Positions 1-64,000 of a stretch of DNA of 64,000 nucleotides are shown here, piece after piece. Made by a program: the position numbers and the translations under genes. The stretch spans positions 124,001 through 188,000 of the forward strand of contig NZ_NOIU01000001.1 in the NCBI RefSeq assembly GCF_004136635.1, given 5' to 3'. Source of the DNA: Rothia halotolerans (lineage in GTDB: Bacteria > Actinomycetota > Actinomycetes > Actinomycetales > Micrococcaceae). The stretch's first letter is position 1, and every line of letters begins with the position of its first letter. The notes beneath the pieces were generated by a model. The model was not told the origin of the DNA, ran no database searches, and saw only the letters and a program-made list of their open reading frames with translations.

Positions 1-1477
1 CAGCGGTCATCGCGTCCTCGGAGGAGACCGGGCGCAGCACGATCGGGTGGCCGTAGGTCCGGCCGTCGCCCTGGACCCCCACCGAGCGGACCTGCGAGAG
101 CAGAACCACCGGCATCTGCCAGACCTCCTCGTCCAGCCCGGCCCGGGTCAGCTCGGCGCGTGCGATCGCGTCCGCGGCGCGCAGCACCTCGAGGTTCTCG
201 CGGGTGACCTCGCCGATCACCCGGATGCCCAGGCCCGGGCCCGGGAAGGGCTGCCGGGCCACGATCTTCTCGGGCACCCCCAGCCGACGGCCGATCGCGC
301 GGACCTCGTCCTTGAACAGGGTGCGCAGCGGCTCCACCAGGTCGAAGTTCAGGTCCTCCGGGAGCCCGCCGACGTTGTGGTGGGACTTGATGTTCGCGGT
401 CCCCTCGCCGCCGCCGGACTCGACGACGTCGGGGTACAGGGTGCCCTGGACCAGGAACTTGATGTCCTCGCCCTGGCCGCCCAGCTCGGCGATCAGCTTG
501 CGCTGGGCGTCCTCGAAGGAGCGGATGAACTCCCGCCCGATGGCCTTGCGCTTGAGCTCGGGGTCGGTGAGCCCGGCCAGCGCGCCCAGGAAGCGCTCCG
601 ACTCGTCGATGGTCACCACGCGGATCCCCATGGTCTCGGCGTAGTCCCGCTCGACCTGCTCGCGCTCGCCCTCGCGCAGCAGCCCGTGGTCGATGAAGAA
701 GCAGGTCAGCTGGTCGCCGACGGCCTCGTGGACCAGGGCCGCCGCGACCGAGGAGTCGACGCCGCCGGACAGGGCGCAGATGACCTGCGCGTCCCCGACC
801 TGCTCGCGGATCCTCTCGACCTGCTCCTCGATCACGTTGCCGGTGGTCCAGGTCTGCTCGAGTCCGGCGACGTTGAACAGGAAGCTCTCCAGCGCCTGCT
901 GGCCGAAGCTGGAGTGCCTCACCTCGGGGTGCCACTGGACGCCGCCGAGCTTGCGCTCCTCGTTGACGAAGGCCGCCACGGGGGTGCGCTCGGTGGTGGC
1001 CAGCACCTCGAAGCCGGCCGGCGCTTCGGTCACCGAGTCGCCGTGGCTCATCCAGACGTTCTGCATCACGGGGGTCCCGCTCAGGAAGGAGGCCCCGCCG
1101 TCGGCGAGGGTCGCGTCCGTCGCGCCGTACTCGCGCAGGCCGGTGCGGGCCACGGTGCCGCCGAGGGCCTGGGCCATCGACTGGAAGCCGTAGCAGATGC
1201 CGAAGACCGGCACCCCCGTCTCGAGGAGGGCGGGGTCCAGGGAGGGCGCGCCCTCCTCGTAGACGCTGGAGGGGCCGCCCGTCAGCACGAACGCGGCGGG
1301 GTTCCTGGCCATCATCTTCTCGACCGGCATGGAATGCGGGACGATCTCGGAGTAGACGTTGGCCTCGCGCACGCGCCGCGCGATCAGCTGGGCGTACTGC
1401 GCGCCGAAGTCGACGACGAGTACCGGTCGCTCCTCCAGTTCGGCGGAGACCGGATCAACGGTGTGGGTCACTGACAT
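1..1477 (-). CDS. guaA: GMP synthase (glutamine-hydrolysing), C-terminus cut by window edge
   Basis: GuaA converts XMP to GMP with ATP and glutamine in the cytosol. An N-terminal class I amidotransferase domain carries the nucleophile Cys in GICYG (about residue 95) and an MSHGD segment. It is followed by the ATP-pyrophosphatase domain with the P-loop SGGVDSS (about residue 240) and the C-terminal dimerisation part ending in [19 protein letters not shown]. About 490 codons are visible of the usual 520-530, so roughly the last 30 residues lie beyond base 1. Two starts compete: ATG at 1477, which has AGAGG almost touching it, and an in-frame GTG at 1471, which has AGAGGA at better spacing. It lies downstream of guaB2 and guaB3 on the same strand, so the IMP-to-GMP branch is clustered. 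Confidence 0.95.
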
Positions 1478-1583
1478 GTCCTCTGGAGTCGGTGGAGGGA
1501 GTGGGGGGTGCGCCCCGGCGACGGAGCGGCACCAGTCTAGGCTACATCCCCGCGTCGGAGGTCGGCCCCCGACGGCGGGCGGG

Positions 1584-2147
1584 CTAGTAGCGCTTGGTGG
1601 ACTTGGGGTTGGCGCGCAGCTGCGAGAGCGTCTCCCGGTGGATCCGCCGCTCGACGATGAAGGAGAGGAACGGCACGACTCCGCCCAGCGCCATCACGAT
1701 GAACTGCGGGAAGGGCCAGCGCATCAGGAACCAGACCCGGAAGCAGGCGATGAGGTAGACGACGTAGAACCAGCCGTGGACGATCAGGACCCAGGTGGAG
1801 AGGTTCAGCCCGCCCACCAGGTTGCCGGTCTCCAGGTTCAGCCAGCCCACCGCGACCGTCTCCCCCGTCGAGGCGTCCCGGCCGCCGGCGATGAGGTCGT
1901 AGCCGATCGCGTAGCGGGAGATCATCTCGGCGACCAGCAGCAGCAGGAACGTGCCGGAGATCCAGGCGCAGTACTTGTAGAAGGTCAGGGAGCCGCGGAT
2001 CTGCGACTGGGTCCCGGCGAACTTCCGGCGCGCGACGCGCACGTTGGCCGCCTTCTCCGGGCTGGCGTCCGGGGGCAGCGGCACCTTCTTGCCGTCCGTG
2101 CGCTCCACGGGGCGCGGGGTGCCGTGGGGGCCGGGGGTCTCAGACAC
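1584..2147 (-). CDS. DUF3817 family integral membrane protein
   Basis: A 187-residue protein with a charged, Pro-rich N-terminus of about 50 residues followed by a hydrophobic region of about three membrane segments (around residues 58-76, 113-135 and 145-165). The segment around [17 protein letters not shown] and the paired hydrophobic stretches fit the actinobacterial DUF3817 family, whose function is unknown. The start is GTG with GGAAGTGA just upstream. It begins 6 nt after the SURF1-like gene stops, so the two are almost certainly cotranscribed, and guaA follows on the same strand. A link to respiratory membrane biogenesis is inferred only from the SURF1-like neighbour. Confidence 0.8.
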
Positions 2148-2153
2148 GTTCGG

Positions 2154-3197
2154 TCACTTCCGTTCTGGGTTCGGGGATTGCTCGGAGCGCGCCGCGGCCG
2201 GCTCCGACGCGGCCGGCTCCGGCTCGTCGAAGTAGAAGTACTGCTCGGCCTCGGCGTCGTAGTAGAAGTACCGCCCCGTCTGCTCCTCGTAGAAGAAGCG
2301 GCCCTCGCGGGCGGGGACGATCTCGTAGAACTTCTCGGGGTGGGCGCGGCGCTGATAGGAGTCGGCCAGCATCCGCCACCAAAGGTAGAGCGCGAAGCCG
2401 GCGAAGACAACCCACTCGAGCGCGTAGAAGATGTTGAGCCAGTCCATCGACTCGTCGGTCACCTGGTCGGCCCGGATGGTCTCGAGGCCCTCGGCGGGCG
2501 CGGCCAGGGCGGCGTCGTCGTCCAGGCGGCCCTGCTCGTCCAGGGGCAGGGGCGAGCCGGCGGGGACCTCCGCGTTCGCGGTGACCAGGCCGGAGTAGAG
2601 CGGGGCGTCCCACAGGTTGGTCAGCTGGGCGGTGGCGGCGGCGCCGAGCACGGTCGGCTCCCCCATCCCGGAGGAGGACCCCTCGGAGGCCTCGTCGACG
2701 AGGTTGCTGGCGACCGGCGCCTCGTTAGCGATCAGCCGCCCGGCCAGGGTGACCCGGCCGGCCGGCTCGTCGTAGGCCGCGGCCGCCTCCGGATCCTCGA
2801 CGAACCCGCGGGCGACGCCGACCGAGTAGGTCGCGTCCGGGTCCGCGATCTCCGAGTCCGTCGAGGCCACCGGCGCCTGGCCCTCCGGCACGAAGCGGGT
2901 CACGACCCAGTAGCCGGACGTCCCCTCGTTGACCCGGTTGGCCACCAGGACGGTGCTGTCCGGGACGTAGGCCCCGGTGGTCTCCACCATCGAGTCGGCC
3001 TCGGAGGCCAGGACCGGCTCGAGCGCCTGGACCTTCCCCTCCAGCGGCTCCACGACCTCCTTGGCGGGATCCTCGTGGATCTGTCCCGAGGACGCCGAAT
3101 CCAGCTGCCACTGGCTCAGCAGCATGAAGCCGGTGGCCAGCAGCAGGGCGAGCAGGAGCCCGGCCAGCCACCGCGGGGTCAGAGCGAGTTTAAGCAC
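2154..3197 (-). CDS. SURF1-like family membrane protein
   Basis: A 347-residue protein with the SURF1 layout: a membrane segment near the N-terminus (about residues 9-27, ending in the SQWQLD motif), a large outside domain, and a second membrane segment (about 250-276). SURF1 proteins assist assembly of haem-copper cytochrome oxidases, and actinobacterial homologues are usually assigned that role by homology. The translation starts at GTG 3197. The C-terminal cytosolic tail is odd: residues 299-324 repeat aromatic/acidic blocks (GRFFYEE, GRYFYYD, QYFYFDEP). It is followed by DUF3817 after a 6-nt gap. No oxidase subunit is in the window, so the oxidase role is inference from family. Confidence 0.82.
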   Translation of the reverse strand: MLKLALTPRWLAGLLLALLLATGFMLLSQWQLDSASSGQIHEDPAKEVVEPLEGKVQALEPVLASEADSMVETTGAYVPDSTVLVANRVNEGTSGYWVVTRFVPEGQAPVASTDSEIADPDATYSVGVARGFVEDPEAAAAYDEPAGRVTLAGRLIANEAPVASNLVDEASEGSSSGMGEPTVLGAAATAQLTNLWDAPLYSGLVTANAEVPAGSPLPLDEQGRLDDDAALAAPAEGLETIRADQVTDESMDWLNIFYALEWVVFAGFALYLWWRMLADSYQRRAHPEKFYEIVPAREGRFFYEEQTGRYFYYDAEAEQYFYFDEPEPAASEPAAARSEQSPNPERK

Positions 3198-3257
3198 GCT
3201 GTCCAGCGTATCGAATCATCCTGGGAGACGGCTCATCGAGCGGGGCGGATCACAGCG

Positions 3258-3281
3258 GCGGGCGGGCCCGGGGCCGCCCGC
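3258..3281 (-). terminator. Hairpin downstream of guaB3
   Basis: An 8-bp perfect GC stem (3258-3265 with 3274-3281) and an 8-nt loop, about 30 nt after the guaB3 stop and before the SURF1-like gene. There is no T-run, as is common for actinobacterial terminators. It may separate the guaB pair from the SURF1/DUF3817/guaA genes. Confidence 0.5.
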
Positions 3282-3309
3282 AAGCGCCGGGCTCCTCCGG
3301 CCGCCTCGG

Positions 3310-4437
3310 CTACAGCCGGTTGGTGATGACCACCTCGGAGCGCTGGAACTCCTTCAGCGTCGAGTAGCCCGTGGTCGCCATCGCCCGGCGCAGGGCGCCC
3401 ACCAGGTTGGAGGTGCCGTCCACGTGGTTCGAGGGACCGTGCAGCACGGTCTCGAAGGAGCCGACCTGACTCATCTGCGTGCGGGCGCCGCGAGGGAACT
3501 CGTGGTGGTGCGCCTCGGGGCCCCAGTGGTAGCCGCGGCCCGGCGCGTCGGTGGCGCGGGCCAGCGGGGCGCCGATCATCACGGCGTCGGCCCCCATGGC
3601 CATGGCCTTGACCATGTCCCCGGAGACGCCCAGGCCGCCGTCGGCGATCACGTGCACGTAGCGGCCGCCGGACTCGTCGAGGTAGTCCCGGCGGGCGGCG
3701 GCGACGTCGGAGATGGTGGTGGCCATCGCGGCGTGGATGCCGAGCGCGCGGCGGGTGGTCGTCGTCGCGCCCCCGCCGAAGCCCACCAGCACGCCCGCCG
3801 CACCCGTGCGCATCAGGTGCAGCGCGGGAGTGTATCCGGCGGCCCCGCCGACGATCACCGGCACGTCGAGCTCGTAGATGAACTCCTTGAGGTCCAGCGG
3901 CTCCTGGTTCTGCGAGACATGCTCGGCGGAGACCGTGGTCCCCCGGATGACGAAGACGTCCACCCCCGCGTTCACCACGGTCCGGTAGAACTCCTGGGTG
4001 CGCTGGGGCGTCAGCGAGCCCGCGACGACGACGCCGGCCTCCCGGATCTGCGCCAGCCGCTCGGTGATCAGCTCGGCCTTGATCGGCTCCGCGTAGATCT
4101 CCTGCATCCGGGAGGTCACCCGCGGCATGTCGTCCCCGGGCAGCAGCGAGATCTCGTCCAGGTACGGCTGCGGGTCCTCGTACCGGGTCCACAGGCCCTC
4201 GAGGTTGAGCACGCCCAGGCCGCCGAGGCGGCCGAGCTCGATCGCCGAGGCCGGGGACATCACCGAGTCCATCGGGGCGCCCAGCACCGGGGCCGGGAAG
4301 GAGAAGGCGTCGATCTGCCAGTCCGTCGAGACGTCCCGGGGATCCCGGGTCCGCCGGGCCGGGACCAGGGCGATGTCGTCCAGCGAGTAGGTGCGGCGTG
4401 CCCGCTTCGAGCGCCCGATTTCGATGTCGTAACTCAC
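3310..4437 (-). CDS. guaB3: GuaB3-type IMP dehydrogenase-related protein
   Basis: A 375-residue TIM-barrel protein of the IMPDH/GMP reductase family without an inserted CBS pair. It matches the actinobacterial GuaB3 subgroup: it opens with a YDIEIGRSKRARRTYSLDDI segment and contains the phosphate-binding GFGGGATTTTRRALG loop. Where true IMPDH has the catalytic Cys loop GSICTTR, no equivalent Cys is visible (VIRGTTVSAEH lies in the related position of the barrel), so dehydrogenase activity is doubtful. In mycobacteria the equivalent gene is not the active IMPDH. The start is GTG 4437 with AAGGA 7 nt upstream. It lies 37 nt downstream of guaB2, and the two probably share a transcript. Confidence 0.88.
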   Translation of the reverse strand: MSYDIEIGRSKRARRTYSLDDIALVPARRTRDPRDVSTDWQIDAFSFPAPVLGAPMDSVMSPASAIELGRLGGLGVLNLEGLWTRYEDPQPYLDEISLLPGDDMPRVTSRMQEIYAEPIKAELITERLAQIREAGVVVAGSLTPQRTQEFYRTVVNAGVDVFVIRGTTVSAEHVSQNQEPLDLKEFIYELDVPVIVGGAAGYTPALHLMRTGAAGVLVGFGGGATTTTRRALGIHAAMATTISDVAAARRDYLDESGGRYVHVIADGGLGVSGDMVKAMAMGADAVMIGAPLARATDAPGRGYHWGPEAHHHEFPRGARTQMSQVGSFETVLHGPSNHVDGTSNLVGALRRAMATTGYSTLKEFQRSEVVITNRL

Positions 4438-4474
4438 GGTCTTCCTTTCGCGGGCCGCGCGGCCCGGGCGCGGC

Positions 4475-6112
<1,638 letters not shown>

Positions 6113-6124
6113 TTACGCCGAGTC

Positions 6125-6166
6125 GGCGGCGGGCGCGGGAGGTCCGCGGGCCCCGCGCCCGCCGCC
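6125..6166 (-). terminator. Hairpin after the DUF3100 gene
   Basis: A perfect 14-bp stem (6125-6138 with 6153-6166) around a 14-nt loop, 19 nt after the DUF3100 stop and before guaB. It has no T-tail. It isolates guaB from upstream transcription. Confidence 0.65.
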
Positions 6167-6184
6167 GGTCGGACCCGCCGCGAG

Positions 6185-7564
6185 CTACCCCACCAGGCCC
6201 AGCACGAACTCCGCGATGATCGTGGAGCAGACGAAGGTCGCGGCGATCCCGACGACGCCGACCGGCACGATCTTCCAGCCGATCGAGCGCAGCATCGGCA
6301 TGTCCTTGCCCAGGCTCAGCCCGGCGACGGTGAGCATCATGGTGATCACCGAGAGGAAGTCCACCGACTCGGAGGCCTCGGCCACCCACCCGGCCACGGG
6401 CGAGATCGGCGAGGAGACCAGCATGCCCAGCGTCACCAGCACGATCAGGGCGGGGACCTTCCCCCGGCTGATCCGGGTGACCCCCATGGACACCGCGACC
6501 AGGGCGGCCAGCAGCAGGTAGGTCCACACCATGTCCCAGGTGAAGGACCGCTCCGCGATGACCGCGACCACGAGCCCGGCCCCGCACAGGATGGCCAGGA
6601 TGTTCCACAGCGGGACCCTCACCTCGGGTCCCTGCGTCATCGCGTCCTTGACCGCGTGCAGCTGCTCGGTGGCCATGGTCCCGATGCTCTTGCGCCCGGT
6701 GGCCTCGGCGTCGCGGTTGCGGGTCAGCAGCCGGTAGAACCGGTCGGCCACCGGCAGCGAGACCCAGACGCCCAGGTAGATCCCGGCCAGGCTGGCGATC
6801 AGGTTGGCGGTGGTGGCCAGGGCCAGGATCTGGTCCTGCATCTCCGGATGCGCAGCGGCCACCGCCGAGGCGCCGGCCGCCATCATGGAGCCCGAGCCGA
6901 TGCCCGAGCCCATCGCCAGGGCCAGCGGGTCGAAGATGCCCAGCGACGTCGCCAGGGAGGCGATGAGCGTGGCGATCACCGCGCCGAAGACCGAGCCGAA
7001 GACGTACATGGACAGCACCCCGCGGTACTGCGGGGAGTCGGAGCCGAAGCGGTTGGTGACCATGGCGAAGGCGGCCTCGCGGTCCACCGAGAAGGTCGCG
7101 CCCACCGTGGCCGGGCCCATCCGCAGCAGCACGGCCAGCGGAAGGGCCAGCAGGATGGTGCCGAAGACGTTGCCGAACTCCTGGAGCAGCAGGGCCGGTC
7201 CCGCCTCGAGGATCAGCGGGATGTTCGGGCCCATGGTCAGCGAGAGCCGCGCGCACAGCAGCAGCACCGCCACGCCCATGATCAGCCCCGCGGCGTGCTG
7301 CAGGCCGGCGGGCATGGGCTTGAGCTTCTGCGCGGAGAGGACGGCGGCGAGGATCAGGCCCCAGATCATCGGGAGCATGGTGATCGAGGCCGGGCCGAGG
7401 GAGATCTCGGCGGGGCCGATGGCCTGGGCCAGGCCCGCGATGACCACGATGAGCGCGACCAGCAGCCACAGCTGCGGGGTCCGGAAGGTGTAGAGGAAGG
7501 CCTCGCCCGCCGACGTCGCGCGCCCGGGCGCCGGGGCGACGCTGGGCTGGGGGTTCTGTTTCAT
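6185..7564 (-). CDS. DUF3100 family multi-pass membrane protein
   Basis: A 459-residue, very hydrophobic protein with roughly 11-12 predicted membrane segments and a short cytosolic loop near the middle (around DRFYRLLTRNRDAEATGRKS). Blocks such as NRFGSDSPQYRGVLSMYVFG and GSGIGSGSMMAAGASAVA match the DUF3100 family, which resembles transporters but has no established substrate. The start is ATG 7564 with GAAAGA about 6-7 nt upstream. The frame stays open upstream to 7684, but that stretch reads as low-complexity Pro/Arg and lacks support. No enzyme partner lies next to it, so substrate cannot be inferred. Confidence 0.8.
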   Translation of the reverse strand: MKQNPQPSVAPAPGRATSAGEAFLYTFRTPQLWLLVALIVVIAGLAQAIGPAEISLGPASITMLPMIWGLILAAVLSAQKLKPMPAGLQHAAGLIMGVAVLLLCARLSLTMGPNIPLILEAGPALLLQEFGNVFGTILLALPLAVLLRMGPATVGATFSVDREAAFAMVTNRFGSDSPQYRGVLSMYVFGSVFGAVIATLIASLATSLGIFDPLALAMGSGIGSGSMMAAGASAVAAAHPEMQDQILALATTANLIASLAGIYLGVWVSLPVADRFYRLLTRNRDAEATGRKSIGTMATEQLHAVKDAMTQGPEVRVPLWNILAILCGAGLVVAVIAERSFTWDMVWTYLLLAALVAVSMGVTRISRGKVPALIVLVTLGMLVSSPISPVAGWVAEASESVDFLSVITMMLTVAGLSLGKDMPMLRSIGWKIVPVGVVGIAATFVCSTIIAEFVLGLVG

Positions 7565-7894
7565 GCTGGTTCTTTCGCGTAGGGGCCGAGGCGCTGGAGG
7601 GGCCGGCCCGGTCCGTTCCCGGCGGGGTGGTCGGCCCGCGGCGTCGTGCAGGGGGCTCATCCCCGAGAAAGTGGTCTCCGCCACCCCGGGGTGTTCCGCA
7701 TAACATTGTGCACGCGGAAGATCACGACGCCGTTACACACCGGCCCACCTGCGCGAATCCCTGCGAACTCTCCGCAGGCCGTCCTGTTTTCCGTGATTCG
7801 GCGGTGCTGGATGCAGGTTCCCGTGGTCGCCGTCCGCTCGACCGGTCCTTCGGGAGGCGGGGCGGCCCGCCCCGCCTCCCAGATCGGGCGGGCG
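7565..7894. other. Intergenic region between acyltransferase 1 and the DUF3100 gene
   Basis: No convincing gene. It holds the terminator hairpin of the acyltransferase gene at its right end (7852-7880) and an AT-richer patch around 7697-7740 (GCATAACATTGTGC) where a promoter for the DUF3100 gene would be expected. I could not place convincing -35 and -10 boxes. Confidence 0.5.
7852..7880 (-). terminator. Hairpin after acyltransferase 1
   Basis: A perfect 12-bp stem (7852-7863 with 7869-7880) and a 5-nt loop, starting 14 nt after the stop of the acyltransferase gene at 7895. No T-run. Confidence 0.65.
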
Positions 7895-10159
7895 CTACGG
7901 CATCGCGCCGGCCCCGGGGGCGGCGCCCTCCGGCGTCGTGCCCTCCTCCCCCGCCTCGGGCGGCAGCGGGTTGCCGAGCTCGTCGTACTGCTGCTCCCCG
8001 GGCTGCGGGGCGTCCGGGTCGCCGAAGCCGCGCTCGCCGTCCGGGCCGGTCCACGTCGGCTCCACCAGGGCGTCGCCGAAGCGCTGGTCGAAGAAGGGGC
8101 CGGTGGACCTCACGTAGGTCGCGGTCAGGTGGTTGTCGTCGATGTAGGTGTAGACGTTGCCGACCGCCGGCGGGCAGCTGCCGTCCGGGCAGACCAGGTC
8201 GTCCATGTCCACCGAGCCGTAGCCGGGGATCTCCTCCCGCCACGGCAGGGTCGGGTCCGGGGTGTACGCGGTCACGTGCTCGAAGGTGCAGTCGTCGAAG
8301 CTCCCGTTCTCCTCGCAGTCCCAGTGGGATTCGCCGAAGCGCGCGTTGTCCCGAATGCCGACGACGTTGACCCCGCGCTCGGTCCAGTGCCGGACCTGCT
8401 CCTCCGTGCCCGGGCGGATGACCTCGGCGAGGCCGTCGTAGGTCGACTGCGTCGACTGGATGACCAGCGTGTCCGGGTTCTGGTCCTCGATGAACGACTC
8501 GGCGCGCGGCAGCCACTCCTGGCAGGCTCCCGAGAAGGCGTTGTCCTCCTCGGTGGTGAAGAAGCAGCCGGGGTGGCGGACGAAGATCAGGTCCCAGTTC
8601 TGGGAGCTCGCGGTCTCCTTCATCGCCGTGATCCACTGCTCCGTATGGCTGTTGCCCACCGCGACCACGGTCCGCTCGGGATCGGGGTTGTCCACCACGT
8701 GGTAGCACTGGTCGTCCACGAGGCCGTGCAGGTCCATGTCGGGCTCGTCCGAGCACCAGGAGCCCATGCCGTCCTGCCACGCCCAGTCGTCCGCGCGGTC
8801 CAGCACCGTGGGGATGAGCCCCGGGTCGGGGTCGCCCTGGTACCGGTAGCCCGGGTCCAGCATCTGCGCGCCGGGGTTGTTCTTCCACGCGTTGGCCTGG
8901 ATCTGGTGGTTGACGTAGACGATGCGGCCCTGCCACGCGGCGACCGCCCCGAGGCCTACCGCCAGGCATCCGACGACGACCACCAGCGAGCGCCACCGCT
9001 TGGCCTCGGACCACTTCCAGCGGCGCAGCGGCGTGTCCACCATCCGGGTCACCAGGACCGATCCCGCCAGCGCCACGCCGAGGATGCCGACGCCGGCGAA
9101 GAAGTCGGCCTTCTCCCGCCCCACCCGGTCCAGGTAGAAGACCAGCAGCGGCCAGTGCAGGAGGTAGAGGGCGTAGGAGTACGCACCCAGGGAGACCAGC
9201 GGCTTCCACGTCAGGATGCGGTCGGCGCCCCACCGTGTGCCGCTCTGACCGGCGACGATCACCAGGCTCGCGGCCAGGGTCGGCCACAGCGCGATGTAGC
9301 CGGGGAACATCCCCTCGACGTCGAGCACCGCCCCGCAGATCAGGATCGCGACGACGCCGATCCACGTCATGATCCCGCGGGCCCCGCCGGGCAGCTTGAT
9401 CCACGGCAGCACGATGGCCACCAGCGAGCCGAGGGCGAACTCCCAGAGGCGGGCGAAGGTGTTGAAGTAGGCCGCCTGCTGGTCGGTAGCCGTCTCGATC
9501 ACGGAGAAGGTCAGCGAGGCGACGAAGACGCAGCCGAAGACGAAGGCCAGCGTGGCCCGGATCGGCAGGCGCAGCAGCTTCGCGGCGAAGCCGCCCAGGG
9601 CGAACAGCAGCGGCCACATCAGGAAGATCTGGCCCTGGATGGACAGCGACCAGAAGTGGCGCAGCGGCGAGGCCGCGCTGGTGTCCGCCGCGTAGTAGTC
9701 CACGGAGTTGAAGATCGAGAACCAGTTCTCGTAGTAGAGCAGGACCGAGAGCGCCTCGTGCAGCGTCGGCACCCAGCGGTCCGCCCCCAGGAAGAGGCGG
9801 GTCGCGATCAGCACGGCCACGACCGTGAGCACCGCCACCGGCAGGATCCGCTTGAAGACGTGGACCCAGTACTTGGTCAGCTCCTTCCAGCGGATCGGCG
9901 TGCCCCGCTCGAGCTTGCCCGTGAAGGACAGCGTCATGAGGAAGGCGGAGATGAACAGGAAGACGTCCACGCCGCCGGAGACCCTGCCGAACCAGATGTG
10001 GTAGACGGCGACCAGGAGCACCGCCAGGGCGCGCAGGCCCTGGATCTCGGGACGGAAGGCCCGCTTGGGCTTCTCGGGGGCGGCCGACGGCATCGAGCGC
10101 GCCGCCCAGGGGGCCTCCCCCTGTCCGATCGGCGCGCCGCGGTCGTTGCTCTCTGTCAT
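7895..10159 (-). CDS. Acyltransferase-3 family membrane protein with C-terminal SGNH domain (copy 1)
   Basis: A 754-residue OafA-like enzyme. The N-terminal membrane domain (about residues 35-390, some ten segments) begins with the family signature FRPEIQGLRALAV and keeps the His of VYHIWFGR (His54), thought to be needed for acyl transfer across the membrane. A periplasmic SGNH hydrolase-like domain follows, with the nucleophile block VAVGNSHTEQW (about residue 500) and a terminal Asp/His block DDNHLTATY. Such enzymes O-acetylate peptidoglycan, teichoic acid, polysaccharide or glycolipid; the acceptor is unknown here. ATG 10159 is preceded by AGGA at 7-8 nt. A paralogue lies 64 nt upstream in the same direction. 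Confidence 0.9.
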   Translation of the reverse strand: MTESNDRGAPIGQGEAPWAARSMPSAAPEKPKRAFRPEIQGLRALAVLLVAVYHIWFGRVSGGVDVFLFISAFLMTLSFTGKLERGTPIRWKELTKYWVHVFKRILPVAVLTVVAVLIATRLFLGADRWVPTLHEALSVLLYYENWFSIFNSVDYYAADTSAASPLRHFWSLSIQGQIFLMWPLLFALGGFAAKLLRLPIRATLAFVFGCVFVASLTFSVIETATDQQAAYFNTFARLWEFALGSLVAIVLPWIKLPGGARGIMTWIGVVAILICGAVLDVEGMFPGYIALWPTLAASLVIVAGQSGTRWGADRILTWKPLVSLGAYSYALYLLHWPLLVFYLDRVGREKADFFAGVGILGVALAGSVLVTRMVDTPLRRWKWSEAKRWRSLVVVVGCLAVGLGAVAAWQGRIVYVNHQIQANAWKNNPGAQMLDPGYRYQGDPDPGLIPTVLDRADDWAWQDGMGSWCSDEPDMDLHGLVDDQCYHVVDNPDPERTVVAVGNSHTEQWITAMKETASSQNWDLIFVRHPGCFFTTEEDNAFSGACQEWLPRAESFIEDQNPDTLVIQSTQSTYDGLAEVIRPGTEEQVRHWTERGVNVVGIRDNARFGESHWDCEENGSFDDCTFEHVTAYTPDPTLPWREEIPGYGSVDMDDLVCPDGSCPPAVGNVYTYIDDNHLTATYVRSTGPFFDQRFGDALVEPTWTGPDGERGFGDPDAPQPGEQQYDELGNPLPPEAGEEGTTPEGAAPGAGAMP

Positions 10160-10223
10160 GTATCGATCCTGTACGTCATGTGGTGCCGGCGGCGTGATGC
10201 GCCGCGCGATCTGGGCGGGCGGG

Positions 10224-12338
10224 TCAGAGCCGCGAGGACTCCGCCTGCCGGAGGGCTGCGTCGAGTCGCTGGTCGAAGAACTCCTGGGTGGTGGAGACGA
10301 ACGTGGCGGTCAGATGGTGCTTGTCCGCGAACGTGTAGACGTTGCCGACCGTGGGCGAGCATACCCCGTCCGGGCAAATCAGGTCGTTCATCTCCATCGT
10401 CCCGAAGCCGGGTGTGCCCGAGCCCACCCACTCGTCCAGCGGATTCTCGGCCTGGAGCATCGGGGAGGTGTAGTCGCAGTCGCGGCCGAGGCGCTGGCAC
10501 TCCTCGTGCGAGACCTCGAAGCGGGGGTTGTCGCGGAAGGCCACGACGTCGGAGCCGGTCGCCGCCACCTGCTGGACCATCTCCTCGGTTCCGGGACGAA
10601 TATACTCCCCTTCCGGGCGGTCCCTCACGAAGGCCGAGGTCGTCCCCTGCATGAAGACGACGTCGGCGCCGTAGCCCATGACGAACTCCTCGGCCCGGGG
10701 CACCCATCCGGCGCACTCGGCGTCGGAGGCGTTGTCCTCCGGCGTGGTGAAGTGGCAGCCGTGGCGGACGACGACGACGAGGTCCCACCCGCGCTCCTCG
10801 GCGGTGGCGATCAGGGCGGACAGCCAGTGCTCGGTGTGGCTGTTGCCCACGGCCAGCACCCGCTGGGTCGGCTCGGGGTCGGAGACCGGATGGGCGCATT
10901 CGTCCTCCTCCAGGCCGTAGGTCTCGAGGCCGTCCTCCGAGCAGGGACGGGTCTCCATGGACCAGTCGGTGGAGCGGGCGGAGGCGTAGGGCAGGCTCGC
11001 CCCGGTCGCCTCGCCCTCGGCGTCGCGCGTCGACGCGGCGGGCTCCATCGACTCCCCGGAGAGGACGGTCGCCCCCGGGTTCCGCGTCTCGGCGTTCTTC
11101 GCCACGTACGCGTCGGTCATGTACGCGATCCGCCCCTGCCAGGCCCCGACCGTGCCCAGCACGAGGAACCCGCAGGCGCCGCAGACCGCCAGGGCCCGCA
11201 GCCGGCGGGCCTCGGGCCACCTCCAGCGACGCAGCCGCGCGTCCACCTGCGAGGTCAGCACCAGCGAGAGGAGGAGCGAGACGGCGATGATCGCCAGGCC
11301 CGCGAGCGGACCGGCCCGCTCGCCGCCGTCGAAGAGCAGGTAGAAGACCAGGATCGGCCAATGCACCAGGTACAGCGCGTAGGACCGTCCGCCCAGGTAG
11401 ACCATGGGGCGGGAGGCGAGGAGGCGGTCGATCCCGAGGCGGCTCCGGGTGTCCCCGGCGATCACGACCATCGCGGCCGCCGCGGTGGGCATCAGCGCGG
11501 CGTAGCCGGGGAACGCCCCCTCGATCTCGAGCACGAGGCCGCACAGGACGATCGCCGCGACGCCGGCCCAGCCCATCGCCACGCGCAGCCGGGCGGGGAG
11601 GCGGAGGGAGGGCAGGGCGAGCGCGACGAGCGAGCCCAGCGCGAACTCCCACAGCCGGGCGACGGTGCTGAAGTAGGCGGCCTGCTGGTCCGCGGCGGTG
11701 TAGTAGACGGAGAATCCCAGCGATCCGGCGAAGACGAGGCCGAAGATCAGGGCGAGGGCGGGACGGACGCTCCAGCCCCGGCGTCGTGCCCAGAGCCCGC
11801 CCAGGGCGATGAGGAGGGGCCAGAGCAGGAAGACCTGCCCCTGGACGGACAGCGACCAGAAGTGCCGCAGCGGGGAGGCGAGGGAGGCGTCGGTCGCGTA
11901 GTAGTCGACGCCGGTCGCCGCCGAGAACCAGTTGGAGGTGTAGGTGACGACGGCGAGGGACTCCCCCATGATCTCGTGCCACCGGGAGGCGGGGTACCAG
12001 AGCCGGGTCGCCAGCAGGACGCCGAGCACGGTGAGCACCGCGAGCGGCAGGATGCGCCGGAACACGTGAGTCCAGTAGCGGCTGACCTGCCGGAAGCCCA
12101 GCGGCTCGCCCGCCTCGAGTTTGCGGGTGAAGCTCCAGGTCAGGAGGAAGGCCGAGATGAAGAGGAACACGTCCACGCCGCCGGAGACCCGGCCGAGCCA
12201 GACGTGGAAGACCACCACGAGCAGGATCGCCAGGGTGCGCAGCCCCTCGATCTCCGGGCGGAACCGGCGGAGTCCGTCATGCTGCTCCGCTGCGTCCGGC
12301 GGCGCGGGAGCGGCTGGGGGCGTGGAGGTGGGTCGCAT
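10224..12338 (-). CDS. Acyltransferase-3 family membrane protein with C-terminal SGNH domain (copy 2)
   Basis: Paralogue of the next gene downstream with the same two-domain build: FRPEIEGLRTLAI, catalytic-type His in VVFHVWLGR (His45), about ten membrane segments, then an SGNH domain with VLAVGNSHTEHW and a terminal ADKHHLTATF block. I placed the start at ATG 12338 (704 residues) because the leader before FRPEI then has about the same length as in copy 1. The frame is open to a TTG at 12605, but the added 89 residues are low-complexity Pro/Ala/Ser and neither start has a clear ribosome binding site. It probably forms one transcript with copy 1, since only 64 nt separate them and no hairpin is visible between them. 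Confidence 0.88.
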   Translation of the reverse strand: MRPTSTPPAAPAPPDAAEQHDGLRRFRPEIEGLRTLAILLVVVFHVWLGRVSGGVDVFLFISAFLLTWSFTRKLEAGEPLGFRQVSRYWTHVFRRILPLAVLTVLGVLLATRLWYPASRWHEIMGESLAVVTYTSNWFSAATGVDYYATDASLASPLRHFWSLSVQGQVFLLWPLLIALGGLWARRRGWSVRPALALIFGLVFAGSLGFSVYYTAADQQAAYFSTVARLWEFALGSLVALALPSLRLPARLRVAMGWAGVAAIVLCGLVLEIEGAFPGYAALMPTAAAAMVVIAGDTRSRLGIDRLLASRPMVYLGGRSYALYLVHWPILVFYLLFDGGERAGPLAGLAIIAVSLLLSLVLTSQVDARLRRWRWPEARRLRALAVCGACGFLVLGTVGAWQGRIAYMTDAYVAKNAETRNPGATVLSGESMEPAASTRDAEGEATGASLPYASARSTDWSMETRPCSEDGLETYGLEEDECAHPVSDPEPTQRVLAVGNSHTEHWLSALIATAEERGWDLVVVVRHGCHFTTPEDNASDAECAGWVPRAEEFVMGYGADVVFMQGTTSAFVRDRPEGEYIRPGTEEMVQQVAATGSDVVAFRDNPRFEVSHEECQRLGRDCDYTSPMLQAENPLDEWVGSGTPGFGTMEMNDLICPDGVCSPTVGNVYTFADKHHLTATFVSTTQEFFDQRLDAALRQAESSRL

Positions 12339-12885
12339 GGGTTCAGGCGGCCGCCGTGCGGTCGCGGAGCTCGCGGGGCGGCTCCGAGAACCGGGTGCCT
12401 CGGGCGGCGTGCGGCCGGAATATCCCTTCTGCTCGGCCCGGGAAGGCGGCGGACCGCGTCCTGCGGACTCCGGTCCCTCGCCCACGGGCGCGGCTGCGCC
12501 GGTGCTCGGGCTGACGGGCTGGTTCTCCTGCTCGGCCAGCGGGGGCCGGGGCAGTGCGGCCGGGCTCGACGCTTCCGCGGGAAGGGCGCCCGGGCCGCCC
12601 GGCAAGCTTATCGGCTCGGCAGCCCCGGCGGAAACGCGCTTCCCCGTCAGGACCCGGCCGACCAGGGCGGATGGGGAGCGGATAGGGAACGGAAGGAGCC
12701 GCGGTCGGGGCGCGGCGAGGCCGGGCAGCTGGCCCGAGGAGGGGCAGCGGACGAGGCGAGAGGGCTGAAGGGGCGGGGCTAGAGGGAATCAAGGGGGCGG
12801 TGAACGGACGAGGGCCCCGCGACGGGTGTCGCGGGGCCCTCGAGCGGGGAGGAGCGGGCCGCAGGGGCCCGCATCCGGGCGAGGC
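12339..12885. other. Gene-free stretch between groEL and acyltransferase 2
   Basis: Very GC-rich. It holds the groEL terminator (12809-12842) and a possible low-complexity N-terminal extension of the acyltransferase (up to 12605). Long open frames on the plus strand here are compositional shadows. No further gene, RNA or repeat is supported. Confidence 0.5.
12809..12842 (-). terminator. groEL terminator hairpin
   Basis: A perfect 15-bp stem (12809-12823 with 12828-12842) and a GGGT loop, 44 nt beyond the groEL stop. On the minus strand it is followed by TCCGTTC rather than a T-run. Confidence 0.75.
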
Positions 12886-14526
<1,641 letters not shown>

Positions 14527-14823
14527 CTACTTCTCGACGACGGCCAGCACGTCACGGGCGGAGAGCACCAGGAAGTCCTGGCCCGAGTACTTGACCTCGG
14601 TTCCGCCGTACTTGGAGTAGATGACGACGTCGCCCTCGTTGACGTCCACGGGGATGCGGTTGCCCTTCTCGTCCACGCGGCCGGGGCCGACGGCGACGAC
14701 CTTGCCCTCCTGGGGCTTCTCCTTGGCGGTCTCGGGGATGACCAGGCCGGAGGCGGTGGTCTGCTCGGCCTCGACGGGCTGAACGACGATGCGGTCTTCG
14801 AGGGGCTTGATGGAGACGGACAT
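14527..14823 (-). CDS. groES: 10 kDa chaperonin GroES
   Basis: A 98-residue co-chaperonin that caps GroEL. It begins [14 protein letters not shown] and has the mobile loop region around [19 protein letters not shown], the contact to GroEL. Length and sequence are standard for the family. It is the first gene of the groES-groEL operon and is preceded by a sigma-A-like promoter with an HrcA-type operator about 95-120 nt upstream, so heat induction by release of HrcA repression is expected. Confidence 0.97.
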
Positions 14824-14915
14824 GAGTGACCTTCTTCCCTAGATGGATCAGTTCCTGGCGTGAGCCACGGGACGTGCCAACCGTCGTCGCGGTGCCGATT
14901 GAGCGCCGGGCCCAG

Positions 14916-14942
14916 TTAGCACCCTGAGTCTCAGAGTGCTAA
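14916..14942. promoter_or_regulatory. CIRCE operator (HrcA binding site) of groESL
   Basis: TTAGCACCC, nine bases, GAGTGCTAA. It differs from the consensus CIRCE inverted repeat (TTAGCACTC-N9-GAGTGCTAA) at one position. It lies 4 nt downstream of the groES -10 box, so it overlaps the expected transcription start, the classic position for HrcA repression. hrcA itself is not in the window. Confidence 0.92.
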
Positions 14943-14946
14943 CACG

Positions 14947-14976
14947 ACTCTATTCCGGGGATTAGCAGAGGGTCAA
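14947..14976 (-). promoter_or_regulatory. groESL sigma-A-like promoter
   Basis: On the minus strand, -35 TTGACC (14976-14971), an 18-bp spacer and -10 TAGAGT (14952-14947). The CIRCE operator follows immediately. The 5' leader to groES would be about 115 nt. Confidence 0.8.
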
Positions 14977-15002
14977 GGCGAGTGCCAGCGCGTCGCCGCG
15001 GA

Positions 15003-15028
15003 GGGCCCCCGCGACGGGCCCCCGCGAC
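15003..15028 (+). repeat. Two adjacent 13-bp direct repeats
   Basis: GGGCCCCCGCGAC occurs twice in perfect tandem (15003-15015 and 15016-15028), ending 4 nt before the -10-like box of the methyltransferase gene, where a -35 box or activator site would lie. Confidence 0.8.
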
Positions 15029-15032
15029 GCGC

Positions 15033-15044
15033 TAGGGTGAACGC
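15033..15044 (+). promoter_or_regulatory. -10 box of a likely leaderless transcript (methyltransferase gene)
   Basis: TAGGGT at 15033-15038 ends 6 nt before the ATG at 15045, so transcription would start at or next to the start codon. No Shine-Dalgarno sequence fits between. No clear -35 box. Confidence 0.5.
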
Positions 15045-16367
15045 ATGCGCCCCGAGTACACCCGCGAAGAACTGGCCCTGCTGGACGGCATCGAGTACCG
15101 GGAGCGGGACGTCCTGGCGCTCTCCTCCCGCCTGCGGGACCGGGGGCTCGCCCCCGAGCGGGCCGCGGAGCTGCTGACCCAGGCCCGGCTGCGGGCCGAG
15201 GCCGCGGGCAAGTTCGGCGCGGAGGAGGCGGGCCGGATGCTGCTGACCCGCGACGGGCTGGAGCAGGCGACCCGGGGCGCGGTCGCCCGGCTGCACGCGC
15301 GGCGGTTCCGCGAGGCGGGGATCGCTTCCGTGGCCGACCTCGGCTGCGGCCTGGGCGGGGACGCCGCGGCCTTCGCCCGGGAGGGGCTGCGGGTGAGCGC
15401 CGTCGAGGTCGACCCCCGCACCGCCCGCTTCGCGGCCCACAACCTCGCTCCCTACCCCGGGGCCGAGGTGCGCTGCGCCGACGTCGCCGAGCTGGACCTG
15501 CGCACGCTCTCCGACGCGGCCGGGCGCCCCGTCGAGGCCCTGTGGCTCGACCCCGCCCGCCGGGAGGCTCCCGGCGTCGGCGCACGGCCCCGGGGCGGCA
15601 CGGCTCCGAGGGGCGGCGGCGAGCACCGCGCACCCGGCCAGGGCGCCCGCCGGATCTTCGACCCGGAGGCCTTCTCCCCGCCGTTCTCCCTCATCGAGTC
15701 GCTGGCGAGCACGGGCGTCCCCCTGGGCGTGAAGATGGGCCCCGGCATGGACCGCGCCGCGATCCCGGCAGGGGCCGAGGCCGAGTGGATCAGCCACCGC
15801 GGCGAGGTCGTGGAGCTGGTGCTGTGGTTCAACGCGCTGCGCACCCCGGGGGTCCGGCGCCGCGCCACCGTGCTCGGGCCCGACCCCCTGGTCCCGGAGA
15901 CGCTGGCGAGCCTGAGCTCCGGGGACGACTTCGGCGAGGGCCCCGAGGCGCCGGTCGGCGAGCCCGCCGGGCACCTCTACGAGCCCGACGGGGCCGTGAT
16001 CCGCGCCGAGCTGGTGGACCGGCTGGCCGAGGCCGTCGGCGGGCACCTGGTGGACCCTCGCATCGCCTACGTCTTCTCCGAGCGGGAGCACCGGCTGGAC
16101 TGGGCGAGCGGGTGGCGGGTCCTGGAGGCCCTGCCGCTGCACGCCAAGCCGCTCAAGCGCTGGGTGCGCGAGCACGGCGTCACCGAGCTGACGATCAAGA
16201 AACGGGGGGTCGACGTCGTGCCCGAGGTCCTGCGGAAGCAGCTGCTGGCCGGCTCCGGGAAGCGCTCGGGGCGGGGCCGGCGGGCCACCCTCGTACTGAC
16301 CCGGTGGGACGCGGCGGACGGGGAGCACCGCGGGGCGTTCGCGGTCGAGCCGCTCGCCGCCGGGTGA
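15045..16367 (+). CDS. Class I SAM-dependent methyltransferase with THUMP-like domain
   Basis: A 440-residue cytosolic protein. It has an N-terminal helical region (1-90), a Rossmann methyltransferase core with the SAM-binding motif VADLGCGLGGDAAAF (about 100-114) and the acidic strand end VEVDPRTARFAA, the LWLDPARR motif, then a C-terminal region (about 370-435) fitting the actinobacterial THUMP-like domain, suggesting an RNA substrate. The substrate is not known. A Gly/Arg/Pro-rich insertion lies between the DPARR motif and RIFDPEAFSPP (about residues 172-203). It appears to be leaderless and runs convergent to nothing: the ligase gene follows on the same strand after 94 nt. Confidence 0.82.
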   Translation: MRPEYTREELALLDGIEYRERDVLALSSRLRDRGLAPERAAELLTQARLRAEAAGKFGAEEAGRMLLTRDGLEQATRGAVARLHARRFREAGIASVADLGCGLGGDAAAFAREGLRVSAVEVDPRTARFAAHNLAPYPGAEVRCADVAELDLRTLSDAAGRPVEALWLDPARREAPGVGARPRGGTAPRGGGEHRAPGQGARRIFDPEAFSPPFSLIESLASTGVPLGVKMGPGMDRAAIPAGAEAEWISHRGEVVELVLWFNALRTPGVRRRATVLGPDPLVPETLASLSSGDDFGEGPEAPVGEPAGHLYEPDGAVIRAELVDRLAEAVGGHLVDPRIAYVFSEREHRLDWASGWRVLEALPLHAKPLKRWVREHGVTELTIKKRGVDVVPEVLRKQLLAGSGKRSGRGRRATLVLTRWDAADGEHRGAFAVEPLAAG

Positions 16368-16428
16368 GGGCCCTCCTCGCGGCGGCGCGTCGCGCGGGCC
16401 GGGGTAGGGCGGGAGCCCCTCCCGCGGG

Positions 16429-16434
16429 TACGAT
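16429..16434 (+). promoter_or_regulatory. -10 box upstream of the YbdK-type ligase gene
   Basis: TACGAT, 27 nt before the ATG at 16462, leaving room for a short leader that contains TTTGGAGG 7 nt before the start codon. No convincing -35 box. Confidence 0.4.
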
Positions 16435-16461
16435 GAATCGACCCTGTTTGGAGGCCGCCCC

Positions 16462-17613
16462 ATGATCGAGTTCTCTCGCTCCTCCCAGTCCACGCTCGGC
16501 GTGGAGTGGGAGGTCGCACTGGTGGACCGGAGAACCGGTGCCACGCGTCCCGCGGCCGAGGAGGTCTTCGAGGCCATCGAGGCCTCGGACCCCGCACTGG
16601 CCGACCCCGAGGGCCAGACCCCGCACATCGCCCGGGAGTTCCTGGCCAACACCGTGGAGATGGTCACCGGCGTCGCGACCCGCGTCAGCGAGGCCACGGA
16701 CCAGCTGCAGCACCTGGCGGACCGGCTGCGCACCTACACAGACCCTCTCGGGATCGACCTGTTCTCGGCAGGGACCCACCCCATCGCCGAGTGGCGGACC
16801 GAGCAGGTCTCCGCCAAGGAGCGCTACCAGAAGATCCTGGACCGCACGCAGTACTGGGGCCACCAGATGCTCATGTACGGCATCCACGTCCACGTCGGCC
16901 TCGACGCCCGGGACAAGGCCCTGCCCGTGGTCAACCAGCTGGTCAACTACTACCCCCATCTGCTCGCGCTCTCGGCCAACTCCCCCTACTGGGGCGGGCA
17001 CGACACCGGCTACGCCTCCCAGCGCGCCATGGTCTTCCAGCAGATCCCCACGGCCGGTCTGCCCTTCGGCTTCGAGCAGTGGCACGAGTTCGAGGACTAC
17101 ACCTGGGACCTGCTGCAGACCGGCGTGATCGACGAGCCCTCCGAGAACCGCTGGGACATCCGCCCGGTCGCGAGGTACGGCACCGTGGAGATGCGGGTGT
17201 GCGACGGCGTCTCGACGGTGGAGGAGATCGGCGCCCTGACCGCGCTCACCCAGTGCCTGGTCGAGGAGACCTCGCGGCGGGTCGAGGCCGGGGAGCGCAT
17301 CCCGCTGATGCCGCGCTGGCACGCCGAGGAGAACAAGTGGCGCGCCGCGCGCTACGGCATCGAGGCCATCATCATCCAGGACGCCCAGAACAACGAGCGC
17401 CTGGTCACCGACGACACCATCGACCTGCTCAACCGGCTCGAGCCCATCGCCGGCCAGCTCGGCTGCTCGGAGGAGCTGGCCGGCGTCGAGCGCATCATCC
17501 GGCGCGGTCCGGGCTACCTGCGGCAGCGGCGGATCGCGAAGGAGGCCGGGGGCGACCTGCGCGCCGTGGTCCGCGACATCGCAGGACTGACCCGCGACGG
17601 GTACCCGGACTAG
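16462..17613 (+). CDS. YbdK-type carboxylate-amine ligase (glutamate-cysteine ligase family 2)
   Basis: A 383-residue GCS2-family protein. Family motifs include STLGVEWEVALVD at the N-terminus (metal/ATP-binding Glu), the segment GTHPIAEWR, the HVHVGL block and RYGTVEMRVCD near the active site. YbdK proteins show weak glutamate-cysteine ligase activity in vitro, but their natural product is not established. Because this organism appears to make mycothiol, glutathione synthesis should not be assumed. The start is ATG with GGAGG 7 nt upstream. It ends only 7 nt before the convergent tsaD stop. Confidence 0.9.
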   Translation: MIEFSRSSQSTLGVEWEVALVDRRTGATRPAAEEVFEAIEASDPALADPEGQTPHIAREFLANTVEMVTGVATRVSEATDQLQHLADRLRTYTDPLGIDLFSAGTHPIAEWRTEQVSAKERYQKILDRTQYWGHQMLMYGIHVHVGLDARDKALPVVNQLVNYYPHLLALSANSPYWGGHDTGYASQRAMVFQQIPTAGLPFGFEQWHEFEDYTWDLLQTGVIDEPSENRWDIRPVARYGTVEMRVCDGVSTVEEIGALTALTQCLVEETSRRVEAGERIPLMPRWHAEENKWRAARYGIEAIIIQDAQNNERLVTDDTIDLLNRLEPIAGQLGCSEELAGVERIIRRGPGYLRQRRIAKEAGGDLRAVVRDIAGLTRDGYPD

Positions 17614-17620
17614 GATCCCC

Positions 17621-18745
17621 CTACGCCGGGACGCTGACCGTGGTCACCGGCAGGGAGGGGTCCGCGGTGAAGCCGAGCCCGGTGGGGGCGACGCCGGCCG
17701 CGACGAGGCGGGCGCCCAGCGCGGCGACCATCGCGCCGTTGTCGGTGCACAGGGACAGGCGCGGGACCACCAGGCGGATGCCGTGCCGCTCGCAGCGCTC
17801 GGCGGTCAGCGCCCGCAGCCGCGAGTTCGCCGCGACGCCGCCGCCCAGCAGCAGCGTGTCGATGCCGTTCTCGGTACAGGCCAGCATCGCCTTGGCCGTG
17901 ACGACGTCGGCGACCGCCTCCTGGAACGAGGCCGCGACGTCTGCGACCGGCGCTGCCTCCCCCCGGGCCTCGAAGCCCTCGACGACGCGCGCCACCGCGG
18001 TCTTCAGCCCCGAGAAGGAGAAGTCGTACCGGTGGCTCCCCGGCGCCTCGGCGCTGCCCATGTACTTGCCCGCCGTCAGGCCGCGGGGCAGCCTGAACGC
18101 GGCCGCGTCTCCCCCGGCGGCCACGCGGTCGATGGCCGGGCCGCCAGGGTAGCCGAGGTCCAGCAGGCGGGCCACCTTGTCGTAGGCCTCGCCGGCGGCG
18201 TCGTCGAGCGTCGCGCCGAGCAGACGGACCGAGCCGGTGATGTCCCCGACCTTGAGGATCTCGGTGTGCCCGCCGGAGACCAGCAGCGCCCCGAGCCCCT
18301 CCGGCAGCCCCTCTCCCCCGGCCTCCGGGGCGGGGAGCCCGCTGCCCTCCAGCAGCCCCACCCCGACGTGGGCGACGAGGTGGTTGACGGCGTAGAGCGG
18401 CTTGCCGGTGGCCACGGCGAGGGCCTTGGCGGCGCTGACCCCCACCATGAGGGCCCCCGCCAGCCCCGGGCCGCTGGTCACGGCGATCGCGTCCACCTCA
18501 GCGAGGCCCAGGCCGGCATCGGCGAGCACGGCGTCCAGCGCGGGGATCATCGCCTCCAGGTGGGCGCGGGAGGCGATCTCGGGGATGACGCCGCCGAAGC
18601 GCTCGTGCTCCTCCATCGAGGAGGAGACGGTGTTGGTCAGCAGCCGGCTGCCGGCGACGATCCCGATCCCGGTCTCGTCGCAGGAGGACTCGATGCCCAG
18701 CACCACGGGTCCGGTGCGCGGGGCGGAGGTATGGGGCTGGTTCAC
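17621..18745 (-). CDS. tsaD: tRNA N6-threonylcarbamoyladenosine transferase TsaD
   Basis: The catalytic subunit for t6A at position 37 of ANN-decoding tRNAs; it moves threonylcarbamoyl from its AMP carrier to tRNA with TsaB and TsaE. 374 residues from GTG 18745: [13 protein letters not shown] at the N-terminus, metal-binding NHLVAH (His122 and His126), and the late [14 protein letters not shown] block with a metal-binding Asp. The start codon overlaps the rimI stop (GTGA), which fixes the start by translational coupling. It is the last gene of alr-tsaE-tsaB-rimI-tsaD and ends 7 nt from convergent ybdK with no room for a private terminator. Confidence 0.96.
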
Positions 18746-19323
18746 GGTCGGGGTCCGCCTTCCGGGGTCAGGTCCTTGCTCATGATCACGGCGTCGACGC
18801 CGTCCTGGTAGTAGCGCGGCCGCAGGTGGATCCGCGCGTAGCCGAGGGACTCGTACAGCCCGGCGGCGCGCGGGTTGTCCGCCCTGACCTCGAGCATCAT
18901 GGTGCCCGCCCCGGCCTCGCGGGCCTGGCGGTGCATCCGCTCCATGAGCCAGCGGCCGAGGCCGCGGCCCTCGTGCCCGGGGTCCACCGCGATGGTCTGC
19001 ACGTCCCCGGTCTCCGCCACCGCCATCATCCCGGCGTATCCGACGACGACGCCGGCCTCGTCCAGGACGACGGTGTACCGCCGCGTGGGATGCCGCACCT
19101 CGGCGAGGAACATCTCCAGCGGCCAGGCGTCGGCCGGGAACAGCCGGAGCTCGAAGCGGTGCACGGCCTCGAGGTCGGCCAGCTCGAGGGGGCGGGCCGC
19201 GTATCCCGCCGGCGGGGGCGGCTCGGGCGAGGGTCCGGTTGATGCCGGGGACGCGGCGGGGGCCGCCGAGGGCCGCGGGCCGATCGAGGGCGGCGGCCCG
19301 CCCGGCGAGTCGGCCGGGCTCAT
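18742..19323 (-). CDS. rimI: Ribosomal protein S18-alanine N-acetyltransferase RimI
   Basis: A 193-residue GNAT acetyltransferase. After a disordered Pro/Ala/Ser N-terminus of about 40 residues comes the fold, with the acetyl-CoA loop [12 protein letters not shown] (about 119-130) and the [13 protein letters not shown] motif near the C-terminus. RimI acetylates the N-terminus of S18 in model bacteria. It overlaps both neighbours by 4 nt (ATGA with tsaB, GTGA with tsaD), so the three are translationally coupled. The N-terminal extension is longer than in E. coli RimI (148 residues); some of it may be untranslated if a later start is used. Confidence 0.9.
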
Positions 19324-20081
19324 CGCGTGGCCCGCTTCCGTGCCGCCGGGACCCGGGCGTCGGACTCGCGCAGGTACAGCGGGGCGGTGTCCGTCTGCGC
19401 CGCGGCCAGGCCCGCGCGCAGGGCGGCGCGGACCAGGTCCTCGGCGAGGGGCTGGTCGGCCTCATGGCCGGGCAGGGCCACGAGGGCGTCCGGGTAGAGC
19501 GCGGCGCCGCGGCCGGCGGCCGGGGGGCCGAGGGGCGACGTCCCCGTGCTCTCCTCGGCCGCCGCTTCCTCGCCGTACAGCACGGCCCCGGCCGCGGCTG
19601 CGGGGCCCACCGCCGGGCCGACGACCCGGCGGTACCCCTCGGGGAGGATCTCGTAATCGGCGCAGTAGACCTCGCGGCGCCGGGCGTCGGTGGCGACCCG
19701 CAGGAGGCCGTGGCCGGCGCGGCGGGCGTCCTCGTGGGCCGCCTCGGCCACGGCGTCGAGGCTCACGGCCCCGCGCACCTCCACGCCCCAGGCCCAGCCC
19801 AGGGTGCGGGCGGTGACGATCCCGGCCCGCAGCCCCGTGAAGGGGCCGGGCCCGAGCCCGGTGAGGATCATCCCCAGCTCGGGGCCCTGCGCGCCGGCCT
19901 CGGCCAGCAGGTCCCTCAGGCCCGGCGCCATGACCTCGGCGTGGGATCGGGTGTCCTCGGTGCGGAAGGCGCCGAGGACCTCCACCGGGCCGGCGCAGGG
20001 GGCCCCGGAGGCGGCGTCGTCGGGCACGCGGATCAGCGCGCCGCTGGCGATGGACGAGGTATCACAACCGAGTATCAGCAC
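19320..20081 (-). CDS. tsaB: t6A synthesis protein TsaB (universal bacterial protein)
   Basis: The inactive TsaD paralogue that scaffolds the t6A transferase complex. 253 residues, opening with [10 protein letters not shown], then the family block [17 protein letters not shown] (about 110-126). The start is GTG 20081. A TAGACT that overlaps the tsaE stop codon lies 6 nt upstream of this GTG, so an internal leaderless start is possible besides read-through from tsaE. The stop overlaps rimI. Confidence 0.94.
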
Positions 20082-20087
20082 CCGACC

Positions 20088-20093
20088 AGTCTA
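20088..20093 (-). promoter_or_regulatory. Possible internal leaderless -10 box for tsaB
   Basis: TAGACT on the minus strand, 6 nt before the tsaB GTG; its first three bases are also the tsaE stop codon. The same hexamer precedes mshA. Chance occurrence cannot be excluded. Confidence 0.3.
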
Positions 20094-20651
20094 ATGCCGC
20101 GCCGCCTCGCGCAGCTTCAGCGCGAGCGGGCCGGTCCGCTCCTCCCGCCAGCGCGGTCCGACGAAGCCGATCCGCAGGATGCGGGGGTCGAGGTCCTCCT
20201 CGGAGCCCTCGACCACCGGCGCCTCGGCGCCGACGGCGCGCTCCAGCTCGATCTCCACCCGCGACTCGGCGAGGTGCTCCACCAGGCCGCGGCCCCACTC
20301 GACGACCGTGACGGCGCCGTCCATGGAGTACTCGAGGTCGAGGTCGTCGACCTCCTCGGCGCTGGAGAGCCGGTACGCGTCCACGTGCACCAGGGAGGGC
20401 CCGCCGGGCCGGGCCCCCTCGGGGTCGTTGCGGTGGATCCGGGAGAGCACGAACGTCGGCGAGATCACGCTCCCGAGCACCCCCAGCCCCTCGCCCAGGG
20501 CGCGGGTGAAGGTCGTCTTGCCGGCCCCGAGCTCCCCCGTGAGCACCAGCAGGTCCCCCGCCCGCAGGCTCCCGGCCAGCACGTGCGCCACGCGCTGGGT
20601 GGCCTCCGTGCCGTGCAGCTCCAGGACCGCGTCCTCCTCCGCCTCAGTCAT
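20091..20651 (-). CDS. tsaE: tRNA t6A biosynthesis ATPase TsaE
   Basis: A 186-residue P-loop ATPase that powers or regulates the TsaBD complex. The Walker A motif is GELGAGKTTFTRALG (about 39-53), followed by SPTFVL and HVDAYRL, and a Trp-bearing VVEWGRG. About 30 residues longer than the E. coli protein because of a loop and C-terminal extension (roughly 135-186). The start overlaps the end of alr by 8 nt. Confidence 0.94.
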   Translation of the reverse strand: MTEAEEDAVLELHGTEATQRVAHVLAGSLRAGDLLVLTGELGAGKTTFTRALGEGLGVLGSVISPTFVLSRIHRNDPEGARPGGPSLVHVDAYRLSSAEEVDDLDLEYSMDGAVTVVEWGRGLVEHLAESRVEIELERAVGAEAPVVEGSEEDLDPRILRIGFVGPRWREERTGPLALKLREAARH

Positions 20652-22023
20652 GGCCCGTCCCGTCCTCTCGCTCGGCGCCGCCCGCCGTCACCCGCTCCAC
20701 GCGCGGGGAGATGCGGGTGACGATCTCGTAGTTGATGGTCCCGGCGGCCTCGGCCCAGTCGTCGGCCGAGGGCTCCTCCCCTGCTCCGAACAGCACCGCC
20801 GGCGCGTGGAGGTAGCCCAGGGCGGGGTCGCTGAGCCCGGGCTCGCCCAGGTCGACGACGAGCTGGTCCATCGCGATCCTGCCGACCACGGGATAGGTCC
20901 TGGCCGGCGCCCCCGAGGGGTGGATCCGCACGGGGCCGCCGGTGGCCACGCGCGGGACGCCGTCGGCGTAGCCCAGGGGGATCAGGGCGAGGGTCGTGGG
21001 GCGCTCGGTGCGGTAGGCGAGGCCGTAGGAGACCCCCTGGCCTGCCGGGACCTCCTTGACGGCGTCGACCGTGGTCCGCAGCGTCATCACCGGGCGCAGG
21101 CCGAAGTCCTCGGGGGGCACCCCGCTGATCGGCGAGAGGCCGTAGAGGGCCAGGCCGACCCGCACGGCGTCGTAGTACGGGGCCGCGCCCTGGGGGGCGG
21201 CGCCGTCTGTGAGCAGGAGGGCGAGGGTCGCGGGCGAGTTCGCGACGTGCAGCAGGGCCGGCCGCAGGCCCGCGGCGCGCGCCCGGGCGACGGCGTCGTC
21301 GAACCGCTCCAGCTGCTCCCGCGTCTCGGGGCGCTCCGGCTCGTCGGCCACGGCCAGGTGGGTGAAGATCCCGACGACCTCGACCAGGCCCCGCTCCTCG
21401 AGGGCCCGGGCGCGCTCGACGAGGTCGGGCCACCGCTGCGCCGTCGAGCCGTTGCGGCCCAGGCCGGTGTCGATCTTCAGGTGCACCCGCGCGGTGCGGC
21501 CAGAGCCCTCGGCGGCGGCCGCGATCGGCTCCAGCTCCCAGCCGGAGACGCCGAGCTCGACGTCGTGCTCCAGCGCCGCCGCGAAGTCGGTGGAGGAGGT
21601 GTGCAGCCAGGCCAGCACCGTCCCGCCGATCCCCTCCTCGCGCAGCCGCAGGGCCTCCCGCACGTGGGCGACCCCGAGCAGGTCCGCGCCGGCCGCCAGC
21701 GCCGCGCGGGCGACGGCGGAGGCGCCGTGGCCGTAGGCGTCGGCCTTGACGACCGCGATCAGCCGGGCCGGCGCCACGAGGCGGCGCAGCCTGCGGACGT
21801 TGTGGGCGAGGGCGTCCAGGTCGATGACGGCGGCCCGCTCGGGCAACGGGGCGGGCGGAGGCTCCGGGGCGGAGGGAGACGGCGCGGAGGTGCCGGCGGG
21901 AGATGTCGCGGGCTTCGAGAGGCTCGCAGAGTCCGGAACGCTGACGGGGTCCTGGGCGGGGGCGCGGCCGGAGCCCGCTGCGGGGTCCGGGCCGCGCCGG
22001 GGGGCGGGGCTGCAGGATGGCAT
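20644..22023 (-). CDS. alr: Alanine racemase
   Basis: A PLP enzyme interconverting L- and D-alanine for peptidoglycan. The barrel begins around residue 65 (AAVIDLDALAHNVRRLR), and the PLP lysine is in AVVKADAYGHGA (about residue 92). The catalytic Tyr region is GVSYGLAYRT and the C-terminal domain has GRIAMDQLVVDLG. The annotated start ATG 22023 leaves an unusual 60-residue Pro/Ser/Ala-rich leader. It is not a signal peptide, and either it is a disordered extension or a start inside it is used. First gene of the t6A cluster; its stop overlaps tsaE. It diverges from mshA across about 190 bp. Confidence 0.93.
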   Translation of the reverse strand: MPSCSPAPRRGPDPAAGSGRAPAQDPVSVPDSASLSKPATSPAGTSAPSPSAPEPPPAPLPERAAVIDLDALAHNVRRLRRLVAPARLIAVVKADAYGHGASAVARAALAAGADLLGVAHVREALRLREEGIGGTVLAWLHTSSTDFAAALEHDVELGVSGWELEPIAAAAEGSGRTARVHLKIDTGLGRNGSTAQRWPDLVERARALEERGLVEVVGIFTHLAVADEPERPETREQLERFDDAVARARAAGLRPALLHVANSPATLALLLTDGAAPQGAAPYYDAVRVGLALYGLSPISGVPPEDFGLRPVMTLRTTVDAVKEVPAGQGVSYGLAYRTERPTTLALIPLGYADGVPRVATGGPVRIHPSGAPARTYPVVGRIAMDQLVVDLGEPGLSDPALGYLHAPAVLFGAGEEPSADDWAEAAGTINYEIVTRISPRVERVTAGGAEREDGTGHD

Positions 22024-22203
22024 GGGGCCATTCTCTCACCCGCCGCGGCTGCCCCGCCGCCCTCGGCCGCGCCGCCCACCGCAGCCGCGCCCCTCGCCAC
22101 AGCACGGCCGCCCGGCATGGCCGTTCCTCCCGCCGCGACCGGGACACCGGGACCCCCGGCGCGACCGTGCCTGCCACCGCGGCCGGGGCGCCGGCGGCTC
22201 GCG

Positions 22204-22209
22204 TAGACT
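22204..22209 (+). promoter_or_regulatory. -10 box of a likely leaderless mshA transcript
   Basis: TAGACT ends 7 nt before the GTG at 22217. This spacing puts the transcription start at the GTG and favours it over the in-frame GTG at 22211. No clear -35 box. Confidence 0.5.
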
Positions 22210-22216
22210 CGTGGGG

Positions 22217-23506
22217 GTGAGTTCAACGGAGACAGGACGCGGGCGGATCGTCCACGTGATCAGCATGCACACCTCCCCCCTCGCCCAGCCGGGGCACGGG
22301 GACGCCGGCGGCATGAACGTCTACATCGGCCAGCTCTCCCGGGCCCTCGCCCGCACCGGGGTGCGCGTGGAAGCCTTCACCCTCCTGACCGCCCCTCCCG
22401 AGGACGCCGACCCATCGCTCCCCGCCGCCCGCTCGACCGGCGTCTCCCCCGGCTACACCGTGCACGAGCTCTACCTGCCCGAGGCCGCCGGCGCCGGCAA
22501 GGAGGCCATGGCGGAGCTGACCGGCGCCTTCGGCCGCGCCTGCGCCGAGCGCGTCCGCGGGGGCCTCCCCGCCCCCGACGTGATCCACGCCCACTACTGG
22601 CTCTCCGGGCGGGCCGCCGAGTCCTACCGGGAGGCCCTCGGGGAGCCGGTGGACGACGTCGGGAGCTCCCGGACCGGGTCCGCAGGCCCCCGGGGGATCC
22701 CCCTCGTCGCGGTCCTGCACACCAGCGCCATGGTCAAGAACCTCTCCGCCGGTCCCGCCGAGCCGCCCGAGCCCGCCAGCCGCGTCCGCGGCGAGCGCGA
22801 GGTGATCCGCTCCGCGGCCGCCCTGATCGTCAACACCGAGGCCGAGGCGGCGCAGATGGCGAGCCTCTACGGCGCCGACCCGGCCAGGACCCGGGTGATC
22901 CCGCCCGGCGTCGACGCCGCCGTCTTCCGCCCCGGCCCGCCGCGCCCGGCCGACGGCCGCTTCCGCGTGCTCTTCGCCGGCCGCCCGCAGCCGCTCAAGG
23001 GCCCGGAGATCCTGCTGCGCGCCGTCGCGCTGGCCCGCCCCGCCGTCCCCGGGATCGAGCTGGAGATCCGCGGCACCGCCGGCGAGCGCTACCTGGCCGA
23101 GCTCGCCGCGCTGGCCCGGGAGCTGGGGATCGACGACGTCGTCCGCTTCTACCCCGCCACCACCAGCGCGGACCTGGCCGAGGCCTTCCGCCGTGCCGAC
23201 GTCGTCGCCTGCCCCTCCTCTTCGGAGACCTTCGGCCTGGTGGCGCTCGAGGCGCAGGCCTGCGGGGCGGTGGTGCTGGGCTCCGACGTGACCGGGCTGC
23301 GGGCAGCGCTCGACGACGGCCGGGCGGGCCTGCTGGTCCCCCGCCGGGAGCCGGATGCCTGGGCCCGGGCGCTGGGCGAGGCCGCCGCGGCCCCGGCCCT
23401 GCGGAAGCGGCTGAGCGCCGCGGCAGTCGCCCACGCTCACGGGCTGACCTGGGACGACGCCGCCCGGCGGACCGTCCGCGTATACGAGGACCTGCTGAAC
23501 GGATGA
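22217..23506 (+). CDS. mshA: D-inositol-3-phosphate glycosyltransferase MshA
   Basis: The first step of mycothiol synthesis: GlcNAc from UDP-GlcNAc is joined to 1D-myo-inositol 3-phosphate. 429 residues of GT-B family 4: acceptor loop GHGDAGGMNVYIGQLSRAL (about 23-41), HYWLSG, and the nucleotide-sugar motif SSSETFGLVALEAQACG near residue 340. I chose GTG 22217 from the promoter spacing; GTG 22211 would add two residues. A phosphatase-like gene is fused to its end by overlap or near contact. Presence of this gene marks the organism as an actinobacterium using mycothiol as its redox buffer. Confidence 0.95.
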   Translation: MSSTETGRGRIVHVISMHTSPLAQPGHGDAGGMNVYIGQLSRALARTGVRVEAFTLLTAPPEDADPSLPAARSTGVSPGYTVHELYLPEAAGAGKEAMAELTGAFGRACAERVRGGLPAPDVIHAHYWLSGRAAESYREALGEPVDDVGSSRTGSAGPRGIPLVAVLHTSAMVKNLSAGPAEPPEPASRVRGEREVIRSAAALIVNTEAEAAQMASLYGADPARTRVIPPGVDAAVFRPGPPRPADGRFRVLFAGRPQPLKGPEILLRAVALARPAVPGIELEIRGTAGERYLAELAALARELGIDDVVRFYPATTSADLAEAFRRADVVACPSSSETFGLVALEAQACGAVVLGSDVTGLRAALDDGRAGLLVPRREPDAWARALGEAAAAPALRKRLSAAAVAHAHGLTWDDAARRTVRVYEDLLNG

Positions 23507-23517
23507 TGGAGGAGACG

Positions 23518-24312
23518 ATGGACGGAACGGACATCCACGACGAGGCGGCCTTCGCGGCCTACCTGGACCGGGCGCGCATCACGGGTGAGGTCGGGACCCC
23601 GCGCCAGGACAACCTGGCCCACATCGAGGGGTTCCTGGCCGGGAACGAGCACCTCGAGTTCGGCGTCGAGCTGACCCGGCGGTGGAGCCGCGAGGAGGTC
23701 TTCGAGCTCATGGTGGACCGGGTCGGGCTGCACCCGGACCCCGCGCACGCGCACGGGCAGGACACCATCAGCGCCGACCGCTGCGTCGCCGCCCTGACCC
23801 GCTACGCGCGGCGCTTCGGCGAGGCCGTGCGGGCGGGCTCCGCGATCCTCTTCGCGACCGGGCACCCGGCGGGCCTGTTCCCCGTCTACCAGCATCTGGC
23901 GGAGGCCGCCCGGCGGCACGGGGCCTGGGTGGTCGGCATCGAGGAGGGCATCCGCTTCGACGGCGGCGACCTCCGGCAGATCAACGACGTCGTGATGTTC
24001 CAGCAGTACGGCTCGCTCGCCCACACGCACCTCCCCGAGCCGATGCGGCTGGTCCTGGCGCAGCTGCGCGAGGCCGGGGCCCCGGTGGACTTCGTGGTGG
24101 CCGACCACGGGTGGGCGGGGGCCGCGGCGAGCGCCGGGCTGCCCACGATCGGGATCGCCGACTGCAACGACCCCGGCCTGTTCGTCTCCGAGGCGCAGGG
24201 CCAGCTGGAGGTCGCGGTGCCGATGGACGACAACGTCCTGCCGCACCTCTACGACCCGGTCACGGAGTTCGTCCTGGACCGCGCGGGCCTGCTGGTCGGC
24301 AGCGCCGTCTGA
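23518..24312 (+). CDS. Uncharacterised protein of a phosphatase-annotated actinobacterial family
   Basis: A 264-residue soluble protein, no signal peptide or membrane segment. Strings such as LFATGHPAGLFPVYQHL, VVADHGWAGAAAS and IGIADCNDPGLFVSEAQGQL suggest a conserved active-site protein. I recall relatives labelled only as phosphatase, without experimental proof. ATG 23518 has GGAGG 5 nt upstream. An earlier in-frame ATG (23503) overlaps the mshA stop as ATGA. Either way it is coupled to mshA. That makes it a candidate for dephosphorylating the MshA product, a step (MshA2) for which I know of no assigned gene; this is inference from position. Confidence 0.8.
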   Translation: MDGTDIHDEAAFAAYLDRARITGEVGTPRQDNLAHIEGFLAGNEHLEFGVELTRRWSREEVFELMVDRVGLHPDPAHAHGQDTISADRCVAALTRYARRFGEAVRAGSAILFATGHPAGLFPVYQHLAEAARRHGAWVVGIEEGIRFDGGDLRQINDVVMFQQYGSLAHTHLPEPMRLVLAQLREAGAPVDFVVADHGWAGAAASAGLPTIGIADCNDPGLFVSEAQGQLEVAVPMDDNVLPHLYDPVTEFVLDRAGLLVGSAV

Positions 24313-24370
24313 GGCGCGTCCCCGCCTGGCGGCGGCTCCCGGGCCTCGGCGGCACGGTCCCGCCGGCCCC

Positions 24371-25984
24371 TCAGGCCCCCAGCAGCCGGCCGAGCTCGCC
24401 CGGGATGCGACGCGCGGCCACGCTGGGCGGCAGCGGCCCCGGCTCGGCCCGGCTGACCGCCCTCTGCAGCAGCAGGGCCCCGGCGGCGACCCCGGCCCAG
24501 GCGGCGTCGTCCTCCGGCGCCGCGCCGTTCTCCACCCGCGCCCCGTGGCAGGCCGCGGCCGCGCCCAGCATCCCGGTCAGTGTGTCCCCCGAGCCGGCCG
24601 TGGCAAGCCAGGGGCTGCCCCCGGTGTGCGCGTAGACGACGCCGGGCCCGGCCACCACCGTGGTCCCGCCCTTGAGCAGCAGCGTCCCGCCCAGGACCTC
24701 GCGGGCGGCCCGGGCCCACGGCAGCGGCGCCGCCTCGATCCGGGCGCGGTCGGGGAATCCCTCCTCGGGCAGCTCCTCCTCGGCGAGGCCCGCCTCCAGG
24801 GCTGCCGCGCGCAGCCGCTCCCCCGCAGAGCCGCTCAGCCGCACCGCCCATTCCAGGGCGGAGGCGAGCTCCCCGGCGTGCGGGGTCATGATCACCGAGG
24901 CTCGGGCCCGCTCGCCCTCGCCCGCGGCGCCGGCCAGGATCCGGATCGCCTCTGCGTCGGCGACCACGGGCAGCCCCGAGTCCAGGGCCGCCCGGATCTC
25001 GTGCTCCGCGCCGGGGCCGGCCGCGCCCGAGCCCACGGCCCACGCCTGGACCCGGTCCGCCCCCACGTGCTCGCTGCGCACGGCCTCGGGGCATTCCAGC
25101 GCCATGAGCCCGGCCAGGGTGTCCCCGCCGGTGTACCGGACCATCCCGGCGCCGGAGTTGACCGCCGCCCGGACGCACATCAGGCCCGCGCCGGGGTAGG
25201 CGTCGCTGCCCGCCACCGTGCCCAGGACCCCGCGGGTGTACTTGTGGTCCCCCTCGCCGGGGGCGGGCCAGACGGCCGGGAGGTCCGCGTCCTCCAGGAC
25301 CAGGACGCCGGGCTCGGGGAGGTCCTCCTCGATACCGATGGGCACGACGTCGAGCTTCCCCACCGGCCTGGCGGCCGCGGGGGCCGCCAGGCCGGTGGTC
25401 GGGGCGGCGAAGGTCACCGTCACGTCCGCCGGGAGCACCGGCTGCACGAGGCGGCCCGTGGTCGCGTCCAGGCCGGAGGGGACGTCGCAGACGAGGACGG
25501 CGGGGCGGTCGGCGCCGGCGTCGCCCCGGTCGGCCAGCAGCTCGCGGACCAGGCCCGCCGCCGGCTCCCGCAGGCCGCCGGAGCCCCCGGTGCCGAGGAT
25601 CCCGTCCACGATCAGCGCGGATCCGGCTGCCGCCTCGCGGCAGGCCCGGGCGCCGTCGTCCTCCAGGGAGAGCACGGCGCCGCCGGTCCCGCGCAGGGCC
25701 GCCAGCCCCTCCTCGTGGTGCCGGGCCGCGGTCAGCACCGCGGTGACCTCGGCCCCGCGGGAGCTCAGCCCGGCCCCGGCGTACAGGGCGTCGCCGCCGT
25801 TGTTCCCGGCCCCCACCAGCAGCGCGACCCGCGCGCCGGCGACGCCGCCCGCGCGCTCCTCGAGCAGCCGGGCCGCCGCCGCGGCCAGGCCGCGGGCCGC
25901 GACGGCCATGAGCTGCTCGCCGGCCTCCAGATGGGGCCGCTCCGCCTGACGGACCTGCTCCGCGGTGTATGCCTTCAGGACCAT
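24371..25984 (-). CDS. nnr: Bifunctional NAD(P)H-hydrate epimerase / ADP-dependent dehydratase
   Basis: Repairs damaged NAD(P)H hydrates. The N-terminal YjeF-N epimerase domain (about 1-220) has VGAGNNGGDALYAGAGL. The C-terminal ribokinase-like dehydratase domain (about 235-535) has MTPHAGELASALEW, LLKGGTTVV and the ATP/ADP-site block GSGDTLTGMLGA. 537 residues is normal for the fused form. The ATG at 25984 lies inside the end of acpS (10-nt overlap), so translation is coupled. It converges with the mshA-phosphatase operon. Confidence 0.95.
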   Translation of the reverse strand: MVLKAYTAEQVRQAERPHLEAGEQLMAVAARGLAAAAARLLEERAGGVAGARVALLVGAGNNGGDALYAGAGLSSRGAEVTAVLTAARHHEEGLAALRGTGGAVLSLEDDGARACREAAAGSALIVDGILGTGGSGGLREPAAGLVRELLADRGDAGADRPAVLVCDVPSGLDATTGRLVQPVLPADVTVTFAAPTTGLAAPAAARPVGKLDVVPIGIEEDLPEPGVLVLEDADLPAVWPAPGEGDHKYTRGVLGTVAGSDAYPGAGLMCVRAAVNSGAGMVRYTGGDTLAGLMALECPEAVRSEHVGADRVQAWAVGSGAAGPGAEHEIRAALDSGLPVVADAEAIRILAGAAGEGERARASVIMTPHAGELASALEWAVRLSGSAGERLRAAALEAGLAEEELPEEGFPDRARIEAAPLPWARAAREVLGGTLLLKGGTTVVAGPGVVYAHTGGSPWLATAGSGDTLTGMLGAAAACHGARVENGAAPEDDAAWAGVAAGALLLQRAVSRAEPGPLPPSVAARRIPGELGRLLGA

Positions 25985-26379
25985 GCCGCCTCCTCCAGTG
26001 CGTGGGCCGCGGCGAGGTCCTCCTCGCCGAGGCGCTCGGCGACCGCGGTGGCCACCGCGGTTCCGCCGTCGTGGGTGATGCTGATGTGCCAGCGGTTGAT
26101 GCCCAGCTTCTCGGCGGTCTCCCGGACGGTGCCGGTGACCACCAGGCGCGGGGCGCCGTAGCGGTTCTTCTCGATCCGGCAGTGGTGCCAGATCATCCCC
26201 GGAGGGGCGTGCAGCGCCTTGGCCACGGCCTCCCGGGCCGCGAAGCGCCCGGCCAGCGAGTAGACCGGGAGCTCCTGCTCCTCCGCGGTGAACAGCCGGC
26301 GGCGCAGCCGCGGGGTGCGCTCGAGGATCCCCTCGAAGCGGGCGATGTCGACGACGTCGACTCCGGTGCCCATGATCAC
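25975..26379 (-). CDS. acpS: Holo-[acyl-carrier-protein] synthase AcpS
   Basis: Transfers 4'-phosphopantetheine from CoA to acyl carrier protein. 134 residues from GTG 26379: GTGVDVVDIARF (Mg-binding Asp) and the helix RFAAREAVAKAL with its Glu are the family signature, and HISITHDGGTAVA follows. The GTG has GGGGAG 9 nt upstream and gives the usual N-terminus; the frame runs open to 26466 only as low-complexity sequence. It is first in the acpS-nnr pair, downstream of glmS after a hairpin. Confidence 0.95.
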   Translation of the reverse strand: MIMGTGVDVVDIARFEGILERTPRLRRRLFTAEEQELPVYSLAGRFAAREAVAKALHAPPGMIWHHCRIEKNRYGAPRLVVTGTVRETAEKLGINRWHISITHDGGTAVATAVAERLGEEDLAAAHALEEAAWS

Positions 26380-26462
26380 GGTGCTGTGCTCCCCTCGGTC
26401 GGGCGGCGATGGCGGCGTTGGGCGGACGGGACGGCCGGCCGCGACGGCCGGGCCCGGGACGC

Positions 26463-26496
26463 GCAACGCCCGCCGCGGGGTGGCGACGGGCGTTGC
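26463..26496 (-). terminator. glmS terminator hairpin
   Basis: A perfect 10-bp stem (26463-26472 with 26487-26496) 24 nt past the glmS stop, with a possible inner stem in the 14-nt loop. No T-run. Confidence 0.65.
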
Positions 26497-26520
26497 GGTC
26501 TCACGAGGGCGGGACCCGTC

Positions 26521-28395
26521 CTACTCGACGGTCACCGACTTCGCCAGGTTGCGCGGCTGGTCGACGTCGTACCCCTTGGCTCCGGCCAGCGCGCAGGCGA
26601 AGACCTGCAGCGGGACGGTGGCCAGCAGCGGCTGCAGGAGCGTGGGCGCCTGCGGGACGGTGATGACGTGGTTGGCGTAGTCCTTCACGGACTCGTCGCC
26701 CTCCTCCGCGATGACGATGGTGATGGCGCCGCGGGCCCGGATCTCCTGGATGTTGGAGACGACCTTGGAGTGCAGCGAGTCGCGCCCGCGCGGGGACGGG
26801 ACGATCACGAAGACCGGCTGCCCCTCCTCGATCAGCGCGATCGGGCCGTGCTTGAGCTCGCCGGCGGCGAAGCCCTCGGCGTGGATGTAGGCGATCTCCT
26901 TAAGCTTCAGCGCGCCCTCCAGCGCCACGGGGAAGCCCACGTGGCGACCCAGGAACAGCACGGAGGAGGAGGTCGACATGTCGGTGCCGAGCTTCTTGAC
27001 CTGCTCCTCGGCGTCGATGACCTCCTGGATCTTCTCCGGCATCTTCTGCAGCTCGTCCAGCACGTCGGCGATCTCGTCCGCGTACATGTTCCCGCGCAGC
27101 TGGGCGAGGTACAGGCCCAGCAGGTAGGCGGCGGTGATCTGGGCCAGGAAGGCCTTGGTCGAGGCCACGGCGATCTCGGGGCCCGCGTGGGTGTACAGCG
27201 AGGCGTCGGACTCGCGCGGGATCGAGGAGCCGTTGGTGTTGCAGATCGCCACGACCTTGGCGCCCTGCTCGCGGGCGTGCCGGATGGCCATCAGCGTGTC
27301 CATGGTCTCGCCGGACTGGGAGAGCGCGACGACGAGGGTCTTCTCGTTGACGATGGGGTCCCGGTAGCGGAACTCGTGGGCGAGCTCGACCTCGGTGGGG
27401 ATCCGGCACCAGTGCTCGATCGCGTAGCGGGCCACCTGGCCGGCGTAGGCGGCGGTGCCGCAGGCGATGACGACGATCTTGTCCACCGAGCGCAGCACCG
27501 ACTCGTCGATGTGCACCTCGTCGAGGCTCAGCCGGCCCTTCTCGTCCAGGCGGCCCAGCAGCGTGTCGCGCACGGCGGCGGGCTGGTCGTGGATCTCCTT
27601 GTCCATGAAGGAGGAGAAGCCGCCCTTCTCGGCCGCGGCGGCGTCCCACTTGACCTCGAAGGGCCTGCCCTCGGCGCGGTTGCCCTCGAAGTCGGTGATC
27701 TCGTAGCCCTCGGCGGTGATGGTCACGATCTGGTCGTTGCCCATCTCCACGGCCTGCTTGGTGTAGTCGATGAAGCCGGAGACGTCCGAGCCGAGGAAGT
27801 TCTCGTGCTCGCCGAGGCCGATGACCAGCGGGGAGTTGCGGCGGGCCGCGACGATGCGGTCCTCGTGGTCCGCGTGGACGGCCAGCAGGGTGAAGGCGCC
27901 CTCGAGGCGCTGGGAGGTCAGCCGCATCGCCACGGTCAGGTCCCGGGCGGCATCCTTGTTGTAGTGGTCCGCCAGCAGCGTCGCGGCGACCTCGGTGTCC
28001 GTGTCGGAGACGAAGTTGTAGCCCTTCTGGGACAGCTCGCTCCTCAGCTCGGAGAAGTTCTCGATGATGCCGTTGTGGACGACGGCGAGCCGCCCGTTGT
28101 CCACCACGTGCGGGTGGGCGTTGGGGTCGGTCGGTCCGCCGTGGGTCGCCCAGCGGGTGTGCCCGATCCCCAGGATCGAGTGCGGGAGGGGGCTGGCCTC
28201 CAGCTCGGCGTCGAGCGCCGCGACCTTGCCCGCCTTCTTGCGGTGCTCGACCGCGCCCTCGGCGACCACCGCGACGCCAGCGGAGTCGTACCCGCGGTAC
28301 TCGAGACGGCGCAGGCCCTCGAGGACCACGTCGAGGGCATAGTATTCACGGTCGACGGCGCCGGGCTGTCCTACGTATCCAACGATTCCACACAT
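26521..28395 (-). CDS. glmS: Glutamine--fructose-6-phosphate aminotransferase (isomerising)
   Basis: Makes glucosamine 6-phosphate from fructose 6-phosphate and glutamine, the entry to UDP-GlcNAc, peptidoglycan and mycothiol. The processed N-terminal Cys2 nucleophile is present (MCGIVGYVG), with the glutaminase domain to about residue 240, then two SIS domains (ALSQSGETMDTL; SSSVLFLGRHVGFPVALEGALKLKEI), and the standard C-terminus AKSVTVE. 624 residues. No Shine-Dalgarno; a TAAGCT box 7 nt before ATG points to a leaderless mRNA. There is no glmS ribozyme in the short upstream region. Confidence 0.97.
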   Translation of the reverse strand: MCGIVGYVGQPGAVDREYYALDVVLEGLRRLEYRGYDSAGVAVVAEGAVEHRKKAGKVAALDAELEASPLPHSILGIGHTRWATHGGPTDPNAHPHVVDNGRLAVVHNGIIENFSELRSELSQKGYNFVSDTDTEVAATLLADHYNKDAARDLTVAMRLTSQRLEGAFTLLAVHADHEDRIVAARRNSPLVIGLGEHENFLGSDVSGFIDYTKQAVEMGNDQIVTITAEGYEITDFEGNRAEGRPFEVKWDAAAAEKGGFSSFMDKEIHDQPAAVRDTLLGRLDEKGRLSLDEVHIDESVLRSVDKIVVIACGTAAYAGQVARYAIEHWCRIPTEVELAHEFRYRDPIVNEKTLVVALSQSGETMDTLMAIRHAREQGAKVVAICNTNGSSIPRESDASLYTHAGPEIAVASTKAFLAQITAAYLLGLYLAQLRGNMYADEIADVLDELQKMPEKIQEVIDAEEQVKKLGTDMSTSSSVLFLGRHVGFPVALEGALKLKEIAYIHAEGFAAGELKHGPIALIEEGQPVFVIVPSPRGRDSLHSKVVSNIQEIRARGAITIVIAEEGDESVKDYANHVITVPQAPTLLQPLLATVPLQVFACALAGAKGYDVDQPRNLAKSVTVE

Positions 28396-28402
28396 AGGCT
28401 TC

Positions 28403-28429
28403 AGCTTAGCCCACGCCAGCCCGCTGTCA
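28403..28429 (-). promoter_or_regulatory. glmS promoter, likely leaderless
   Basis: On the minus strand, -35 GTGACA, about 16 bp, -10 TAAGCT (28408-28403), then 7 nt to the ATG. The best -35/-10 pair among the leaderless candidates in this window. Confidence 0.6.
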
Positions 28430-28555
28430 CGGCCGAACCGGACCGACGGGTATGTGACGTTCGCACGCGCCGCGGCCGCGACCCGCGGCGGGGTTCGCCG
28501 CCTGTGCCCCGCCGGGCCCCGCGCCGGCCGCGGCGCCTCGGGCGGCCCCCGGAAC

Positions 28556-28595
28556 CGCCTGCGGCCCGCCCCTCGGATGGGACGGGCCGCAGGCG
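28556..28595 (-). terminator. Second hairpin after mtlD
   Basis: A perfect 13-bp stem (28556-28568 with 28583-28595), 14-nt loop, directly following the first mtlD hairpin. The pair forms a tandem terminator. Confidence 0.6.
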
Positions 28596-28599
28596 GGCG

Positions 28600-28633
28600 C
28601 CGGCTCGCGCGGGAAGAGCCCCGCGCGAGCCGG
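28600..28633 (-). terminator. First hairpin after mtlD
   Basis: A perfect 14-bp stem (28600-28613 with 28620-28633), 6-nt loop, 12 nt past the mtlD stop. No T-run. Confidence 0.7.
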
Positions 28634-28645
28634 GCGAGGGACGGA

Positions 28646-29785
28646 TCAGGCCGCCTCGAACACCTCCACCAGCTGCGGGTGCAGCGGGTGCTCGGGCCCG
28701 ACGCCGGTCAGCCGCTCCACCAGCTCCCCGCGCCGCCCGGCGTACTCCTCCAGCAGCCCGCGCAGCTCCTGCGCCTCGGGATCACCCTCGACGTCGAAGG
28801 CCAGCGCAGCCCCGACCGCGGCCACCAGCGCCTCCGGCCGGTGCCCGTGCTCGGCGAGCTCGGCCGCGGGGCCGACGAAGCGCTCCCCCGCCGAGATCTT
28901 GCGCAGCGGGGCCCGGCCCACCCGCTCCACCGTGTCCGGCAGGTGCGGGTTCGAGAAGCGGGTCAGGATCTTCCCGATGTACTCCTGCTGGGTCTCCGGC
29001 GCGAAGCCGAACTTCTCGACCAGCAGCTGCTTGGTCTCGGCCAGCACCGCCTCGACGCGGGAGCGCACGCCGGCGTCGGCGAGCGCGTCCGAGATCTTGT
29101 GCAGCCCCTGGAGGCGGCCGAAGTAGGCGGTCGCCGCGTGGCCGGTGTTGACCGTGTACAGCTTGCGGGTGATGTAGGGCGCCAGGTCCTCGACCCACGT
29201 GATGCCGGGGACCTCCGGGACGGCGTCGCCGAAGGGCTTCGACTCCACCGCCCACTCGTAGTAGGTCTCCACGGTGACATCGAGGCCGCCGCCCTGTTCC
29301 TGCTGGGGCACGATCCGGTCCACGGCGGTGTTCGCGAAGATCGCGACGTCGTCGGCCTCGGGATAGGCCTCGCGGATCGCGGCGGCGAGCCCGTCGGTGG
29401 CGTTGATCGCGTTCTCGCACGCCATCACCGCGACCTTCCCCGGCGTGCCGGCCTCGGCACGGGCCCGCAGGCCCTCGGCGATGGCCGGCGCGATGATCTT
29501 CAGGACGGTCGGCCCCACCGCGGTGGTGACGACGTCCGCCTCGACGATCCGCCGCCGCAGCCCCTCGGGGTCGCTCGCAGAGTTGACCCCGCTGAACCCG
29601 GTGACCCGGATGTCGCGGGGCTCGGCGCCGACCTCGTGGACGGTGTAGGAGTCCTGCTCGTTGAGGGCCTCGATCAGCGGGGCCGCGACGTCGGCGAAGA
29701 CGAGCTCGTAGCCCGCCTCGTGGAGGAGGACCCCCACGAATCCGCGGCCGATGTTCCCCGCTCCGAAGTGAAGTGCCTTCTTCAT
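28646..29785 (-). CDS. mtlD: Mannitol-1-phosphate 5-dehydrogenase
   Basis: Oxidises mannitol 1-phosphate to fructose 6-phosphate with NAD+. The 379-residue protein starts MKKALHFGAGNIGRGFVG, the NAD-binding loop, and has the family block KLYTVNTGHAATAYFG with the Lys/Asn/His active-site set in the middle. ATG 29785 overlaps the mtlA stop as ATGA, so expression is coupled to the transporter. The operon ends here with two hairpins. Its product feeds glmS, the next gene, through fructose 6-phosphate, though they are separately transcribed. Confidence 0.96.
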   Translation of the reverse strand: MKKALHFGAGNIGRGFVGVLLHEAGYELVFADVAAPLIEALNEQDSYTVHEVGAEPRDIRVTGFSGVNSASDPEGLRRRIVEADVVTTAVGPTVLKIIAPAIAEGLRARAEAGTPGKVAVMACENAINATDGLAAAIREAYPEADDVAIFANTAVDRIVPQQEQGGGLDVTVETYYEWAVESKPFGDAVPEVPGITWVEDLAPYITRKLYTVNTGHAATAYFGRLQGLHKISDALADAGVRSRVEAVLAETKQLLVEKFGFAPETQQEYIGKILTRFSNPHLPDTVERVGRAPLRKISAGERFVGPAAELAEHGHRPEALVAAVGAALAFDVEGDPEAQELRGLLEEYAGRRGELVERLTGVGPEHPLHPQLVEVFEAA

Positions 29786-31773
29786 GCGTTGACCTTTCCG
29801 AAGATCTCGAGGACCTCCTCAGCGGAGCCGGCCCGCTCGAGACGGGCGACGGCCTCCTTGTCGGAGAAGACCTTGGCGATCTTCTGCAGCAGCTCCAGGT
29901 GCTGCCCGCCGGCGCCGGCGATGCCGATGACGAAGCGGACGGGCTTGCCGTTCCAGTCGATCTCCTCGTCGTAGCGCACCAGGGAGACGGCCGAGGAGTG
30001 GATGGCCGACTTCGCCTCGTTGGTGCCGTGCGGGATCGCCAGGCCGTTGCCCATGAACGTGGACACCGAGGACTCGCGCTCGTGCATGGCGGCGAGGTAC
30101 GCGTCCTCGACCTTGCCGGTCGCGATCAGCAGGCCGCCTGTCTCGTCGATCGCGGCGTCGCGGTCGGCGGCCTGCCCGCCCAGGACGATCGAGTCGGCGG
30201 TCAGGATGCCCTCGGTCGCCGAGCCGCTCTGCGCCTCGGCATCCCCCGCGGGCTCCGCCGGGGCCCCGGCGCCGGGCTCGGCGGCCTCGCCCTCGCGCTG
30301 GCGGCGGATGGTCTCCACGATCTCGTCGTAGCGCGGCGAGCCCATGAAGTTGTCCACCGTGACGTGGGCGGCCGAGGGCGTCGGGTCCTTCGCCCGGTCG
30401 TAGAGGTCCTCGTGGACCACCACCAGGTCGAACTCGTCCGTGAGGTTGTTGATCGCGGAGTTGACGACGCTGATCTGGTCCCCGTAGCCGGCCTTCTTGA
30501 TCTTGTTGCGCAGCACCGAGGCGCCCATCGCGGAGGAGCCCATGCCGGCGTCGCACGCGAAGACGATCTTGGAGATCTGCGCGCCGCCGGCCTGGCCGTC
30601 CTCCCCGGTCAGGAAGCCGGAGACCGAGGACTTCTTGCCCTTCATGCCCTCCATCTGGGCCGTGGCCTTGGCCAGGTCGTCCTCCGACTGCTTGGAGAAC
30701 TTCAGGATCGCCGAGGCGACCACGCAGGAGACCACCGTCGCCGCCAGCACGCCCAGGACGACGCCCACGTAGGAGTCGTTGGCCGTGGAGAGCAGCACCA
30801 TGATGATCGATCCGGGCGCGGCCGGCGAGCGCAGGCCGGCGTCGAACAGCAGCTCGACGAAGACGCCGGACATGCCGCCCGCGATGGCGGCGACGATGAG
30901 GACCGGCTTCATCAGCACGTACGGGAAGTAGATCTCGTGGATGCCGCCGAAGAACTGGATGATCGCCGCACCCGGGGCGGTGGCGCGGGAGACGCCGCGG
31001 CCGAAGAACATGTAGGCCAGCAGGATGCCGAAGCCGGGGCCGGGGTTGGCCTCGAGGAGGAACAGGATGGACTTGCCCTGCTCCAGCGACTGCTCGGTGG
31101 CCAGCGGGGTGATGATCCCGTGGTTGATGGCGTTGTTGAGGAACAGCACCTTGGCGGGCTCGATGAGGATCGAGGTCAGCGGCAGCAGGCCGTGGTCGAT
31201 CAGGAAGCCCACCGCGACGCCGGCGATGTGGGTCAGGAAGTTCATCACCGGCGTCAGCAGGAACATCGAGCCGATCGCCAGGATGGCCGCCACGATGCCC
31301 GCGGAGAAGTTGTCCACCAGCATCTCGAAGCCGGGCTTGATCTTCCCGGCCCACAGCGCATCGAGCTTCTTCATGACCCAGGCCGCGATCGGCCCCATGA
31401 TCATGGCGCCGAGGAACATGGGCGCGCCGACGCCGTCCTCGCCGATGAACACCGGCGAGCTGGTGCCCAGGATGACGCCCATGACCGCGACGGAGCCGAC
31501 GACGCCGCCCCGGACGCCGTGGATCAGCCGGCCGCCGCTGTAGGCGATGAGGATCGGCAGCAGGTAGGTGACGGTCGCCCCGACCAGCGTGTTGATCTTC
31601 TCGTTGGCGAACGGGCCGTCCGGGTAGACGAACAGCGCGGTGATGGCGCCCCAGGCGATGAAGGCGCCGATGTTCGGCATGATCATGGAGGAGAGGAAGG
31701 TGCCGAAGCGCTGCACGGCCACGCGCACTCCGCCCTTCTGCTGTCTCTCCTCCGCTGAGGTGGTGGTGCTCAC
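29782..31773 (-). CDS. mtlA: PTS mannitol transporter EIICBA, fused
   Basis: Imports mannitol and phosphorylates it. One 663-residue chain holds EIIC (about 15-360, membrane, with GGIHE at 276-280), EIIB (about 400-490, phospho-Cys407 in FACDAGMGSS) and EIIA (about 522-660, phospho-His582 in LAIPHGTNEAK), joined by Ala/Glu-rich linkers. This is the E. coli-like complete fusion, so no separate MtlF is needed. EI and HPr are not in the window. The start is GTG 31773 with GGGAG 6-7 nt upstream. A promoter with a built-in inverted repeat lies about 160-190 nt upstream; no mtlR regulator is adjacent. Confidence 0.96.
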   Translation of the reverse strand: MSTTTSAEERQQKGGVRVAVQRFGTFLSSMIMPNIGAFIAWGAITALFVYPDGPFANEKINTLVGATVTYLLPILIAYSGGRLIHGVRGGVVGSVAVMGVILGTSSPVFIGEDGVGAPMFLGAMIMGPIAAWVMKKLDALWAGKIKPGFEMLVDNFSAGIVAAILAIGSMFLLTPVMNFLTHIAGVAVGFLIDHGLLPLTSILIEPAKVLFLNNAINHGIITPLATEQSLEQGKSILFLLEANPGPGFGILLAYMFFGRGVSRATAPGAAIIQFFGGIHEIYFPYVLMKPVLIVAAIAGGMSGVFVELLFDAGLRSPAAPGSIIMVLLSTANDSYVGVVLGVLAATVVSCVVASAILKFSKQSEDDLAKATAQMEGMKGKKSSVSGFLTGEDGQAGGAQISKIVFACDAGMGSSAMGASVLRNKIKKAGYGDQISVVNSAINNLTDEFDLVVVHEDLYDRAKDPTPSAAHVTVDNFMGSPRYDEIVETIRRQREGEAAEPGAGAPAEPAGDAEAQSGSATEGILTADSIVLGGQAADRDAAIDETGGLLIATGKVEDAYLAAMHERESSVSTFMGNGLAIPHGTNEAKSAIHSSAVSLVRYDEEIDWNGKPVRFVIGIAGAGGQHLELLQKIAKVFSDKEAVARLERAGSAEEVLEIFGKVNA

Positions 31774-31934
31774 GGTAGGCTCCCTGGTTCAGGACATCGA
31801 GGATGAGCCGGGGCGCCCCGAGAGGCCCGCGACGGATCTCGTCGCCGCCCACCCCACCACGATGCGAGTTGATGATCCGGCCGGGATCCGTCAGCAGGAG
31901 GCATCGGTGCCACCATGAATCTCGGTCTGATCAC

Positions 31935-31963
31935 AGGTTATCCCGAATAGTGGGATCTCTGAA
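31935..31963 (-). promoter_or_regulatory. mtlA promoter with inverted repeat in the spacer
   Basis: On the minus strand, -35-like TTCAGA (31963-31958), exactly 17 bp, -10 TAACCT (31940-31935). An inverted repeat ATCCC-N7-GGGAT (31940-31956) fills the spacer, and GATCT-N6-AGATC (31954-31969) overlaps the -35. This arrangement suits a repressor or catabolite control. The leader to mtlA is about 155 nt. Confidence 0.55.
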
Positions 31964-32025
31964 CAGATCTTCCCGCTGGGGCCTCGGGCGGGGCCGGGGA
32001 TTCGGATCGGCCCGCGCCCTGGGCC

Positions 32026-32031
32026 TACACT
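32026..32031 (+). promoter_or_regulatory. -10 box of a likely leaderless coaA transcript
   Basis: TACACT ends 7 nt before the coaA ATG at 32039, placing the transcription start at the ATG; no Shine-Dalgarno sequence is present. TTCGGA at 19 bp upstream is a weak -35 candidate. Confidence 0.55.
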
Positions 32032-32038
32032 GAGTGCG

Positions 32039-32995
32039 ATGACTGAAGCACTCGCGCTGCCCCGAACGACGCCGTTCGTGTCCCTGGACCGGGAGACCTG
32101 GTCCAGGCTCTCGGACGAGATCGACGTCCCCCTCTCCCCCGAGGAGGTCGAGCGCCTGCGCGGCCTCGGCGAGAGGCTCGACGTCGAGGAGGTCCGGCAG
32201 GTCTACCTCCCGCTCTCCCGCCTGCTCAACCTCTACGTCAACGCGGCCGGGGGCCTCAACCAGGCCACCAACGAGTTCCTCGGCAAGGAGCACCAGCGCA
32301 CGCCGTTCGTGATCGGCGTCGCCGGCTCGGTCGCGGCGGGGAAGTCGACGACGGCGCGGCTGCTGCGGGCGCTGATGAGCCGCTGGCCGACCACCCCCGA
32401 CGTCCAGCTGGTCACCACCGACGGGTTCCTGCACCCCAACGCCGAGCTCGAGGCCCGGGGCCTGATGCAGCGCAAGGGCTTCCCCGAGTCCTACGACCGC
32501 CGGGCGCTGCTGCGCTTCGTCTCCGAGATCAAGTCCGGGGCTCCGGTGGTCACCGCCCCCAAGTACTCGCACATCACCTACGACATCCTGCCCGACGAGC
32601 GGATCGTGGTGACCCGCCCCGACGTGCTGATCGTCGAGGGCCTCAACGTGCTCGCCCCGGCCCAGCTGCGGCCCGACGACAAGGCGGCCCTGGCGCTGAG
32701 CGACTTCTTCGACTTCTCCGTCTACGTCGACGCCCGCACCGCCGACATCGAGCGGTGGTACATCGAGCGCTTCCTCAAGCTGCGCAGCCGGGCCTTCTCG
32801 GACCCCCGCTCCTACTTCAAGCGCTACGCCGAGCTCTCCGACCCGGAGGCCCAGGAGACCGCGCGCGGCATCTGGAAGCGGATCAACGAGCCCAACCTGG
32901 TCCACAACGTGCGGCCCACCCGCGGCCGCGCCCAGCTGATCCTCTCCAAGGACGGGGACCACTCGATCCGCCGGGTGCTGCTGCGCAAGACCTGA
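32039..32995 (+). CDS. coaA: Type I pantothenate kinase
   Basis: Phosphorylates pantothenate, the first and usually rate-limiting step to coenzyme A, which AcpS later consumes. 318 residues with P-loop GSVAAGKST (96-104), TTDGFLHPN, and the C-terminal [16 protein letters not shown] block. Standard type I (E. coli-like) length. It diverges from mtlA across about 265 bp and appears leaderless. Confidence 0.96.
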
Positions 32996-33080
32996 TCGGC
33001 CGGCCTCGGCCCGGCAAGGCCGGGCGGGACGGGAGGACGGAGCGAGCCGGAGGGATCCGGCCCGCTCGGAGGAGGACGAG

Positions 33081-33866
33081 ATGAGACGAAGAGGCTGGCT
33101 CCTGAGCGTCGTCGCCGTGACGGGGCTCCTGCTGGGCGGCTGCTCGGGCGAGCGGGCCGCGGAGGACCCCGGGGACGGTGCGGGCACGACGTCGTCCTCC
33201 CCGGCCGGAAGCGCCCCCTCCGGCTCGGACTCCGGCCAGGGCGCTCCGGGCCCCTCCGGCGCGGGAACCGGCGAGTCCGCCCCGGGCGAGGAGTTCCGGG
33301 ACGACGCGCCGGGCTCCACGACCGCCCTGGTCAACAAGGCGGCCCCGCTGGAGCCCCTCGACTGGGCGCCGGAGGACCTGGTGGGCGTCGAGGGCGTGCA
33401 GCTGCGCGCCGAGGCGGCGCGCGCGGCGGAGGAGATGATCGCCGCGGCCGGGCGGGACGGCGTCGGCTTCACGCTGATCAGCGGCTACCGCTCCTACGCG
33501 GACCAGGAACGGACCTACTCCTCCTGGGTCTCCGCGCAGGGGCAGGAGGGCGCCGACACCGCGTCGGCCCGCCCCGGCCATTCGGAGCACCAGACCGGCC
33601 TCGCCGCGGACATCGGCGAGAACGGCGGCTGCGACCTGCAGGTCTGCTTCGCCGAGACGGCCTCGGCCGACTGGGTCGCTGAGCACGCCGAGGAGCACGG
33701 GTTCATCGTCCGCTACCCCTGGATGGAGCACGAGACGACGGGCTACTGGTACGAGCCCTGGCACCTGCGCTACGTGGGCGAGGAGGCCGCGGAGGCCTAC
33801 GCCGCCTCGGAGGCGCCGAACTACGAGGAGTTCCTGGGCGCCGAGGCCGCTCCGGACTACCCGTGA
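33081..33866 (+). CDS. VanY/M15-family D,D-carboxypeptidase lipoprotein
   Basis: A 261-residue exported enzyme predicted to trim D-Ala from peptidoglycan stem peptides. It has a lipoprotein signal (positive start, hydrophobic core 7-17, lipobox LLGGC with Cys21), then a Ser/Gly/Pro-rich linker to about residue 90 that would span from the membrane into the wall. The M15B catalytic domain has SGYRSYADQ, zinc ligands His170 and Asp177 in HQTGLAADIG, and Glu225/His228 in EPWHLRYVG. GGAGGAGG lies 6-8 nt before ATG. A role in vancomycin resistance should not be inferred: no vanA/H/X genes are here. Confidence 0.92.
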   Translation: MRRRGWLLSVVAVTGLLLGGCSGERAAEDPGDGAGTTSSSPAGSAPSGSDSGQGAPGPSGAGTGESAPGEEFRDDAPGSTTALVNKAAPLEPLDWAPEDLVGVEGVQLRAEAARAAEEMIAAAGRDGVGFTLISGYRSYADQERTYSSWVSAQGQEGADTASARPGHSEHQTGLAADIGENGGCDLQVCFAETASADWVAEHAEEHGFIVRYPWMEHETTGYWYEPWHLRYVGEEAAEAYAASEAPNYEEFLGAEAAPDYP

Positions 33867-34002
33867 GCTCATGGCCGCCCTGTGAGATCCGTCTCCCGCC
33901 CGCTCCCTCCTCCCGGCCCTCCGAGGCGGGATGACCTCGATCCCCGTCCCGCCCGGCGTCCACGGGGCGCTCCGGCCTTGGCCGCCGCCCCTCCCCGTGG
34001 CA

Positions 34003-34008
34003 TAGGAT
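34003..34008 (+). promoter_or_regulatory. -10 box of a likely leaderless mscL transcript
   Basis: TAGGAT ends 7 nt before the ATG at 34016. It therefore favours that ATG over the upstream in-frame start at 34007, which overlaps the box. TTGGCC lies 19 bp upstream, a weak -35. Confidence 0.5.
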
Positions 34009-34015
34009 GTTCCGC

Positions 34016-34429
34016 ATGCTTCAAGGCTTCAAAGACTTCATCACCCGTGGCAACGTCCTCGAGCTCGCGGTCGCCGTGATCCTCGGCGGCGCCTTCAACA
34101 CGGTGGTCAACGCCCTGGTCGAGTCGGTCATCATGCCGGCCGTCTCCTGGGCCGTGGGCGCGCCGTCCTTCGACTCGTTCCTGGTCTTCGGGCCGGTCCG
34201 CGTCGGCGTCCTGCTCACCGCCCTGGTCAACTTCCTGATCGTCGCGGCGGCGATCTACTTCTTCATCGTGCTGCCGATCAACAAGCTCGACGAGCGGCGG
34301 CGTCGGCGCCTGGGCCTGGGGCCGAAGGAGGAGGAGGTGGACCCGCAGGTCGAGCTGCTGATGGAGATCCGCGACGCGCTCGTGGAGCAGGGCAGGGCGC
34401 CCGGCCCCGAGGGCCGCGTCGAGCGCTGA
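34016..34429 (+). CDS. mscL: Large-conductance mechanosensitive channel
   Basis: A homopentameric emergency valve for hypo-osmotic shock. 137 residues from ATG 34016: MLQGFKDFITRGNVLELAVAV is the classic N-terminal amphipathic helix leading into TM1, with TM2 at about 65-90 (VNFLIVAAAIYFFIVLPI), followed by a basic RRRRR stretch and a cytoplasmic helix rich in Glu. The extracellular loop between TM1 and TM2 is short. It ends before two hairpins. Confidence 0.95.
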   Translation: MLQGFKDFITRGNVLELAVAVILGGAFNTVVNALVESVIMPAVSWAVGAPSFDSFLVFGPVRVGVLLTALVNFLIVAAAIYFFIVLPINKLDERRRRRLGLGPKEEEVDPQVELLMEIRDALVEQGRAPGPEGRVER

Positions 34430-34517
34430 CCCCTCCCCCGTTCCCTCCGTCCCCGGCCCCTGGAACAGCGGGCGGAGACGCAGAGAGCCCCGGGCACAGC
34501 CGGGCGAAGATGTCGAG

Positions 34518-34546
34518 GACCCCGCGCCGCATCACGGCGCGGGGTC
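34518..34546 (+). terminator. mscL terminator hairpin
   Basis: A perfect 12-bp stem (34518-34529 with 34535-34546), 5-nt loop, followed by TTTC on the plus strand; the nearest thing to a classical intrinsic terminator in the window. Confidence 0.7.
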
Positions 34547-34572
34547 TTTCGCATCCGCCGGGCAGCCGCAGA

Positions 34573-34613
34573 GAGCCGGGGCCCACACCGTCGAACGGTG
34601 CGGGCCCCGGCTC
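34573..34613. terminator. Bidirectional hairpin between mscL and glmM
   Basis: A 12-bp outer stem (34573-34584 with 34602-34613) and a 5-bp inner stem (34586-34590 with 34596-34600) separated by one mismatch. It lies 22 nt past the glmM stop and can serve both convergent genes. Confidence 0.7.
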
Positions 34614-34634
34614 GTCCCGTGTGGCTCGGCGCGC

Positions 34635-36008
34635 TCAGGAGACAGGCGTCTTGAGACCCAGCTCCTGCGCGACGACGGCTGCCAGCCGCTGGGCGTGCGT
34701 CTCCACGATGCTCTCGGTCGGTCCCTCGACCATGACGCGCACGAGCGGCTCGGTGCCCGAGGAGCGCAGCAGCACGCGGCCGTCCTCTCCCAGCGCCGAG
34801 CGGACGGAGGCGATCTCCGTCTGCACCGCGGCGTTGGTCTCGACGCCGTTCTTGTCCACGTTGGAGACGTTGATCATCGTCTGCGGCACGCGCTCGAACC
34901 GGGTGGCCAGGGTCGAGAGGGAGAGCCCCGTGCGGTTGACCTCCGCGGCGAGGTGCAGGCCCGTGAGGATCCCATCGCCGGTGGTCGCGTAGTCGCTCAT
35001 GATGACGTGCCCGGACTGCTCGCCGCCCAGGGTGTAGCCCGCCGCGTTCATCGCCTCGAGCACGTAGCGGTCCCCCACCTTGGTGCGGACCAGGTGGATG
35101 CCCTCGGACTCGAGGTACTTCTCCATGCCCAGGTTGGTCATCACGGTGGCGACCAGGGTGTTGTCCTTGAGCTTCCCGGCGTCCCGGCGGGCCACGGCGA
35201 GGATCGACATGATGGTGTCCCCGTCCACGATCTCGCCCCGCTCGTCCACGGCCAGGCAGCGGTCGGCGTCGCCGTCGTGGGCGATGCCGAGGTCGGCGCC
35301 GACCTCGCGGACCTTGGCCTGGAGGCCCTCCAGGTGGGTCGAGCCGACGCCGTCGTTGATGTTGGTGCCGTTGGGGTCCGCGGCCAGCACGTGCACGCGG
35401 GCGCCGGCCATCCGGAACGCGTCCGGGGAGCAGCCCGAGGCCGCGCCGTGGGCGCAGTCCAGGACGATCGTCAGGCCCTCGAGGGCCGAGCGGGCCTGCA
35501 TGGTGGAGATCAGGTGGGTCACGTAGCGGTCCTCGGCGTCCGCGAACCGGGAGATGCGGCCCAGGGCGGCCCCGCGGGGCTTCCGGAAGTCCTGGGCGGT
35601 GTACACGGCCTCGATCCGGTCCTCGACGGCGTCGGGCAGCTTCTTGCCGCCGCGGGCGAGGAACTTGATGCCGTTGTCCTGGAAGGGGTTGTGCGAAGCG
35701 GAGATCATGACGCCGAAATCGGCGCGGAGGTCCGCCACGAGGTACGCGGCCGCGGGGGTCGGCAGCATGCCGGCGTCGTAGACGTCCACTCCCGAGGAGG
35801 CCAGGCCCGCCGAGATCGCCGCGCCGATGAACTCGCCGCTGATGCGGGAGTCGTGGGCGATGACCGCCTTGGGACGCTCGCCGTCCGGCACCCGGTCGAA
35901 GCCGAGGACGACCGCCGCGGCCTGCGCCAGCTGGAGGGAGGACAGAGCCCCCATGGACTCGCTGTTCGCGCACGCGCGAACGCCGTCGGTTCCAAATAAT
36001 CTAGACAT
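34635..36008 (-). CDS. glmM: Phosphoglucosamine mutase
   Basis: Converts glucosamine 6-phosphate (the GlmS product) to glucosamine 1-phosphate for UDP-GlcNAc. 457 residues: [10 protein letters not shown] at the N-terminus, phospho-serine loop [13 protein letters not shown] (Ser105), metal loop [10 protein letters not shown], sugar loop GGEQSGHVI and C-terminal phosphate-binding [13 protein letters not shown]. The loop after GVR reads ACANSESMG where the family usually has G-L-A-N, one residue longer. ATG 36008 is preceded by a perfect TATAAT 8 nt upstream, so the mRNA is probably leaderless. It is downstream of rpsI but separated by a hairpin. Confidence 0.96.
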
Positions 36009-36016
36009 CGCCTGAC

Positions 36017-36022
36017 ATTATA
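36017..36022 (-). promoter_or_regulatory. Consensus -10 box of a likely leaderless glmM transcript
   Basis: A perfect TATAAT on the minus strand ends 8 nt before the ATG. It sits in an AT-rich island (36017-36060) that stands out in this GC-rich sequence. CCGGGA at 17 bp is a poor -35. Confidence 0.65.
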
Positions 36023-36061
36023 CGCCGGCAGATATATATTCCCGGGAGTTTTACGGGTGCT

Positions 36062-36077
36062 CGTACCCATAAGTACG
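36062..36077. repeat. CGTAC-N6-GTACG inverted repeat upstream of glmM
   Basis: A perfect 5-bp dyad, 40 bp upstream of the glmM -10 box and beyond the AT-rich island. Possibly an operator; no regulator can be named. Confidence 0.4.
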
Positions 36078-36190
36078 CATCGGCGACCCCGCGTAGGGCC
36101 TCGGCCTACTCAGGAGTACAATGCCCCTCCGGCGGCGAGGGATGCCACCGGGGCGGCGGATGCCCGGCCGCGGGCCCCGGCATACGGCGA

Positions 36191-36223
36191 CGGCCCGCCT
36201 CCCTGCCAGAGGGAGACGGGCCG
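36191..36223 (-). terminator. rplM-rpsI terminator hairpin
   Basis: A 7-bp outer stem (36191-36197 with 36217-36223) and a 6-bp inner stem (36199-36204 with 36210-36215), one mismatch, 5-nt loop; 22 nt past the rpsI stop. Confidence 0.65.
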
Positions 36224-36244
36224 CTGGAAGATCCTGCGGGAGGA

Positions 36245-36748
36245 TCAGCGCTTCGAGAACTGCGAAGCCTTGCGGGCCTTCTTGAGGCCTGCCTTCTTCC
36301 GCTCGATGACGCGGGCGTCACGAGTCAGGAAGCCGGCCTTCTTCAGGGCCGGGCGGTTGTTCTCGAGGTCGACCTCGTTCAGCGCGCGGGCGATGCCCAG
36401 GCGCAGCGCACCGGCCTGGCCGGAGGGGCCACCGCCGTGGATGCGGGCGACGACGTCGTAGGACCCCTCGAGCTCGAGCAGCTTGAAGGGGTCGTTGACC
36501 TCCTGCTGGTGCAGCTTGTTGGGGAAGTAGACGTCCAGCGCGCGGCCGTTGACGATCCACTGGCCGGAGCCGGGGATGATGCGGACGCGGGCCACGGCCT
36601 GCTTGCGGCGGCCGACGGCGGAGCCGCCCACGGTCAGCGCGGGGCGCTCCGGGGCGACGGCGGTGGCGACGGTCTCGGAGGACTCGGAGGTGTAGCTGGT
36701 CAGCTCCTCGCCCTCGGTGTTGATCTGGTCTTCAGTAGTCTGAGCCAC
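36245..36748 (-). CDS. rpsI: 30S ribosomal protein S9
   Basis: A 167-residue S9 of the small-subunit head, whose C-terminal KR tail reaches the P-site tRNA (FSKR here). The conserved core starts near residue 43 ([12 protein letters not shown]). The 40-residue acidic/Thr-Ser-rich N-terminal extension is common in actinobacteria. It follows rplM by 32 nt in the usual rplM-rpsI pair. Confidence 0.97.
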
Positions 36749-36780
36749 GATTTCTCCTGTTGTTGTCTTCGCAGGCCCGA

Positions 36781-37224
36781 TTACTGGGCGATCTGGGTGA
36801 ACTCGTAGGTCTTGGGCTGCTGGGCAGCGTGCGGGTGCTCGGCACCGGCGTAGACCTTGAGGTGCTTGATCTGCTCGGCAGCCAGCTTGTTCTTCGGCAG
36901 CATGCCCTTGACGGCCTTCTCGACCGCGCGGGTCGGGTTCTTCGCCAGCAGCTCGGTGTAGCTGACCGAACGCAGACCGCCCGGGTAACCGGTGTGGCGG
37001 TAGGCCTTCTTCTGCTCGAGCTTGGCGCCGGTGAGGGCGACCTTCTCGGCGTTGATGATCACGACGAAATCGCCGCCGTCGACGTTGGGGGCAAAGGTCG
37101 GCTTGTGCTTTCCGCGCAGCAGCGTTGCGGTCTGGCTGGCAAGACGACCCAGGACAACGTCGGTGGCGTCAATGACGTGCCACTGGCGTTCGATATCGCC
37201 GGGCTTCGGGGTGTACGTACGCAC
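36781..37224 (-). CDS. rplM: 50S ribosomal protein L13
   Basis: A 147-residue L13, an early assembly protein of the large subunit. Motifs [18 protein letters not shown] and HTGYPGGL are typical. The start is GTG 37224 with GAAGG 9 nt upstream. The transcript appears to begin about 200 nt upstream at a TATAGT box, giving an unusually long leader. Confidence 0.97.
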
Positions 37225-37640
37225 TTTTGTTTGCCTTCGTCTCGGAATTACTTCGGTGGCGCGAGTTGGGCGTCACGCCAGGTGGGGTGCGCTCGAAGGG
37301 GTCTGGGTGAGGGCCAGACGCAGCCGTTCCAGTCCCGAAGTCTCGCCGCGCCATCACCGATGCGCCCTGCAACTGGGCCGGTCGATCGCGCGCAGGAACC
37401 GAGGTGGGACACGCACAACAGCTCATCACTATACCGAACGTTCACCGCTTAATCCACAGCCTCGGTGCTGCCCGCCGGGGAGAGGCCCGCCACCCCGGCG
37501 TCTCTTCCCGTGGGAAGGCGCCGTCGGCCCCGCGCGGCGCGGCCGCAGCCCCGCCGGGCCCGGCCCGGTTCGTCCCGATCAGGCCTGCCGGGCCCGGTCC
37601 GGACCGGTCAGTCCTGGCGGGCCCGGACCAGTTCCCCCGA
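37225..37640. other. rplM leader/promoter region and repeat zone after truA
   Basis: No gene. From right to left it holds degenerate direct repeats next to the truA stop (37546-37666), the likely rplM -10 box (37428-37433), and a leader of about 200 nt before rplM. I see no strong single hairpin in the leader by eye. Confidence 0.55.
37428..37433 (-). promoter_or_regulatory. rplM -10 box
   Basis: TATAGT on the minus strand, with TGGATT 17 bp upstream as a weak -35. The transcription start would be near 37421, about 197 nt before the rplM GTG. Confidence 0.5.
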
Positions 37641-37666
37641 TCAGCCCCGCCGAGCCCGCGTGGCAT
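37546..37666. repeat. About four degenerate direct repeats of roughly 30 bp
   Basis: Units begin at about 37546, 37580, 37614 and 37642. They share a core like CAGCCCCGCCGGGCCCGG followed by a GTTC/GGTCA and CCCGAT end. The last unit runs into the truA stop codon and its final codons. Confidence 0.6.
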
Positions 37667-38585
37667 CGGCGCGCTCTGCCCAGTCCTCTGGCGTCTCCGG
37701 ATAGTCGATCCGCTGGAGCATGAGCCCCTCCGGCGGCGCCAGGCGGATGCTCGAGTCGCGCGCGGGGCTCTCGATCCGACCCGTCAGCCACCCCGTCTCC
37801 CGGCGCCCCTCCGCGACCGCGACGCACGCCCCCACCAGGGCCCGGACCATGTTGTGGCAGAACGCGTCAGCCCTGACCGTGGCCTCGATCAGGCCGCCCT
37901 CCCCGCGCGTGAAGCTCAGCTGGTGCAGCTCGCGGATGGTCGTCGCGCCGGGGCGCGGCCTGCAGAAGGAGAGGAAGTCGTGCAGGCCCAGCAGCGGCTC
38001 GGCGGCCCGGGAGAGCTCCCCCGGGTCGACGGCGTCCTTCAGGGCCCAGCTGTAGGTCCGGTTCAGCGGCGTCCGCCGCAGCGGGCCGTCCGCGATCCGG
38101 TAGAGGTAGGTGCGGCTGAGCGCGGAGAACCTCGCGTCGAAAGAGGCCGGGACCTCGCGCGCGCAGCGCAGCGCGACGGCACCGACCTCCACCGGCCGCG
38201 CGCCGGGCCTCAGCGGGTGCCCCACCCGTCCCAGCACGCGGCTCAGCGCCCCGTTGGCCTTGCGCACCAGGGCCTCCCCCGGCGCGTCCCCCGAGCGGCC
38301 GGGCAGGCCCTGCCAGCGCGAGGCCGGGACGTCCAGGTGCAGGACCTGGTGCCCGGCGTGCACCCCGGCGTCGGTCCGTCCGGCCACGGTCAGCCGCACC
38401 GGCTCCCGCAGGACCAGCTCGAGGGCCTCCGCGAGGCAGCCCTCCACGGTCACCAGGCCGGGCTGCTTGGCCCAGCCGGAGAAGCACGCGCCGTCGTACG
38501 CCAGGTCGACCCGGACGCGGACCGAGGGGGACGACGCCGCCTCAGCTCCCAGCGGGTGCTCACGGGGCTCCGCGGCCTCGGACAT
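37641..38585 (-). CDS. truA: tRNA pseudouridine synthase A
   Basis: Makes pseudouridine at positions 38-40 of tRNA anticodon stems. 314 residues from ATG 38585, chosen because GAGGAG lies 7 nt upstream; the frame is open to 38744 but that part is unsupported. The catalytic Asp is in VAGRTDAGVHAGHQ, and the core begins RVRVDLAYDGACFSGWAKQ. The last residues (TRARRG) are encoded inside a repeat zone. It follows rplQ but lies behind a hairpin. Confidence 0.94.
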   Translation of the reverse strand: MSEAAEPREHPLGAEAASSPSVRVRVDLAYDGACFSGWAKQPGLVTVEGCLAEALELVLREPVRLTVAGRTDAGVHAGHQVLHLDVPASRWQGLPGRSGDAPGEALVRKANGALSRVLGRVGHPLRPGARPVEVGAVALRCAREVPASFDARFSALSRTYLYRIADGPLRRTPLNRTYSWALKDAVDPGELSRAAEPLLGLHDFLSFCRPRPGATTIRELHQLSFTRGEGGLIEATVRADAFCHNMVRALVGACVAVAEGRRETGWLTGRIESPARDSSIRLAPPEGLMLQRIDYPETPEDWAERADATRARRG

Positions 38586-38645
38586 GGGGACACTCCTCGA
38601 AGTGACGGGCGCGCCGCCCCTGCGGGCGGGCTCGGGATACGGGAA

Positions 38646-38678
38646 GGGCCCCGCCGACCCGAAAGGTCGACGGGGCCC
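38646..38678 (-). terminator. rplQ terminator hairpin
   Basis: An 8-bp outer stem (38646-38653 with 38671-38678), one mismatch, a 5-bp inner stem (38655-38659 with 38665-38669) and a CGAAA loop, between rplQ and truA. Confidence 0.7.
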
Positions 38679-38712
38679 GATGCGCGCCCTCGCGGAGGGC
38701 GTGCGGCCGATG

Positions 38713-39408
38713 CTACTCGGAGACCTTCTGAGCCGCCTCGCCACCGGCCGGCGCGTAGCCGGCGGCGATGGCGGACTCGGCGGAGTCGAACCAGATCTCG
38801 GCGGTCGTCGAGTTGTACCAGCGAGAACCCGGCACGTGGTACTTCATCGAGTTGCTGTTGCCCTTGACGGAGAAGCCCTCGGGGGCCTCGCCGTCCTCGA
38901 GCGGGCCGTGCGAGCCGGCGGGCAGCTCGCCCTCGGCGGCCGGGGTCTCGACGACCTCGGCCTCGGCGGCGGGCTCCTCGACGGGGGCCTCCGCCGGAGC
39001 CGCCGAGGCGGCGGCCGAGGTGGCCTCGTTGACGACCGACTGGCTGGCGACGGGCTCCATGACGAGCTCGATGACGGCCATGGGGGCGTTGTCGCCCGAG
39101 CGGTTGCCGATCTTGGTGATGCGGGTGTAGCCGCCGGGACGGTCGGCCATGGCCGGCGCGATGGCGGTGAACAGCTCGTGCACGACCGACTTGTCGGTCA
39201 GCTGACGCATCACGCGACGACGAGCGGCCAGGTCACCGCGCTTGGCGAAGGTGATCATGCGCTCGGCGACGGGACGCAGGCGCTTGGCCTTGGTCACCGT
39301 GGTGGTGATGCGCTTGTGCTCGAAGAGCTGCTGCGAGAGGTTGGCCAGCATGAGCCGCTGGTGCGACGGGCTGCCTCCGAGGCGGGGCCCCTTGGTGGGA
39401 GTAGGCAT
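38713..39408 (-). CDS. rplQ: 50S ribosomal protein L17 with extra C-terminal domain
   Basis: The L17 core occupies residues 1-120 ([17 protein letters not shown] and so on), near the exit tunnel of the large subunit. It is followed by an Ala/Glu/Pro linker (121-163) and a second small domain (about 164-223) containing [17 protein letters not shown] and an aromatic [12 protein letters not shown] block. Total length 231 against about 120 in E. coli. The added domain resembles a small module I recall from other actinobacterial proteins (labelled sunset domain), function unknown. It is last in the infA-rpmJ-rpsM-rpsK-rpoA-rplQ operon. Confidence 0.95.
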
Positions 39409-39508
39409 AGTAGATTATCTCCGTTGGTGACGGTCTTCCGCGCCGATCATAGATGCACCGAAGACCAAGTTTGTTCGTGAACTGTGGACGGCTGGGCCGG
39501 TCCGAGGC

Positions 39509-40513
39509 CTAGTAGGAGTCCTCCTCGGGCTCCTCTTCCTCGGCGACCCGCGCTGCCAGATCGAATCCTGCGGGCGAATCCTTGAGCGACATCCCCAGTT
39601 CGGCCAGCTTGTCCTTGACCTCGTCGATGGACTTCGCACCGAAGTTGCGGATGTCCATGAGGTCCGCCTCGGAGCGGGTCACGAGCTCACCCACGGTGTG
39701 GATGCCCTCGCGCTTGAGGCAGTTGTAGGAACGCACCGACATGTCGAGGTCCTCGATGGGAAGCGCCATGTCGGCCGCCATCGACTCGTCGGCCGGCGAC
39801 GGCCCGACCTCGATGCCCTCGGCCTCGGTGTTCAGCTCGCGGGCCAGCCCGAAGAGCTCCACCAGGGTGCTGCCTGCAGAGGCCACGGCGTCGCGCGGGG
39901 CGATCGCCTCCTTGGTCTCGACGTCGAGCACGAGGCTGTCGAAGTCCGTGCGCTGCTCCACACGGGTCGCGGCGACGCGGAAGGTCACCTTCAGCACCGG
40001 CGAGTAGATGGAGTCGACCGGGATGCGGCCGATCTCCGACTCCCCGACGCCCGCCTTGTTCTGCGAGGCGGAGACGTAGCCCCGGCCGCGCTCGATGGTC
40101 AGCTCCGCGTTGAAGCTTCCCTTGGCGTTGAGCGTCGCGATGCGGAGATCCGGGTTGTGGATCTCCACCCCGGCGGGCACCTCGATGTCCGCGGCGGTGA
40201 TCTCGCCCGGCCCCTGCTTGCGCAGGTAGGCGATGACCGGCTCGTCGTTCTCCGAGGAGACCGAGAGCTGCTTCACGTTGAGGACGATCTCGGTGACGTC
40301 CTCCTTCACGCCGTCCACGGTGGAGAACTCGTGCAGCACGCCGTCGATACGGATGCTGGTCACGGCGGCACCGGGGATGGAGGAGAGGAGGGTACGGCGC
40401 AGGGAGTTGCCCAGCGTGTAGCCGAATCCGGGCTCGAGAGGCGAAATGGTGAAACGCGAGCGGTCTTCCGCTACGACTTCTTCACTGAGAGTAGGGCGCT
40501 GTGCAATGAGCAC
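39509..40513 (-). CDS. rpoA: DNA-directed RNA polymerase subunit alpha
   Basis: 334 residues. The N-terminal assembly domain (about 1-230) contains [20 protein letters not shown]. After a linker comes the C-terminal DNA- and activator-binding domain (about 250-320) with [16 protein letters not shown] and [15 protein letters not shown]. An acidic tail ends the chain. The start is GTG 40513 with AAAGGAAA at about 6-8 nt. rpsD, often upstream in other bacteria, is absent; about 175 nt without a gene separates rpoA from rpsK. Confidence 0.98.
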
Positions 40514-40688
40514 TGATGTTTCCTTTCAGCGAGCATCCGCTATATGACGCAACACAGGTGGGGGAAAACAAGGGATGGGGGCACGGCCGGAGGCCGCGCC
40601 GGGAAGGCCCGCGGTTCTCACCGCAGAGCCTCAGGAGCGCGAGCTGCCCGAGGGCGGCCCGCTCACCCGGCGGACGACGACCTGGCGA

Positions 40689-41093
40689 TCAGACGCGACG
40701 GCGCTTCGGCGGGCGGCAGCCGTTGTGAGCGCTGGGGGTCACGTCCTGGATCGAGCCGACCTCCAGGCCGGTGGCCTGCAGCGAGCGGATCGCGGTCTCG
40801 CGCCCCGAGCCCGGGCCCTTGACGAAGACGTCGACCTTGCGCACGCCGTGCTCCTGCGCGCGCTTGGCGGCCGACTCAGCGGCCATCTGGGCGGCGTAGG
40901 GCGTGGACTTGCGCGAGCCCTTGAAGCCCATCTCACCGGCGGAGGACCAGGAGATCACAGCGCCCGAGGGATCGGTGATGGAGACGATGGTGTTGTTGAA
41001 CGTGGACTTGATGTGCGCCTGACCGGCGGCAATGTTCTTCTTGTCCTTGCGGCGGGGCTTACGAGCGGCCGCAGCACGAGTCTTTGGGGGCAT
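40689..41093 (-). CDS. rpsK: 30S ribosomal protein S11
   Basis: A 134-residue S11 on the platform of the small subunit, near the Shine-Dalgarno/anti-Shine-Dalgarno helix. Conserved blocks are [18 protein letters not shown] and the C-terminal [12 protein letters not shown]. It has a basic N-terminus. 25 nt downstream of rpsM. Confidence 0.98.
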
Positions 41094-41118
41094 TTAGAAA
41101 ATTCTCCTACGCTTGGGC

Positions 41119-41487
41119 TTACTTCTTCTTACCGGCGACCGTGCGCTTCGGGCCCTTGCGGGTGCGAGCGTTGGTCTTGGTGCGCTGACCGTGGACGGGC
41201 AGACCGCGACGGTGGCGCAGGCCCTGGTAGCTGCCGATCTCGACCTTACGGCGGATGTCGGCGGCCACCTCGCGGCGGAGGTCGCCCTCGACCTTGAAGT
41301 TGCCCTCGATGAAGTCGCGCAGCGCGACGAGCTGAGCGTCGGAGAGATCCTTGACGCGGATGTCACCGCTGATCTCGGTGGCCGCGAGGGCCTCGGATGC
41401 GCGGGTCTTACCCACGCCGTAGATGTACGTGAGAGCAATTTCCACGCGCTTTTCGCGGGGAAGATCCACTCCTGCGAGACGAGCCAT
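41119..41487 (-). CDS. rpsM: 30S ribosomal protein S13
   Basis: A 122-residue S13 of the subunit head that touches the P-site tRNA and the intersubunit bridge. [21 protein letters not shown] opens it, and [15 protein letters not shown] and a basic GKKK end are typical. Its reading follows rpmJ by about 150 nt. Confidence 0.98.
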
Positions 41488-41639
41488 AGTGGCGGTTCTC
41501 CTTGTAGTTGATCCAGAGGTTTACGGCATCGCTCGCCCGGGTTTCCCCGGTCTCCGGCCTCTGTATCCGGAGGTGTCCCTTGCGTGACGGGTGCGGTGCC
41601 TTGTCCTTGAGGTGCCGGTCCGGCCGGCGGCCGGGGAGC

Positions 41640-41753
41640 TTAGCCCTGGCGCTGCTTGTGGCGCGGGTTCGAGCAGATCACCATAACCACACCGTGACGA
41701 CGGATCACTTTGCAGCTATCGCAGATCGGCTTAACGCTCGGCTTGACCTTCAT
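41640..41753 (-). CDS. rpmJ: 50S ribosomal protein L36
   Basis: A 37-residue zinc-ribbon type L36: [20 protein letters not shown] with the C-x2-C pair, then a second Cys and His ([13 protein letters not shown]). This is the zinc-binding (C+) form. It lies between infA and rpsM in the standard order. Confidence 0.97.
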
Positions 41754-41900
41754 CGCATTCCTTCGCGTTGTTGCAACTGTTGCTGTTGTTCGCGGGGCGC
41801 GGGGACCTCGGAGGATCCCCTCGTCCCGCACGCAGACAGGCACCACCTGCTGGTGAGCGGCGGTGCCTTCCGCTTCCCGCCACGGAGCGGGGAGCGAGTC

Positions 41901-42122
41901 CTACTTGTAGCGGTAGACGATGCGGCCTCGCGAGAGATCGTACGGGGAGAGCTCCACCACGACGCGGTCCTCGGGGAGGATCCGGATGTAGTGCTGGCGC
42001 ATCTTCCCGGAGATGTGCGCGAGGACCTTGTGGCCGTTGTCCAGCTCAACGCGGAACATCGCGTTGGGCAGGGCCTCCACCACAGAGCCTTCGATCTCGA
42101 TTACGCCGTCTTTCTTGGCCAT
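41901..42122 (-). CDS. infA: Translation initiation factor IF-1
   Basis: A 73-residue OB-fold protein that binds the A site during initiation: [20 protein letters not shown] and the terminal [11 protein letters not shown] are standard. GGAGG is only 2 nt before ATG, closer than usual. First gene of the alpha operon here, with its own promoter about 120-145 nt upstream. Confidence 0.98.
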
Positions 42123-42238
42123 ATCCTCCGCTAACGTCGATGCCCACCGCTGGCGTGCGGCGGGGCAGATGTATGATTCTTCGTCTGCCGTTCCCGAGCG
42201 CGGGCGCGCGAGTCCACGGCAGAGACAACCAACAGACT

Positions 42239-42267
42239 AGTGTACGCGATAGCGGCTCGAAAGTTAA
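42239..42267 (-). promoter_or_regulatory. Promoter of the infA-rpmJ-rpsM-rpsK-rpoA-rplQ operon
   Basis: On the minus strand, -35 TTAACT (42267-42262), exactly 17 bp, -10 TACACT (42244-42239). It lies between rlmN and infA, with a leader of about 110 nt. Good match to sigma-A spacing. Confidence 0.7.
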
Positions 42268-42296
42268 CCCGGCGCCCCGGAGGTCCGAGCTGTGAT

Positions 42297-42327
42297 CTCC
42301 CTCCCCGCCCGCGGGCCGGGACGGGAG
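42297..42327 (-). terminator. map-rlmN terminator hairpin
   Basis: A 10-bp stem with one mismatch and one wobble pair (42297-42306 with 42318-42327), 11-nt loop, starting right after the rlmN stop and just upstream of the infA promoter. Confidence 0.55.
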
Positions 42328-42328
42328 A

Positions 42329-43504
42329 CTAGGAGGCCGCCGCGAGCTGCCCGCAGGCGCCGTCGATGTCGGAGCCCCTCGTGTCCCGCACCGTGGTGGG
42401 GATGCCGTGGGCCCGCAGGCGCTCCACGAAGTTCTGCTCGACGCCGGGGCGCGACGCCGTCCACTTGGAGCCCGGCGTCGGGTTCAGCGGGATGGGGTTC
42501 ACGTGCACCCAGCCCCTCCCCCGCTGCGCGAGCTTCTTGCCCAGCAGGTCGGCGCGCCAGCCCTGGTCGTTGATGTCCCGGATCAGCGCGTACTCGATCG
42601 AGACCCGCCGCCCGGTCTCCCGGTAGTAGGCGTAGGCCGCGTCCAGGGTCTCGTCGACCTTCCAGCGGTTGTTGATGGGGATCAGCTCGTCGCGCAGCTC
42701 GTCGTCGGGCGCGTGCAGGGACAGCGCCAGGGTGACCGGGAGCTTCTCCCGGGTGAACTTCCGGATCGCCGGCTCCAGGCCCACGGTGGACATGGTGATC
42801 CCGCGGGCCGAGATGCCCAGGCCCTCCGGGGAGGCGTCGATCAGCCGGTGCACGGCCCCCAGGGAGGACTTGTAGTTGGCCAGCGCCTCGCCCATCCCCA
42901 TGAAGACGATGTTCGAGACCCGCAGGGGCCGGGTGGCCTCGGCGCCGTCCTCCGCGGCCTCCAGGCCCTGCATCTGCTTGAGCAGCCGGGCGCCCGCGAC
43001 CACCTGCTCCACGATCTCCGCCGTGGAGAGGTTGCGGGTCAGGCCCGCCTGGCCGGTCGCGCAGAAGGGGCAGTTCATGCCGCAGCCGGCCTGGGAGGAG
43101 ATGCACATCGTGACGCGGTTGGAGTAGCGCATGATGACGGACTCGACCAGGGCGCCGTCGAAGAGGCGGTGCACCGACTTCAGGGTGGCGCCGCCGTCGG
43201 CCTCGAGGGTCCGCACGGAGGTCAGCAGCGTCGGCATCGCGTCCGCCACCATCTGCTCCCGGGAGGCGGCCGGCAGGTCCGTCATCTGCTCCGGGTCCGT
43301 GATGAGGTGGTCGAAGTAGTGCTTGGACAGCTGGGTCGCGCGGAAGGGCTGGTGCCCGAGCTCCCGCAGGAACTCCTTGCGGCCGGCCAGGTCGAAGTCG
43401 GCGATGTGCCGCGGCGGCTTCCCCCGGCGCGGGGCCTTGAGCTGGATCTTGCCCGGCTCGGGCCGGGTGGTGATCTCCACGGGAGTGGCGGTGCTTTCGG
43501 ACAC
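42329..43504 (-). CDS. rlmN: 23S rRNA/tRNA adenine-C2 methyltransferase RlmN
   Basis: A radical-SAM enzyme making m2A at 23S rRNA A2503 and tRNA A37. The iron-sulphur motif C-x3-C-x2-C is Cys141/145/148 ([14 protein letters not shown]), and the methyl-carrier Cys near the C-terminus is Cys384 (GACGQL). Family blocks [13 protein letters not shown] and [12 protein letters not shown] are intact. 391 residues. It follows map by 46 nt and sits where infA would normally follow map directly, so rRNA modification is placed inside the ribosomal cluster. Confidence 0.96.
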
Positions 43505-43550
43505 GGGTGCTGCCCCTTTACGCGATGGCGACGGTGTGTGTGATGGGTGG

Positions 43551-44378
43551 TCAGGCCGGGATGGGCGAGACCTTCACCCCGAGCTTGCCGAGCTCCTCGG
43601 CGCCGCCGTCCTCGGCGGTCAGGACCCAGATGCCGTCCCGGTGGAAGGCCACGGAGTGCTCCCACTGGCTGGCGTGGGAGCCGTCGACGGTCTTGACGGT
43701 CCAGTCGTCCTCCAGGACGACGGTCTCGGTCGATCCTGTCACAAGCATGGGCTCGATGGCCAGGGCCATCCCGGCCTTGAGCCTGGGACCTCCCTCACGC
43801 GTGCTGTAGTTCGGGACGTCCGGGGCCATGTGCATCGCGCTGCCGATGCCGTGCCCGACGTAGTCCTCGACGATCCCGTAGGTCTCCCCCGACTCCCTGC
43901 GGACGAAGGCCTCGATCGCCTCGCCGATCTCCCCGACCCGCTGGGCGCGGGAGGCGGCCGCGATGCCGTGCCACATCGCCGTCCGGGTCATCTCGGAGAG
44001 GTCCCGGTCCGCCGCGGAGGCGGGTCCGATCAGGGCGGTGCGGGCGGAGTCCCCGTGCCAGCCCTCCACCACCGCGCCGCCGTCGATCGAGACGATGTCC
44101 CCCTCCGCCAGCAGCCGGTCCCCCGGGATCCCGTGCACGACGACGTCGTTGGGCGAGGCGCAGATCGTGGCGGGGAAGCCGTAGTAGCCGAGGAAGTTCG
44201 ACGTCGCGCCGTGCTCTTCGAGGACGGCGCGGAAGGCGGCGTCGAGCTCGGCGGTGGTGACCCCGGCGGCGGTGGCGGCCACGGCGGCGTCGAGGGCCCT
44301 CGAGGTCACGACGCCGGCGCGCGCCATGGTGCGCAGCTCGGAGTTGGTCTTGTACTCGATCTTTCGGCGCCCGAACAT
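43551..44378 (-). CDS. map: Methionine aminopeptidase, type I
   Basis: Removes N-terminal Met from new proteins. 275 residues with the five metal ligands in place: the two Asp of [17 protein letters not shown], the His of DYVGHGIGS, and the Glu of LAIEPML and WEHSVAFH. Only GAAAG about 12 nt upstream could serve as ribosome binding site. It is separated from adk by a strong hairpin and pairs with rlmN downstream. Confidence 0.96.
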
Positions 44379-44429
44379 GGGGAGGCTCGCTTTCGTGAGG
44401 GGTGGGGAGGCTGAGAGCGGATAGTGCGA

Positions 44430-44461
44430 CGGCGGGCCCCCGGGGTCCCGGGGGCCCGCCG
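44430..44461 (-). terminator. secY-adk terminator hairpin
   Basis: A perfect 15-bp stem (44430-44444 with 44447-44461) 21 nt past the adk stop. The base of the loop must open to form a turn. No T-run. Confidence 0.7.
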
Positions 44462-44481
44462 CGGCAGGGGGTCGAGGGGCT

Positions 44482-45045
44482 CTAGCGGACGGCGGACAGC
44501 AGCCGCTCGGTCACCTCGTCGATCGAGCCGAGGCCGTCGACCTCGGTGACCAGCCCGCGCTCGGCGTAGAGGTCCACGATTGGGGCGGTCTCGCTCGCGT
44601 AGACGTCCAGGCGGTGCCGGATGACGTCCTCGGTGTCGTCGCTGCGGCCCTCCTGGGCTGCGCGGCCCAGCAGTCGCTGCACCAGCTCCTCGTTGTCCGC
44701 GGTCAGCAGCAGGACGCCGTCGAGCTTCTGGCCCAGCTCCTCCAGGATCCGGTCCAGCTCCTCGACCTGCGCGGTGTTCCGCGGGTAGCCGTCCAGCAGG
44801 AAGCCCTGGCCGGCGTCCTGCTGGCCCAGGCGGTCCCGGACCATGCGGTTGGTGACGGAGTCGGGCACGAGGTTTCCGGCGTCGATGTACTGCTTCGCCT
44901 CGCGGCCCAGCTCGGTCTCGCCCTTGATGTTGGCGCGGAAGATGTCCCCGGTGGAGATCGCCGGGATGGCGAGCTCCTCGGAGATCCTCGCGGCCTGGGT
45001 TCCCTTGCCGGCCCCGGGAGGCCCGATGATGAGCAGACGGTTCAT
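44482..45045 (-). CDS. adk: Adenylate kinase
   Basis: Equilibrates ATP, ADP and AMP. 187 residues, the short form without an extended LID: P-loop GPPGAGKGTQ (8-17), STGDIFRANI, FLLDGYPRN. ATG 45045 overlaps the secY stop as ATGA, so it is translationally coupled to secY. A much longer open frame in this phase extends over secY on the same strand and is not real. Confidence 0.97.
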   Translation of the reverse strand: MNRLLIIGPPGAGKGTQAARISEELAIPAISTGDIFRANIKGETELGREAKQYIDAGNLVPDSVTNRMVRDRLGQQDAGQGFLLDGYPRNTAQVEELDRILEELGQKLDGVLLLTADNEELVQRLLGRAAQEGRSDDTEDVIRHRLDVYASETAPIVDLYAERGLVTEVDGLGSIDEVTERLLSAVR

Positions 45046-46352
45046 CGCAGAAGTCCTTCGTAGTGTCGTTGTTGCAGCTGGGCGTCGATCTGCTTGATGG
45101 TGTCGAGTCCGACGCCGACCACGATCAGCAGCGAGGTGCCGCCGAACGGGAAGTTCTGATTCGCATCGACCAGGACCAGCGCGATGAGCGGGATCATGGC
45201 GATGATGCCGAGGTACAGCGAGCCCGGCAGGGTGATGCGGTAGAGCACGTAGCTCAGGTACCGCTCCGTGGGCCGGCCCGCGCGGATGCCCGGGATGAAG
45301 CCGCCGTAGCGCTTCATGTTGTCCGAGACCTCCTGCGGGTTGAAGGTGATCGAGGCGTAGAAGTAGCTGAAGCCCACGATCAGCAGGAAGTAGGCGATCA
45401 TGTAGATCGGGTGGTCCCCGCTGACCAGGTAGCTGCTGATCCAGTTGACCCAGGCCGGCGGAGCCGTGCCGTCCGCGGGGGTGTTGAACTCGGCCAGCAG
45501 CCCCGGCAGCATCAGCAGCGAGGACGCGAAGATCACCGGGATCACCCCGGACATGTTGACCTTGAGCGGGATGTACGTGGTGGTCCCGCCGATGGTGCGC
45601 CGTCCGACCATGCGCTTGGCGTACTGGACGGGGATCCTGCGCTGGGACTGCTCGACGAAGACCACCGCGATGATCACCAGCAGCCCGATCAGCAGGATCC
45701 CGGCGAAGACGGCCCAGCCCTGGGTGCGGAAGATGTCTCCCAGCGCCGAGGGGAAGGAGGCGGCGATCGAGGTGAAGATCAGCAGGGACATGCCGTTGCC
45801 GACGCCCTTCTCGGTGATCTGCTCGCCGAGCCACATGATGATGCCGGTGCCGGCGGTCAGGGTGAAGATCAGCAGCACGATCATGAGGATCGAGTCGTCG
45901 GGGATGATCGGCAGCGGGCAGTCGCCCAGCAGGGTCCCGGAGCGCGCGAGCGAGATGATCGTGGTCGCGTTGAGCATCGCCAGCCCGATGGTCAGGTAGC
46001 GGGTGTACTGGGTCAGCTTCTGCTGGCCCTGGCCACCCTCCTGGTGGAGCTCCTGGAAGCGCGGGATGACCACGCGCAGCAGCTGGACGATGATCGACGC
46101 CGTGATGTAGGGCATCACGCCCAGGGCGAAGATGGACAGCTGCAGCAGCGCGCCGCCGCTGAAGAGGTTGACCATGTCGTAGATGCCGCCGGTGGTGCCG
46201 CCGAGGGCGAGGCACTGCTGGACGTTGCCGTAGTCGACCCCGGGCGCCGGGATGAACGTCCCGGCGCGGTAGATCACGATGATCGCGAGGGTGAACAGCA
46301 GCTTGTTCCGCAGATCAGGGGTCTTGAACGCCCGTCCGAAAGCGCTGAGCAC
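45042..46352 (-). CDS. secY: Protein translocase channel subunit SecY
   Basis: The membrane channel of the Sec translocon. 436 residues with ten membrane segments; typical blocks are MLSAFGRAFKTPDLRNKLLFTL and FRTQGWAVFAGI, and the cytoplasmic loop KRMVGRRTIGG used for SecA/ribosome contact. The start is GTG 46352 with AGGAGG 4 nt upstream. Separated from rplO by 265 nt including a hairpin, so it is probably transcribed on its own with adk. Confidence 0.97.
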   Translation of the reverse strand: MLSAFGRAFKTPDLRNKLLFTLAIIVIYRAGTFIPAPGVDYGNVQQCLALGGTTGGIYDMVNLFSGGALLQLSIFALGVMPYITASIIVQLLRVVIPRFQELHQEGGQGQQKLTQYTRYLTIGLAMLNATTIISLARSGTLLGDCPLPIIPDDSILMIVLLIFTLTAGTGIIMWLGEQITEKGVGNGMSLLIFTSIAASFPSALGDIFRTQGWAVFAGILLIGLLVIIAVVFVEQSQRRIPVQYAKRMVGRRTIGGTTTYIPLKVNMSGVIPVIFASSLLMLPGLLAEFNTPADGTAPPAWVNWISSYLVSGDHPIYMIAYFLLIVGFSYFYASITFNPQEVSDNMKRYGGFIPGIRAGRPTERYLSYVLYRITLPGSLYLGIIAMIPLIALVLVDANQNFPFGGTSLLIVVGVGLDTIKQIDAQLQQRHYEGLLR

Positions 46353-46441
46353 ATGGCCTCCTGTAGAAAGTCTTGGGTGTTGGCGAGTCCGCGCACGCCG
46401 CCTGGCGGGACGGACGGGCTCTGGGCATCCGTGGGTAAGTC

Positions 46442-46451
46442 TAACCGGTTA
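46442..46451. repeat. TAACCGGTTA palindrome upstream of secY
   Basis: A perfect 10-bp palindrome. On the minus strand its end runs into TTAGACT, a -10-like element about 90 nt before secY. It may be part of the secY promoter; I could not find a good -35. Confidence 0.35.
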
Positions 46452-46533
46452 TGGTCGGGTCACCACCCGGTGGGATCCCGTGGTGCCGGCCCCGCTCCCC
46501 CGGCGTCGGCGGCGTCATCCGGCCCCGAACGGC

Positions 46534-46574
46534 GCAGAGGCCCCCGCCCAGCGAACGTGGGAAGGGGCCTCTGC
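46534..46574 (-). terminator. spc operon terminator after rplO
   Basis: A perfect 11-bp stem (46534-46544 with 46564-46574) with a further 4-bp pairing in the loop (46547-46550 with 46558-46561), 44 nt past the rplO stop. Confidence 0.7.
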
Positions 46575-46617
46575 ATGTGAGGAGGGGAACCCGGACGAAA
46601 GCCGGATCCGGCCGTCC

Positions 46618-47094
46618 TTACTGGGCGGTCGCCGTAGCGGTGCCGCCGGCGGCCTCGATCTTCTCCACCGCGGAGGCGGAGAACTTGTCCACGGTGACGT
46701 TGACCTTGACGGTCAGCTCACCCTGGCCGAGAACCTTCACGGGCTGGTTCTTGCGGACCGCGCCCTTGGCCACGAGGGACTCGACGGTGACGTCGCCGCC
46801 CTCGGGGAACAGCTCCGAGAGGCGATCCAGGTTGACCACCTGGAACTCGACGCGGAACGGGTTCTTGAAGCCGCGCAGCTTCGGAAGGCGCATGTACAGC
46901 GGAAGCTGCCCGCCCTCGAAGCCGGCACGGACCTGGTACCGGGCCTTGGTGCCCTTGGTGCCGCGGCCGGCGGTCTTGCCCTTGGATCCCTCGCCGCGAC
47001 CCACGCGGGTCTTGGCCTTGCGGGAGCCCGGGGCCGGACGCAGATCGTGGATCTTGATCGCGGAGCCGGTCTGCTCTTCGTTGGTGTCTGCCAT
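46618..47094 (-). CDS. rplO: 50S ribosomal protein L15
   Basis: A 158-residue L15, a late-assembly protein of the large subunit. Conserved [33 protein letters not shown]-type glycine/basic N-terminus (about 10-42) and [15 protein letters not shown]. Two nt after rpmD. Confidence 0.97.
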
Positions 47095-47096
47095 GG

Positions 47097-47306
47097 TTAC
47101 TTGACCTCCTCAACCTTCACGAGGTGAGCAACGGTGTTGACCATGCCGCAGGTCACCGGGTCGGCGGTGCGGACCACCGTGTTGCCCGGGCGCTTGAGAC
47201 CCAGCGAACGCAGGGTGTCGCGCATGTTCTGCTTCTGGCCAACGTAGGACTTGATCTGCGTGATCTCCAGCTGGGAATCGCTGGGCTGAATACGCTTGCC
47301 GGTCAT
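47097..47306 (-). CDS. rpmD: 50S ribosomal protein L30
   Basis: A 69-residue L30 with [20 protein letters not shown] and [13 protein letters not shown], typical of the family. Its ATG shares one base with the rpsE stop codon (TAATG), so the two are translationally coupled. Confidence 0.96.
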
Positions 47307-48028
47307 TACGCACCTGCCTTTTCGCTACGCATCAGGTAGGCCGGGATGACCTCGTCCTGCGGCAGGCCACGGCGCGCGGCGACGGAGACGGGCTCCTCCA
47401 GCTGGCGCAGGGCCTCGACCGTTGCGTGCACGATGTTGATCTGGTTCGAGGAACCGAGGGACTTCGAGAGCACGTCGTGGATGCCGGCGCACTCGAGCAC
47501 CGCGCGGACCGGGCCGCCGGCGATCACGCCGGTACCGGCCGTGGCCGGACGCAGCATGACCACGCCCGCGGCCGCCTCGCCCTGCACGCGGTGCGGGACG
47601 GTGCGGTCCTCGATGCGGGGGACGCGGAAGAAGTTCTTCTTCGCCTCCTCGACGCCCTTGGCGATGGCCGAGGGCACCTCCTTGGCCTTGCCGTAGCCCA
47701 CGCCCACCAGGCCGTTGCCGTCGCCGACGACGACCAGAGCGGTGAAGCTGAAGCGACGGCCGCCCTTGACGACCTTCGAGACGCGGTTGATGGTCACCAC
47801 GCGCTCGATGTACTTGTCCTTCTCCTCATCGCGCCCGCCGCGGCCACCACGGCCGCCGCGGTCGCCGCCGCGCTCGTTGCGGCCGCGGCCGCCACGCTCG
47901 TTACGGCCGCCACGGCGGTCGTCGCGCTGCTGGGAGTTCTGGCTCTGGTTCTGGTTCTCGGCGGTCTCGGGCGCAGCGTTGTTCTCTGCCACCTGGGTTT
48001 CCTTTTCGTTTGCGGTCTGCTCGCTCAC
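47306..48028 (-). CDS. rpsE: 30S ribosomal protein S5 with RGG-rich N-terminal extension
   Basis: S5 helps form the mRNA entry pore and decoding accuracy. The conserved core starts near residue 72 ([23 protein letters not shown]) and has [17 protein letters not shown] and the C-terminal [18 protein letters not shown]. The first 70 residues are a disordered extension: Gln/Asn/Glu-rich (1-34), then RGG/RG repeats (about 36-66). E. coli S5 has no such part. It overlaps rplR by 4 nt. Confidence 0.97.
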
Positions 48029-48387
48029 AGTGCCAAACCACCTTCCCGGGCGCCTTCAGCAACAGCGGCCACACGGCCGTGGTACTTGTTGCCGCCACGA
48101 TCGAATACGACGGACTCGACGCCGGCGGCCTTGGCGCGCTCGGCGATCAGCTCGCCGACCCGCTTGGCCTTGCCGGTCTTGTCCAGGTCAGATGCGGAGC
48201 GCAGCTCGGCCTCGAGGGTCGACGCCGAGGCCAGGGTGTGACCCTGGGCATCGTCGATGACCTGCACGAACATGTGCTGGGTCGAGCGGAACACCGAGAG
48301 GCGGGGACGAGCGGCAGTGCCGTTGATGTGCTTGCGAACGCGCGTGTGACGGCGCTTGCGAGCAACAGTCTTCGTCTTCTGGGACAT
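48025..48387 (-). CDS. rplR: 50S ribosomal protein L18
   Basis: A 120-residue L18 that binds 5S rRNA. Basic N-terminus ([20 protein letters not shown]) and the ending [11 protein letters not shown] are typical. Starts 2 nt after rplF and overlaps rpsE. Confidence 0.97.
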
Positions 48388-48389
48388 GT

Positions 48390-48926
48390 TTACTTACCAG
48401 CCTTTCCGACCTTGCGGCGGATCTGCTCGCCCGCGTAGCGGACACCCTTGCCCTTATAGGGATCGGGTGCACGGAGGCCGCGGATGTTGGAGGCCACCTG
48501 GCCGACCTGCTGCTTGTTGATTCCGGACACGGTGAGCTTGTTGTTGCCCTCCACGGTGAAGGTGATCCCCTCGGGGGCCTTGACCGAGACCGGGTGGCTG
48601 TAGCCCAGCGCGAACTCGAGATCGTTGCCCTTGGCGAGCACGCGGTAGCCGGTGCCCACGATCTCCATCTGCTTGGAGTAGCCCTCCGAGACCCCGATGA
48701 TCATGTTGTTGATCAGGGTCCGGGACAGACCGTGCAGCGAGCGGGACTCGCGCTCGTCGTCGGGACGGGTGACGGTGATGGTGTTCTCCTCGAGGGAGAC
48801 GCTGATCGGCGAGGCGATCGTCTGAGAGAGCTCTCCCTTGGACCCCTTCACGGTGACCTCGGACCCGTCGATCGAGACCTCAACGCCGGCCGGCACCGAG
48901 ATGGGGAGACGTCCAATACGTGACAT
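48390..48926 (-). CDS. rplF: 50S ribosomal protein L6
   Basis: A 178-residue L6 near the sarcin-ricin loop, two duplicated domains. [17 protein letters not shown] opens it and the conserved C-terminal block [18 protein letters not shown] is present. Confidence 0.97.
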
Positions 48927-48953
48927 TATTCTCTTCCTTTCTCTTGTGCCCGA

Positions 48954-49352
48954 CTACCAGACGTAGGCGAGGACTTCCCCGCCGACGCCCTTGCTCGAGG
49001 CCTGCTTGTCGGTCAGCAGCCCGGAGGAGGTCGAGAGGATGGCGATGCCGAGCCCGCCGAGGACCTGCGGGAGGTTGGTGGACTTCGCGTAGACGCGGAG
49101 GCCCGGCTTGGAGATGCGGCGGACCCCGGCGATGGAGGCCTCGCGGTTCGGACCGAACTTGAGGTCCAGGGTCAGGGTCTTGCCGACCCGTGCCTCTTCC
49201 TCGCGCCAGTCCTTGATGTAGCCCTCGGCCTTGAGGATCGCGGCGATCCGGGACTTGAGCTTGGAGAACGGCATGGACACGGTGTCGTGGTGTGCCGAGT
49301 TGGCGTTGCGCAGACGCGTCAGCATGTCTGCGACAGGATCTGTCATGGTCAT
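48954..49352 (-). CDS. rpsH: 30S ribosomal protein S8
   Basis: A 132-residue S8, a primary 16S rRNA binder. [16 protein letters not shown] and the C-terminal [22 protein letters not shown] are conserved. It directly follows rplE; no rpsN lies between them, unlike E. coli. Confidence 0.97.
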
Positions 49353-49421
49353 GTGGGCACTAGCCCTTCCTCGGAGCGGTTTCCTGCGGGCGCATCACGC
49401 GCCGTCGGACCTGCGCCGTAG

Positions 49422-49985
49422 TTAGTTGTTGGTCTTGAAGGGGAAGCCGAGCGCCCGCAGGAGCTCGCGACCCTCGTCGTCGGTCTTGGCGGTGGTGACC
49501 ACGGTGATGTCCATACCGCGGACGCGGTCGATCGCGTCCTGGTCGATCTCGTGGAAGACCGACTGCTCGGTCAGGCCGAAGGTGTAGTTGCCGTTGCCGT
49601 CGAACTGGCGGTCCGAGAGACCGCGGAAGTCGCGGATGCGGGGCAGGGCCAGGGAGACCAGGCGGTCCAGGAACTCCCACATGCGCTCGCCGCGCAGGGT
49701 GGTGTGGCAGCCGATCGGCTGACCCTCGCGGAGCTTGAACTGCGCGATGGACTTCTTGGCCTTGGACACCTGCGGCTTCTGACCGGTGATGGCGGTCAGG
49801 TCGCGCACGGCGTAGTCGATGAGCTTGGAGTCGCGAGCCGCTTCTCCGACGCCCATGTTGACGACGACCTTGACGAGCTTGGGCGTCTGCATGGGGTTCT
49901 TGTACTCGAACTTCTCCTGCAGCGCCGGAACGACCTCGTCCTGGAACTTGCCCTTCAGGCGGGGGGTGATCTTCGTATCGGTCAT
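49422..49985 (-). CDS. rplE: 50S ribosomal protein L5
   Basis: A 187-residue L5 of the 5S rRNA complex and central protuberance. [15 protein letters not shown] and [19 protein letters not shown] are typical. The stop of rplX and start of rplE share bases at 49985, so they are coupled. Confidence 0.97.
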
Positions 49986-50320
49986 TAGAGGTCCTTACCC
50001 GAGCTCTTGGACACGCGCACGCGGACGGTGCGTTCGCGCCCGTTGCGCTCGACGGTCTCTTCGCGGTAGCCAACGCGGCTGGGCTTGTTGGTCTCGGGAT
50101 CGACGATCGCGACGTTGGACGCGTGGATCGCGGCCTCGACCTTCTGGATGCCCCCGCCCTCACCGGTGTTCGGGTTGGCCTTGGTGTGCTTGGTGACCAC
50201 CTTGACGCCCTCGACGACGACGCGGTTGGTCTCAGGGATGACCTTCAGGACCTTGCCCTGCTTGCCCTTGTCGGAACCAGAGATGACCTGCACGAGGTCA
50301 CCGCTCTTGATCTTGGCCAT
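49985..50320 (-). CDS. rplX: 50S ribosomal protein L24
   Basis: A 111-residue L24, an initiator of large-subunit assembly. KOW motif near the N-terminus: [20 protein letters not shown]. Three nt after rplN. Confidence 0.97.
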
Positions 50321-50323
50321 GAG

Positions 50324-50695
50324 TTAGAGCACCTCCGGAGCAAGCGAGATGATCTTCATGAACTTCTTGTCGCGCAGCTCGCGCCCGACCGGCCCGAAGA
50401 TGCGGGTGCCGCGGGGGTCGCCGTCGGTGTTCTTGAGGATCACTGCCGAGTTCTCATCGAACTTGATGTAGGAGCCGTCCGGACGACGGACCTCCTTCTT
50501 GGTACGGACGACGACGGCCTTGACCACGTCGCCCTTCTTCACGTTTCCGCCGGGGATAGCATCCTTGACGGTGGCGACGATGATGTCGCCGATGCCTGCG
50601 TAGCGACGGCCGGAGCCACCGAGGACGCGGATGGTAAGGATTTCCTTAGCACCCGTGTTGTCGGCGACCTTGAGCCGTGACTCCTGCTGAATCAC
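50324..50695 (-). CDS. rplN: 50S ribosomal protein L14
   Basis: A 123-residue L14 at the subunit interface. [20 protein letters not shown] and [25 protein letters not shown] are typical. The start is GTG 50695 with AGGAG 7 nt upstream. First gene of the spc module; a leader of about 270 nt precedes it. Confidence 0.97.
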
Positions 50696-50976
50696 TGATG
50701 TACTCCTGTCGTCTCACCGGTTCTCACGCCGCAGGCGGATCTGATCGTCCGCGCTGAACGCCGTGGGCCTTGTGGAACAGTTGATCGGGGTTGATTGACG
50801 CACCGGTCCCGCCGGACGGAAGGTCCAGGGGTTAGCGGCCACGCCTGGGAGCCGCCATGCCAGGAACATCTGGTCCCGCCTCGAGCGGGCGAATGCGCCC
50901 GTTGGTAGCGGCATTATGCACTGGCACGGAAGATCCGTGGTGACGAGCGGGCCGGATGGGCCCACACAAAGATAAA

Positions 50977-50985
50977 ACTTTACCA
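50977..50985 (-). promoter_or_regulatory. rplN (spc module) extended -10 promoter
   Basis: On the minus strand TGG followed by TAAAGT (50982-50977), an extended -10 element, in an AT-rich patch. No good -35. The leader to rplN would be about 275 nt. Confidence 0.45.
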
Positions 50986-51085
50986 CAGCCCGGGCGTGTC
51001 CGACAGGGCGCGGAGCCCGTCCCGGCGGGCTCCGCGCTTGACCTCCGTCACGTGCTGACGGAAGGACGAGTGCGCCCGGGCACGG

Positions 51086-51123
51086 CGAGGGCCCCTCCCG
51101 CCGGACGGCGGAAGGGGCCCTCG
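51086..51123 (-). terminator. S10 operon terminator after rpsQ
   Basis: An 11-bp outer stem (51086-51096 with 51113-51123), one mismatch, and a 5-bp inner stem (51098-51102 with 51107-51111) with a GGAC loop; 26 nt past the rpsQ stop. Confidence 0.75.
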
Positions 51124-51148
51124 TGATCAGTCGAGCTGACGGTCCGGC

Positions 51149-51421
51149 CTACTTGGCCTTCTCGACGATCTCGACGATGCGCCAGCGCTTGCCCGCGGAC
51201 AGCGGACGGGTCTCCATGATGCGCACGAGGTCGCCGGTGCCGGCGGCGTTCTGCTCATCGTGGACCTTGACCTTGGTGCTGCGCCGCATGACCTTGCCGT
51301 AGAGGCCGTGCGTGACGTGATCCTCGACCTGGACGACGACGGTCTTGTCCATCTTGTCGGACACCACGTAGCCGCGGCGGGTCTTGCGGAGATTGCGCTC
51401 TTCCGACTTCACTTCACTCAC
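51149..51421 (-). CDS. rpsQ: 30S ribosomal protein S17
   Basis: A 90-residue S17, primary 16S rRNA binder with an OB fold: [21 protein letters not shown] and [19 protein letters not shown]. Overlaps rpmC by 4 nt. Last gene of the S10 module. Confidence 0.97.
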
Positions 51422-51747
51422 TTGGCATCACCTTCGGTAGCGTTGGCCTTGTCAGCCTTCTTGGCCGCCTTGGCGGCCTTCTTGTCGGCCTTCTTGTCCG
51501 AAGCCCCGGCCTCCGTCGCCTCGGCCTCCGGGCGGATGCCCAGCTCGCGCTCGCGCATCACGGTGTAGATGCGCGCGATGTCGCGCTTGACGGCCTGGAA
51601 CCGACCCGAGTTCTGCAGCTGACCGGTGGCCTTCTGGAAACGGAGGTTGAACAGCTCCTCCTTAGACGCACGCAGCTTCTCAACGAGAGCGTTGTTGTCC
51701 AGTTCCTCGAGCTGATCGATCGAGAGATCCTTGGATCCTACTGCCAT
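51418..51747 (-). CDS. rpmC: 50S ribosomal protein L29 with Lys/Ala-rich C-terminal tail
   Basis: The L29 core (about 8-70) at the tunnel exit, a docking site for SRP and trigger factor: [20 protein letters not shown] and RRDIARI-like segment. Residues 71-109 form an added tail, first acidic and then [16 protein letters not shown], histone-H1-like and probably disordered. 109 residues against about 63 in E. coli. Two nt after rplP. Confidence 0.95.
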
Positions 51748-51749
51748 TT

Positions 51750-52166
51750 CTATTCACCACCTTCGCGACGCACGATGCGTGCCTTCATCGGGAGCTTGTG
51801 GATCGCCAGGCGCAGGGCCTCGCGTGCCACGTCGTCGTTCACGCCGGCGAGCTCGAAGAGCACGCGACCCGGCTTGACGTTGGCAACCCACCACTCCGGC
51901 GAGCCCTTGCCGGAGCCCATGCGGGTCTCGGCGGGCTTCTTGGTCAGCGGGCGATCCGGGTAGATGTTGATCCAGACCTTGCCGCCACGCTTGATGTAGC
52001 GGGTCATGGCAATACGAGCTGCCTCGATCTGGCGGTTGGTCACGTATGCAGGAGCCAGTGCCTGGACGCCCCACTCACCGAAGGAGACGGTGGTGCCGCC
52101 CTTGGCGACGCCGGTGCGCTTGGGGTGGTGCTGCTTGCGGTACTTAACGCGACGGGGAATCAGCAT
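51750..52166 (-). CDS. rplP: 50S ribosomal protein L16
   Basis: A 138-residue L16 at the A-site of the large subunit: [19 protein letters not shown] and [20 protein letters not shown]. Starts directly after the rpsC stop. Confidence 0.97.
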
Positions 52167-52994
52167 TTATGCCTCACCGTTTTCTGCAGTCTTGGCTTCC
52201 TGGGCCGGGGCCTCGGAAGCGGTGTTCTGCTGCTCGTTGCGGCCGCGGCGCGGGGCACCGCCGGCGTTGCGACGACGACGCTCGCCCCCTCCGCGACGGT
52301 CGTTGCCGCCGCCGCGGCGGTTGCCCTGAGCGGCCTGCTGAGCAGCCAGTTCCTTATCGGTCAGGTCACCCTTGTAGACCCACACCTTGACACCGATGCG
52401 ACCGAAGGTGGTCTTGGCCTCGAAGAAGCCGTAGTCGATGTTGGCGCGGAGGGTGTGCAGGGGCACGCGGCCCTCGCGGTAGAACTCCGAGCGGGACATC
52501 TCCGCGCCGCCCAGACGGCCGGCGCACTGGATGCGGATGCCCTTGGCCCCGGCCCGCTGCGCGGACTGGATGGCCTTCTTCATCGCGCGGCGGAAGGCCA
52601 CGCGGGAGGCGAGTTGCTCGGCGACGCCCTGGGCGACCAGCTGGGCGTTGGTCTCGGGGTTGTTCACCTCGAGGATGTTCAGCTGGATCTGCTTGCCGGT
52701 GAGCTTCTCGAGCTCGCCGCGGATGCGGTCGGCCTCGGCGCCGCGGCGGCCGATCACGATGCCCGGACGCGCGGTGTGGATGTCCACCCGCACGCGGTCC
52801 CGGGTCCGCTCGATCTCGACGTTGGCGATGCCGGCGCGCTCCATGCCGTTGGACATGAGCTCGCGGATCTTCACGTCCTCGCGGATGAAGTCCTTGTAGC
52901 GCTGGCCTTCCTTGTTGGAGTCAGCGAACCAGTGCGACTTGTGGTCCGTGGTGATCCCCAGTCGGAATCCGTGCGGGTTGATCTTCTGTCCCAC
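52167..52994 (-). CDS. rpsC: 30S ribosomal protein S3 with RGG-rich C-terminal tail
   Basis: S3 lines the mRNA entry pore and contributes helicase activity. Core residues 1-215 include [20 protein letters not shown], a KH domain with [14 protein letters not shown], and [14 protein letters not shown]. Residues 225-275 form a tail: [18 protein letters not shown], then a Gln/Glu/Ala-rich end. 275 residues against 233 in E. coli. It joins rplV without a gap and rplP without a gap. Confidence 0.97.
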
Positions 52995-53360
52995 TTAGCG
53001 GTCCTCCTCGTGATCCGGGGTAGCGAGCACCACGGTGATGTGGCTGGTTCGCTTGTTGATGCGGTAGGCGCGACCCTGCGCACGCGGCTGGAACCGCTTC
53101 ATGGTCGGGCCCTCGTCGACGTAGGCGGTGCTGACGAACAGCTCCTCCTCCTTGAAGGCGAGGCTGTCGCGGTCCGCCAGCTGGCGCGCGTTGGCCACTG
53201 CCGACTCGACAATCTTGAACACCGGTTCAGAAGCGCCCTGGGGGGCGAACTTCAGAATCGCCAGAGCCTCATTCGCCTGCTTGCCACGAATCAGGTCGAC
53301 GACGCGCCGGGCCTTCATAGGCGTCACGCGAACGTAGCGCGCAGATGCCTTGGCTTCCAT
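52995..53360 (-). CDS. rplV: 50S ribosomal protein L22
   Basis: A 121-residue L22 whose loop lines the exit tunnel constriction (region around [19 protein letters not shown]). [23 protein letters not shown] opens it, typical of the family. Confidence 0.97.
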
Positions 53361-53419
53361 TGCCTATCTCTCTTTCGTCTTCTTGCCGAAGAGCTTCACG
53401 TTGCCGATCGGTTGCCCGA

Positions 53420-53701
53420 TCAGCGACGCTTGCCCTTGCGGTCGTCCTTCACATGGCCGCGGAAAGTCCGCGTGGGAGCGAATTCGCCGAGCTTGTGCCC
53501 GACCATCGACTCGGTGATGAACACGGGGATGTGCTTGCGTCCGTCGTGCACGGCGATCGTGTGCCCGAGCATGTCGGGGACGATCATCGAGCGGCGGGAC
53601 CACGTCTTGATGACGTTCTTGGAGCCCTTATCGTTCTGAGCCGCGACCTTCAGGAAAAGGTGCTGATCAACGAAAGGGCCCTTCTTCAGACTACGAGGCA
53701 T
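53420..53701 (-). CDS. rpsS: 30S ribosomal protein S19
   Basis: A 93-residue S19 of the subunit head: [19 protein letters not shown] and [21 protein letters not shown]. Twelve nt after rplB and about 60 nt before rplV. Confidence 0.97.
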
Positions 53702-53713
53702 CTTTCAGGCTCC

Positions 53714-54553
<840 letters not shown>

Positions 54554-54589
54554 AGTTCAGTTCCTCGTTAAAGTGGTCTCCGCTAGGCC

Positions 54590-54892
54590 CTAGGCCTGCG
54601 GACCGCCGAAGATGTCGATGGTGCCTTCCTTGAGGGTCACCACGGCACGCTTGGTGCTCTTGCGGGCTCCCCAGCCGAAGCGCGTGCGCTTGCGCTTCCC
54701 GGCACGGTTGATGGTGTTCACGCCGGCGACCTTGACGCCGAAGATGCGCTCCACGGCGTCCTTGATCTCCGACTTGTTGGAGCGGGTGTCGACCTCGAAG
54801 GTGTACTTGCCCTCGTCGATCAGACCGTAGCTCTTCTCCGAGACGACGGGCGCGATGATGACGTCGCGGGGGTCCTTGATGGTGGCGCTCAC
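54590..54892 (-). CDS. rplW: 50S ribosomal protein L23
   Basis: A 100-residue L23 at the tunnel exit, the docking site of trigger factor: [17 protein letters not shown] and [18 protein letters not shown]. Overlaps rplD by 4 nt. Confidence 0.97.
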
Positions 54893-55512
54893 TGGGCGTC
54901 CTCCTGGTTCTTTCCAGCCTTGCTGGCGAATGCCACAAACACGTCGTACGCATCCTTGGTGAACACCACGTCGTCGGAGACCAGCACATCGTAGGTGTTG
55001 AGCTGATCCGCGTACAGGACGTGGACGTCGGCGAGGTTGCGCACGGACAGTGCGACGGCGTCTTCCTTGCGGTCGATCACAACCAGCACGTTCTTGCGGG
55101 GGGTGATGTCGGCGAGGGCTGCCTTCGCGGCCTTGGTGGAGACGGAGTCCACCAGGGAAGCGACCACGTGGATGCGGCCGTAGGCGGCGCGATCCGAGAG
55201 CGCTCCGCGCAGGGCGGCTGCCTTCATCTTCTTGGGGGTCCGCTGCGAGTAGTCGCGCGGCACCGGGCCGTGGACGATGCCGCCGCCGGTCATCTGGGGA
55301 GCGCGGATCGAGCCCTGGCGGGCGCGGCCGGTCCCCTTCTGCTTGAACGGCTTGCGGCCGGCCCCGGAGACCTCGCCGCGGTTCTTGGTCTTGTGGGTCC
55401 CCTGGCGGGCAGCCGCCAGCTGGGCCACGACGACCTGGTGCAACAGGGCCGTGTTGGGCTCCACGCCGAAGACGTCGCTCGGCAGGTCGACCTTGAGGGT
55501 TTCAGTAGCCAT
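54889..55512 (-). CDS. rplD: 50S ribosomal protein L4
   Basis: A 207-residue L4 with the tunnel-lining loop [19 protein letters not shown] and [16 protein letters not shown]. In E. coli L4 represses its own operon; no such structure is evident here. Confidence 0.97.
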
Positions 55513-55517
55513 GAGAG

Positions 55518-56174
55518 TTAGGCTCCCTTCACAGCGGTGCGCACCAGAACCACGCCGCCCTTGGGGCCGGGGATGGCACCCTTGATGAGCAGGACGTTGT
55601 TCTCGGCATCCACACCCTGGATCGTGAGGTTCTGGGTGGTGTGACGGTTGTTGCCCATCCGGCCCGCCATGCGCATTCCCTTGAACACGCGGGCGGGGTA
55701 GGAGGCGCCGCCGATGGAACCGGGCTTGCGGTGGTTCTTGTGCTGGCCGTGCGAGGCGCCGACGCCCTTGAAGCCGTGGCGCTTCATCACACCGGCGAAG
55801 CCCTTGCCCTTGGTGTTGCCGATGACGTCGACGTGCTGGCCGGTCTCGAAGACCTCGACCGACAGCTCCTGTCCCGGGGCGTACTCGGAGGCGTCCGAGG
55901 TGCGGATCTCGACGAGGTGGCGACGCGGGGTGGTGCCGGCCTTCTCGAAGTGACCGGCCAGGGGCTTGGTCACCTTGCGGGGGTCGATCGCACCGAAACC
56001 GATCTGAACGGCGGAGTAGCCGTCGGTGTCCTGGTCGCGCAGCTGGGTGACGACGTTGGAATCGGCCTTGACGACGGTGACCGGCACGAACTTGCCGTTC
56101 TCGTCCCAGACCTGGGTCATACCGAGCTTGGTGCCCAGCAGGCCCTTCACCTGGCGCTCGAATTTGGTAGTCAT
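55518..56174 (-). CDS. rplC: 50S ribosomal protein L3
   Basis: A 218-residue L3: [22 protein letters not shown] and the region [17 protein letters not shown], which carries the Gln that PrmB methylates in other bacteria. Five nt upstream of rplD. Confidence 0.97.
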
Positions 56175-56190
56175 GGGGATGCGATCCTCT

Positions 56191-56499
56191 TTAAAGCTTG
56201 ATTTCGATGTTCACGTCTGCCGGCAGGTCCAGGCGCATGAGCGAGTCGACCGCCTTCGGCGTGGGATCGACGATGTCGATCAGGCGCTTGTGCGTCCGCA
56301 TCTCGAAGTGCTCGCGGCTGTCCTTGTACTTGTGCGGCGAGCGGATCACGCAGTACACGTTCTTCTCGGTGGGCAGCGGCACGGGGCCGACCACCGTGGC
56401 GCCGGCGCGCGTCACCGTCTCAACAATCTTCCGAGCCGAGGAGTCGATGACCTCGTGGTCATACGACTTCAGCCGGATGCGGATTTTCTGTCCCGCCAT
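56191..56499 (-). CDS. rpsJ: 30S ribosomal protein S10
   Basis: A 102-residue S10 of the subunit head, also NusE in antitermination: [21 protein letters not shown] and [20 protein letters not shown]. First gene of the S10 module. AGAGAG is the only purine run before its ATG. A small hairpin (56537-56552) lies 38 nt upstream of the start. Confidence 0.97.
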
Positions 56500-56999
56500 C
56501 TGTCGGACTCTCTTTCTTCAAGTACTTCCCTGTGATGGGGCCGGCAGGCCCCTTGTATGGCGTCTTCAGGCAAGCTCCCAACGCACGTCCCCTTGCAGCG
56601 GATGCGTGGATGGGTTCCTGGCGCCGCCTCGCGCAAGCTGAATCCGGACTTCTTCCGGGTTCCTCAACTCACCGAGACACCGACCCCCGTACTCGGGCGT
56701 GTCGCCTAGATTCCAGGTACACGGCCTCGATCTGTCGGACCGGGTCGTATTTGGGCTTGTGCGGACCACCCCGGGGAGACCCCGATTTCGGGCATGTCGA
56801 CGCCAACAAGCGCTTGAACAACGTCCTCCATCTTGCCAGAGCGGGCAGCGCCCCGCAACCTCTGCCCGCCGGCGTGTCCAGAGACACTGCGGAGGGCCGT
56901 CCAACCGCCCGGCGCGGGGTCCACCGACTAGATTTGTGCCAAGAGACCGGCACGGCGCGCCCCGGCCGGTCGCCCCGCCGACCCCGAGGTGAACCACTC
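56500..56999. other. Divergent gap between rpsJ and the large membrane protein gene
   Basis: About 500 nt without a gene. It must hold the S10-operon promoter (minus) and a promoter for the plus-strand gene. I found a 6-bp hairpin GGGGCC-GGCA-GGCCCC (56537-56552) in the rpsJ leader and a lone TAGATT (56930-56935) on the plus strand, but no -35/-10 pair I trust for rpsJ. Short open frames here are not convincing. Confidence 0.5.
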
Positions 57000-59900
57000 A
57001 TGGAAGCGCTCTTCGTCGTCATCGTCCTCGGGATCCTGCTGGGCGCGCCGCTGGCCCTCGGCCTGGCGATCGGCTTCGCCTGGGGCCGCCGGTCCGCGCG
57101 CCGGCGGGACGACTACGACGGCGGGACGAGGGCCCCCGCGCAGCACCCGCGGCCCGCTCCCCACGATGGCCCCCGCCCTTCCGTCCCGCCCTCCTCGCCG
57201 TACCCGGCCCCGGGGCCCGGCGCCGGGGCCCCTCCCGAGGGCGGCGGCGTCCGGCCCGTCCCCGGGAGCGGGCAGGGCTCCGGGGCGCGCCCGGCAGGCG
57301 CCTCGTCCGGCGTCGGGCAAGGCGCTGGCTCGGGCGCCCATCACCAAGGGACCGGACGGGGAGCCGGCACGGGTACGGACTTGGGCGCTCGCCACCAGGG
57401 GATCGGGCCGTACGCCCCGAGATACTCCCGTCCCGGCGCGGAAGCGGCCCAGCCCGGTGAGAGGCCGGGCCCCTCCGGCTCCGGCGTCCTGATCAACCTG
57501 GGGCTCTACGTCGCGAGCCTGCTCCTGATCACCGGAAGTGCCCTGCTCGTCACCTTCACGGCCCCCGCGGCGATCAAGGTGGCGGGGCTATGGCTGCTGA
57601 GCCTGCTGTACTACGGCGTCGGCCTCGTGCTGTTCCTCTCCGTCCGGAGGCTGCGGGCCGCGGGGATCTCCATGACGGGCACGGGCCTGGCGGTCCTGCC
57701 CTTCGCGGGGCTCGCGACCTGGACCCTGCTCCTGCCCGACGCCGGGTCCCTGATCTGGCTGCTGACCTCGCTGGTGGGGACCGCGGCCCTGTTCGCCGCC
57801 TGCGCGCTCATGAACAGCCGGGTCCTGGGCTGGCTGATGGTGGCCTTCCTGGTCTCCGTCTCCCTGTCCATGGTCTCCACCGTGGGGCTGGGCCTGGTGT
57901 GGTACTTCGTCGCCACCACTGCCCTCGCCACGGTGCTGACCCTGCTGGTCCGGCTGCTGCCCGAGCGGCTGCCCCGCAGCGTGCTCGCCTCGGTCGTGCA
58001 GACCCACCGGCTCATCGTCCCGGGCTCCGCGGCGGCCACGGTCTTCACCGCGCCGTGGGCCGAGGCCCGGCAGATCTGCATCGCCTTCGCGGTCTTCACG
58101 GCCTACGCGACGCTCTTCCACGTCCTCCACCGGACGAGGATCGAGCTGCTCCAGCTCCGCGCCTTCCCCGCCGTGGTGCTCTCCTCCGGCGTGCTGTGGC
58201 TCGCCGGGAGCTGGTACTGGGCGGGCTGGGGCGCCTGGGCCGGGCTGCTGGCGGCCACGGCCTCCTGCGGCTTCACCCGCGGCCTGCCGGGCGGCGGCCC
58301 CGCCGCGCCGCCGGGGGACGGCGACGCCGCCGCGCGGGGACACGACCGCACTGTCACGCCGGGGGACGGCCGCGCCGCCGGGCAGCGCAGCGGTGCCTCG
58401 GCATCGGGAGGCACGAGCGGCCTCGCGGGCCTCCGGCACTCGCTCGGGGCGCGCTCGGAGCTCGTGCAGGCCTGGCTCTTCGCCGCGCTGACCCTCCTCG
58501 CCCTGTGGTACATGGCCGTCGGGGAACGCGTGCGCGAGACCCCCGGGGGCCCCGACGTCGCCGGCTGGAGCGCCGAGCGCCTGCTCGCCGAGCCGGCCTG
58601 GGCTCCCCCGGTATGGCTGGCCGCGGTCCTCACGCTCGCCGCGGCCGCGTTCTGGGGCCGGCGGTTCCGGGTCCCCGCCCTGGCGCAGACCGTGGTGCTC
58701 GCCGTCTCCGCCGCCTCCCTGCTGAGCCTCCACGGCCTCGGACCGGTGTGGATCGCGGCGGCGCTCGTCCTCGTCGTCCTCCTGGCCCCGACGCCGGCTC
58801 CTGCTCCGGGAGGGGCGGCGGCCCGGACCGGCGGGGCGGCGGACGCAGAGGCAGCGGGCTCCGGGACGGCGGGCTCCGGGACCGCCCGCCGCTCTCGGGG
58901 GCTGCCGCCGCTCCTCTGGCTCCCCTCCGCCCTGGCCCTGGGCCTCGGGGCCCTGACGGCCGACGTCGCTCCCTCCCCCGCGGCCCGGCACGGGCTGCTG
59001 GTCGCCGTGGCGGCGCTCGCCTGCGTCGCGCTCGCGCAGGCTCTGATGCCGAGGGAGCGAGACCGTCCCGTCGCCCGCATCGCGGTCCCGGTCGCGGCCT
59101 CGGCGGTGCTCTGGCCCGCCGGGGCGACGGCCCTCGGTCTGCCGAGCGGGGCGGAGGGGCCGGCCGTGCTCGACGTCGTGCTCCTCTGGGTCCTGCTCGC
59201 CGCGCCGGTCCTCGTCGGCGCCGCGATCGTGCTCGACCTCGCGCGGTCCGGACGCGGCCGCGCCCTCCTGGACGGGCTCGCGGCCGCCTATCTGCTCTCG
59301 CCGCTGGTCACCGGCCTCCTGCTGAGCATCCCAGCCGGCAGCCGCATCCCCGGCGGAGCCGTGCCCGGGTGGGCGCCCGCCGCGGTGTACGCGGTCCTCC
59401 TGCTGACCGCCCTCGGAGCGCTCGCGGCCCGGCGCGGGCAGGCCGCCCCCTTCTGGATCCTCATCACCCGGATCGCCGTGCTCCCGCTGACCGCCGAGCT
59501 CGCCGTGCGACTGCTGGACAGCTGGATCGGGATCGCCTGGGCGATCGCGGTCGTCGTCCTCGCCCAGCACCTCGTGAGCTGGGTGACCCTGCGCGGCCCC
59601 GCCCCCGCCCGCCCGGACGCGGTGCTCGGCTGGGTCCTGCTGGCGGCGCAGACGCTGACCGCCCTGCTGCTCTGGCTCACGGTGCCCGGCGCCGCGGCCG
59701 CGTTCTCCGCCGGGGCCATGCTGCTGCTCGCGGCGGCGGCCGCCGGCGTCTACGAGCTCCGCAGGACGCTGCCGGGCTACGCCGCCCTCCCCCACCTCCT
59801 GGCGTTGGCCGGACTCGCGGCCGCCGACGGCGCGGGGCAGTCGCTCGCGCCGCGAGCCGAGGCGACGCCCGTGCTCGCCGGCCTCGGCATCCTCCTGGCG

Positions 59901-60629
59901 GCCCTGATCTCGCTCGGAGCCCGCATCCTCCGCGAGGCCGCCGGGCGCGGGGAGGGCCGCGCCGGGGCCGCGGGCGAGCTGGTGTGGCTGGGGCTGCTGG
60001 TCCTCGGCGGGCTCGTGCCGGACCGGACCGGCTGGGTCGCGTGCGCCGGCGTCGTCGTCGCGGCGGGGACGGTCCTCCTGCTGCTCCGGGAGACGGCGGG
60101 GCGCGCCGGCGGGGAGGGCACGACGCCGGTCGGGGCGCTCCCCCGCGCCGAGCTGCGGCGGCACGTGGTCGTGTGGACGGGGCTGATCGTCCTGCTGCGT
60201 CTGCTGGGGTACTTCTTCGACGGCCCGCAGCCGGTCCTGTGGCCGCTGCTGGTCGGCGTCGCGCTGGCGGGGCTCGCCCTGGCCGGTCGCGACGACGCGC
60301 CGGACCGGGCGCGAGCCTACCTCTGGTTCGCCTTCGCGGCCGAGGTCCTCGCGTGGCTGGTCTCCATGGCCTACCCCGGCACGGCCGGGCCGGCGGGGGC
60401 TCTGTGGGGACTGGCCGTGCCGGCCCTGCTGGTGGCGGCCCTCGCGCTGGGCATGGTCGCTGCGGTGCTGACCCGGAGCACCGCCCCCGGCTGGGCGTGG
60501 GCCACGCTGATCACGGCCGTGCTGCTGTGGTACGCCCGGAACCTGGGACCGCTGCTACTCATCATCCTGGCGCTGGCGATCACCGGCGTCGTCATCTGGT
60601 TCCTGCTGCGCACCGGCCGGCGGGACTGA
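57000..60629 (+). CDS. Large multi-pass membrane protein of unknown function
   Basis: 1209 residues from ATG 57000, chosen because GAGGTG lies 8 nt upstream; the frame is open further up without support. The N-terminal membrane segment is at about 3-25, then RRSARRR and a Pro/Gly/Ser-rich cytosolic linker (about 35-165), then some 30 hydrophobic segments to the C-terminus. Three charged Gly/Ala/Arg-rich insertions break the hydrophobic region (about 435-480, 600-640 and 980-1000). No enzyme motif seen. It resembles in layout the very large DUF2339/SCO7613-like actinobacterial membrane proteins, but I do not recognise it. It is convergent with tuf and shares a terminator. Confidence 0.75.
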   Translation: MEALFVVIVLGILLGAPLALGLAIGFAWGRRSARRRDDYDGGTRAPAQHPRPAPHDGPRPSVPPSSPYPAPGPGAGAPPEGGGVRPVPGSGQGSGARPAGASSGVGQGAGSGAHHQGTGRGAGTGTDLGARHQGIGPYAPRYSRPGAEAAQPGERPGPSGSGVLINLGLYVASLLLITGSALLVTFTAPAAIKVAGLWLLSLLYYGVGLVLFLSVRRLRAAGISMTGTGLAVLPFAGLATWTLLLPDAGSLIWLLTSLVGTAALFAACALMNSRVLGWLMVAFLVSVSLSMVSTVGLGLVWYFVATTALATVLTLLVRLLPERLPRSVLASVVQTHRLIVPGSAAATVFTAPWAEARQICIAFAVFTAYATLFHVLHRTRIELLQLRAFPAVVLSSGVLWLAGSWYWAGWGAWAGLLAATASCGFTRGLPGGGPAAPPGDGDAAARGHDRTVTPGDGRAAGQRSGASASGGTSGLAGLRHSLGARSELVQAWLFAALTLLALWYMAVGERVRETPGGPDVAGWSAERLLAEPAWAPPVWLAAVLTLAAAAFWGRRFRVPALAQTVVLAVSAASLLSLHGLGPVWIAAALVLVVLLAPTPAPAPGGAAARTGGAADAEAAGSGTAGSGTARRSRGLPPLLWLPSALALGLGALTADVAPSPAARHGLLVAVAALACVALAQALMPRERDRPVARIAVPVAASAVLWPAGATALGLPSGAEGPAVLDVVLLWVLLAAPVLVGAAIVLDLARSGRGRALLDGLAAAYLLSPLVTGLLLSIPAGSRIPGGAVPGWAPAAVYAVLLLTALGALAARRGQAAPFWILITRIAVLPLTAELAVRLLDSWIGIAWAIAVVVLAQHLVSWVTLRGPAPARPDAVLGWVLLAAQTLTALLLWLTVPGAAAAFSAGAMLLLAAAAAGVYELRRTLPGYAALPHLLALAGLAAADGAGQSLAPRAEATPVLAGLGILLAALISLGARILREAAGRGEGRAGAAGELVWLGLLVLGGLVPDRTGWVACAGVVVAAGTVLLLLRETAGRAGGEGTTPVGALPRAELRRHVVVWTGLIVLLRLLGYFFDGPQPVLWPLLVGVALAGLALAGRDDAPDRARAYLWFAFAAEVLAWLVSMAYPGTAGPAGALWGLAVPALLVAALALGMVAAVLTRSTAPGWAWATLITAVLLWYARNLGPLLLIILALAITGVVIWFLLRTGRRD

Positions 60630-60694
60630 CCCGCGCCCCGGCCGTCCTCAGCGGGCCGGTCCCATCCGGCGCGACGGCTGCCCCCAGGCACGAC

Positions 60695-60725
60695 GAAGGG
60701 CCCCGGCGCAATGCCGGGGCCCTTC
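60695..60725. terminator. Bidirectional terminator between the membrane protein gene and tuf
   Basis: A perfect 13-bp stem (60695-60707 with 60713-60725), 5-nt loop. It lies 66 nt past the plus-strand gene and 60 nt past the tuf stop. Confidence 0.75.
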
Positions 60726-60784
60726 ATGCGGCGCGCTGGCGGATCACGGGGATCCGCCCGCGATCACGCGGAAGGTCTGGGACC

Positions 60785-61975
<1,191 letters not shown>

Positions 61976-62055
61976 TGAATGTTCCTCCTAGAACGTCTGA
62001 TGAAAACGTGCGCTGGCCTGTGCGCAGTCCGCGGTTGAAGACGGATTCCTGGTAC

Positions 62056-62061
62056 ACATTA
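62056..62061 (-). promoter_or_regulatory. Candidate tuf -10 box
   Basis: TAATGT on the minus strand in an AT-richer patch, about 80 nt before tuf. TTTCAT 18 bp upstream is a weak -35. Confidence 0.4.
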
Positions 62062-62121
62062 GCGGAAAACTCTTCCCGCATGAAAACCAGCGCGGTTTCC
62101 GGGCTTGGGTAGGTGGGGTGG

Positions 62122-62149
62122 CGCTGCGGCCCCGGGCGGGGCCGCAGCG
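62122..62149 (-). terminator. fusA terminator hairpin
   Basis: A perfect 12-bp stem (62122-62133 with 62138-62149), 4-nt loop GGGC, 10 nt past the fusA stop. It may be a full stop or an attenuator between fusA and tuf. Confidence 0.7.
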
Positions 62150-62159
62150 TGAGGGGCTC

Positions 62160-64000
62160 TTACTCCCCGCGGTTCTTCTGGATGATCTCCTCGGCGACCG
62201 CCTTGGGGACCTCCGAGTAGCTGTCGAAGGTCATCGAGTACACCGCGCGGCCCTGCGTCTTGGAACGCAGGTCGCCGATGTAGCCGAACATCTCCGACAG
62301 CGGGACCAGGGCGGAGACCAGCTTGACGCCGGCCACGTCCTCCATGGCCTGGATCTGCCCGCGGCGGGAGTTCAGGTCGCCGACGACGTCGCCCATGTAC
62401 TCCTCGGGGGTGCGGACCTCCACGGCCATGAGGGGCTCGAGCAGGACCGGGCTGGCCCGCTTCGCGCCCTCCTTGAAGACCATCGAGCCGGCGATCTTGA
62501 AGGCCATCTCGGAGGAGTCGACGTCGTGGTACGCGCCGTCCAGCAGGGTGGCCTTGACGCCCACGACCGGGTAGCCGGCGAGGATGCCGAGCTGCATGGC
62601 GTCCTGGATGCCGCGGTCGATCGAGGGGATGTACTCACGGGGCACGCGGCCGCCGGTGATCTTGTCCTCGAACTCGTAGAGCTCCTCGGCGTCCAGGGCG
62701 ATCGGCTCGAAGGCCACCTGCACCTTGGCGAACTGACCGGAGCCGCCGGTCTGCTTCTTGTGGGTGTAGTCGACCTTGTCGACGGTCTTCTTGATCGTCT
62801 CGCGGTAGGCCACCTGGGGCTTGCCCACGTTGGCCTCGACGCGGAACTCGCGCTTCATGCGGTCCACCAGGATGTCCAGGTGGAGCTCGCCCATGCCGCC
62901 GATCTCGGTCTGGCCGGTCTCCTCGTTGAGGTTGACCGTGAAGGTCGGATCCTCGGCGGCGAGCTTCTGGATGGCCGTGGAGAGCTTCTCCTGGTCGCCC
63001 TTGGTCTTGGGCTCGATGGCCACGAAGATCACGGGCTTGGGGAAGGTCATCGACTCCAGCACGATCGGGTTGGCCGGATCGCACAGGGTGTCGCCCGTGG
63101 TGGTCTCCTTGAGGCCGATCGCGGCGTAGATGTGGCCCGCCTGGATCTCCTCGACCGGGTTCTCCTTGTTGGAGTGCATCTGGAACAGCTTGCCGATGCG
63201 CTCCTTGCGGCCCTTGGTCGCGTTGAGCGTCTGCTGCCCGGAGGTGGCGATGCCCGAGTACACGCGGATGTAGGTGAGCTGACCGTAGAACGGGTGCGCC
63301 GCGACCTTGAAGGCCAGGGCCGAGAACGGCTCGTCCTTGGCCGGCTTGCGGACCAGCTCGACCTCCTCGTCCTTGGGGTCGTGCCCGATCATCGGCGGCA
63401 CGTTCAGCGGCGAGGGGAGGTAGTCGATCACGGCGTCGAGCATGGGCTGCACGCCGCGGTTCTTGAACGCGGAGCCGCACAGGACCGGGTAGGCCTCGTT
63501 GTTGACGGTCAGGGCGCGGATGCCGGCCTTGATCTCGTCCTTGGTGAGCTCCTCGCCCTCGAGGTACTTCTCCATGAGCTCCTCGGAGCTCTCGGCGACG
63601 GACTCGATGAGCTCGTTGCGGTACTGCTCGGCACGCTCCTTGAGGTCCTCGGGGATCTCTCGGGTCTCGTAGGAGGCGCCCAGGGAGACGTCGCCCTTGG
63701 AGTCGCCCTCCCAGACGTACGCCTTCTCCTCGATCAGGTCCACGACGCCGACGAAGTCGTTCTCGGAGCCGATGGGCAGCTGGATGACCAGCGGCTTGGC
63801 GCCGAGGCGCTTGACGATGGTGTCGACGGTGAAGTAGAAGTCCGCGCCCAGCTTGTCCATCTTGTTGACGAAGCAGACGCGGGGGACCTCGTACTTGTCG
63901 GCCTGGCGCCAGACGGTCTCCGACTGGGGCTCGACGCCCTCCTTGCCGTCGAAGACCGCGACGGCGCCGTCGAGCACGCGCAGCGCGCGCTCGACCTCGA
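62160..64000 (-). CDS. fusA: Elongation factor G, N-terminus cut by window edge
   Basis: The translocase GTPase of elongation. About 613 codons are visible of the usual 700. The missing part is the first 85-90 residues with the P-loop. Visible are [22 protein letters not shown], the G4 motif [10 protein letters not shown], domain II, and domains III-V, including the domain IV stretch around [16 protein letters not shown] and the conserved end [10 protein letters not shown]. The frame runs without a stop to base 64000. rpsL and rpsG are expected upstream, outside the window. Confidence 0.97.

Follow-up and report, generated by a model that had tools for sequence, protein, structure and literature searches.

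Does the gene that follows mshA in Rothia halotolerans encode MshA2, the enzyme that is expected to act right after MshA in mycothiol biosynthesis? MshA2 is named as a phosphatase in several papers (PMC2628429, PMC4360819, PMC9736012, PMC10826361), and it appears among the genes listed in PMC10893638 and the enzymes listed in PMC6154287; the accessible parts of these papers give no locus for it. The accessible part of a 2020 review speaks of an 'unidentified phosphatase' for the step after MshA (PMC7278568), which agrees with the original prediction that no gene had been assigned. Our literature search on MshA2, mycothiol phosphatases, GlcNAc-Ins-P and PF15698, which left most subscription journals out of reach, also found no gene assignment. 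As far as these sources were accessible, MshA2 is thus a name with no gene, and an operon shared with mshA yields a concrete candidate protein.

The two-gene locus

The DNA analysed, referred to as the window, is a stretch of 64,000 nucleotides from a genome assembly of 3.04 Mb that is 99.9% complete. It contains mshA followed on the same strand by a gene of Pfam family PF15698 (Table 1). The reading frame of mshA is already open from position 21746. For the second gene, a 264-residue protein had been proposed that starts within 12 nt of the mshA stop or else overlaps it by ATGA, and both starts are present in the sequence. The ATG at 23518 is the third in-frame ATG and lies 11 nt beyond the mshA stop. 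It is most likely the true start, because it follows the GGAGGAG at 23508-23514. With a divergent alr on one side and a convergent nnrD-type gene on the other, mshA and the PF15698 gene are alone on their strand, and this arrangement indicates a two-gene operon that is bounded on both sides. Among the best 80 of 550 loci, the closest named protein to the PF15698 protein is from Rothia santali (87%). Elsewhere in the window (28646-31773, minus strand), a mannitol dehydrogenase and a PTS EIICBA transporter are encoded behind glmS, probably as an ordinary mannitol operon.

Table 1. Features of the mshA-PF15698 locus, in positions of the window
Feature	Position	Strand	Remarks
alr, alanine racemase, divergent neighbour 5' of mshA	20644..22023	-	PF01168/PF00842
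mshA, glycosyltransferase, 429 aa	22217..23506	+	GTG 22217, TGA 23504-23506; divergent MshA
5'-most candidate start of the second gene, ATGA overlapping the mshA stop	23503..23506	+	sequence
GGAGGAG, probable ribosome binding site for ATG 23518	23508..23514	+	reading of sequence
PF15698 'Phosphatase' gene	23518..24312	+	264 aa from ATG 23518; 269 aa from ATG 23503
nnrD-type gene, YjeF_N + Carb_kinase, convergent neighbour 3'	24371..25984	-	PF03853/PF01256

Identity of the upstream protein

The naming of the upstream gene as mshA holds in so far as the top NCBIfam model for its product is TIGR03449 (MshA), with the next model at 104.1 bits, but its score of 317.9 bits is below the cut-off of 462.5. 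The protein also aligns with PDB chains 3c48 and 3c4q (E 1e-57), which we take to be MshA of Corynebacterium glutamicum. These matches identify the upstream protein as a divergent MshA. MshC is found in the same genome at 574.5 bits, above its cut-off of 485.1, so the genome is equipped for mycothiol.

Given the lack of inositol-1-phosphate synthase in the sampled Rothia genomes (see below), we asked whether Rothia MshA might use free inositol, which would remove the need for MshA2 altogether. The residues of MshA that presumably hold the phosphate of Ins-P are K78, Y110, T134 and R154, a contact list that reportedly goes back to Vetting et al. 2008. All four are kept in the window protein, which speaks against the use of free inositol and makes it probable that the acceptor is still phosphorylated (Ins-P). 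Across 83 MshA rows the contacts are nearly all kept, the exceptions being K-to-R in two rows and T-to-S in another; rows L200-L229 of this alignment were chosen by the strings HYW or GGMNVY, which makes the Tyr partly circular in those rows and not in the window protein.

Conservation of the gene pair in Micrococcaceae

Our scan of named genomes covered the best 80 of 550 confirmed PF15698 loci and is not a census. Conclusions about gene order rest on tblastn; a simple gene caller misses or flips genes in high-GC DNA. Of the 31 Micrococcaceae loci among these 80, 30 have mshA immediately before the PF15698 gene in the same orientation, and the remaining one, L124, is truncated by its contig end. 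These loci come from Rothia, Arthrobacter, one Paenarthrobacter, Haematomicrobium and Kocuria coralli. Candidate ATG or GTG starts of the PF15698 gene fall in a span that reaches from 4 nt ahead of the mshA stop to 78 nt beyond it (29 of the 31 loci, those with a listed start). A separate sample of genomes from the order gives the same picture, with mshA directly upstream in all six PF15698-positive genomes of family f1. The same-operon position that had been pointed out for the window therefore recurs, and is not due to chance.

The flanks of the pair differ. In twelve Rothia loci, Kocuria and Paenarthrobacter, tsaE and alr are found upstream and nnrD downstream, the latter 9.6 kb off in Kocuria. 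In 15 Arthrobacter-type loci the pair is preceded by a CCA-transferase gene and followed by fhs, with ino1 on the opposite strand in 14 of them. In the Haematomicrobium locus ino1 alone was seen among the flanks, 0.9 kb away. A Micrococcaceae genome that has no PF15698 gene (G008) shows the order alr, mshA, fhs. We suggest that the strongest argument for a joint function of mshA and the PF15698 gene is the occurrence of the pair in different surroundings, and the two would be expressed together in Rothia and other Micrococcaceae. As a separate observation, in the 15 Arthrobacter-type loci (L129-L158) a histidine-phosphatase-like gene precedes the PF15698 gene by 2-4 kb in the same orientation and is another possible phosphatase candidate.

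By tblastn, mshA was found in none of the fetched stretches of the 13 Brevibacterium and 36 Streptomycetaceae loci among the best 80 of 550. In a tree of 57 PF15698 rows picked by hand, the 13 Micrococcaceae rows form one group (support 96/78), with Brevibacterium as sister, followed by Streptomyces copy B and then copy A. This topology places the mshA-coupled form in one nested branch of a wider PF15698 family.

Gene neighbourhood in the wider phylum

Adjacency to mshA across actinobacteria, which had been suggested as a check, holds for Micrococcaceae, but in the wider phylum the commonest close neighbour is acuC. We looked at deep-lineage stretches covering 67 of the 71 such PF15698 genomes, many of them ended by contig ends, and at 20 class stretches picked by hand from 109 positives. 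The acuC gene is on the same strand as the PF15698 gene in 39 of the 67, in 14 immediately upstream, and it lies about 1 kb upstream on the same strand in 16 of the 20. These counts point to acuC as the older close partner of the gene. Of the 67 deep-lineage stretches, 21 have a bldC-type gene less than 1 kb downstream, and 16 contain mshA, always at a distance of more than 1.5 kb. Judged by coordinates, mshA and the PF15698 gene share contig and strand in 23 deep genomes, at distances of 1.9 to 20.9 kb. We rejected this linkage as too weak to prove function, as proC, acuC, bldC-type, Clp1-type and SAM hydrolase genes (names given from reading the sequences) are also in the region; M. tuberculosis presumably has a similar gene order around mshA.

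One could ask whether the ancestral role of the gene is linked to the deacetylase-like AcuC and to a proC-acuC-gene-bldC cluster, with no relation to inositol, so that the mshA link of Micrococcaceae would be a chance insertion that was retained. The counts for acuC given above fit with this, as do the Streptomyces copies: copy A stands in the order acuC-gene-bldC in all three stretches, and copy B (L161-L199) adjoins an agmatinase-like gene, named from its sequence, in 21 of 34 loci. These two partners presumably share the arginase/deacetylase fold. But the cluster also has proC, SAM hydrolase and other unlike genes and may be plain synteny, and it is further against an AcuC role that mshA shares region and strand with the gene in the 23 deep genomes and is paired with it in Micrococcaceae amid differing flanks. 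We regard an ancestral AcuC role as unlikely, though it deserves to be kept in view.

The PF15698 family and its invariant residues

The window protein matches the PF15698 'Phosphatase' profile with 304.5 bits (cut-off 28.4) over profile positions 2-256 of 256, and all 31 aligned members match the same family in Pfam. The statement that this family is labelled only as phosphatase was correct. 'Phosphatase' is Pfam's label, and our literature search, with most subscription journals outside its reach, found no paper naming PF15698 and no experiment behind the label; the InterPro name of the family is, we assume, taken after SCO2771. An NCBIfam search with the protein matched no model, and a sequence search of solved structures with it gave no relative. 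When the PF15698 profile was compared with the sequences of solved structures, 13 weak rows were obtained with a best E of 0.11, and uS2 is among them at E 1.

An alignment of 31 rows, consisting of 30 loci and the window protein, shows the following residues as invariant: T119, G120, H121, P122, H174, H176, D201, H202, G203, D220, D223, P224, D242 and D243. The motifs TGHP, H-x-H, DHG, D-x-NDP and DD are all present in the window protein. In the members, TGHP, DHG and H[TS]H are found in 31 of 31 and DxNDP in 28. Of the two strings that had been put forward as conserved, ADHGW is so in its D, H and G (31/31) but not in its W (13/31), and IADCNDP in both D and the P (31/31) and largely in the N (28/31) but not in its Cys (11/31). 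A catalytic Cys in IADCNDP was rejected for this reason. The invariant His and Asp residues would be compatible with a hydrolase.

The established phosphatase families that we considered have motifs of their own: DP[ILV]D[GS][TS] and WDxA[AG] in inositol monophosphatases, RHG in histidine phosphatases, DxDx[TVIL] in the HAD family and CX5R in PTP. SuhB/ImpA-type inositol monophosphatases would resemble the PF15698 protein in the action on inositol phosphates that is proposed for it. Membership in their family was rejected, with their motifs in 0 of 31 members and no Pfam match. Histidine phosphatase, HAD and PTP were also rejected, since RHG, DxDx[TVIL] and CX5R occur in 1, 10 and 16 of the 31 members and are not family-wide; the window protein itself does contain CX5R and RHG matches.

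A predicted uS2-like fold

Structure prediction had been suggested as a way of looking for a phosphatase-like pocket. The AlphaFold2 model of the window protein has a pLDDT of 93.9 with an alignment of 74 sequences, which comprised 73 of the 80 loci and the window protein; the other seven loci, which are all from Streptomyces, were excluded by hand. The invariant residues sit at the end of, or at most 8 residues after, the strands 114-118, 163-168, 197-201, 215-219 and 237-240. A His/Asp cluster near strand ends is found in a confident model, and the top fold match is the ribosomal protein uS2. All 50 matches listed by Foldseek against the PDB are chains of the ribosomal small subunit, which we took as uS2 (some are titled S2 or laminin receptor). 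Re-examination of these matches with VIA-align gave Z of 11.5-12.3, where 7 to 8 is quoted as the typical best Z for models without a clear match, and rmsd of 3.0-3.9 over 167-178 residues at 9-17% identity. As uS2-type chains fill the matches listed by both PDB searches, other folds of Rossmann kind could not be ranked. In a fold search against viral structures no match reached E 0.001.

Sequence comparison of the two families gives weaker signals. With hhalign, PF15698 against uS2 reaches P values of 0.0015 and 0.0026 (probability 17% and 12%), and the uS2 family PF00318 is matched by 1 of the 31 members at E 0.33. The order of motifs is common to both, VLFATGHP against VLFVGTKK, GLPTIGIADCNDP against GIPVVAILDTNCDP and DDN against NDD, and they are in register in the profile alignment. 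In this alignment D201, D220, D223 and D243 face E161, D180, D184 and D196 of uS2. We consider it likely that PF15698 and uS2 share common descent. New here, and the most surprising part of our results, is the combination of a uS2-like fold and a His/Asp pocket. The pocket may be a metal site, and an enzyme-like family on a uS2 fold with such invariant residues would mean that a hydrolase had arisen in an unusual way.

The fold also raises the question whether the protein is an enzyme at all. It could be an RNA- or ribosome-binding paralogue of uS2 that regulates mshA or translation. Apart from the fold match and the shared acidic motifs, such a role would be in line with H202, which faces a uS2 position occupied by His in 13 of 17 uS2 rows. 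H121, H174 and H176, however, are also invariant, face no uS2 His and lie near strand ends together with Asp. Moreover, PF00318 finds exactly one gene in each of 18 genomes, 14 of which have PF15698. We therefore think a non-enzymatic role very improbable.

Links to inositol phosphates

A broader activity than that of MshA2 is also conceivable. PF15698 might hydrolyse inositol-1-phosphate groups generally, such as free Ins-1-P or phosphatidylinositol phosphate, and adjoin mshA by way of a common inositol phosphate pool. GlcNAc-Ins-P and phosphatidylinositol phosphate both carry a 1-O-substituted D-Ins-3-P, which makes a single activity on both easier to picture. In genus g111 (family f18) all 3 of 3 PF15698 genomes have an inositol-1-phosphate synthase gene downstream of the PF15698 gene in the same orientation, at +1.1, +1.1 and +3.2 kb; the one at L108:4330-5643 is of the large type, lies directly 3' of the PF15698 gene and was confirmed by PF07994 and PF01658. 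In our phylum sample the synthase is found in 71 of 80 PF15698 genomes, compared with 204 of 296 overall. The phosphatidylinositol-phosphate phosphatase is called unidentified in the accessible part of a 2022 review (PMC9385802), and that of actinobacteria seems to lack an assigned gene; a paper on Bacteroides, in its accessible part, assigns that group's own enzyme to a PgpA-type protein (PMC9246714).

Other genomes fit less well. Five genomes of genus g118 with PF15698 have neither MshA nor the synthase. The synthase (PF01658) was also found in none of four Rothia genomes (G000, G345, G415, G483), in which an MshA-like protein and MshC are present. This absence counts against the MshA2 reading as well, since Rothia would need another source of Ins-1-P. 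In Micrococcaceae genomes without a PF15698 gene, for example G429, G315 and G517, ino1 is still near mshA, so the ino1 link of PF15698 in this family is second-hand. On balance we consider a general inositol phosphatase unlikely.

A more far-reaching proposal would see in PF15698 a new, metal-dependent class of phosphatases, descended from uS2 or sister to it, which targets 1-O-substituted D-inositol-3-phosphates and supplies MshA2 and perhaps the phosphatidylinositol-phosphate phosphatase in the actinobacteria that have it, with other lineages using unrelated enzymes. We find this proposal, taken as a whole, rather doubtful.

Taxonomic distribution and the MshA2 step

In the phylum sample of 296 genomes, 81 genomes gave a PF15698 match, of which one (G043, below cut-off) was dropped, leaving 80 above cut-off. 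MshA is found in 132 at E 1e-60. Both are present in 65 genomes, PF15698 only in 15, MshA only in 67 and neither in 149 (Fisher 6e-15, kinship ignored); with MshA at E 1e-90 the corresponding numbers are 62, 18, 61 and 155. PF15698 was found in none of 14 control genomes outside Actinomycetota, and in the window's genus it is present in 4 of 4 sampled genomes. The class sample has it in 109 of 364 genomes at E 1e-10, and a plasmid search returned two records, Embleya and Nonomuraea.

The family had been expected to be absent where MshA is absent. This was contradicted in part by the 15 of 80 PF15698 genomes without MshA, some of which are incomplete assemblies; 7 of the 15 belong to family f18. 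Six g118 genomes of this family with PF15698 have no MshA match and no MshC beyond a CysS-like match, and in the two g118 genomes scanned for MshB (G195, G248) there is no MshB and the MshC match is only CysS-like. The MshC model also matches 13 of the 14 control genomes, E. coli included.

Absence of the gene from MshA genomes is also common. Family f6, which we take to be Mycobacteriaceae, lacks PF15698 in all eight of its MshA genomes in the phylum sample; it is present in G843 of the class sample. In the order sample of 248 genomes PF15698 is found in 25, 24 of them above cut-off, namely 6 of the 19 listed genomes of family f1 and 18 of family f74. The other 13 listed f1 genomes have MshA and no PF15698. 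All 24 have an MshA-like match and MshC above cut-off. In f74, taken as Brevibacterium from sequence matches, MshC is typical and the MshA-like scores are very divergent (229-329 bits); since second, paralogous matches elsewhere reach 265 bits, some of them may not be MshA.

The PF15698 gene fails as the single MshA2 of all mycothiol makers, as it is absent from 67 of 132 MshA genomes. MshA2 would be expected right after MshA, and the gene is coupled to mshA here, yet it is missing from about half of the MshA genomes. What is left of the MshA2 candidacy is a lineage-specific form, possibly one of several. This would imply that lineages differ in the enzyme that they use for the MshA2 step. Our tentative reading, which we would place somewhat short of an even chance, is that the PF15698 protein is the phosphatase of the MshA product in Micrococcaceae. 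It would then be a soluble and probably metal-dependent phosphomonoesterase that takes the phosphate off GlcNAc-Ins-P before the MshB/Mca deacetylase acts. Elsewhere in the phylum it probably acts on related inositol phosphates or another substrate.

We also considered the gene as a replacement for MshB and rejected this, since MshB/Mca-type matches are not tied to its presence: two matches occur together with the gene in four Rothia genomes, one match with the gene in G330 and G401, and one match without it in G008 and G315. In family f15, MshA and PF15698 are found together in 10 sampled genomes, with single CysS-like MshC matches only, and a scan of four f15 genomes for MshB gave no match in three and a weak one (E 4e-21) in the fourth. 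PF15698 thus follows MshA rather than MshB or MshC in this family, yet it also occurs without all three. The f15 genomes, for example G095, G049 and G061, perhaps make a GlcNAc-inositol product other than mycothiol.
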